A stretch of DNA of 33,829 nucleotides from Bacillota bacterium (GTDB taxonomy: Bacteria > Bacillota > Sulfobacillia > Sulfobacillales > JAIMBI01), in contig JAJYPH010000017.1 of assembly GCA_021795575.1 (NCBI GenBank), positions 1-33,829 on the forward strand, read 5' to 3'. The notes under the pieces were generated by a model. That model was not told the DNA's origin and ran no database searches. It saw nothing but the letters and a program-made list of their open reading frames with translations. Positions 1-33,829 of this stretch are shown here, piece after piece (position 1 is the first letter of the stretch; each line of letters opens with the position of its first letter). The position numbers and the translations under genes were made by a program.

Positions 1-1
1 T

Positions 2-742
2 TCCGGCGGCATCTTGTCCGGCTTCCCCACCGAGCCATCGAAGCCGTGCGCGTTTGGCGGCCCGGTGCCAGGGATGGCTGCCGTCATCCTGGACGAGGCC
101 GGGAACCCGGCTTCCCCCGGCACCGTGGGCGAACTGGCCCTCACGGCGCCGTGGCCGGGCATGACGCGCGGGTTCTGGAAGGATCCGGCGCGCTATGAAG
201 ACACGTATTGGTCGCGCGTTCCGGACACCTGGGTGCATGGCGACTTTGCCGTGGTGGACCCCGACGGCTTCTGGTACATACTGGGGCGCAGTGACGATAC
301 CATTAAGATGGCGGGCAAGCGCCTGGGCCCGGCCGAAGCCGAGGGGGCGCTGGCCGCGCATTCCGCCGTACGGGAAGCGGCCGCCATCGGGGTGCCGCAT
401 CCCGTCAAAGGTGAGGTGCTGGTCTTGTTCTGTGTGCTGCACGCGGGCCACGCTTGGGACGACCGGCTGGAAGCGGAGCTGTCCGCCACGGTGGCGGGCC
501 ACCTGGGCAAGGCGCTGAAGCCCGACCGCATCCACGCCGTCACGGAATTGCCGAAAACCCGCAACGGCAAGGTGGTGCGGCGCGCGCTCAGAGCCGCGTA
601 TCTGGGACGGGACCCCGGCGACGTGTCCGCCATCGAGAACTTGGGCGCGCTCGACGCCGTCGGCCGGCTGAAGCCGGATGACGGCGCCCGGCAGGTCTCA
701 CTCGATGGGGGGAACCCCGTCGGGGGCGGGGTCGGGGGTTGA
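2..742 (+). CDS. AMP-forming acyl-CoA/acetyl-CoA synthetase, C-terminal part (5' end outside window)
   Basis: This is the C-terminal 246 residues or so of an adenylate-forming acyl-CoA ligase, which activates acetate or another short acid with ATP and CoA. The reading frame is open from base 2, so the true start lies upstream. Family landmarks are visible. GELALTAPWPGMTRGFWKDP and the later HGDFAVVDPDGFWYILGRSDD match the core motifs around the adenylate-binding Asp. IKMAGKRLGPAE is the hinge (A8) motif. PKTRNGKVVRR is the A10 motif, whose Lys is the catalytic lysine of the adenylation step. The layout resembles Acs-type enzymes, but the acid substrate cannot be read from this fragment. The tail is glycine-rich, and the last 45 bases overlap the end of the convergent MFS gene. 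An Etf system elsewhere in the window makes a role in acid catabolism plausible; that is inference. Confidence 0.9.
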   Translation, partial: SGGILSGFPTEPSKPCAFGGPVPGMAAVILDEAGNPASPGTVGELALTAPWPGMTRGFWKDPARYEDTYWSRVPDTWVHGDFAVVDPDGFWYILGRSDDTIKMAGKRLGPAEAEGALAAHSAVREAAAIGVPHPVKGEVLVLFCVLHAGHAWDDRLEAELSATVAGHLGKALKPDRIHAVTELPKTRNGKVVRRALRAAYLGRDPGDVSAIENLGALDAVGRLKPDDGARQVSLDGGNPVGGGVGG

Positions 743-2008
743 GGGAAGCAATGTCATGAGCGGGCGGCTGCGGAGCAGCAGCAGGCCAGAGAGCGCCATC
801 CAGATGCCGCCCGCGGCCATAATGACGCCTGCGCCCGCCGTGGTGGCGAGGATTCCGCCGACCAGCGCGGTCGCCGGCGCCGCGGCACCCTCGATGGTCC
901 CCAGGAGGCCAAACGTGCGGCCCATGAGCGCGGGAGGGACCGACGCCTGAAACAGGGCATTGAACGCGGCGCCGCCCAGCGTCTGCCCAAACCCGGCCAG
1001 GGCGTACAGCCCCAGGGAGAGGAGGAGCACGTGCGAGAAGCCCAAGGCCGCCATGGCGCACCCCGCCATGGCGGTCGTGGCCAGCATGAGGGGAGCCATG
1101 GCGATCCGACGCGTGGCCCACGCCGTGACCAGCCCCCCGGGGACACTGCCCACGACGGCGCCGGCCTCCACCAATCCCAAGGCCGCCGGTCCCCCCGGCA
1201 GGTTCCGGAACACGACCACAGGCAGCAAGGCCAGCACCGCTCCGCCGCCCATGGTCCCCACACCGGCCCACAGGGCAAGCGTTTTGAGAGCGGGCTCTAG
1301 CCCGATGCCTGCCCAGCCCTCCCGGAGCTCTTGCACAAATTGGCGCTTGGGCGGGTCCCGATCTGTGAGTGACGGGGGGGCGGACGCCGGTGCGAAACGG
1401 AGCATGGCCAGCGCCGCCACCGCCAACACGAACGACCCCACGTCAATGAACCCGCTCACCACCGCGCCCACCGCGGCCACCACGACCCCGCCCACCGACG
1501 CGGCGAAAAAGCCGTTGGCGGACCCCACGGACTGGTACAAGCCGTTGCCCGCGGCCAGCTGGTCGCGGGGCAGGATGCGGCTCATGACGCTGTGAAAGGC
1601 GGGCCGCTCCATCATCGCGGCCGCCGTCAGGGCAAACAGGGCGGCATAAATTGCCCACACGCCCAGCACGTGACGGAAGGCCAGCACCGCCGTCAGCAGC
1701 ACCACGCCGGTGCTCACCACGTTCACGCCCATCAGGGTGCGCCGCCGATCCCAGCGGTCCACGTACACGCCGACGGCGGGGCCGGACAGGGCGACCCCGA
1801 GCCGCTGAGCGACCGAGACGGCCGCCGTGCCCAGTGCGGAGTGGGTGTCCTGGTACACAAACCAGACCAGCGCGATGGAGAAGATGGCATCGCCCCAGCT
1901 GGAGAGATTCTGGCCCACCAAGAGCGTGAGGTAGTTGCGGCTCCGCAGTGGAGCCCAAGGGGAAGCGGGGTCAGGCGTGGATAGTTTTGGGGTGCGGTCG
2001 ATTCCCAT
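698..2008 (-). CDS. MFS transporter, drug-exporter type (MFS_3/DHA3-like)
   Basis: This is a 436-residue membrane protein of the major facilitator superfamily with about 12 hydrophobic segments. The N-terminal part (RSRNYLTLLVGQNLSSWGDA, then a first-loop motif like GVYVDRWDRRRTLMG) is typical of the MFS_3 group that includes macrolide and multidrug exporters. The conserved loop 2-3 motif G-x-x-x-D-R-x-D-R-R is intact. I chose the ATG at 2008, not a longer reading to 2056, because a GGGAGG ribosome binding site lies six bases ahead of it. The gene follows the sigma-factor gene by 54 bases and may be cotranscribed with it. A hairpin at 2015-2046 overlaps part of its ribosome binding site, so translation could be regulated. 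The substrate is unknown. Confidence 0.85.
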   Translation of the reverse strand: MGIDRTPKLSTPDPASPWAPLRSRNYLTLLVGQNLSSWGDAIFSIALVWFVYQDTHSALGTAAVSVAQRLGVALSGPAVGVYVDRWDRRRTLMGVNVVSTGVVLLTAVLAFRHVLGVWAIYAALFALTAAAMMERPAFHSVMSRILPRDQLAAGNGLYQSVGSANGFFAASVGGVVVAAVGAVVSGFIDVGSFVLAVAALAMLRFAPASAPPSLTDRDPPKRQFVQELREGWAGIGLEPALKTLALWAGVGTMGGGAVLALLPVVVFRNLPGGPAALGLVEAGAVVGSVPGGLVTAWATRRIAMAPLMLATTAMAGCAMAALGFSHVLLLSLGLYALAGFGQTLGGAAFNALFQASVPPALMGRTFGLLGTIEGAAAPATALVGGILATTAGAGVIMAAGGIWMALSGLLLLRSRPLMTLLPSTPDPAPDGVPPIE

Positions 2009-2014
2009 GGCGCC

Positions 2015-2046
2015 TCCCGATGGCGTGTTTAACCGCCATATCGGGA
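2015..2046 (-). promoter_or_regulatory. Hairpin overlapping the MFS ribosome binding site
   Basis: On the minus strand, TCCCGATATGGCG pairs with CGCCATCGGGA across an 8-base loop, with a two-base bulge. The 3' arm includes GGGA of the GGGAGG ribosome binding site of the MFS gene, so folding would partly hide that site. It lies in the 54-base gap after the sigma-factor stop codon and lacks a T-run, so it is not an ordinary terminator. Regulation of translation is inferred from position alone. Confidence 0.4.
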
Positions 2047-2062
2047 ACGCCCGCAAAAAGGT

Positions 2063-3187
2063 TCAAACAACGTGCGCGTACACCACCGGTGCACGCGGCA
2101 GCGCCGCGCAGTCGCGCCACACCAGGACCGTGCGGCCGTGAACGCGGCTCGCATGGTGCGGTGGGGGGGTGGCCTGCTGAACGATCAGGGTGGGGGGCAG
2201 TTCGATTACCGTGGTGCCGCTCCCCCCGTCGTGGTAAGAGATGTCCGTCCGCAGCTGAACCTGGTGTCGTCCAGATTCCAGGGCGCCCACGTGTTCGGCA
2301 TCGGCCGCGCTGCCGTGCGTGCTGACGCGGAAAGCGGACCCGTCCCGCGGATACAGGTCGTAGGTCCACAAAGGGGCATCTACCGACACGGTGCGTCGGA
2401 CGCGGCCCAGGAGACTTTCTCCGCGTACACTCCGGAGTTGGGTGATAGGGCCGAAGTCCGCGCGGGAGCAGCCGTAGGCACGCGACATTTGCGACTGCCG
2501 CCGCCAGGGGAAGTGGCAGCGGGCATCCAGTGACAAGCCCAGCGCGCTGTCCCACGTGAAGTACGTCAGCTGGAACGGCGCATCGGGGTCAGTCACGGAC
2601 GCCAACAGGTGCCAGCCCGCGCGGTCGCGTTGGCAACTGGGGCACGGCGGGATGCCCCACAAGTCGCTGCGAGCGTGGCTACACGCTCTGTCACCGCTGC
2701 GGGCCTCCTGGTACCACTCGTGGAGGTGGCGCCGAAGTGCCTGACTCTGATAGTGCAGGCGCGACTTGATCGTACCCACAGGCAACCCAAAGTGACGAGC
2801 CAGATCCGCGAGGGTCCAGTCGTCGACGACCCGCCGCCACAGCAGGCTCCCCGGTACGACGCCGCTTCGCTGCAACAGATGGCTCGTGAAGTCAGGGTCA
2901 CCGGCCCCGTCTGGAGCCCCGGTCCACGGACCGGGCGCGCTCGCCGCGCGGTGCCAGTCGGCCGCGCGGCGATCCGCCAGCGTGCGCAGGAACGCCCGCC
3001 GGTGCCCCTCGTCGCGGTAGTGGACCCCCGCGGCCCAAAACGAGGCCCAAACCTCCTGCAGGACGTCCTCGACCGCGTCGGCCGGGACTCGCTCGCCTAC
3101 GTGCCTTGCGAGCCAGGGACCCTCGTCGTGCAGGAGTTGGCCCCAGTCATGTTGGTTCACGGCGTCTTCGCCGGTCGGTGGTGACAT
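2063..3187 (-). CDS. ECF-type sigma-70 factor with long C-terminal extension
   Basis: This 374-residue protein starts as an extracytoplasmic-function sigma factor. Region 2 is seen around residues 15-82 (AVEDVLQEVWASFW, then RAFLRTLADRRAADWHR), which would bind core RNA polymerase and the -10 element. Region 4 is at 120-155 (WTLADLARHFGLPVGTIKSR), the helix-turn-helix for the -35 element. A plain ECF factor ends near residue 170-190. Here about 210 further residues follow, opening with a cysteine pair (CPSC, 182-185, with Cys169 nearby) and continuing as a beta-rich domain I do not recognise. The ATG at 3187 has a strong GGGGGAGG site five bases upstream. No anti-sigma gene is adjacent, so the extension may be the sensory or self-inhibitory part (inference). 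The downstream MFS gene is a candidate target. Confidence 0.8.
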   Translation of the reverse strand: MSPPTGEDAVNQHDWGQLLHDEGPWLARHVGERVPADAVEDVLQEVWASFWAAGVHYRDEGHRRAFLRTLADRRAADWHRAASAPGPWTGAPDGAGDPDFTSHLLQRSGVVPGSLLWRRVVDDWTLADLARHFGLPVGTIKSRLHYQSQALRRHLHEWYQEARSGDRACSHARSDLWGIPPCPSCQRDRAGWHLLASVTDPDAPFQLTYFTWDSALGLSLDARCHFPWRRQSQMSRAYGCSRADFGPITQLRSVRGESLLGRVRRTVSVDAPLWTYDLYPRDGSAFRVSTHGSAADAEHVGALESGRHQVQLRTDISYHDGGSGTTVIELPPTLIVQQATPPPHHASRVHGRTVLVWRDCAALPRAPVVYAHVV

Positions 3188-3248
3188 GGCGACCTCCCCC
3201 GGGATTTTTGACAGACGCCAGCCGCCAAGCCGAAGCGCGGCGGTCGCG

Positions 3249-3686
3249 TCAGCTGGCGGCGACCGTCACCTCACGCATGTGGTCGCCAGCCCGCACCGCG
3301 TCCACGATGTCAAGTCCCTCGATCACCTGGCCAAACACCGTGTGCTTGCCGTCCAGGTGGGGCTGGGGACTGTGGCAGATGAAAAACTGCGATCCTCCGG
3401 TGTCCTTGCCGGCGTGGGCCATCGAGAGGCTGCCCCGCACGTGCTTGTGGGGATTGCCGGCCGTTTCGCACTTGATGGTGTAGCCGGGACCGCCGGTGCC
3501 GTCACCCTTCGGGCACCCGCCCTGAATCACAAAGTTGGGAATCACCCGGTGAAACGTCAGCCCGTTGTAAAAGCCGGACTCCGCCAGCTTGGTGAAGTTG
3601 GCCACCGTGCCGGGCGCTTCCGCGGGGAACAGCTCCAGCACAATATCGCCTTTGTCGGTCGCCATATGGACAGTAGGATTGGCCAT
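3249..3686 (-). CDS. ppiB: Cyclophilin-type peptidyl-prolyl cis-trans isomerase
   Basis: This is a complete 145-residue single-domain cyclophilin, which catalyses cis-trans isomerisation of X-Pro bonds during protein folding. There is no signal peptide, so it should be cytoplasmic. The active-site block [13 protein letters not shown] holds the catalytic Arg plus the Phe and Gln of the substrate pocket. [18 protein letters not shown] supplies the second half of the site, with His where human cyclophilin A has Trp, as in many bacterial members. The ATG has an AAAGGAG site about nine bases upstream. It precedes the sigma-factor gene by 61 bases in the same direction and may share a transcript with it. 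Confidence 0.95.
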
Positions 3687-4060
3687 ATCAACACACTCCT
3701 TTGGGGTTGGCGGTGGCGCCGAACCCTAAGGCACGGTACCGCACTTGACCGCATGGGACAAGCGCGGTGGGTTCGGCCCAGCACCCTCTCCGTGACAATA
3801 CGGGCGCAGGAACTCCTGGTCGAAGCTCGTGGATGGTCACCCGCGCACGCATCGTGTCGGCCTCGCCGGGTGGCCTTCGGGGCGAAGATGGGAATCCGGG
3901 ACGGGTGGTCGCGCCGGCGGACACCCGGTCGCGCGATCTCATCGCGTACCCCAGCGTCCGTGAAAACGTCCGCCCGGCGGACTGTCATGCATCCAAGGAT
4001 TGGGCCTGACGGTCGGCCCGCGTGAGAACGCCGGCATAGGGGCACCCCGTATCGTAGTCT
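3687..4060. other. Intergenic gap between vapC-like gene and ppiB, no gene seen
   Basis: This 374-base stretch lies between two leftward genes. Several open frames cross it, but none has a convincing ribosome binding site or a recognisable product. It presumably holds the ppiB promoter; the best minus-strand match I see (TTGTCC, 17 bases, TACCGT near 3735-3765) is weak. No terminator with a T-run and no repeat array is evident. Confidence 0.4.
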
Positions 4061-4474
4061 TTACAACGGCTCTTCCGGAGATTGCGCACCCCGGTTCAGC
4101 ATCTTCTGGTCAAAGGTGTAGACCCGATGCTGTGGCAGATGACTCAACAGGACGCAGTCGGCCCAGTCCAACCCGCCCGCGGAAAACAGCTGCAGGGCGT
4201 CCAAGGTCGCCTGCCGGTCCACGATGTCGAGACCGTCCAATTGCAGAAACTGCAACAGCTCCTCGGCCACCGCGCGCCGCGTGAGACCGAGTCCTTGTGG
4301 CGACCCCGCGACATACACGACCTCAGACAGCACAACCGGATGGACGGCCAGGCGAACCACCCCACGCCGTGCTGCGTCGAAGAGCTGTTCGGCGGCGTCC
4401 GCCTGCTCGGGCGGCCACCCTTGGAGAAATCGCAAGATGACGTTGGCATCCACGAAGGCGGTGCCTCCACCCAT
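4061..4474 (-). CDS. PIN-domain ribonuclease toxin, VapC-like
   Basis: This 137-residue protein is a PIN-domain nuclease, the toxin class that cleaves RNA (often tRNA or rRNA) with Mg2+ or Mn2+. The acidic residues of the fold are present: Asp9 in FVDANVILRFL, Glu51 in VLSEVVYV, Asp103/Asp106 in GLDWADCVLL, and Asp122 in TFDQKM. It starts with the ATG directly after the stop codon of the AbrB-like gene (TAG then ATG, no gap). That is the standard antitoxin-then-toxin order and implies coupled translation. The site looks complete, so the protein is probably active. The RNA target is unknown. Confidence 0.9.
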   Translation of the reverse strand: MGGGTAFVDANVILRFLQGWPPEQADAAEQLFDAARRGVVRLAVHPVVLSEVVYVAGSPQGLGLTRRAVAEELLQFLQLDGLDIVDRQATLDALQLFSAGGLDWADCVLLSHLPQHRVYTFDQKMLNRGAQSPEEPL

Positions 4475-4729
4475 CTAGTCTTCCTCCCGGTAGCGCGTGG
4501 CCCAGTCGCTGGCTCGCTGCTGGCGCAAGGGAGCCAAATCGTCTACAGGCACTTCGGTGCGCCACACGCCTTTGAAGCTGGACAGTGGTCGCTGCCGGAT
4601 GGGCGTCAGCACAATGCCGTCTCCACGGAGTTCGAATCCCACGTGGTCTCCAGGTTCCAGGTGGGCTGCCTCCCGAATGGCTTGAGGGATGCTAATCTGA
4701 CCCTTTGAACTCAGCTTTGCGATCTGCAT
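4475..4729 (-). CDS. AbrB/MazE-type antitoxin of the PIN toxin
   Basis: This 84-residue protein begins with a SpoVT-AbrB swapped-hairpin DNA-binding domain (about residues 4-45). AKLSSKGQISIPQAIREAAH and LEPGDHVGFEL match the family pattern closely. The C-terminal 40 residues (charged, with Trp) would wrap and block the PIN toxin encoded just downstream. Such antitoxins usually repress their own promoter with the toxin as corepressor. The ATG has a GGAGGTAAGG site, and an extended -10 lies a few bases further upstream. The pair looks intact, unlike the MNT/HEPN pair at 17 kb. Confidence 0.9.
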   Translation of the reverse strand: MQIAKLSSKGQISIPQAIREAAHLEPGDHVGFELRGDGIVLTPIRQRPLSSFKGVWRTEVPVDDLAPLRQQRASDWATRYREED

Positions 4730-4750
4730 GCGCCTTACCTCCGTGGGCCA

Positions 4751-4759
4751 ATCATACCA
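4751..4759 (-). promoter_or_regulatory. Extended -10 promoter of the antitoxin-toxin pair
   Basis: Read on the minus strand the sequence is TGGTATGAT, an extended -10 element (TGnTATGAT). It sits about 22 bases before the antitoxin ATG, with the GGAGGTAAGG ribosome binding site between. No good -35 box is visible, which is common for extended -10 promoters. The AbrB-type antitoxin would be expected to bind here. Confidence 0.45.
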
Positions 4760-4862
4760 CGCGCAGCCGAACCAGGGGTATCTGCGAACCCGGTGCCGAC
4801 TCCCCGGTTGGAAGCGCAGGCCTGCGAATGGTTGGTCGCGCTTGCGCCGTTCGTCGCGGCAG

Positions 4863-6134
4863 CTACTGGTGTTGGAACGACACCTGGATCAGGTCGGCGG
4901 CTCCGATGCTCGTGGAAGACGGGGCGTACCCGGGTTTAAGGGCAAACACCAGCACCAGATTGTTTCCCTGGGGCACCAGGGTCTCGCTGGTGGCCCAGTT
5001 GCACGTGACCGGCCGCGTTTGGTTGGTGGGAAAGCTCCCCGCGGACGTGTCGACGAGCGTTGCCCGGAATGTGGATGGCGAGCCCGGGGTGACATACGGG
5101 TCCCAGTAGGTGTTGGGGGTGGTTCCGTGCGTCGTGGTGATGATGAGGGCGTTGGCGGTCACCGTGAGCTGCTCCAGTGTCAGGGAAGGGATGGCGTGGC
5201 TGGCTCCCCCCGATATTGGGTAGGGGCGCAGCGACACGGCCATCCCCCGAGCCGACCTGATGCGCGGCGTGGCGGCCGTGCCATCGGTTGTCGTGGCGTA
5301 CACCCGGGTTCCGTCCTGCCAGGCGACGGTGGTTAGGACCTGGGTGGCCGACGGCGTCCCCGTGATGGCCACGCGGACGGTGCCCTGTTCATCGGGTACG
5401 GGGAGAAAGTGCTGGTGCAGGCAGGCCGCCACCGTGTTTGCCGCAGCGGTCGGATCCTGTTGGCCGTTGACCGAGCTGCTGATGGCAATGGCCCAGCGCC
5501 CCTCTTGCCAGGAAACCACCGCGGTCGGCAGCACGGCCGGCAGCCGCAGCGACGCGGTAATGCCGGCGGTGAGGGGGAGCGGCTGGGCCGTCAGGGAGGA
5601 CCACTCCCCGGCGTGATACTGGCTCACCGTCTGAAGCACTCCCGTGGCGGCGGCGGGGGACGGCTCCTGCCATCCCGCGTAGGAGCCCACCAGCGTGCCC
5701 ACCTGGCCCGGTGCGCTGTTGACCGGCAGGGCGCGCTTCCCCTGGCAGAGATCGACGCTGTACATGGGTGCGGCGGAGAAGGTGCCAGCATTGAGCACCT
5801 GGCCGCCCGACGTCGCGGGAACAGTGGTGGGCGCTTCGACGAAGGACGCGTAGCCGGATCCTAACGTCGCCATGGCGCTGGCGACGACAGAAGGGAAGGC
5901 GGCAGCCGGCGGCGTCGCCGCCGTCGTGGCACGAGAAGTGCCCTAGTTGGGTGTGGATGTCCGGTGGGCTTGGGCAGGGCTGGTCTGAGCCCGCAGCGCG
6001 GGATGCCTCACCGGGGTGCCGCGTGCAGCGGGTGTGGCGGCCCCGCAACCCGCCAGGAACACCACGCTGGCAGCCCCTACGCAAGCCACCTGTTCTCTCA
6101 GGTGGGCACCGCAGTTGGCTCTTCCACGTGTCAT
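4863..6134 (-). pseudogene. Lipoprotein gene interrupted by an in-frame TAG
   Basis: Read from the ATG at 6134 (GAGGAGG site seven bases upstream), the first 63 codons give a lipoprotein signal peptide. It has a hydrophobic stretch followed by FLAGCG, with the lipidated Cys at residue 30, and then a Thr/Pro/Ala-rich linker. The frame then meets TAG at 5943-5945. It continues open in the same frame for 359 more codons: first the same kind of linker (GTSRATTAATPPAAAF), then a Ser/Thr-rich extracytoplasmic domain ending at 4863. I do not recognise that domain. No ribosome binding site precedes the internal ATG at 5873, so independent translation of the rest is unlikely, and without the signal it would stay inside the cell. 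The natural terminal stop is also TAG, which argues against amber recoding. A recent nonsense mutation, or a base error, is the simplest reading. Confidence 0.75.
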
Positions 6135-6585
6135 GCCGCATTCCTCCTCGAGACGGTATGCCGGTACGGTGGACGGCCGGTCGCGCGCCACAGTGCCCTT
6201 CTACAACGAAGGGGCTGCGAGCCGGGTTACATGACGTGCGGGCCGCGCCAGCGTGGGTTGACACCGCCAGACTGACAGCCCAGCTCCCGTCCGCTGTTTG
6301 TCCGAGGAAGCGCCGCACCGGAATCCCGCCTGTGAATGGTCGCGTGGCCGGTTGCGGCCGTCGACCTGACTTGAGGCACCGTCTCGTCGCGGCGCGCGCG
6401 GGATCGCCGTTCATGCGGGCCAGGCTGTCCATGGACAACCGGCATCACGGCGCGGATCTTTTCCGATCCGGATTTACCGTGTCCCGTGGCATGATGCAAA
6501 CAACGCGATCGGAGGTGCACGTGGACATCCGGTGGTCGGTACACCCCCGCCCCGCTCGGGGGTTCGAAGCGAAGGGTGAGACATC
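6135..6585. other. 450-base divergent intergenic region with three inverted repeats
   Basis: This gap separates the leftward lipoprotein gene from the rightward NmrA-like gene and must hold both promoters. I see no gene in it and no clear -35/-10 pair. Three inverted repeats stand out: CCCTTC-TACAAC-GAAGGG at 6196-6213, the perfect palindrome TGTCCATGGACA at 6426-6437, and CGGATC-TTTTCC-GATCCG at 6453-6470. They have no T-runs and look more like operators than terminators; that is inference. Confidence 0.4.
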
Positions 6586-7494
6586 TTGAAAAATAACGAT
6601 CTCACGGCCCCCATTGCCGTGGTCGGCGCCACCGGCAACCAGGGCGGCCAGGTGGCGCGGGCGCTGTTGCGCGCTGGGCATCCGGTGCGGGCGCTGACGC
6701 GGACACCCGCCGGCCCCCGCGCGGCGGCGCTTGCTCAACTGGGGGCGACCGTGGTGGCGGCGCACCTGGAAAACCGGGCGAGCCTGGAGGCGGCCTTTGA
6801 CGGGGCGGCCGGGGTATTCAGCGTGCAGAACTTCTGGGAGGTGGGGCGTCGGGAGGAAGTGCGGCTCGGAGGGGCCGTGCTGGATGCGGCGCGGGCCGCC
6901 GGCGGACCACACGTTGTGTACAGCGGCGGGTTCGGGGCGGAGCGGGCGCGGGGCGTCGCAGCCATTGACGGCAAAGCAGAAGTGGCCGTCGCGCTGGCGC
7001 GCTCAGGTCTGCCGTTTACGATACTCCGGCCGGCGCTGTTTATGGACGACCTGTTGGGGGCGTCGCTGCCCTTCGCTCCGTGGCTGAATCGCCGACTCGA
7101 ACGCTATCGCCGACAGGTGGGCCACTTGTTCCTGGCGGTGTTGGCAGCCGCCTTTCCCCCCGCCGCACGGGTTCCGCTCACCTGCCTCGAGGACGTGGGG
7201 CGGACCGCCGCGTGGGCGTTTGCCCATCCGGCGCTGAGCTACGGCGCACAGTGGGACCTGGTGGGGAGCCGCGAAACCGTGGCCGATGTGGAGCGGGCTT
7301 TTTCGTCCGCATCGGGCGATCGCGCGCGGCACTGGCCCGGCATGGCGCTGGGCCTCCGGGTGGCTCACCCGGAGATGGCCGCCCTGGTGGCGTTTCTTGC
7401 GCGCCATCCCGAGGGCGGGACCGCCGCGCCGCCCATGGCCCTCCAGACGCTGTCGGAGTGGCTGGCGGCCGGGCGGTTCCCGACCGGGAGTTAG
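6586..7494 (+). CDS. NmrA-like NAD(P)-binding oxidoreductase or redox sensor
   Basis: This 302-residue protein belongs to the atypical short-chain dehydrogenase group (NmrA/YtfG-like). The N-terminal Rossmann motif GATGNQGG (residues 14-21) binds the dinucleotide, and RALTRTP follows beta2, with basic residues that favour NADP(H). YSGGFGAERARG and TILRPALFMDDL match conserved positions of the NmrA/HSCARG family. Members may be quinone reductases or non-catalytic sensors of the NADPH/NADP+ ratio, and I cannot tell which here. It starts at TTG 6586, after a weak GAAGGGTGAG site. Its stop overlaps the stop of the convergent beta-propeller gene by three bases. Confidence 0.8.
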   Translation: MKNNDLTAPIAVVGATGNQGGQVARALLRAGHPVRALTRTPAGPRAAALAQLGATVVAAHLENRASLEAAFDGAAGVFSVQNFWEVGRREEVRLGGAVLDAARAAGGPHVVYSGGFGAERARGVAAIDGKAEVAVALARSGLPFTILRPALFMDDLLGASLPFAPWLNRRLERYRRQVGHLFLAVLAAAFPPAARVPLTCLEDVGRTAAWAFAHPALSYGAQWDLVGSRETVADVERAFSSASGDRARHWPGMALGLRVAHPEMAALVAFLARHPEGGTAAPPMALQTLSEWLAAGRFPTGS

Positions 7495-8666
7495 TAGCCG
7501 TTGCCGGGGTAGCTCCACAGGTGGTGGCCAATCGGGTTCTTGGGGTTGCCCGGGGTGATGCCGGCCGGCAGAAAGTCAATCCCGTCGGGGATGTTCAGAT
7601 AGCCCGGCGCGCTCCCGGGGACGCCCGTGTGGCCATATTGCCACACGATCTTGTTGGTTTTGGGGTCGATGATGAGGACCCGGTCGTTCCGGTCGTCGTT
7701 GAGGGCAATCATGCCGTTCGGCAACTCGACGGCCAGCGACGGGTGGTTCAAGGCGGCGCTGCCGGACGTGTAGCGGTATTCCCACAGCACCTGACCGGTG
7801 TGGGGGTTCATCTTCACGATGGCGCCAGGCTTGGTGTAAAACGCGACGATCACGTTGCCATGGGGTGTGAAGTTGGCGTCCGAGGGATACGAGAGGCCCG
7901 CGGGGAAGTGCAGCGTCCAGACCACTTGTCCGGTCTTATTGACCAGCACCGCGTCGTTGCCGTTGATCTGGGTGATGAGCGTGCCGCCGTTCGGCGCCGG
8001 GAAGTCGCCGTTGGGGGCGCCGTAGGTCGTGGGAGGGTTCACCGCCTGCACGTCCGTCTGGCCGTACTGTTTAATGATCTGCTTCGTGTTGCGGTTGATG
8101 AACAGGATGCGCTGATTGACGATGTCCGCCACGGTCACCACGTCGCCGCCCGGCTTGGAATACAAAAAGGCATCATCAGGCGTGTTGAGATACCCGGGCA
8201 GGGATCCCGGCACCCCGTGATGGCCGTACTCCCAGACAATTTTCTTGCTGTTGAAGTTGATGATCGCGATGGTCTGGAAGTTCTCTTCGTTCGTGATGAT
8301 CTCGTTGAAGTGGGGCCCGAAGAATGCGTCGTCCGGCTCGGTGAAGGGCTGGTTGGGGGTGGTGCCGGGCGACGGGAACTGCCAGACGATGCGCTTGCCG
8401 GGGGTCACGATCAGGATGCGGCTGTTAAACGAGTCCGCGATCATCAGGTCGCCCGGCAGGTACGGGTTGGCGTGGTGGCTCTTCCACCCCAGCTTGACGG
8501 GCGGGGTGGCTTTCGGCTGGCCGTGGGAGGTCGTCCGGTTGTGCGTCTTGGGATGGGTGAGCGGTTTCGAGGGAGCGGCCTGGTTTAAGCCGCAGGCGCT
8601 GAGCGCGAGCGAGAGGAGGCCGACAGCGGCCAGCAGGCGGCGTGAGGCGGGACGAAACGCATTCAT
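7491..8666 (-). CDS. Beta-propeller lipoprotein (PQQ/NHL-like repeats)
   Basis: This 391-residue exported lipoprotein starts at ATG 8666, which has an AGGAGGG site. The signal peptide ends in LSAC, with the lipid-bearing Cys at residue 25. A His/Thr/Lys-rich linker follows, then a repeat domain built from units such as ILIVTPGKRIVWQFPSPG, IIDPKTNKIVWQYG and MNPHTGQVLWEYR. These are typical of WD/PQQ-like or NHL-like beta-propellers. A longer unit (YGHxGVPGSxPGYLNxPD) occurs twice, at about residues 170 and 360. No catalytic motif is recognisable. A role in binding or scaffolding outside the membrane is likely but unproven. It reads towards the NmrA gene and away from tatC. Confidence 0.8.
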   Translation of the reverse strand: MNAFRPASRRLLAAVGLLSLALSACGLNQAAPSKPLTHPKTHNRTTSHGQPKATPPVKLGWKSHHANPYLPGDLMIADSFNSRILIVTPGKRIVWQFPSPGTTPNQPFTEPDDAFFGPHFNEIITNEENFQTIAIINFNSKKIVWEYGHHGVPGSLPGYLNTPDDAFLYSKPGGDVVTVADIVNQRILFINRNTKQIIKQYGQTDVQAVNPPTTYGAPNGDFPAPNGGTLITQINGNDAVLVNKTGQVVWTLHFPAGLSYPSDANFTPHGNVIVAFYTKPGAIVKMNPHTGQVLWEYRYTSGSAALNHPSLAVELPNGMIALNDDRNDRVLIIDPKTNKIVWQYGHTGVPGSAPGYLNIPDGIDFLPAGITPGNPKNPIGHHLWSYPGNGY

Positions 8667-8802
8667 GGACGTACCCTCCTGAATCCGCGGGGGCGAAGCC
8701 TGGGCCTGGCCGCCGCGTCGTATGGGCGACATGGTACTGGACGAGGGGCCGTGGGGACAAGTCCCGTGTGCGGGGGGCGGCGCAGATGCTGGAAACTCGC
8801 GG

Positions 8803-8808
8803 TACAAT
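8803..8808 (+). promoter_or_regulatory. Possible -10 element ahead of tatC
   Basis: TACAAT lies about 34 bases before the tatC start, with a GC-rich leader between. No convincing -35 box is found 16-18 bases upstream, so this is a tentative call based on one hexamer. Confidence 0.3.
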
Positions 8809-8841
8809 GCGTCCACACGCGCGAGGGGGCTTTTTCGGGTG

Positions 8842-9579
8842 ATGGACCGCGAAATGCCGCTGGAAGACCATTTGGCCGAGCTGCGTCGGCGGATCTTCAT
8901 CATGGGCGGCGCGCTCCTGGTGGCATTTATCGGGAGTTACTTCGTTGCCCGCCCGGTGCTGATTTGGATGCTGCACACCGTGGGACTGCACCGGGTGATT
9001 GTGGTGGGCGTCACGGAAGCGTTCTTCAGCATGCTGAAAGTGGCGTTTATTCTGGCGGTGGCGGCGTCGTCGCCCATCTGGGTGTACCAGACGGCGGCGT
9101 TCGTGGCTCCGGGCCTCCTGCCCCACGAGCGCCGCCTCTTGGCGATCGTGACCGTGCCCGGGCTGTTGCTGTTTGTGGCGGGCCTGGCCGGCGGATTTTT
9201 TCTGATTGTGCCCACCGTGCTGCGCATTATGGCCAGCTTCACGGGCGGCGCGATTGTCCAGCGCTTCACGCTCTCCAGTGTGTTGGCGTTTATGATTGGA
9301 CTCACGCTGCCGTTTGGCGTGATTGCCGAACTGCCTCTGGTCGGGGGGGCGCTGTCCCGCATGGGCCTGGTGTCCCCCGCGTGGTACGCGCGTCAGCGAC
9401 GCTACGCGATTTTGGTGGCGTTTACCATCGCCGCCATCCTGGCGCCTCCCGATGCCCTGTCCATGATTCTCATGGCCGTGCCCATCTACCTGGTTTACGA
9501 GCTGACGGCGCTGGTGGCCCGGCTCGCGTGGCGTGGTGGGCCGCCAGACGGCCCGGCGGAGGGCGGGGCCGCGCGGTAG
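8842..9579 (+). CDS. tatC: Twin-arginine translocase subunit TatC
   Basis: This 245-residue integral membrane protein has about six transmembrane segments and the TatC N-terminal signature MPLEDHLAELRRRIF (residues 5-19), which forms the cytoplasmic docking site for twin-arginine signal peptides. TatC with TatA moves folded proteins, often cofactor-loaded, across the membrane. The ATG at 8842 sits at the signature; GTG three bases upstream is an equally possible start. GAGGGGG near 8823 is the likely ribosome binding site, although rather far from the ATG. No tatA lies in the window, so the partner must be encoded elsewhere. Confidence 0.92.
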   Translation: MDREMPLEDHLAELRRRIFIMGGALLVAFIGSYFVARPVLIWMLHTVGLHRVIVVGVTEAFFSMLKVAFILAVAASSPIWVYQTAAFVAPGLLPHERRLLAIVTVPGLLLFVAGLAGGFFLIVPTVLRIMASFTGGAIVQRFTLSSVLAFMIGLTLPFGVIAELPLVGGALSRMGLVSPAWYARQRRYAILVAFTIAAILAPPDALSMILMAVPIYLVYELTALVARLAWRGGPPDGPAEGGAAR

Positions 9580-9616
9580 GCTGGCGCTGCGCGGGCGGCC
9601 GGTCGGCGGCATGAAG

Positions 9617-9622
9617 TAAAAT
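9617..9622 (+). promoter_or_regulatory. Possible -10 element ahead of the Fe-S oxidoreductase gene
   Basis: TAAAAT is the only A+T-rich patch in the 134-base gap between tatC and the next gene. No good -35 box is seen. A small inverted repeat (CCGCCA-cc-TGGCGG, 9670-9683) lies in the leader that would follow. Confidence 0.3.
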
Positions 9623-9713
9623 ACGAGGTGAGGTGACCCGGGGCGCCAGGGCTTGCGGGGGTGAACAGCCCGCCACCTGGCGGCAGGCCGGCCGAGCTCG
9701 GAGGGGGCAGCGC

Positions 9714-11702
9714 ATGGGCGTTGAACATTTGGCGTTTATTCTGGCGGTGGCGCTCGGGTTTCTTTGGTTCTTTGCCCTGCTGGCGGAGAAGTTTCGCCTG
9801 GTGGCGCTGGGGGGACCCATCGTGCGGTGGGACCATCCCGTCGAGCGCCTCTCGGGGTGGGTGTCGGGGGTGCTGGGACAGCGCAAGCTCTTTAAGGACA
9901 AGGCACCTGGCGTTATGCACTTCTTCATCTTCTACACGTTTGTGGTCCTGCTGATCATCACGCTGGACTTTTTGGTGCGGGGCATCTTTCCTGGGGTGCT
10001 GCCCTACCAAGGGCCGGTGGCCAGCGTGCTGTCGACGCTGTCCGACATTTTGACGGTGCTGGTGCTGGTGGCCCTCGTGATGGCGGCCGTGCGGCGATAC
10101 GTGGTGCGAGTGCCGCGGCTCGAGCGCAACGTGGACGCGGCCGTGATCCTGGGCTTGATCGGGGTGGTGGTGCTGGGCGACTTCGGTATCGAAAGCTTTA
10201 CCCTGGCCCTTCATCCCCACCTGTACTACGCGCCGCTCGGACTCGTGGTGGCGGGGTGGGTCCGGCCGATAGGCCCGGTGGCCCTCTCCCACACGCTGAC
10301 CGTCATCACCTGGGTGAAGCTGGTGGACCTGCTGTCGTTCATGGTGTACCTGCCGTACTCGAAGCACTTTCACATGGTGGCGGCGCCGGTGAACGCCTAC
10401 GTGCGCAATCTAGAGCCTCGAGGGCGGCTGCCGAAGCTCGACCTGGAAGACGAGAGCCGCGAAAGCTTCGGCGTGGGGCAGGTCACCGACCTGACCTGGC
10501 ACGATTTGCTGGACGCCTATGCTTGCGTGCAGTGTGGGCGCTGTACCGCTCAGTGCCCCGCGCACCAGGTGGGCAAGTCGCTCTCGCCCAAGCAAATTAT
10601 CGTGAACCTGCGCCAGCAGCTGGAAGCCGTCGGTCCGATTCTCTTGAAGTCGGCGGTGGACCGGACCGCCGAGGAGGTGGGCATGCTGGCCGTGCCCATG
10701 GCCGGCGGCGTGGTGGCCACGGACGACCTGTGGGCCTGCACCACCTGTGGCGCCTGCGTCGAGGCGTGCCCCGTGTTTGACGAGCACGTCGTGAAAATCG
10801 TCGGGATGCGCCAGCACTTGGTGCTGACGCAGGGAGAATTTCCGCCTGAAGCCCAAAGCTTCTTCCGGAACTTGGAGAGCGCCTCGAATCCCTGGGGACT
10901 GCCGCGCGAGCGGCGGGGCGAGCTGAACCAGGAGCTGGCGCTGAAAGATCTGTCGCGGGGGGATCATGCGGAGGTGCTGTTTTGGGTGGGCTGTATGGGC
11001 ACGTACGACGACCGGGCCCGCAAGGTGACCGTGTCGGCGCTGCGCCTCATGAAGGCCGCGGGGGTGGACGTGGGACTTTTGGGCCCACTCGAAAACTGCA
11101 CCGGGGACGCCGCACGACGGCTGGGCAATGAGTACTTGTACCAAGCCTTGGCCCAGCAAAACGTGGACACGCTGAATGACTTGGGCGTGAAGACGATTGT
11201 GACCACGTGTCCACACTGCTTCAACACGATTCAAAACGAGTACCCGCAGTTTGGCGGCGAGTACACGGTGATTCACCACAGCGACTACCTGGCGCAGCTG
11301 GTGGCCGAGGGCAGACTCACCCCGGCCGCTGGCGATGCTCGGACGGTCACGTATCACGATTCCTGCTATCTGGGCCGGTACAATGGCATCTACGACGCGC
11401 CGCGGGCGGCGCTCTCGAGTATTCCCAACGTGACGCTGGTGGAGATGGACCGCAGTCGCGAGAAAGGCTTTTGCTGCGGTGCCGGCGGAGGACGCATGTG
11501 GCTGGAGGAGCCGGTCGGACACCGGGTGAACGTGAATCGGTCCGAAGAAGCGATCGCGACCGGCGCCGACGTGGTCGCCACGGCCTGTCCCTTTTGCCTC
11601 ACCATGATTCGCGACGGAGTGCAAGCCGTGGATGGGGAGGACGGCCGGGTGCAGGTTCGGGACTTCGCCGAGCTGTTGGCCGATTCGGTGCTGGGCGCTT
11701 AG
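9714..11702 (+). CDS. Membrane Fe-S oxidoreductase, EtfD/heterodisulfide-reductase-like
   Basis: This 662-residue protein joins a membrane cytochrome-like half to an Fe-S reductase half. The N-terminal 230 residues carry about five to six hydrophobic segments with His residues, similar to NarI/HdrE-type heme b anchors. Two ferredoxin-type [4Fe-4S] motifs follow: [12 protein letters not shown] (271-282) and [12 protein letters not shown] (342-353). Two cysteine-rich (CCG) domains follow these. The first is a variant, ENCTGD (460-465) then TCPHC. The second is canonical, [10 protein letters not shown] then FCCGAGGG (586-593). This order matches the proteins proposed to take electrons from electron-transfer flavoprotein to the quinone pool (EtfD of mycobacteria); etfBA lies 20 kb away here. 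I chose the ATG at 9714 because GGAGGGGG is seven bases ahead and the membrane segment starts there. Confidence 0.85.
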
Positions 11703-11716
11703 GCCCAAGGCGCATG

Positions 11717-11750
11717 AGGAGTCGGGGGTGGCCCCGGCTCCTTGATTTAT
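11717..11750 (+). terminator. Intrinsic terminator after the Fe-S oxidoreductase gene
   Basis: An 11-base-pair stem (AGGAGTCGGGG with CCCCGGCTCCT, including one G-T pair) closes a four-base GTGG loop at 11717-11742. TTGATTTATTTT follows directly. Position, 14 bases after the stop codon, fits a Rho-independent terminator and separates this gene from doxX. Confidence 0.85.
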
Positions 11751-11774
11751 TTTCGCCGCCCCCCAAAAAACCTC

Positions 11775-11802
11775 TTGACACAGTAGCTATACAACATATA
11801 GT
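11775..11802 (+). promoter_or_regulatory. Strong promoter of the DoxX gene with operator-like repeat
   Basis: A perfect -35 box TTGACA (11775-11780) is followed after 16 bases by TATAGT (11797-11802). The area is strikingly A+T-rich for this genome. An inverted repeat CTATA-caaca-TATAG (11787-11801) fills the spacer and covers most of the -10 box, a typical place for a repressor site. The regulator is not identifiable from the window. Confidence 0.7.
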
Positions 11803-11849
11803 AATAAGAGCGGCCTGCAAGGCCAGCTTGTCAACAGGAGGGTGCTCAC

Positions 11850-12233
11850 ATGGACGTGCTCGTCTTTATCGGCCGAGTGATTTTCGGTCTGTTTCTCTTG
11901 TACTCCGGCGTCAAACACTTCACCGGCTACCAGGGACTGAAGGGGTTTGCGAGCTTCAAGAAGCTCCCGATGCCGGGAGCCAGCGTCGTGGTGTCCGGGC
12001 TGCTGCTGGTGTTTGGTGGGGTCACCGCGCTCGCAGGGTGGCTCTTGCCCTACGGTATGATCGCGGCCGCGCTGTTCTTGCTGCTGGCCAGCGTCACGTT
12101 GCACAATTACTGGGTGGAAACCGACCCTGCGGGTCGATCGGGCCAGCAGGTGAACTTCAACAAGAATCTCGCCCTCATGGGCGCGGCCTTGGTGTTCGCC
12201 CAGATGCCCCTCACCGTGTGGTGGATTCACTGA
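11850..12233 (+). CDS. DoxX family membrane protein
   Basis: This 127-residue protein has four hydrophobic segments and the DoxX-like opening RVIFGLFLLYSGVKHF. The family includes subunits of terminal or thiosulfate:quinone oxidoreductases and many small membrane proteins linked to oxidative or thiol stress. The exact role of this one is open. The ATG has an AGGAGGGTG site. It stands alone between an upstream terminator and an untranslated gap, and has its own near-consensus promoter. That suggests independent control, perhaps by a redox- or stress-responsive repressor acting at the repeat in the promoter (inference). Confidence 0.8.
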   Translation: MDVLVFIGRVIFGLFLLYSGVKHFTGYQGLKGFASFKKLPMPGASVVVSGLLLVFGGVTALAGWLLPYGMIAAALFLLLASVTLHNYWVETDPAGRSGQQVNFNKNLALMGAALVFAQMPLTVWWIH

Positions 12234-12402
12234 CGGCGGTGTGAGCCAACGGGTCACAGGCAGCGGCGGCCTCGCCGGGAAGCTTCGGGCTCAACCGGTC
12301 GAGGCGCCGCGTGCAGCGGTGGACGTCGTAGGCGGAGCGATGATGCCGGCCCCCGGGGTGTGGACCGGGCCTGGCGAGCCACCGATGAGCGGGGCGTACG
12401 GG

Positions 12403-12416
12403 CGCCCCCGGGGGCG
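12403..12416. repeat. 14-bp perfect GC palindrome in the doxX-DUF6504 gap
   Basis: CGCCCCCGGGGGCG is fully self-complementary. It lies between the ends of two convergent genes, in a 234-base gap where I find no gene. There is no loop and no T-run, so it is not a standard terminator, but it could slow transcription from either side. Confidence 0.4.
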
Positions 12417-12467
12417 TCACGCCAGCGGGTTGTTCATTTCCCGATAGAGAATCCATTGCCCGGGACG

Positions 12468-12680
12468 CTACGCGTACAACTCGAACCAGCGCCCTTCATC
12501 AGTGTGGACGACGAGGCGGCGTCGGTGTCGGCGCAACCGCCAGTTGCGGCGATAGTCCGGTTCACGAACGTCGGACAGCACCTCGGCAATTCGATACTGG
12601 CGCTGTCGCCAACGGAACGCGGTAGGCGTTCCGGGGGCTCCCCACTCCACCACCACCGGTTCGCTGATCACACGCTCCAT
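12468..12680 (-). CDS. Small DUF6504-like protein
   Basis: This 70-residue basic protein begins ERVISEPVVVEWG, continues FRWRQRQYRIAEVLSDVRE, and ends VHTDEGRWFELY. This pattern resembles the small DUF6504 family found in high-GC bacteria, for which no function is known. An AGGAAGGTGG site precedes the ATG. It lies 92 bases downstream of the GNAT gene on the same strand and may be cotranscribed. I assign the family from memory of the pattern, with moderate confidence. Confidence 0.6.
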   Translation of the reverse strand: MERVISEPVVVEWGAPGTPTAFRWRQRQYRIAEVLSDVREPDYRRNWRLRRHRRRLVVHTDEGRWFELYA

Positions 12681-12772
12681 GCGCCACCTTCCTATGGCCA
12701 GTGGTCAGTCTCCCCGCGTGGGGTGCCCGCGACGGTCGCCGACCATGAGCAGGCCTGGCCGCCACGTCGTGT

Positions 12773-13174
12773 TCACGAGGATTCCGTGAGCCGCATGCCG
12801 CTCGGATGACGGACGAATCCCAGTCGTTCATAAAACGCTTCGCCGCCGGCGACGCTGAATAGCGCAATGTAGGAAAAACCTCGGCCCCGGAACGGCGCCA
12901 CCGCCTTCTCGACGAGGGCGGTGCCAATCCCCCGTCCCTGATAGTCCGGGTGCACGATGACGTCCCACACCGTGGCGTAGTACACGCCGTCGGTGATGAC
13001 TCGGGTCGTGCCCACCAGACGCTCTCCGTCCCAGGCGGTTACCACCAGATTGGATCCCAAGAGGCAGCGCATGACGGCTTCCGGATCCCGCCCCTCCGCA
13101 AAAGGGATCGTGTCCCAGAGGGCCTTGACCGCATCTGGTGTGCGGGGGGGTTCGGTCGACAGCTGAATGGCCAC
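12773..13174 (-). CDS. GNAT family N-acetyltransferase
   Basis: This 133-residue GCN5-related acetyltransferase moves the acetyl group of acetyl-CoA to an amine. Motif A is clear: VIVHPDYQGRGIGTALVEKA (about residues 72-91), where Q/R-x-x-G-x-G binds the CoA pyrophosphate. The C-terminal GEAFYERLGFVRH is the typical beta6-alpha4 end. The start is GTG 13174 with a GAGGT site five bases upstream; upstream codons are open but show no family similarity. The acceptor substrate is unknown. It is divergent from the aldose-epimerase gene, with about 150 bases between them. Confidence 0.85.
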   Translation of the reverse strand: MAIQLSTEPPRTPDAVKALWDTIPFAEGRDPEAVMRCLLGSNLVVTAWDGERLVGTTRVITDGVYYATVWDVIVHPDYQGRGIGTALVEKAVAPFRGRGFSYIALFSVAGGEAFYERLGFVRHPSGMRLTESS

Positions 13175-13246
13175 ACCATACCTCGCTTTCCTGCTGCGGT
13201 GCTGCCGGCTGGCCGGCGCTTCCCCAGAGCGGAGCACCCGGAGCGC

Positions 13247-13252
13247 TATACT
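13247..13252 (+). promoter_or_regulatory. Possible -10 element of the aldose epimerase gene
   Basis: TATACT lies 74 bases before the ATG of the epimerase gene, in the divergent gap with the GNAT gene. A matching -35 box is not evident, so the call rests on the hexamer and its location. Confidence 0.35.
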
Positions 13253-13325
13253 CGGGACAGCGGCCCACCGAGCATGCTCTGCTGGCAGCCGCCCGGGATT
13301 CAAGTCCCAAGGAGGCTGGTCATTC

Positions 13326-14282
13326 ATGGAACCATCGGACGCGGACGCCCAGGGAACGGCCACCCTCGGCTCTATTGTAACGTTGCAGTCGGCCACGCTC
13401 GCGCTGACCTTGCTGCCCGAGCGCGGCGCCCTCGCGTGCTCGCTGGTGCATCGGCCGAGCCATACTGAGCTCTTGCGGCGGCCGGCCACCCTGGCCGAGC
13501 TGGATGCGGAACCGTTTACCCACGGCATCCCGATTCTTTTCCCCGCCGGGCGGATCGCCGGTGCCCAGTGCACGGTGGACGGGCACGCGTTTCATTGGCC
13601 CGTCAACGACACCCTGGGCCCGAATCATCTGCACGGGTTTTTGTGGAACATCCCCTGGCAGGTGCGGGAGCAAACCGGGCACCGGGTGCGCCTGGAACCC
13701 ACGGACCGCGGGATGAAAACGGCGTCCGAGGCATTCGGGGCGGCGTTTAGCGCGCGCATCGTGTACACGCTGGAGGACGCGTGCATGGAGTCGCGGCTCA
13801 CGATCGCCAATCGGTCGCGTCGTGCGGTTCCCTTTGGGGCCGGGTATCACACATCCATCGCGCTGTCCAAGTCCTGGCTGCTGCAGTTGCCGGTCGGCCG
13901 CGAGTGGGAGATGGACCGTGAAAGTTTGCCCACCGGGCGCCTGTTGAACCAGCCGGCCACGCTGGTGAACGTGGACCGCGGCTTGTCGGTGCCGGACCTG
14001 GTGTCCGACACCTGCTATCGGCCGGAACCCGGCCCGCCCAACGTGGCCCGTCTGTGGGATCCCCAGTCGGGCCTGGCCATCACGATGGAGGGCGAGGCGC
14101 CGCTATCCCAGTGGGTGGTGTATCGGCCGAACCTGGGTGCCCACTTTGTGAGTGTGGAACCCGTCACGTGGGTCCACAATGCGCCCAACCTGCCGCTGCC
14201 GTCCGACCTGACGGGCCATGCCGTGCTCAAGCCGGGCGAGGAGCGGAGCCTCACGTATCGGTGGACTGTCACCGGACCGTGA
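13326..14282 (+). CDS. Aldose 1-epimerase (GalM-like) family protein
   Basis: This 318-residue protein is a galactose-mutarotase-like beta-sandwich enzyme, which would interconvert alpha and beta anomers of sugars. GIPILFPAGRIAG (68-80), NHLHGFLW (100-107, with catalytic-type His103) and GAGYHTSI (171-178, with His175) match the family. A conserved Glu near the C-terminus would be in SVEPVTW. It lacks a signal peptide. The ATG has AAGGAGG about 12 bases upstream. Its stop overlaps the GTG start of the downstream MFS transporter (GTGA), so the two are probably translationally coupled, perhaps for uptake and processing of a sugar (inference). The sugar cannot be named. Confidence 0.85.
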   Translation: MEPSDADAQGTATLGSIVTLQSATLALTLLPERGALACSLVHRPSHTELLRRPATLAELDAEPFTHGIPILFPAGRIAGAQCTVDGHAFHWPVNDTLGPNHLHGFLWNIPWQVREQTGHRVRLEPTDRGMKTASEAFGAAFSARIVYTLEDACMESRLTIANRSRRAVPFGAGYHTSIALSKSWLLQLPVGREWEMDRESLPTGRLLNQPATLVNVDRGLSVPDLVSDTCYRPEPGPPNVARLWDPQSGLAITMEGEAPLSQWVVYRPNLGAHFVSVEPVTWVHNAPNLPLPSDLTGHAVLKPGEERSLTYRWTVTGP

Positions 14283-15517
14283 CGGGAGGGCTCCATCGGC
14301 TGCGGCGGGCGGCCGCGGCTTACCCGGCCCCGGTGTGGCGGCTGATCGTGGGCACCGCGATCCACAGTGGGGGCTTTTCGTTTTTTTGGCCGTTCACCAC
14401 GCTGTATGTCCACGTGGTGCTGGGCCGCTCGCTGGCGCTGGCTGGCCTGGTGCTGATGGCGCAGTCGGCCGCGGGCATCGGGGGGGCCGCCGTCGGCGGC
14501 GTCCTGTTTGACCGATGGGGCGGCCGCCGCTCGATGCTCTGGGGCGTCGGGCTGTCCGTGGTCCTGATGACGGGCATCGCGCTGGTGCACGGCTTTTGGT
14601 GGTTCGCGGTCCTGGTGGCGCTGTTTGGGTTTGCGTCCAGCCTGGTAAGCCCCTCGCTGTATGCCTACGCCGCCACCATCTGGCCCGAGGGCGGGCGACA
14701 AGCCTTCAATGCGCTGTACGTGGCGCGCAACGCGGGCGTCGCGTTTGGCACGCTCGCCGGAGGGCTGGTGGCCGCGGTGTCCCTGCATCTCACCTTCCTG
14801 GCGGCTGCGCTGTTGTTTGTGGCGTTCTGGGTCATGGCGCAGTGGGGATATCGGGGACCCGCCTTCGACCGCGTCCACCGCGCTCCCTCGGCCCTGCTGG
14901 CGGCGCCGCGATTCCGCCGCGTCTCACCCGGGGTGCTGCTCTTGATGGTCGGGCTGGGTCTCGACTGGATGGCATACACCCAGTGGCAAACGACGACCGC
15001 CGCGTACATGCACAGCGAAGGGTTTTCGCTGCCCGCCTACAGCGTGCTGTGGACCGTAAACGGCGTCCTGATTCTGGCGGGCCAGCCTGTCACCAGCTGG
15101 GTGGCCCGCCGATGGCCGGCCGTGCGGCACCAGCTGCTGGTGGGGAGCGGCTTGTTCTGCGCCGCCTATGGCTGGTTGATGCTGTCGCACGCGTACGCGG
15201 GCTACGTGGTGGCCATGGTGCTGGGAACCCTGGGCGAGATGCTGGTGTGGCCGGCCGTGCCCACCGCGGCGGCGCAGCTGGCCCCGGCGGGCCAAGAGGG
15301 ACGGTATCAAGGGTGGGTGGCCAGCGCCACGTCCGCCGGGCGCATGGTGGGACCGGTCGTGGGCGGTCTGCTGGTGGCCGGGGTGGCCCGGCCGCTCTTT
15401 TATGGAGCGATGGTCGGGGCGTACCTGGTGGCGCTGGCCGCGTACTGGCTCTACGGACGGCTGGCAGGACGCCCCACCGCCATGAACAGCTCGGGAGCCG
15501 CGGCAGCTGGAGGCTGA
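14279..15517 (+). CDS. MFS transporter
   Basis: This membrane protein of about 412 residues has 12 predicted hydrophobic segments of the major facilitator type. Segments begin with WRLIVGTAIHSGGFSFFWPF, and the loop 2-3 motif GGVLFDRWGGRRSM is well conserved. The start is uncertain. GTG 14279 overlaps the stop of the epimerase gene and would be coupled to it; the frame is open further upstream, but that part does not look like protein. It resembles general drug or sugar MFS exporters, and the substrate is unknown. Coupling to an aldose epimerase hints at a sugar. Confidence 0.8.
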   Translation: MTGGLHRLRRAAAAYPAPVWRLIVGTAIHSGGFSFFWPFTTLYVHVVLGRSLALAGLVLMAQSAAGIGGAAVGGVLFDRWGGRRSMLWGVGLSVVLMTGIALVHGFWWFAVLVALFGFASSLVSPSLYAYAATIWPEGGRQAFNALYVARNAGVAFGTLAGGLVAAVSLHLTFLAAALLFVAFWVMAQWGYRGPAFDRVHRAPSALLAAPRFRRVSPGVLLLMVGLGLDWMAYTQWQTTTAAYMHSEGFSLPAYSVLWTVNGVLILAGQPVTSWVARRWPAVRHQLLVGSGLFCAAYGWLMLSHAYAGYVVAMVLGTLGEMLVWPAVPTAAAQLAPAGQEGRYQGWVASATSAGRMVGPVVGGLLVAGVARPLFYGAMVGAYLVALAAYWLYGRLAGRPTAMNSSGAAAAGG

Positions 15518-15774
15518 GGAGTCGGGCTGGCGGCCCACCGGCCAGCGGCGATACGAGACACGACCGAGCGCCACCCCATCAAGGGATCGGAGGGATGCCT
15601 ACGGGGGGCGGTGCCACGACACCCCACAGGACCCCCCATCCCCTGCTGAACGCGGGCGCGTTCGTCCCGAAGCGGCCGGACGGCGGCCTCATCACGCGCG
15701 CACGAACAGAGTAGTCACACGGATGCTCCCCCGCGCAGCATACAGTCACCGAGTGCACTATCCGGAGGTCGCTT
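15518..15774. other. Intergenic gap ahead of the ATPase pseudogene
   Basis: I see no gene, terminator or clear promoter in these 257 bases. A CCGGAGGT ribosome binding site at its right end belongs to the ATPase pseudogene. A 39-codon open frame starting at 15595 has its ribosome binding site too close to the start and no recognisable product. Confidence 0.35.
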
Positions 15775-16814
15775 ATGGGTGTGGAGTGTGCGCCCGTGCC
15801 TTACGGGGCTCCGCTGGCGGCGGAAGATGTCGTAGGCGGCAGGCAGCCTTGGAGACGATCGAACGCCGGCTGCGTCTGGGATCCAGGGTCATGGTTCCCG
15901 CGCCCCGGCGAACCGGGAAGACGATGGCGGCGGCGGAGGTTCCGCGCCGGTTTATGGTGGGGAGGCGCGCGTGCTCACGGTACGTGTCGACCTGTTGGCT
16001 TGCTCCACGGCCGAAGAATTCGCCGTGAAGCTTACGACGGCGGTCTTGGCCGACCGCCATCGCGCGTTCGGAACGATGACGCTGTCCGGAGCGGACAGCG
16101 AGAGAGTGGCTGGACGACGCGTTGTCCCTGCCGGAGCGTTTGGCTGTGGCGGCTGCCGCATCGTGGTGCTGGTCGATGAGTTCCAAAAGGTGGAGCGGCT
16201 TGGCGGCGAACGTCTGACGCAGCGCATGCGGGCACACTGCCAGGGTCCGAAGTTGGCCGCCTACCTCTTGCTGGGCCGCTGTCCGACGGTGATGTCTCAT
16301 CTGTTTGCGGACCGACACGCGGCGCTGTGCCGGTTCGCCGACGCAGTGCCCGTGCGGCCGCCGGAACCCGAAGCCTGGGTGGCGTACATGTCGGCCCGTT
16401 GGTGACGGCGGGGTTCGAGATCGCCCCGGCGGCGCGGGGCCTGCTGTTGGACGCGACGGGGGACATCTCGATGCCACGGTCCGCGCTGCCCATAAGGCAT
16501 TCTCGCAGGCGCGTGCCCTCGGACGTGGTGAGGTGAAGCTGGACACCGGGCACAGGGCGGTGGACCGTACGACGGAGGGGCTGGCACTGGGCTCTTCGCA
16601 GTTGAGCGAGGCGGATCGATGCGGGATGTCGAGAGACCGCTTGCGCGAGCTGGCTTACGGCCGGCGCCCCTATGCCGGGGGGCGGGATCCTTCCACCGTA
16701 CGCCGGACGTTGGGTCGACTGGTCGCGTGGGCGCGGGTCGCAAGGTGGAGGCGGACCCAGGACCGGTTTGTCGAGACACTCTTTGGCCGCGACATCCGCC
16801 GTGGATTGGGATGA
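15775..16814 (+). pseudogene. AAA-type ATPase (archaeal ATPase_2-like), multiply frameshifted
   Basis: Pieces of one ATPase occur in order but in changing frames. In one frame, from the ATG at 15775 (GGAGGT site): VPYGAPLAAEDVVGGRQ, the usual N-terminal entry motif. In a second: ALETIERRLRLGSRV, then the Walker A remnant APRRTGKTMAA, with Ala for the first Gly. In a third (about 15970-16405): LTVRVDLLACSTAEEFAVKL, Walker B IVVLVDEFQKV, and the helical part FADRHAALCRFADAVPVRPP, ending at a stop after AYMSARW. The first frame then gives GFEIAPAARGLLLDATGD, and the second carries the C-terminal part to 16814. At least four shifts are needed, so the gene is dead. Intact relatives are P-loop ATPases common in archaea and thermophilic bacteria. 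Confidence 0.75.
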
Positions 16815-16888
16815 TGGCCGCAGCCAATGGGCTCCGTCCGCCCACGTCACCTTGCCCTGGAGAGGGCCGGCCGATGCCATGGCCACTG

Positions 16889-16897
16889 TGCTATCCT
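16889..16897 (+). promoter_or_regulatory. Possible extended -10 ahead of the MNT gene
   Basis: TGCTATCCT is an extended -10 match (TGnTATCCT) about 30 bases before the MNT start codon. No -35 box is apparent. Confidence 0.35.
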
Positions 16898-16926
16898 GCA
16901 CCCAAAGACTTTCGGAGGCGGTGGGC

Positions 16927-17238
16927 ATGCCGGATGACGTCGCGGCCACGGTGGTAAAAAACATCGTCGATGCATTTCCGGAAGTGGAGCGCGTGATTCT
17001 ATTTGGCTCTCGCGCAAGGGGAGATGCGCGCCAGGACAGCAACTGGGATTTTTTAGTCATCATGCCCTCGGCCCTGCGCCCGGTGGCGCGCGGCGTGTCC
17101 GTAAGACGAGTGGCGCGGGTTCCCGGCATCCCGATGGACTTTCTCGTACGAACCCCCGAGGAAGTGCGGGAGGGATTTCCCTTCTTCGCAGACGACATCG
17201 CACGCGAAGGGCGTCTGCTGTATGAACGACCCCGCTGA
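16927..17238 (+). CDS. MNT-type nucleotidyltransferase (antitoxin of MNT/HEPN pair)
   Basis: This 103-residue minimal nucleotidyltransferase has the motif VERVILFGSRARGDARQDSN followed by WDFLV. In active enzymes the motif is GSRARG...SDxDLxV, with two Asp binding Mg2+. Here the first Asp is Asn (S-N-W-D), so the metal site may be weakened. Active MNT antitoxins silence the HEPN toxin by adding AMP to it. The ATG has a GGAGG site eight bases upstream. The gene overlaps the HEPN gene by 17 bases, the standard order for this pair. Because the HEPN toxin is interrupted, the antitoxin may be free to drift. Confidence 0.8.
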   Translation: MPDDVAATVVKNIVDAFPEVERVILFGSRARGDARQDSNWDFLVIMPSALRPVARGVSVRRVARVPGIPMDFLVRTPEEVREGFPFFADDIAREGRLLYERPR

Positions 17239-17587
17239 GGCGTGGGTGCGCCGCGCGCAGGAAGATTTGGCGGTCGCGCGCCACGCGAGTCAGTCGGGAT
17301 GGCATGCCACCGCGTGTTTTCATGCGTAGCAATCCGCCGAGAAGTGGCTGAAGGCGTTGTTGGTTCAGTCGGGCCTCCGGCCCCCGCGAACCCATGACCT
17401 GGGCGTCCTGGCGGATACTCTGGCGGCATTTGTGGCTGTGGACGCGATTCGCGAGGCGGCGCTGGTTCTCACGGAGTACGCGGTGGACGCACGTTACCCG
17501 GGGACGGACGTGGACGCGGACGAGGCGACTCAGGCCGTCGCGTATGCGGAGTGTGTGCAGCGATGGCCGGAGACGACCGGTCTCTGA
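17222..17587 (+). pseudogene. HEPN-domain toxin with in-frame amber stop
   Basis: From the ATG at 17222, overlapping the MNT gene by 17 bases, the frame encodes MNDPAEAWVRRAQEDLAVAR and then HATACFHA. TAG follows at 17327-17329 (codon 36), and the same frame stays open to 17587 with QSAEKWLKALL, HDLGVLADTL and EYAVDARYPG. Together these make a full-length HEPN protein of about 121 codons. In relatives the block reads CFHAQQ-AEK-LKALL, so the amber codon stands where a Gln (CAG) is expected, a single C-to-T change. HEPN proteins of this group are RNA-cleaving toxins. The gene is most likely inactivated. Confidence 0.8.
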
Positions 17588-17675
17588 CCTAAGGTTTCGT
17601 GTGGTTCAACGGGGCGTCCTCGGGCTAAGTCCTTGGTTATCAGCTAGGCCTCGTGCGACGAAAAGCCTCGGCCGA

Positions 17676-17681
17676 TATACT
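17676..17681 (+). promoter_or_regulatory. Possible -10 element ahead of the DUF881 gene
   Basis: TATACT lies 19 bases before the GTG start, between the decayed HEPN gene and the DUF881 gene. The -35 region is poor. Confidence 0.35.
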
Positions 17682-17699
17682 GGACCGGGGGGGATCGGG

Positions 17700-18362
17700 G
17701 TGCAGGACGCCAATCGGCTGCTGGTGGGACTGGCCGCGCTGTTGGTGGGGGCGATGGTGGTCATTCAACTGCGCCTCGAAAACGTGGTGCCGACACCTTC
17801 GGGCAACCAGCAGTTGTTGAACCTGCTGCACCAGGCAGACGCCAAAAAGGCCACCCTGAAGCGCGAGCTGGGGTCGGCCCAGGCGCTGTTGAACCAGAAG
17901 TTGTCCGAGGCGTCGGCGGCCAAACACCTGGACCAAGAGCTGGTGCAGGCCGAAATGCTGGCAGGCACCATCCCGGTTAGCGGTCCGGGTGTGGTGGTGC
18001 ACTGGGGCAACGGCACGGCCCCGTCCGCCTTTCAAATTGCCGACATTGACCTCCTGCTGATGGTCAATGAGCTCCGCGCCTCCGGGGCGGAGGCCATCGC
18101 CATCAACGGGCAGCGCATCACGGCCGAGACCCAAATCCGGTCGGCCAGCAACTATATCTTGATCAACCAGAGCCAACAGGCCGCGCCCTTCGTGATTCAA
18201 GCGATCGGCCCGCCGCACACCATGCTCCAGGCGCTGGAGCTGCCCGGTGGCCTAGTGGACCAGTCCACCCAGGAGGGCCGCACCATTTCCGTGGCCACGG
18301 CCAAGCACCTTCAGCTGCCGGCGGTCACGACCGTCTCCACCCAATACAGCCATGCGCCTTAA
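17700..18362 (+). CDS. DUF881 family membrane-anchored protein
   Basis: This 220-residue protein has one N-terminal transmembrane segment (about residues 6-23), a coiled-coil-prone stretch (about 36-90, rich in Lys/Glu/Gln/Leu), and a globular extracytoplasmic domain. The domain motifs SGPGVVVHWGNG, IADIDLLLMVNELRASGAEA and AINGQRI are typical of DUF881 proteins. These are often encoded near cell-division or cell-wall genes in Gram-positive bacteria; their role is not established. The GTG at 17700 has a GGGGGGGA site six bases upstream. The gene for a phospholipase C-like protein follows. Confidence 0.82.
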   Translation: MQDANRLLVGLAALLVGAMVVIQLRLENVVPTPSGNQQLLNLLHQADAKKATLKRELGSAQALLNQKLSEASAAKHLDQELVQAEMLAGTIPVSGPGVVVHWGNGTAPSAFQIADIDLLLMVNELRASGAEAIAINGQRITAETQIRSASNYILINQSQQAAPFVIQAIGPPHTMLQALELPGGLVDQSTQEGRTISVATAKHLQLPAVTTVSTQYSHAP

Positions 18363-18444
18363 CCTCGGTCGGGGGACGTGGGGCGATGGCGCCTGGCGGC
18401 TGGTGGGCATGATGCCGTGGCGATCTCGAGAAGGGGGAGTGCGT

Positions 18445-19062
18445 GTGCCGTCCTGGATCATGCATCTGGTGGTGGCCGAGGGCGTGGCGGCTGGCCGGCC
18501 CGACTTGGACGTCGCCGAAGTGTGGCTCGGCGCGCTGGCGCCGGACGCCTCGGGCGACAAGTGCCGGAGTCATTTAAAGGGACCGCGTTACCGCGCGTCG
18601 GATGGGGCGCCGTTTGGCCTGGGACACTTTCTCCACCAATTTGGTCCCCAGCTCCGGGATCCAAAGACAGCGGCGTTCTACGTGGGCTACTGGTCCCACT
18701 TGGTGGCCGACGACCTCATGGCCCAGTGGCTCTACTTCAGCGGGCTGAAGGAGCAGCTGGCGGTGGCTGGCGGCCGGCGCATCCTGTACGGCGACTATGA
18801 CCGGTTGAACGCCTGGCTGGTTGACCGTCTGCCCGCGCGGGACGTGGTCCATCGGCGCCTTTGGGCCGCGCCGCAGGATGTGGCGCGCGTCTGCCCGCTC
18901 ATCGAGGCCAACCAGCTGCCGACGGTGCTGGCGGGAACTTGGGCCCACGTGAACGCGCCGAAGCCAGCCCGGAACCTCCAATGGCTCGCCCCCGCGCTGG
19001 TGGATGGCTACTTGGAGCGTGCCGCCGCCCGCACCCTTGAGGGCTTGAGCGGAAGCGGGTAG
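18445..19062 (+). CDS. Zinc-dependent phospholipase C-like hydrolase
   Basis: This 205-residue protein resembles the bacterial zinc-dependent phospholipase C/hydrolase family. The N-terminus PSWIMHLVVAEGV, the LGALAPDAS motif, and FYVGYWSHLVADDLMAQW place His and Asp residues (His7, Asp34, His43, His85, Asp89/90) as likely metal ligands. There is no signal peptide, so any lipid substrate would be met from inside; many such proteins have no known substrate. I prefer GTG 18445, giving the family-typical MPSWIMHL start with GGGGGAG upstream. An ATG at 18352, overlapping the previous gene by 11 bases, is the alternative. Confidence 0.7.
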   Translation: MPSWIMHLVVAEGVAAGRPDLDVAEVWLGALAPDASGDKCRSHLKGPRYRASDGAPFGLGHFLHQFGPQLRDPKTAAFYVGYWSHLVADDLMAQWLYFSGLKEQLAVAGGRRILYGDYDRLNAWLVDRLPARDVVHRRLWAAPQDVARVCPLIEANQLPTVLAGTWAHVNAPKPARNLQWLAPALVDGYLERAAARTLEGLSGSG

Positions 19063-19128
19063 CGGGATCTCCAGGCCGGGCTGACTCGCCGCCGAGAGAA
19101 GTTGTCGGCGGCCAGCGGCTGAATTGTG

Positions 19129-19134
19129 TATGAT
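19129..19134 (+). promoter_or_regulatory. Possible -10 element of the icd-mdh-sucCD cluster
   Basis: TATGAT lies 48 bases before the icd start in a 119-base gap. A TTGTCG at 19102 is too far upstream (21-base spacer) to be a good -35, so the promoter is tentative. It is the only visible candidate before the long rightward run of genes. Confidence 0.35.
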
Positions 19135-19181
19135 GTCATGGGTATCGGTGTCGGTGAGTGCCGTAGAAAGGGGTTGCCGCG

Positions 19182-20423
19182 TTGGAGACAGCGGCCCAGC
19201 TGCAAGGTATGCGCATTCGGTACGACGAGGGCCAGCTGGTGGTCCCGGACGTACCGATTATTCCGTTCATCGAGGGCGACGGCATTGGACCGGACATTTG
19301 GCGCGCCACCCAGCGGATGGTGGACGGGGCCGTGGAGAAAACATACGGCGGTCAGCGGCGCATCCAGTGGCTGCCCCTGTTAGCCGGCGAGCGGGCGCAC
19401 GAGGAGACGGGCGAATGGCTGCCGAAAGCCACGCTGGAGGAGATTCGGTCGCACCGAGTGGCCATCAAGGGACCGCTCACCACCCCGGTGGGCGGCGGCA
19501 TTCGGTCGCTCAATGTCACGCTCAGGCAGGAGCTGGACCTGTATGCCTGCGTCCGACCGATCCGATACATCGCGGGAGTGCCAAGCCCCATGCGGGCACC
19601 GGAACAGGTGGACATGGTGATTTTTCGCGAGAACACGGAGGATGTGTACACCGGGATCGAGTGGCCGGCGGGGTCCGAAGCGGCCCGGCGTCTGGCGGCC
19701 TTTGTCACCGACGAGCTGGGCCAGCCCGTGTCGCCGGAGGCGGGGATTGGGGTAAAGCCCATGACGCGCGCCGGCTCCGAGCGAATCATCCGGGCCGCCA
19801 TTGACTACGCGCTGGCACACGGCCGCCGCTCGGTGACCATGATGCACAAGGGCAACATCATGAAGTACACCGAAGGCGCCTTTCGCGAGTGGGGGTACGC
19901 GCTGGCCGAGCGGGACTACTCGGGACGCGTTATCACCGAGCAGGCTCTGTGGGACGAGTTTGGCGGCGAGGTCCCGGCCGGCAAAGTGCTTTTGAAGGAC
20001 CGCATCGCCGACATCATGTTTCAGCAGGTGATCCTGCGCCCGGCCGAGTACGACGTGATTGCCTGCCCGAATCTCAACGGAGACTACCTGTCGGATGCGC
20101 TGGCGGCCCAGGTGGGCGGCGTGGGCATGGCGCCCGGCGCCAACATGTCTGACGGACTCGCGGTGTTTGAGGCCACGCACGGCACGGCGCCCAAGTACGC
20201 CAACCAGGACAAGGTCAACCCGGGATCGCTGGTGCTGTCCGCCATCATGATGCTGGAGTACATTGGGTGGGGCGAGGCGGGGCGCGCCTTGGATGCGGCG
20301 CTCAGCGCCACCATCGCCGAGGGCGTGGTGACCTATGATCTGGCGCGGCAGCGGGCCGATGCCCGTGAGGTGAAAACCTCGGAATTTGCCACGGCCGTGG
20401 TCGCGCATCTCGGAGGACACTAG
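19182..20423 (+). CDS. icd: NADP-dependent isocitrate dehydrogenase
   Basis: This 413-residue protein aligns by eye along its length with the E. coli enzyme (416 aa), which oxidises isocitrate to 2-oxoglutarate and CO2. The substrate-binding block [20 protein letters not shown] contains Ser109 and Asn111, equivalent to E. coli Ser113 and Asn115; Ser113 is the regulatory phosphorylation site there. Lys and Asp catalytic residues lie in [13 protein letters not shown] and [26 protein letters not shown] keeps the Lys-Tyr pair that selects NADP over NAD. The start is TTG 19182, with AAAGGGG upstream. It opens a TCA block followed by mdh, sucC and sucD, and supplies 2-oxoglutarate and NADPH. Termination is TAG. 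Confidence 0.97.
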
Positions 20424-20465
20424 GAGCCGTAGGATGATGCAGGGACGAGAGGGGAGAGCCAACCG

Positions 20466-21401
20466 ATGTTTGAGAAGTTCAAGCGGCCCAAGCTGACCGT
20501 GGTGGGTTCGGGCGCTACGGGAGCCACCACCGCGCACATTGCCGCATTGAAGGGGCTGGGCGACATCGTCCTGCTGGACGTTGTCGAAGGGATTCCGCAG
20601 GGCAAGGCGCTCGACATTTGGGAATCCGGCCCTATCGAAGGGTTTGACAGCCGCGTAGTGGGCACCAATGATTACGCCGACACGGCCGGCTCCGACATTG
20701 TGGTGATTACGGCGGGCATGCCCAGAAAACCTGGGATGAGCCGGGACGACCTCCTGAAGGTGAACGCGGGGATCGTGCACGACGTGGCGGCGGCCGCCGC
20801 TCAACACTCTCCGGACGCCATCATCGTGGTGCTGACCAACCCGGCCGACGTGATGACGTTCGTCGCCCAGCAGGCTACCGGCTTCCCGCACCACCGCGTG
20901 CTGGGTCAGGCGGGGGTGCTGGATTCCGCTCGGTTTCGGACGTTTTTGGCTGATGCGCTGGGCGTGTCGCCGAAGGACGTCTCGGCATTCGTCATGGGTG
21001 GCCACGGCGACGCCATGGTTCCCCTCGTGCGCTATTCGTTCGCCGGAGGCATTCCGGTGGAGAAGCTCCTGCCGAAAGCGCAGATCGAGGAGATTGTGCA
21101 GCGCACCCGGGTGGGGGGCGGCGAAATTGTCAACCTGATGAAGATGAGTGCCTATTACGCGCCCGGGTCGTCCCTGGGAGCGATGCTGACGGCGATCCTG
21201 CAGGACGAGCGCCGCATTCTGCCTATCATCGCCTATCTGAACGGGGAGTATGGGGAGCGGGACATCTACGTGGGGGTGCCGGCCATCCTCGGCGGAAACG
21301 GCGTGGAGCGGGTGCTCGAGGTAGACTTCACCGACGAGGAGCGCGTGATGTTTCAGAAGTCGGTGGACAGCGTACGGGGCCCGCTGGCACTGGTGAAGTG
21401 A
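20466..21401 (+). CDS. mdh: Malate dehydrogenase (LDH-like type)
   Basis: This 311-residue NAD-dependent malate dehydrogenase interconverts malate and oxaloacetate. The Rossmann motif is GSGATG (14-19), and Asp38 after beta2 selects NAD. The active-site loop TAGMPRKPGMSRDD carries Arg87 and Arg93, and the Arg in the coenzyme loop distinguishes malate from lactate dehydrogenase (Gln there). LDSARFR (Asp153, Arg156) and the catalytic His180 in MGGHGDAMVP complete the site. It resembles the LDH-like MDH of Bacillus and relatives. It follows icd by 42 bases and precedes sucC by 42, with a GAGAGGGGAGAG-type site ahead of the ATG. Confidence 0.97.
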   Translation: MFEKFKRPKLTVVGSGATGATTAHIAALKGLGDIVLLDVVEGIPQGKALDIWESGPIEGFDSRVVGTNDYADTAGSDIVVITAGMPRKPGMSRDDLLKVNAGIVHDVAAAAAQHSPDAIIVVLTNPADVMTFVAQQATGFPHHRVLGQAGVLDSARFRTFLADALGVSPKDVSAFVMGGHGDAMVPLVRYSFAGGIPVEKLLPKAQIEEIVQRTRVGGGEIVNLMKMSAYYAPGSSLGAMLTAILQDERRILPIIAYLNGEYGERDIYVGVPAILGGNGVERVLEVDFTDEERVMFQKSVDSVRGPLALVK

Positions 21402-21443
21402 GGGCCGTCCTGGAGCCAGAGTTGTATCGGGAGGGTAGAGCAC

Positions 21444-22556
21444 ATGAAGCTGTATGAGTACTTGGCCAAGCAGATTTTGGCCGACGCGGGGGTGCCGATT
21501 CCGCCGGGGCGCGTCGTGGACACCCCGGAGGACGCGGCGGCCGCGGTGCGCGAGATCGGGCCCGTGGCGCTCAAAGCGCAGGTGCTGGTGGGCGGCCGCG
21601 GCAAGGCCGGCGGCATCAAGTTTGCCGAGACGGCGGACGAGGCGCCGCAGGTGGCCAAGCAAATTCTGGGCATGGATTTGAAGGGATACCGGGTGGAGCG
21701 CCTCTACGCCGAAGGCAAACTGGCCATTGAGCGCGAGATTTATGTGTCGGTGACGACAGATCGATCCCGGCGCTGCCCCCTGGTCATGGCCTCCGCCCAT
21801 GGCGGGGTGGAGATCGAAGACGTGGAGGACCGCCACATTGTGCGCCGCCATGTGGATCCGCGCGTGGGCGTGCTGCCGTACTTCGGCAAGGAGATGGCCT
21901 ACGCCCTGGACCTGCCGGCCGGCCTGGCGCGGGAGTTTGGTGACCTGGTGGAGAAGCTTTATCACATCTATCGGCAGTACGACGCCGAACTGGTGGAAAT
22001 CAATCCGCTCGCGGTGGTGGACGGTCATCTGGTGGCTGCCGATGCGCGCCTGAATGTGGATGACAGCGCGCTCTTTCGCCATCGGGCGCTCCCGGTGGTG
22101 GAAGAAGGCACTCCCACCGAGCACAAGGTGAGCGAGATTGGCCTCGCGTTCGTGGAGCTGGACGGCGACATCGCCATCATGGCGAACGGCGCCGGGATGG
22201 CCATGGCCACGCTGGATACGATTCAGCATTTTGGCGGCCGCCCGGCCAACTTCCTGGACGCCGGCGGCGGGGCGTCGGTCGAGCCTACGGCACAGGCGCT
22301 GGCGGTGCTGGTGGGCATGCATCCCAAGGCGATTTTCGTCAACATCTTTGGCGGCATCACCCGATGCGACGATGTGGCGAAAGCCATCATTCAGGTTAAA
22401 AACACCGAGGGCATTCCGGTGCCGCTGGTGGTGCGCCTCACGGGCACCAACGAAAAAGAAGGCGTGGCGCTCTTGGAGCACGAGGGCATTTCCGCATATT
22501 CCGAGATGGACAAGGCCGCGCAGCAAGTGGTGGCCCTGGCCGGGGAGGGCCGTTAG
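21444..22556 (+). CDS. sucC: Succinyl-CoA synthetase (ADP/GDP-forming), beta subunit
   Basis: This 370-residue ATP-grasp subunit of succinyl-CoA synthetase converts succinyl-CoA to succinate with NTP formation. KAQVLVGGRGKAGG (44-57) is the nucleotide-binding start. VEINPL (184-189) and DARLNVDD hold metal ligands. NGAGMAMATLD and FVNIFGGITRCDDVA are the CoA-ligase part. It is 15-20 residues shorter than the E. coli protein (388 aa), mainly in the segment after residue 75 (MDLKGYRVERLYAEGK). All key motifs remain, so it should be functional. It abuts sucD exactly (TAG then ATG). Confidence 0.97.
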   Translation: MKLYEYLAKQILADAGVPIPPGRVVDTPEDAAAAVREIGPVALKAQVLVGGRGKAGGIKFAETADEAPQVAKQILGMDLKGYRVERLYAEGKLAIEREIYVSVTTDRSRRCPLVMASAHGGVEIEDVEDRHIVRRHVDPRVGVLPYFGKEMAYALDLPAGLAREFGDLVEKLYHIYRQYDAELVEINPLAVVDGHLVAADARLNVDDSALFRHRALPVVEEGTPTEHKVSEIGLAFVELDGDIAIMANGAGMAMATLDTIQHFGGRPANFLDAGGGASVEPTAQALAVLVGMHPKAIFVNIFGGITRCDDVAKAIIQVKNTEGIPVPLVVRLTGTNEKEGVALLEHEGISAYSEMDKAAQQVVALAGEGR

Positions 22557-23426
22557 ATGGCGATTTATCTGCACCGAGGGCAAAAGATCCTGGTTCAGGG
22601 CATCACGGGGCGCCAAGGCACATTCCACGCACAGCAGATGCGCGCCTTCGGCGCGAACGTGGTGGGCGGCACGTCGCCGGGCAAAGGCGGCACGCTGGTG
22701 GACGGCGTCCCGGTTTTTGATACCGTCCGCGAGGCCGTGGGGGAAACGGGGGCCACGGCGTCGATTGTGTTTGTCCCCGGCCCGTACACCAAGGACGCCG
22801 CCTTTGAGGCGCTGGAGAACGGGATTCGCCTCCTGGTGCTCATCCCCGAACACGTGCCGGTGGCAGATTCCATCGACATCGTGACGCGGGCCCAGGACTT
22901 GGGTGCGGACGTCGTGGGCCCCAACACCTTCGGGGTGATTTCGCCCGGCGAAGGCACCAAGATGGGCATTATGCCGAATCACATTTATCGACCGGGCGAG
23001 GTGGGGGTCGTGGCGCGCTCGGGCACGCTGTCGTACGAGATTGCCTACCAGTTGACCAACGCCGGCCTGGGACAAAGCACTGTCGTGGGCATGGGGGGCG
23101 ATCCGGTGGTGGGCGGCACCTTCGTGTCCGTCCTGCAACGATTCCGCGAAGACGCGGCCACGCGGGCCGTGGTGCTGGTGGGCGAGATTGGCGGGAGCGC
23201 GGAGGAAGAGGCGGCCGACTATCTGTCGACTTTGGACAAACCGGTGGTGGCGTATCTGGCGGGGCGGGCCGCGCCGGCGGGCAAGCGCATGGGTCATGCG
23301 GGCGCCATTATCGAGCGCGGCCGCGGAACCTTGGAGAGCAAGGAGCGGGCGCTGTCTCAAGCCGGCGCCCGTGTCGTCACGGTGCCGTGGGACGTCGCGC
23401 CGGCGGTGGCGGAGGTGCTGCGCTAA
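22557..23426 (+). CDS. sucD: Succinyl-CoA synthetase (ADP/GDP-forming), alpha subunit
   Basis: This 289-residue alpha subunit of succinyl-CoA synthetase has a CoA-binding Rossmann region ([18 protein letters not shown], from residue 11). His247 in KRMGHAGAI carries the phosphoryl group between nucleotide and succinate. [13 protein letters not shown] and ARSGTLSYE are further conserved blocks. The ATG directly follows the sucC stop, so the subunits are made in balance. After it, a 14-bp palindrome lies before hemA. Confidence 0.97.
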
Positions 23427-23428
23427 CG

Positions 23429-23442
23429 CTGACCATGGTCAG
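23429..23442. repeat. Perfect 14-bp palindrome between sucD and hemA
   Basis: CTGACCATGGTCAG is fully self-complementary and lies just after the sucD stop, 25 bases before the hemA start. Its position and symmetry fit a dimeric regulator site or a small hairpin that could modulate hemA. No protein is known to bind it. Confidence 0.4.
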
Positions 23443-23466
23443 AGAGGGGGGAGCTTTATCCGCCTG

Positions 23467-24738
23467 ATGGTTCTGGGCGTCAACCACGTGCGCGCCGACG
23501 TGGCGCTGCGCGGGGACTTGTCGCTGGATCAGCCCCCCCTGCTGACCGCGCTGTATACGCGGCTGAAGCGTGAAGCCGGGTTCGAGGGGGCGGTGGTTTT
23601 ATCGACGTGCAATCGCACGGAGATTTACACCACTGAGGCCCTGCCCGTGGAGCGGGTAGCGACGCTGTGGGGCGAGACCGTTGGGGTTCTGCCCGCGCAG
23701 TTTGCCGACGCGGCGTACGTGCATGGGGGCGACGGGGCGGTGGCGCACCTGTTTCAGGTGGCGGCGGGCCTGGACGCGATGGTACTGGGGGAAACGGAAA
23801 TTCTGGGCCAGGTGAAAGACGCGTATGCCGTGGCCCAGCAGGAGCACGCGGCGGGTGTCCTGCACCGCGTCTTTCAGGCGGCATTCAAAGCCGCCAAGCG
23901 GGCGCATGCCGAAACGGCCATTTCCGAGCGCGCCCTGTCGTTGGGCTACGCGGCGCGGGAACTGGCAATCAAAATTTTTGGGGACGACCTTCCAGGGCGT
24001 CGTGTGCTGGTAGTGGGTGCGGGGGCCATGGCCGCCAAAGCGTTTCGGCATCTGCGCGATGCCAGCGCGGACGTCACGGTGGTGAACCGTACGCCCGCCC
24101 GGGCGGACGCCCTCGTGGCGAGCGCGGGGGGCCGGGCAGCCCCTTGGAGTGATCTCGCCTCGTTGGTGGCGTCGTCCGACGTGGTCGTGACGGCCACCCG
24201 GTCGCCCACGGTGGTGATTCCCACCAAATGGGTGCGTGCCGCCGCTCCGCTGCGGCGGGGCGTACCCTGGCTGTTTCTGGACCTCGCGGTGCCCCGCAAC
24301 GTTGCACCGGGAGTGGGACGGGTGCCGGGCGTCCTGCGCTACGATCTCGACGACTTGGACGCGGTGGTCCAAAAGAACCGGGCCCGGCGGGCAGCCGAGG
24401 TGGACGCGGTGCGGCAGATTCTAGGTGAGGAGGCGGCGCGGTTGGCACGCGAAATGGATACGGCGGCGGTGGGACCGGTCATACGATCGCTGCGCGAAAA
24501 GGCGGAGCACATTCGGTCGGACGAGCTGGAGGCCCTGTGGCGGCGGCTGCCGGATTTGAGCCCGGCGGAACGCGCGGCGGTGGAGCAAACCACCCATCGG
24601 ATGCTGACGAAGCTGTTGAACGACCCGATGACCAGCATCCGGCAGTGGGCCAGCGTACCGGATGGTCCCGTGTATTTGGATGCCCTGCGCGAGTTGTTTC
24701 GCCTGGATGCCCCGTCGAGCCAGCCGCAGCCCGACTGA
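23467..24738 (+). CDS. hemA: Glutamyl-tRNA reductase
   Basis: This 423-residue enzyme reduces glutamyl-tRNA(Glu) to glutamate-1-semialdehyde with NADPH, the first step of tetrapyrrole synthesis by the C5 pathway. The catalytic Cys48 is in LSTCNRTEIY. GLDAMVLGETEILGQVK is the signature for tRNA recognition. RRVLVVGAGAMAAKA is the NADPH-binding Rossmann motif. The C-terminal part is the helical dimerisation domain. The start ATG 23467 has its ribosome binding site (GGGGGGAG) unusually far away, about 15 bases. The residues just upstream (I-R-L) read like the usual N-terminus, so a non-ATG start a few codons earlier is possible. A palindrome upstream may regulate it. Confidence 0.95.
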   Translation: MVLGVNHVRADVALRGDLSLDQPPLLTALYTRLKREAGFEGAVVLSTCNRTEIYTTEALPVERVATLWGETVGVLPAQFADAAYVHGGDGAVAHLFQVAAGLDAMVLGETEILGQVKDAYAVAQQEHAAGVLHRVFQAAFKAAKRAHAETAISERALSLGYAARELAIKIFGDDLPGRRVLVVGAGAMAAKAFRHLRDASADVTVVNRTPARADALVASAGGRAAPWSDLASLVASSDVVVTATRSPTVVIPTKWVRAAAPLRRGVPWLFLDLAVPRNVAPGVGRVPGVLRYDLDDLDAVVQKNRARRAAEVDAVRQILGEEAARLAREMDTAAVGPVIRSLREKAEHIRSDELEALWRRLPDLSPAERAAVEQTTHRMLTKLLNDPMTSIRQWASVPDGPVYLDALRELFRLDAPSSQPQPD

Positions 24739-24755
24739 GCGACGAGAGGGCAGGC

Positions 24756-25565
24756 ATGGAGGCGTGGCTGGTGGCGGGAACGGGGACCGCGCTGGCGGGA
24801 TCCTCGGTCGGGTTTGTGTGGGGCTTCTACGAGCCGCGCCACGAGCGGTGGGCCGCGGGCGGGCTGGCGGCGGCCTGGGTGCTGGCGACGGTGTGGCTCG
24901 CGATGGCTCTCGCGCTCTCCCGGCCGTCCCTGGCGACGCCGGCGGTCGTCGGCAATCTTGCCGTGTGGATGGCGGCGACGGGCTTTCCGTGGTGGAGCCG
25001 GCGGCCCGGGTGGGGCCCGCTGGCAGGGTTTGCGGTGCCGGTGCTCACCCTGGTGTGGGTCGCGAGCCAACTGGCGAGGCCGTGGCTGCCGGCGGCGAAC
25101 GCGTCGCCCACGCTGTGGGGATGGGTGAATCTGGGGCTCTTGGGGGCCGCCATCACCAGTCTGCTGCTGGGGGCAGCGGCCGCGGGGATGTACCTCGAGC
25201 ACGAACGGGAACTGCTCCACAAGATGCCGCGCGTGTTTTACTATCGCCTGCCACCGCTGGGGGATCTGGACCGCTGGAGCTACCGACTCACGGTGTGGGG
25301 TTGGGCGAGCCTCTCGGGGTCCATCGTCACGGGGGGGTTGCTGACCGTCCCGGCGGGGGTATATTGGGTTCAGACGATTGGGGGCGCGGGCATGGTGGGC
25401 GTGTGGCTCGCCTACCTGGCCTATGTGATCCTGCGGGCCCGGGGGTGGCGGGGCCACGGGTCGTCTTGGCTTACCGTGGCCGCCTTTGTGGCGTTGGCGG
25501 CCGATGTCGTGGGAGCGGGGGGCGTCAGCCACGGCGTGGCCGCTGGCGCCTGGCACGCGTGGTAG
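24756..25565 (+). CDS. hemX: HemX-like membrane protein (CcsA/cytochrome c assembly fold)
   Basis: This 269-residue protein has about eight hydrophobic segments and conserved Trp/His positions typical of the CcsA/HemX group. Its place between hemA and hemC matches Bacillus, where HemX lowers HemA levels post-translationally. That role is inferred from position and topology, since sequence motifs in this family are weak. The alternative is a cytochrome c assembly subunit (ResC/CcsA). It starts at ATG 24756, 18 bases after hemA. Confidence 0.75.
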   Translation: MEAWLVAGTGTALAGSSVGFVWGFYEPRHERWAAGGLAAAWVLATVWLAMALALSRPSLATPAVVGNLAVWMAATGFPWWSRRPGWGPLAGFAVPVLTLVWVASQLARPWLPAANASPTLWGWVNLGLLGAAITSLLLGAAAAGMYLEHERELLHKMPRVFYYRLPPLGDLDRWSYRLTVWGWASLSGSIVTGGLLTVPAGVYWVQTIGGAGMVGVWLAYLAYVILRARGWRGHGSSWLTVAAFVALAADVVGAGGVSHGVAAGAWHAW

Positions 25566-25612
25566 GCCTGAGTCCAGTCCGCCGGGGGCCGTCGCGAGAG
25601 GGGAAGGGGTTA

Positions 25613-26554
25613 ATGAGGGGGTCCATGCGACGAGGGTGGCGCGTCGGCACCCGGTCGAGTCCCCTGGCGCTGGCCCAGGCGGCGTGGGTGGTCGACCAGT
25701 GGGCGTTGGGTGGAACACCCGTGACGGTGGTGCCGATCGAGTCGGAGGGGGACCGGGTCCTGGACCGGTCGCTGGACGAAATCGGCGGACGGGGTGTGTT
25801 CACCACGGCGCTGGAGGAGGCCCTGGTGGACGGTCGTGTTGACCTGGTGGTCCATTCGCTGAAAGACTTGCCCACCCGGCTCGCGCCCTCGCTCCAGCTG
25901 GCCGCGGTGACGCGGCGGGAAGATCCGCGCGATGCGGCGGTGCTCCGGCGCCCCGGGCACCTCGATGCCCTGCCGGCCGGGGCCCGGGTGGGCACATCGA
26001 GCTTAAGGCGGGCGGCGCTCCTTCGGCAAGCGTACCCGGATCTGGTGGTGGCCCCGGTCAGGGGCAATCTAGGCACGCGCCTGGCCAAGCTGGCGGCGGG
26101 GGACTATGACGCGCTGGTGCTGGCCGCGGCTGGGCTCGTCCGGCTGGGCCGGGCGCACGACATTGCGGATTACCTGGATCCGTCGTGGATGATTCCCTCG
26201 CCGGGGCAGGGGGCGCTGGCGGTGGAAGTGCGGGCCGACGATCTGGACGCCGTGCGCCTGGCGTCGTCGCTGGACGATGCCGAGGTGCACCAGGCCACGC
26301 ACGCCGAACGACAGGTGCTGGACGCGATGGGGGGCAACTGCCAGATTCCGCTGGGCGCGTACGCCGAGCGGGACCCGAGCCGCGACGAGTGGCAGCTGTT
26401 GGTGTTTGCGGCCGGGGGGGGAGCGCCCCCGGCGCGCCTGTCGTGGCGGGGGACCGCGCTGGACGTGGGCGTGGCGTGGGTGACGTCCGAGCTGGTGCGG
26501 TGGGCGGCGGCAGACAGGCGGGCAGGGGCTGAAGAGACAGGAGGGCAGCGATGA
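25613..26554 (+). CDS. hemC: Porphobilinogen deaminase (hydroxymethylbilane synthase)
   Basis: This 313-residue enzyme joins four porphobilinogen units into hydroxymethylbilane. The N-terminal motif VGTRSSPLALAQA, HSLKDLP with catalytic Asp85, and Cys243 in GGNCQIPLGAYA (anchor of the dipyrromethane cofactor) are present. VGTSSLRR and the Arg-rich region fit the family. I place the start at ATG 25613, with a GGGGAAGGGG site; ATG 25625 is an alternative. It overlaps hemD by four bases (ATGA). Confidence 0.95.
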   Translation: MRGSMRRGWRVGTRSSPLALAQAAWVVDQWALGGTPVTVVPIESEGDRVLDRSLDEIGGRGVFTTALEEALVDGRVDLVVHSLKDLPTRLAPSLQLAAVTRREDPRDAAVLRRPGHLDALPAGARVGTSSLRRAALLRQAYPDLVVAPVRGNLGTRLAKLAAGDYDALVLAAAGLVRLGRAHDIADYLDPSWMIPSPGQGALAVEVRADDLDAVRLASSLDDAEVHQATHAERQVLDAMGGNCQIPLGAYAERDPSRDEWQLLVFAAGGGAPPARLSWRGTALDVGVAWVTSELVRWAAADRRAGAEETGGQR

Positions 26555-27936
26555 TGGGGGTGCCGTTGGTTGGCTGGCCATCGGAGGCGGCGTGTCTCAC
26601 CAGTGCCCAGGTGGACGCTCTGCTGATGGCGGATGTTCTGGTGGCCGACGAGGGGTTCGAGCCGCCCGCGCGGGACCGCTTCGTGCAGGCCGGTGCCGAG
26701 TGGCTGGCCGTCGGCACGGAAGCCGAGGCCCTGCGGATCTTGACCGAGGAGGCTGCCGCCGGCCGCGCCGTGGTGCGGGTGGTCCCGGCTCATCGGATGG
26801 TGGCGGCGTGGCGGGACAGTGCCCGCGTGGCTGGCGGCGCGGGACCGTACACGCCGGTGGCGGGCATGCGGCCGCTGGACGTGCAGTTGGCACGCTGGCA
26901 GCTGCCGGCGGCGGCCCTGGCTTTCGATGCCTGGGCCGCCGGCGAGGACGATCTGCGGCCCGAGCGGGTGGTCTGGGTGGACGCGGCCGAGGAGCCGGTG
27001 ACCGCGTTCCCCGAGGCGCCGGCGGATGCGCACGTGGAGCTCATGGCCCCCCGGGGCGAACAGGTTTACGCCGGGCCCCTGGCGGCCGTGCCGGGTGAGG
27101 CGTGGCCGGAGCCCCTGTTGGCCCACTGGCAGCCGCGCGCCGCCGTCCGGCGTCCTCGAGTGCTCATCCTGCGGGCGGACGGCCAGGCCGGCCCCTTGCT
27201 GGAGGCGGTGCGCCGCGAAGGTTGGGTTCCTGTCGCCTCCCCGATCCTCACGTTTGAGAGCCCCGACTGGACCGCGGTGGACGACCGGCTCACGCATCTG
27301 GACCGATACGCGTGGGTGGTGTTCACATCCGCCAACGGCGTCACCGCGTTTTTTGACCGCCTGCGCTTTTTGGGCCAGGACGTGCGCCGTCTCACAGGCC
27401 GCGTGGCGGCCGTGGGGCAGGAAACCTGCCGACGGCTCGGCGAGCTGTGTCTCACGGTGGACCTGGTGCCGGCCGGGGAGTCCAGCCAGGAGGGGCTCCT
27501 GGCCGCTTTTGGGGCGGTGAGCCACCTGGCCGGGCACAACGTGCTGCTGGTGGTGGGGGATCGGCGGGGAGCCGCGCTGGCCACCGGTCTGCGAGCGGGT
27601 GGCGCGCTGGTAAATGAGGCGGTGGTGTACCGTACCGTTCCGCGGCCCGTGGATGAGAGCGTCCGCCGCGACCTGCTGGCCAATCACCTGGATGCGGTGG
27701 TGTTCACCTCCGGGTCGACCGCGCAGTTTTTGTGGGCGGCGCTGGGCGCCCGGGAGCGCGACGCGCTGGGGCGGCTGGTCCGCGTCAGCATCGGGGCCAG
27801 CACGTCGCGCACCCTGGACCGGCTGGGTCTGCCGCCGACGGCGGTGGCGGCGCGGCCCGATACCCCAAGCCTGGTGGAGGCCCTGCGCGCCGGCCTGGCC
27901 GGATGCGCAGCCGGGCGGCAGGGGGCCGGGGCATGA
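26551..27936 (+). CDS. hemD: Uroporphyrinogen-III synthase with degenerate N-terminal SUMT-like domain
   Basis: This 461-residue protein is almost twice the usual HemD length. The C-terminal half (from about residue 205) is the HemD synthase that closes and inverts ring D of hydroxymethylbilane. VLILRADGQAGPLLEAVRRE, VVFTSANGVTAFFD and VVFTSGSTAQFLW are its repeat motifs. The first 190 residues look like a decayed uroporphyrinogen-III methyltransferase (CobA) domain. PLVGWPSEAACLTSAQVDAL replaces the GAGPGDP SAM loop. The later AAAGRAVVRVVPAHR lacks the GGDP motif, while YTPVAGMRPLDVQLARWQLP keeps the VPG-type helix. A CobA-HemD fusion with a lost methylase is therefore inferred. It overlaps hemC and hemB by four bases each. 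Confidence 0.85.
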   Translation: MMGVPLVGWPSEAACLTSAQVDALLMADVLVADEGFEPPARDRFVQAGAEWLAVGTEAEALRILTEEAAAGRAVVRVVPAHRMVAAWRDSARVAGGAGPYTPVAGMRPLDVQLARWQLPAAALAFDAWAAGEDDLRPERVVWVDAAEEPVTAFPEAPADAHVELMAPRGEQVYAGPLAAVPGEAWPEPLLAHWQPRAAVRRPRVLILRADGQAGPLLEAVRREGWVPVASPILTFESPDWTAVDDRLTHLDRYAWVVFTSANGVTAFFDRLRFLGQDVRRLTGRVAAVGQETCRRLGELCLTVDLVPAGESSQEGLLAAFGAVSHLAGHNVLLVVGDRRGAALATGLRAGGALVNEAVVYRTVPRPVDESVRRDLLANHLDAVVFTSGSTAQFLWAALGARERDALGRLVRVSIGASTSRTLDRLGLPPTAVAARPDTPSLVEALRAGLAGCAAGRQGAGA

Positions 27937-28916
27937 CCCGCCTGACGCTGGCCGAACGGCCCCGGCGGCTGCGCCAAAGCGCCGCGGTGCGGCAGATGGT
28001 GGCAGAGACGCGGCTCAGTCCGACCAACCTCATCTACCCCCTGTTTGTTCGCCCGGGTCACGACGAGGCCCGGCCGATTGGGAGCATGCCCGGCCAGCAC
28101 CAGTGGTCCGCGGACCGGCTGGTGGGCGAGGTGGGGCGGGCCATCGGCGCCGGGGTGGGCGCGGTGATGCTGTTTGGCATCCCCGCCGCCAAGGACCCCC
28201 AAGGTTCGGCCATGCACGATCCGGACGGGGTGGTGCCCAACGCCGTGCGCCGCCTCAAAGATGCACACCCGGACCTCGTCGTGATGGCGGACCTGTGCCT
28301 CTGCGACTACACGGATCATGGACACTGTGGGATTCTCGCCCCCGACGGCCGCGTGGCGAACGATGCCACGGTGGATCGCCTCGCGACGGCGGCCGTGCTG
28401 TTTGCGGAGGCCGGTGCGGATGTGGTGGCGCCCTCGGACATGATGGACGGACGCGTCGGCGCGATTCGGTCCGCGCTGGACAGCGCGGGACACGTGGACA
28501 CGCTGGTGCTGTCCTACGCGGTGAAGTACGCGTCGGGCTTCTATGCGCCGTTTCGCGAGGCGGCCGAAAACCGGCCGCAGTTCGGCGACCGGCGGGGATA
28601 CCAGATGGATGTCGCCAACGCCCGGGAGGCGCTGCGTGAAGCGCGCCTGGACATGGCCGAGGGCGCTGATCTCCTGATGGTCAAGCCGGCGCTGTCATCG
28701 CTGGACATTCTGGCGCGGCTGGCTCCGATCGTGGACCGGCCGCTGGCAGCGTACCAGGTGAGTGGGGAATACAGCCAAATCATGGCGGCCGCCGAGCGGG
28801 GCTGGCTGGACGAGCGCACGGCGGCTTTGGAAACGCTGCTGGCCATCCGCCGGGCCGGGGCCAGCCTGATCTTGACGTACTTTGCGGTGAAGGCGGCCCA
28901 GTGGGTGTCCGAATGA
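27933..28916 (+). CDS. hemB: Delta-aminolevulinic acid dehydratase (porphobilinogen synthase)
   Basis: This 327-residue enzyme condenses two 5-aminolevulinate molecules into porphobilinogen. Zinc ligands Cys122, Cys124 and Cys132 lie in ADLCLCDYTDHGHCG, which marks a zinc-dependent form. The Schiff-base lysines are Lys198 in YAVKYASGFYAPF and Lys251 in LMVKPA. AAVRQMVAETRLSPTNLIYP is the usual N-terminal region. The ATG overlaps the hemD stop (ATGA). The operon order hemA-X-C-D-B is that of Bacillus; hemL is not in the window. A strong hairpin lies just after its stop codon. Confidence 0.97.
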   Translation: MTRLTLAERPRRLRQSAAVRQMVAETRLSPTNLIYPLFVRPGHDEARPIGSMPGQHQWSADRLVGEVGRAIGAGVGAVMLFGIPAAKDPQGSAMHDPDGVVPNAVRRLKDAHPDLVVMADLCLCDYTDHGHCGILAPDGRVANDATVDRLATAAVLFAEAGADVVAPSDMMDGRVGAIRSALDSAGHVDTLVLSYAVKYASGFYAPFREAAENRPQFGDRRGYQMDVANAREALREARLDMAEGADLLMVKPALSSLDILARLAPIVDRPLAAYQVSGEYSQIMAAAERGWLDERTAALETLLAIRRAGASLILTYFAVKAAQWVSE

Positions 28917-28926
28917 CGGGAGGGCG

Positions 28927-28957
28927 GCCGCCGTTGGCCATCTGGCCATACGGCGGC
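28927..28957 (+). other. Strong hairpin after hemB without a T-run
   Basis: GCCGCCGTTGGCCA pairs with TGGCCATACGGCGGC, with one bulged base, starting 11 bases after the hemB stop. There is no T-tract, so it may be an atypical terminator, an mRNA 3'-end stabiliser, or a regulator of the next gene. The stem is 13-14 pairs and very GC-rich. Confidence 0.55.
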
Positions 28958-29011
28958 TAGGCGGGACTCTAGAGAGAGGGCCGTTCGTCGGCAAGGGAGG
29001 CGCAGGATCGC

Positions 29012-29248
29012 ATGGATGATCACCGGTCGATGAATTCCCATCCCCGTGCCCGCGCGGTCTCATCCGGACCCCGCGGGGGCGGCGCCGCCACACCCGACCC
29101 CAACCGGGCCGAGTGGCTGGATCTCGCGCACACCGATCAGGCCTTTGAGGAGTGGCCGGCGGTGGTGGAAGACTCCAGCCTCGGGCTCACGCTGACGGAG
29201 GCCGAGCCAGTGGATCGGCGGGCGGCGCGGCGCCGTCCGGGGCGATGA
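29012..29248 (+). CDS. Small hypothetical protein between hemB and selA
   Basis: This 78-residue protein is rich in Pro, Arg, Asp and Glu, with no signal peptide or membrane segment. The middle part RAEWLDLAHTDQAFEEWPAV is the most ordered stretch and has three Trp/Phe positions; the ends look disordered. A GGGAGGCGCAGGA region precedes the ATG. It ends one base before the TTG start of selA, so coupling is likely. I do not recognise the family, and it may be a narrow lineage protein. Confidence 0.5.
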   Translation: MDDHRSMNSHPRARAVSSGPRGGGAATPDPNRAEWLDLAHTDQAFEEWPAVVEDSSLGLTLTEAEPVDRRAARRRPGR

Positions 29249-29249
29249 G

Positions 29250-30707
29250 TTGAGCGACGCCGTCACGCCGGCCCCCGACCGCGGGGCCGTGTCCGCTCGG
29301 CTCCGGCAGCTGCCGCAGGTGCACCGGCTGGCGGACAGCCTGCCCCACCCCATCCCCGCTGTGTACCGCGTAGCCGCCAGCCAGGCGGTGCTGGACCGCG
29401 CGCGGCGGGCGCTGCGTCAATCCGCGGATCCGGCCGCGGCCCGGGTGGCCCAGCTGGCCGACGATGCGGCGGCCCTGGCTGCGCGACTGGCATCCCCCCA
29501 CCTGGCCCGGGTGATCAACGGCACGGGCGTGATTCTCCACACCAACCTGGGGCGGGCGCCACTGGCGGACGCGGCGTTGGCGCACGTCGAACGCGTGGCG
29601 CGTGGCTACTCGACTCTGGAGTGGGACCCAGAGACCGGGCGCCGCGGGTCGCGCATGAGCCATCTTGACGAGGTGCTGCCCGCCCTCACGGGCGCCGAGG
29701 CGGCGATGGCCGTCAACAACAACGCGGGGGCAGTCCTGCTGGCGCTGTTCACGCTGGCCGCGGGGCGTTCCGTGATCGTGTCCCGCGGCCAGTTGGTGGA
29801 GATTGGCGGCGCGTTTCGGATTCCCGATGTGATGCGGGTGAGCGGTGCTCGCCTGGTGGAGGTGGGCACCACTAACAAGACCCGGTGCTCTGACTACGCG
29901 TCGGCCATTGTGCCTGGCGAGACGGCGCTCTTGTTGCACGTCCACCCGTCGAACTTTCGGCAGACCGGCTTTGTGGAGAGTGTGGCGCCGGGCGAGCTGG
30001 CGGCGCTGGGTCGGGAGGCGGGGGTGCCCGTCATGGCGGACCTGGGGTCGGGGGTGTTGTTCCCCCTCACCCGGGGAGGCGCCCAGGAGCCGGCGGTGCG
30101 GGACGTGGTGGCCGCCGGCGTGGACGTCACGACCTTCTCAGGTGATAAGCTGTTGGGCGGGCCCCAGGCGGGCCTGATTGTGGGGCGGGCAGAGTTGGTG
30201 GGAGCCATGCGCCGTCACCCTTTGGCGCGCGCGCTGCGCCTGGACAAGATGACGCTGGCCGCCTTGGAGGTGACGCTCCGGTTGTACCGCGAGGGACGTC
30301 AGGACGAGATCCCGCTCTGGCGGATGCTCTCCCAGTCGGAGGATACCCTGACCCAGCGGGCCCGACGTCTCAGGCGGCTGGTGATGCGCCAATTGGGTGG
30401 CGTGCCCGGTGTGCAGCTGGCCGTACGGCGCACGACCGCCCCCGTGGGCGGCGGCTCGCTGCCCGAGGTGATGTCCGCGACGGCCGTGCTGGCGGTGCGG
30501 TCGGCGCACCTGTCCGCCGAGGCGCTGGAGGCGCGGCTCCGCGCGGGAACGCCGGCCATGGCCGTGCGAGTGGCGGAGGACGCCGTGTGGGTGGATTTGC
30601 GCACGGTGGCGCCGGCCGAAGAACGCGAGGCGGCGGGATGTGTCGCCCGGGCGCTGGCGGGACCTGAGTTCCGGTGGCCAGGCACGGAGGAGCCACGCCA
30701 TATATAG
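29250..30707 (+). CDS. selA: L-seryl-tRNA(Sec) selenium transferase
   Basis: This 485-residue PLP enzyme converts seryl-tRNA(Sec) to selenocysteinyl-tRNA(Sec) using selenophosphate. INGTGVILHTNLGRAPL (89-105), GYSTLEWDPETGRRGSRMSH and VNNNAGAVLLAL are family blocks. Lys300 in TTFSGDKLLGGPQAG forms the PLP Schiff base, close to E. coli Lys295. The start is TTG 29250, one base after the small upstream gene, with no strong ribosome binding site of its own. In many genomes selA is beside selB and selC; neither is in this window. Its presence implies the organism makes selenoproteins. Confidence 0.95.
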   Translation: MSDAVTPAPDRGAVSARLRQLPQVHRLADSLPHPIPAVYRVAASQAVLDRARRALRQSADPAAARVAQLADDAAALAARLASPHLARVINGTGVILHTNLGRAPLADAALAHVERVARGYSTLEWDPETGRRGSRMSHLDEVLPALTGAEAAMAVNNNAGAVLLALFTLAAGRSVIVSRGQLVEIGGAFRIPDVMRVSGARLVEVGTTNKTRCSDYASAIVPGETALLLHVHPSNFRQTGFVESVAPGELAALGREAGVPVMADLGSGVLFPLTRGGAQEPAVRDVVAAGVDVTTFSGDKLLGGPQAGLIVGRAELVGAMRRHPLARALRLDKMTLAALEVTLRLYREGRQDEIPLWRMLSQSEDTLTQRARRLRRLVMRQLGGVPGVQLAVRRTTAPVGGGSLPEVMSATAVLAVRSAHLSAEALEARLRAGTPAMAVRVAEDAVWVDLRTVAPAEEREAAGCVARALAGPEFRWPGTEEPRHI

Positions 30708-30761
30708 GCGCGACACCAAGGACTGGGCAGGATCGAAGCAGGTGAGAGAGGGTGGCCGGGG

Positions 30762-31553
30762 ATGAAAATTGCAGTGCTGGTTAAGCAGGTGCCGGATACG
30801 GCCACGCGCATTCAACTGGCGTCGGATGGCTCTGGCATTAACACAGCGGGCATCAAGTGGGTTTTGAATCCGTACGACGAATTTGCCATTGAGGAGGCGC
30901 TTAAACTTCGCGACCAGCACAGCGGTGAGGTGGTGCTGGTGTCGTTTGGACCCGCCCGGGTCGAAGAAGCTATCCGCCAGGGGTTGGCCATGGGCGCGGA
31001 TCGGGCCATCTGGGTCAGTGACGACGGGGTGGCGGACGTGGACTACCTGGGCCGGGCACAGATCCTCGTGGCGGCCCTCAGCCAGGAGGCGGACTGGGAC
31101 CTCGTGCTGGTGGGCAAGCAGGCGGTGGACGACGACGCGGCGCAGACCGGCCCGCTGGTCGCGGCGCTGCTGGACTGGCCGCAAGCGATGGTGGTGCTGG
31201 GACTCACGGTGGATGCCGCGGGGCGCCGCATCACCGCCACGCGCGAGCTGGAGGGTGCCACGGAAACCGTCGAGCTCACCCTGCCAGCGGTGCTGGGCGC
31301 CCAGCGGGGCTTGAATGTGCCGCGCTATCCCACTCTGCCCAACATCATGAAGGCCAAGCGCAAAGAGGTCCGGCACACCAGCGCAGCGGACCTGGGTTTG
31401 GATGGGGCACAGCTCACGGCGGACCGCCGGGTGGTGGTGGAGGGATATCAGCTGCCCCCGCCGCGGCCCGAACCCAAGGTGCTGACGGGCGACCCGGCGG
31501 AGGCAGCGGCCACGCTGGTGAAGCTTTTGCACAACGAGGCCCAGATTTTATGA
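30762..31553 (+). CDS. etfB: Electron transfer flavoprotein, beta subunit
   Basis: This 263-residue subunit carries AMP and, with EtfA, shuttles electrons from acyl-CoA dehydrogenases. The N-terminus MKIAVLVKQVPDT, GVKWVLNPYDEFAIEEALKL-like core (here GIKWVLNP), GKQAVDDDAAQTGPLVAALL, and the signature with LPAVLGAQRGLNVPRYP are clear. The GAGAGGGTGGCCGGGG leader precedes ATG 30762. It is followed by etfA after 64 bases. Confidence 0.95.
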   Translation: MKIAVLVKQVPDTATRIQLASDGSGINTAGIKWVLNPYDEFAIEEALKLRDQHSGEVVLVSFGPARVEEAIRQGLAMGADRAIWVSDDGVADVDYLGRAQILVAALSQEADWDLVLVGKQAVDDDAAQTGPLVAALLDWPQAMVVLGLTVDAAGRRITATRELEGATETVELTLPAVLGAQRGLNVPRYPTLPNIMKAKRKEVRHTSAADLGLDGAQLTADRRVVVEGYQLPPPRPEPKVLTGDPAEAAATLVKLLHNEAQIL

Positions 31554-31617
31554 GCCCTGGGCGCACGTTCGGGACGCTTGGCCGAGGCGGCGCGCCGGCG
31601 CAAGAAGGGATGACAGC

Positions 31618-32583
31618 ATGAGCGGCATTTTGGTGGTTTTGGAGCAGTGGGAGGGCCGGGTGCGGCGCGTGGGCCTGGAAGCGTGCGCGACGGCGGTTCG
31701 GCTGGGGCACGGTCCGGTGTCGGCGGTGGCCTTCGGAGCAGGAGCCGAAGCGGTGGCGGAGGCGGTGGGTGGTTTAGGAGTGGAGGAGCTTCTGGTGCTG
31801 CCGGACACCCCGTTTGACCGATACAGCTCCGACGCGTTTGCCGAGGCGGTTGCCGAAATCGTGCGGCAGGGGGAACCGTCGCTGGTCCTGTTTGGCGCGA
31901 CGGCGTTCGGCAAGGACTTGGCTCCCCGCGTGAGCGGGCTTTTAAAGGCGGGCCTCGCCAGCGATGTGACGGGCATTGACCCCGACGGGGACGACGTCGC
32001 GATCACGCGGCCGGTTTACGCCGGCAAGGCGCTTCAACGCGTGCGCATCGTGGGCACCCCGAAGCTGGTGAGCCTGAGGCCCAACGTGCAGCCCGTCGGG
32101 GCCGGCGGCGGTCCGGTCGCCCGCGTGTCCAGGCCCGCCGTCGAGGTGGGCGCCCCGCGGGCCGTCGTGACGGGCACCGAACGCAACGACGAAACCGTGG
32201 AGCTCACGGAGGCCAGCCGCATTGTGTCGGGCGGCCGGGGTATGAAGGCGTCGGAGAACTTTCGTCTGCTGGACGAGCTGGCGGCGGTCCTGGGAGCAGC
32301 CGTCGGGTCGTCGCGGCCGGTGGCCGATGAGGGCTGGGTGCCGCATTCGTACCATGTGGGGCAGACCGGCAAGGTGGTGAGCCCAGATCTTTACGTGGCC
32401 GTGGGGATTTCCGGCGCCATCCAGCATGTGGCCGGCATCTCCAACTCCAAGTGCATCGTGGCCATTAACAACGACCCGGACGCCCCGATCTTTAAAGTGG
32501 CGAACTATGGCGTCGTGGGCGATCTGTTCCAGGTGGTGCCCGCCCTGACGGCGGCGCTGAAGGCGCATCTGGACGCCTCCTGA
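31618..32583 (+). CDS. etfA: Electron transfer flavoprotein, alpha subunit
   Basis: This 321-residue FAD-binding subunit has the C-terminal FAD domain motif [17 protein letters not shown], then [20 protein letters not shown], and [20 protein letters not shown] with NDPDAPIF. It pairs with EtfB and would pass electrons to an ETF:quinone reductase; the EtfD-like protein at 9.7-11.7 kb is a candidate. The ATG follows GAAGGGATGACAGC. A gene for an exported protein comes 56 bases later. Whether this Etf bifurcates electrons cannot be decided from the sequence alone. Confidence 0.95.
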
Positions 32584-32639
32584 CCGGCACCGAGGCATGC
32601 GTCCGCCGGCTTGCCCATACGGTCAGGCGGGGGGATCTG

Positions 32640-33632
32640 ATGCGGCGGCCAGTCACGAGCTTGCTGCTTCTGGTGTTTCTGGTTGCGACCCTGTATGTGG
32701 CGCGGCCCGTCCGGGCGCCGGCCACCCTGCCGGTCGTGGCGCCGGTGCAAAAGGTGCTTCCGGTGCCCGCCGGGGTGGTGACGCGGGCGAGTGGTACGTA
32801 CCTGGTGGCCCAACACCGGGCGTGGCGGGTGGACCCCGCGAGCAGCCTGGGCCTTAAGCCCACCGTGCTGCGCTGGCTCGACATTCCGGAACCGTCCGGG
32901 GCGGGCGTCTGGCGCCTCGCGGAACTACCAAGCGGCCACACGCTGTTTGGGCTGGGTGGCCCCGTGTATCCACGGCCCGAGCACGCCGAGACTCTGCTGC
33001 TGGATCCTGGCACGCGCCATCTGTATGAGATGACCAGCGGTAGCGTGCGCGGCACGACGCCGCCCACGGCCGTGGCGCCTGCGGTGCAGGTGGCCGGCCT
33101 GCGGTGGGCGGCCACCGGCCAGTTTGCCGTGCTCGTGGGGGCGGGACCCGACGGCGTGGGACTGTACCGTTGGTCACCGCGCGGTGGGACCACCTGGCTG
33201 GGTGCAGCGCCCGGCGTGGCGCAGCTGGCGGCGCTGGCGGAACCGGTCGTCGTGACCAGCACCGGCGACATTTGGTGGTTCGGCCATGAGCGCTACGCCC
33301 TAAACCTCACCAGTGCCACCGTGAGTGCGGGCGGCACCGTCCTGGGCTTTGCCGGTGGCGACGCCGTGTGGTGGGCTGCTGGCCACACCGCGGATATCAA
33401 GGTACCCGGCCTGCCGCTGGCGACGCCGCAGTTCTCGCCCAACGGCCGGGATGCCGCGTATGTGGCGCAGGTCGGCCGCAGCAGTGAGCTTATCGTGGTG
33501 TCGGGACGCGGCGTGGTCGCGTTGCGCGTGCTGCCGAGTGGGCGTGCGCTGGCCACCGGCTGGATTGGGCGCGGTGTCGGGGTGGCGGTGCTGACCGGGA
33601 GCGATGCCGGGACGTATCTGGTGTCGCCATAG
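32640..33632 (+). CDS. Exported beta-rich protein, possible beta-propeller
   Basis: This 330-residue protein starts with an N-terminal signal peptide or anchor (hydrophobic segment about residues 6-21, no lipobox). The rest is rich in Gly, Val, Ala and Trp, with repeated short strands such as QFAVLVGAGPDGVGLYRW and FSPNGRDAAYVAQVG, reminiscent of a beta-propeller or WD-like fold. No catalytic motif is recognised. GGGGGGAT lies ahead of ATG 32640. The context (etf genes, tRNA) does not point to a function. Confidence 0.65.
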   Translation: MRRPVTSLLLLVFLVATLYVARPVRAPATLPVVAPVQKVLPVPAGVVTRASGTYLVAQHRAWRVDPASSLGLKPTVLRWLDIPEPSGAGVWRLAELPSGHTLFGLGGPVYPRPEHAETLLLDPGTRHLYEMTSGSVRGTTPPTAVAPAVQVAGLRWAATGQFAVLVGAGPDGVGLYRWSPRGGTTWLGAAPGVAQLAALAEPVVVTSTGDIWWFGHERYALNLTSATVSAGGTVLGFAGGDAVWWAAGHTADIKVPGLPLATPQFSPNGRDAAYVAQVGRSSELIVVSGRGVVALRVLPSGRALATGWIGRGVGVAVLTGSDAGTYLVSP

Positions 33633-33673
33633 CAATTGAAGGGGCACGGCACAAAAATTGCGCGTCGCGGCGC

Positions 33674-33702
33674 TTGACCGGTCGGGCATGGCCCGCTATA
33701 AT
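33674..33702 (+). promoter_or_regulatory. Near-consensus promoter of the tRNA-Val gene
   Basis: TTGACC (33674-33679), a 17-base spacer, and a perfect TATAAT (33697-33702) precede the tRNA by 18 bases. This is the best promoter in the window and matches the need for high tRNA expression. Confidence 0.85.
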
Positions 33703-33720
33703 TGCCTCCGAGGGCGACCT

Positions 33721-33795
33721 GGGCGAATAGCTCAGCGGTAGAGCACCTGCCTTACAAGCAGGGGGTCACAGGTTCGATCCCTGTTTCGCCCACCA
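33721..33795 (+). tRNA. tRNA-Val (anticodon TAC)
   Basis: The acceptor arms GGGCGAA and TTCGCCC pair perfectly, followed by A and an encoded CCA (33793-33795). The D-arm (TAGCTCAGCGGTAGAGC), anticodon stem CCTGC/GCAGG with loop CTTACAA, and TTCGATCC T-loop are standard. The anticodon TAC reads Val GUA codons (and GUG by wobble). It is transcribed from the promoter at 33674-33702 and is closely followed by a second tRNA start, so it is probably the first gene of a tRNA cluster. Confidence 0.95.
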
Positions 33796-33804
33796 CTTGA
33801 ACGC

Positions 33805-33829
33805 GGAGGCGTGGTGTAGCTGGCCTAAC
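33805..33829 (+). tRNA. Start of a second tRNA, cut by the window end
   Basis: GGAGGCG-TG-GTGTAGCTGGCCTAAC reads as an acceptor 5' arm, U8-G9 and a D-arm. The GTGGTGTAGC pattern resembles tRNA-Asp, but the anticodon lies outside the window, so identity is not assigned. It begins nine bases after the CCA of tRNA-Val. Confidence 0.6.

Follow-up and report, generated by a model that had tools for sequence, protein, structure and literature searches.

The window (i.e., the whole stretch of DNA analysed, 33,829 nucleotides in length) carries, on the minus strand, a gene for an ECF sigma factor with a fused C-terminal extension, flanked upstream by ppiB and downstream by a gene for an MFS exporter. 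The features considered here are as follows:

698..2008, minus strand: MFS exporter gene, the presumed target (ATG at 2008; Shine-Dalgarno GGGAGG at 2013-2018)
2015..2046, minus strand: inverted repeat running from the -10 element to the MFS Shine-Dalgarno, which may act as an operator or, in read-through RNA, form a hairpin
2041..2064, minus strand: putative ECF-type promoter for the MFS gene (GAACCTTTT-N12-CGA), which overlaps the stop codon of the sigma gene
2063-3187, minus strand: ECF sigma gene with fused extension (374 aa)
2066..2587, minus strand: predicted C-terminal all-beta, saddle-like domain, residues 201-374 (AlphaFold, VIA-align)
2633..2683, minus strand: predicted zinc-type site (C169-x-H171-x10-C182-x2-C185; sequence pattern) within the linker that follows region 4
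2699..3187, minus strand: ECF sigma core, regions 2 and 4, residues 1-163 (Pfam, AlphaFold helices)
3249..3686, minus strand: ppiB, upstream neighbour of the sigma gene (Pro_isomerase, 158.8 bits)

On profile evidence, the 374-residue product is an ECF (group IV) sigma factor with a C-terminal extension of approx. 210 residues. Pfam Sigma70_r2 matched residues 24-83 of the window sigma with 24.1 bits (cut-off 24), while region 4 (residues 116-152) reached 20.3 bits at best, below the Pfam cut-off of 25.7; the AlphaFold model placed the helices of the core at residues 6-82 and 100-163. Region 2 was stronger in relatives (e.g., 41.1 bits in L039), and region 4 scored over the cut-off in L076, L077 and L078 (54.4, 43 and 49.7 bits, respectively). 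No anti-sigma gene was found between or beside the sigma gene and its neighbours ppiB and the MFS gene. The first-pass annotation, made from the window alone, had described an ECF sigma factor with an extension of this size and with no anti-sigma gene next door, and the reading frame, the region 2 match and the gene layout bear it out on both counts; the span it had given (2063-2690) covers the extension, whereas the whole gene extends to 3187. Because the start of the sigma gene lies 61 nt past ppiB, read-through from ppiB into the sigma gene is possible; elsewhere, ppiB was the neighbour only in L032 and L033. No plasmid match was found that would point to a plasmid origin. Other parts of the window hold a PIN-domain gene (4061-4729, minus strand) with a MazE-type gene directly upstream, likely a toxin-antitoxin pair, a 336-residue ORF (4866-5873, minus strand) that had no Pfam match at E <= 0.001, and selA (L-seryl-tRNA selenium transferase; 29250-30707, plus strand; 444 bits). 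Apart from tRNA-Val, the window has no tRNA gene, and other selenocysteine genes would thus lie elsewhere.

Residues 165-374 alone had no Pfam or NCBIfam match at E <= 1, and a search of solved structures by sequence profile with the extension also gave no match at E <= 1. Profile searches identified the extension in 18 loci from 14 of the 154 genomes of the class, with a weak match (E 0.0027) in G121 beyond these 18 loci; the four genomes of the genus carry two extension-bearing loci each. The extension thus matched no known domain and is conserved in relatives, the two points on which the first-pass annotation had made its reading depend. In a sample of the phylum, 1 of 398 genomes matched, which was the window's own genome (up to 7 candidates were scored per genome). 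The G121 match aside, the extension was found in the class only fused to an ECF sigma or, in G002, overlapping one. We observed purifying selection on the extension: of the 8 pairs compared, all had a dN/dS of 0.19-0.39 except L039/L040, in which a dN/dS of 0.75 at a dS of just 0.02 is little informative. Because of this recurrence and of the purifying selection, the extension is, as judged from its sequence, a conserved domain and not a chance ORF tail, and the profile searches support a domain without a curated family.

By similarity the loci fell into four groups, i.e., group A (window, L032-L037), group B (L038-L041), group C (L043, L044, L079) and group D (L076-L078); L042, in which the gene is broken, was left out of the grouping. 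Extension identity between distant groups was as low as 14-20%, and group C was tied weakly to the rest when its members were withheld from training and the extension was scored by itself (E 0.0003 to 6, assuming 1000 targets and spanning both start points). The window's own genome contains a second sigma-MFS pair (G000:C284, L039 2741-5231), whose sigma protein is 35% identical to the window sigma and whose MFS protein belongs to a different group. L032, L034 and L042 each carry a single frameshift in the MFS gene, and further single frameshifts affect the L042 sigma gene and the L077 extension. In L042 the sigma and the extension lie in two ORFs that overlap by 10 nt. As all these frameshifts may represent assembly faults or real decay, we do not claim a natural sigma/anti-sigma split.

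The CxxC pair near a third Cys at the start of the extension, which the first-pass annotation had pointed out as a possible zinc site, is indeed there (C182 and C185; C169). Inspection found the pattern C-x-H-x10-C-x2-C in all seven group A proteins, although AlphaFold confidence was low over this Cys/His linker. The group B linker keeps the CxxC, group D (L076, L077, L078) shows C-x25-H-x3-C-x2-C at the same linker place, and in group C (L043, L044, L079; 3 of 17 proteins) the whole Cys motif is missing. Because these three members lack the Cys pair, zinc cannot, on the sequence patterns, be a requirement throughout the family. The group D linker (3 of 17 proteins) fits the CHCC form of the zinc anti-sigma (ZAS) motif as defined in the accessible part of PMC4960319, when the signature is taken as H-x3-C-x2-C preceded, at a distance of 23-26 residues, by a Cys or His; the window protein, in which the histidine is elsewhere, fails it. 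A zf-HC2 match in L076 and L077 was below the Pfam cut-off (15.1 vs. 22.2 bits). It seems reasonable to infer that the linker descended from a ZAS anti-sigma domain and has since shrunk or been lost.

AlphaFold predicted the part that follows as an all-beta domain (extension model with pLDDT 80.8 and pTM 0.78). In Foldseek and VIA-align comparisons, the model of residues 201-374 aligned with ribophorin I (Z up to 13.1), with 4g2a (Z 11.0) and with the N-terminal domains of M1 aminopeptidases (Z 10.1-10.9), over 147-166 residues at 3.1-3.8 A and with a sequence identity of 4-14%. Given this identity, the likeness of the modelled domain to ribophorin I and to the M1 N-terminal domain is one of fold, not of function. 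There was also no sequence match between the Peptidase M1 N-terminal family and the extension, either in Pfam or among solved structures at E <= 1. Hydropathy analysis found no transmembrane segment in any of the 17 extensions (peak 19-residue hydropathy of 0.63-1.49, as compared to 2.19 for an MFS protein control).

In all 18 extension-sigma loci, the first assigned gene after the sigma gene encodes an MFS protein and has the same orientation. The gap between the sigma and MFS genes is 54-175 nt in 15 of the 18 loci, and longer in L043 (642 nt, holding an unassigned 65-codon ORF), L044 (236 nt) and L077 (312 nt). Downstream MFS profile matches were absent from all 38 ECF loci used as a control; in this set, which was given as 39 loci and from which L015 was dropped as it is family member L079, L019 was without a sigma by profile, several controls represent the same place twice and the flanks were mostly just 1.5 kb. 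Controls L066 and L069/L083 had an MFS match upstream, not downstream; in L083 (1890-4692, minus strand) the control ECF sigma lies just 3' of an ORF with a weak MFS-profile match. The MFS proteins of the extension-sigma loci matched Pfam MFS_3 or MFS_1 (MFS_3 with 93.9 bits for the window protein) and are most likely small-molecule exporters. Their nearest named NCBIfam models were TIGR00900, Mef(A), Tap and EntS, all below cut-offs; for the window protein, TIGR00900 and Mef(A) matched, both below the curated cut-offs. Identity between the MFS proteins of different loci ranged from 19 to 82% (closest pair excluded), and the MFS protein differs by group.

On reading the sigma-MFS gaps, we found the same element to recur, i.e., GAACCTTTT, 12 nt and CGA. 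A motif scan of 618,918 strand-bases in 25 regions (L031 omitted as a duplicate of L034) yielded 16 matches to GAACYTT-N14-CGA, all in sigma-MFS gaps and representing 16 of the 18 loci, and 15 matches to GAACYTTT-N13-CGA, again all in these gaps; at spacers of 8-12 or 14-21, GAACYTTT and CGA gave no match in the 25 regions. Shuffles of 17 gap regions gave an expectation of 0.009 matches. L044 keeps GAAC-N17-CGA with a weaker -35, and L079 has only a variant with a 16-nt spacer. The usual ECF promoter, according to the accessible sections of PMC3426412, has AAC at -35 and CGT at -10; the window promoter has the AAC-type -35 (GAAC-N17-CGA) but CGA, not CGT, at -10. Two loci, L036 (1720-1896) and L037 (2888-3046), have a short ORF of approx. 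33-39 codons after the promoter; it stops where the MFS gene starts, an arrangement suggestive of translational coupling.

The promoter is nearly unique in its genome, as the 3.68-Mb sequence contains two exact cores, each before an MFS gene beside one of the paralogous sigma genes. The four genomes of the genus together hold 9 exact sites, all but one of them in sigma-MFS gaps, and in genomes without the family, inspection found the pattern matches scattered and similar in number to the reversed control. Two conserved-looking sites, in G100 and G101, were dropped, as they lie inside a NUDIX-like reading frame with no MFS gene after it. The motif was absent from up to 400 nt upstream of all 18 sigma genes (317 nt for L076), and autoregulation of the sigma was therefore rejected. 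No exact site was found before ppiB in the whole-genome scan either; the motif shared by the upstream regions of ppiB and the sigma gene that the first-pass annotation had suggested looking for thus did not materialize. Its proposal of the adjacent MFS gene as the target, on the other hand, gained support from the strong promoter in 16 of the 18 gaps and from the two exact genome sites, and the MFS exporter is very probably the direct target of the adjacent sigma. The pairing of sigma and promoter rests on position and uniqueness, from which the sigma would be expected to read this promoter.

We consider it likely that the protein is a single-chain sigma/regulator dedicated to one exporter, with gating and sensing by the extension. 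Because the sigma genes have no ECF site upstream and no anti-sigma gene nearby, control is probably post-translational. The sigma would be made without an ECF promoter of its own, in this genus possibly via ppiB read-through, and the soluble extension, composed of a shrunken-ZAS-like linker and an M1-N-like saddle domain, would control the sigma core in the cytoplasm. By analogy with ECF41, the linker or the saddle would hold the core until a cue arrives; this cue would most simply be the compound removed by the neighbouring exporter, sensed by the saddle domain. Once the cue meets the extension, the sigma core would become active and transcribe from the one promoter at its own stop codon, which would drive the MFS exporter. 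A bolder version, in which the pair resembles a TetR-exporter pair, the saddle itself binds the exported compound in the cytoplasm and thereby frees the sigma, the regulon consists of one promoter and this promoter sits within the 5' arm of a leader hairpin, so that the ribosome-binding site is masked in read-through RNA and only the sigma-started RNA is translatable, appears doubtful in its entirety.

The main rival to an inhibitory extension is an extension that is needed for activity, i.e., an activating or positioning domain without which the sigma is dead and through which binding of a ligand or partner turns it on; we regard this as possible, though on the unlikely side. Ecf41Bli lacking its whole extension is inactive according to the accessible part of PMC3426412, the ECF42 extension is described as essential in the part of the review PMC8999054 available to us, and between them these two sources indicate that ECF41 and ECF42 depend on parts of their extensions for activity. 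The ZAS-like part is, moreover, degenerate or lost in many members of the present family. However, the CHCC ZAS signature in L076-L078 points to inhibitor ancestry.

We consider it unlikely that the sigma has a wider regulon or responds to another stress (e.g., thiol or metal), with the exporter as one of several targets. ECF sigmas often tolerate divergent sites, and eight further sites with one mismatch are present in the window's own genome. This number, however, is at background (the reversed pattern, used as a control, matched 13 times when up to one mismatch was allowed), and there are just two exact sites, one per paralogous sigma.

In group A an inverted repeat spans the region from the -10 to the Shine-Dalgarno, and its stem sequences differ among members; a DNA alignment of seven leaders did not line up the repeat arms, hence no covariation count was obtained. 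When leaders were folded from an assumed transcription start (L079 omitted), the predicted masking of the ribosome-binding site in read-through as compared to promoter-started RNA differed by a mean of 4.6 kcal/mol, vs. 1.5 kcal/mol in shuffled sequences; in this set, a poor Shine-Dalgarno was chosen for L039 and L040, and the start used for L036 and L037 was that of the small ORF before the MFS gene. L044 was the one leader of the 17 with masking under its shuffled mean, and the other 16 lay above theirs. At most 5 of 100 shuffles reached the observed masking for 6 of the 17 leaders and more than 20 did so for 7, while fold z-scores were <= -2 in 5 of 17. The value for the window's leader decreased from 11.5 to 7.8 kcal/mol when 150 nt of upstream sequence were included, and L078 showed masking near zero for two assumed starts. 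Overall, these predictions suggest that read-through RNA may mask the exporter ribosome-binding site and that promoter-started RNA would not; the hairpin is supported in sum but unevenly, and we treat it as secondary. The same repeat could instead be the DNA operator of a separate repressor, i.e., a second, classical regulator, as it overlaps the -10 and the start region with both arms matching in group A leaders. We find this improbable, as no repressor gene was seen in the sigma-MFS pair, as the G-T mismatches in several arms (L032, L037) correspond to G-U pairs in RNA, and as the masking lies over the shuffled mean in nearly all leaders.

Sigma, extension and MFS distances were correlated (Mantel r 0.85-0.94 for 15 of the 18 loci, i.e., without L032, L034 and L042, which have frameshifted MFS genes; co-evolution and common descent are not separated by this measure), as expected from simple co-inheritance. 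It is nevertheless very unlikely that the pair was simply passed down as linked genes within a single clade and that the gap motif is a terminator or a relic of codon usage and not a promoter, as the GAAC-17-CGA core and its spacing are fixed across the groups with the most diverged extensions and as the motif lies in non-coding DNA past the stop codon in most loci.

Many extended ECF sigmas are without a known signal or target, and 15 extension-bearing ECF groups are listed as unstudied in the accessible part of the review PMC8999054; here, a probable target can be read from the sequence. With one promoter and one exporter, gating of a sigma by a fused domain would be testable with a single reporter, and a sigma with a private promoter could be put to use as an orthogonal switch.

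Among known systems, ECF41 (Ecf41Bli, Ecf41Rsp), as far as described in the available sections of PMC3426412, is alike in having a fused soluble C-terminal regulator, no anti-sigma gene and a single target gene next door that has its own dedicated promoter. The ECF41 extension, however, is SnoaL-like, whereas the window protein has a predicted M1-N-like saddle and residues 165-374 gave no Pfam match to a SnoaL-like domain at E <= 1. The target of ECF41 is a COE enzyme, as compared to an MFS exporter at the window locus, and its -35 is TGTCACA with a spacer of 16 +/- 1 nt, as compared to GAAC(C) and 17 nt; its promoter often precedes the sigma gene too, a position in which none was found in the extension family. 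With the ZAS anti-sigmas ChrR and RsrA, as presented in the accessible part of PMC4960319, the family shares the CHCC-type signature in three distant members and, with ChrR, the arrangement in which a beta sensor domain (cupin-like in ChrR) comes after the ZAS part. The module at the window locus differs from both in being fused to the sigma and much shortened, with a predicted saddle-like rather than cupin beta domain. This predicted saddle fold is shared with the M1 aminopeptidase N-terminal domain and ribophorin I (Ost1), but the window protein, unlike M1 aminopeptidases, has no peptidase domain.

ECF48, ECF52 and ECF53 also combine a sigma and a zinc-finger anti-sigma-like part in one chain (PMC8999054, in part), but have one or two transmembrane helices, whereas none are predicted in the extensions of the window family. 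ECF238 (CorE) is alike in having a Cys-bearing C-terminal extension that might bind metal; it carries a CXC motif in the sigma2-sigma4 linker, whereas the window sigma has none there (its first Cys is C169) and has an extension of approx. 210 residues with a large predicted beta domain. ECF42 has a TPR-rich extension, as compared to an extension without Pfam match that is predicted to be all-beta. The accessible part of PMC7730460 names an MFS gene among the ECF56 targets, with neither the fusion nor the pairing seen in the window family. The extension types named in the available part of the review PMC8999054 are SnoaL, TPR, Cys-rich and ZAS with membrane helices, with no type there that combines a ZAS-like linker and a saddle fold, and our literature search found no paper on such a sigma-MFS pair or on this pairing of linker and saddle domain. 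We set the family apart from the numbered ECF groups on the basis of this portion of the review, and it may have an existing 2021 group number. By analogy, the best reading is that the window protein would work like ECF41 or like a fused ChrR-type pair while being a member of neither.
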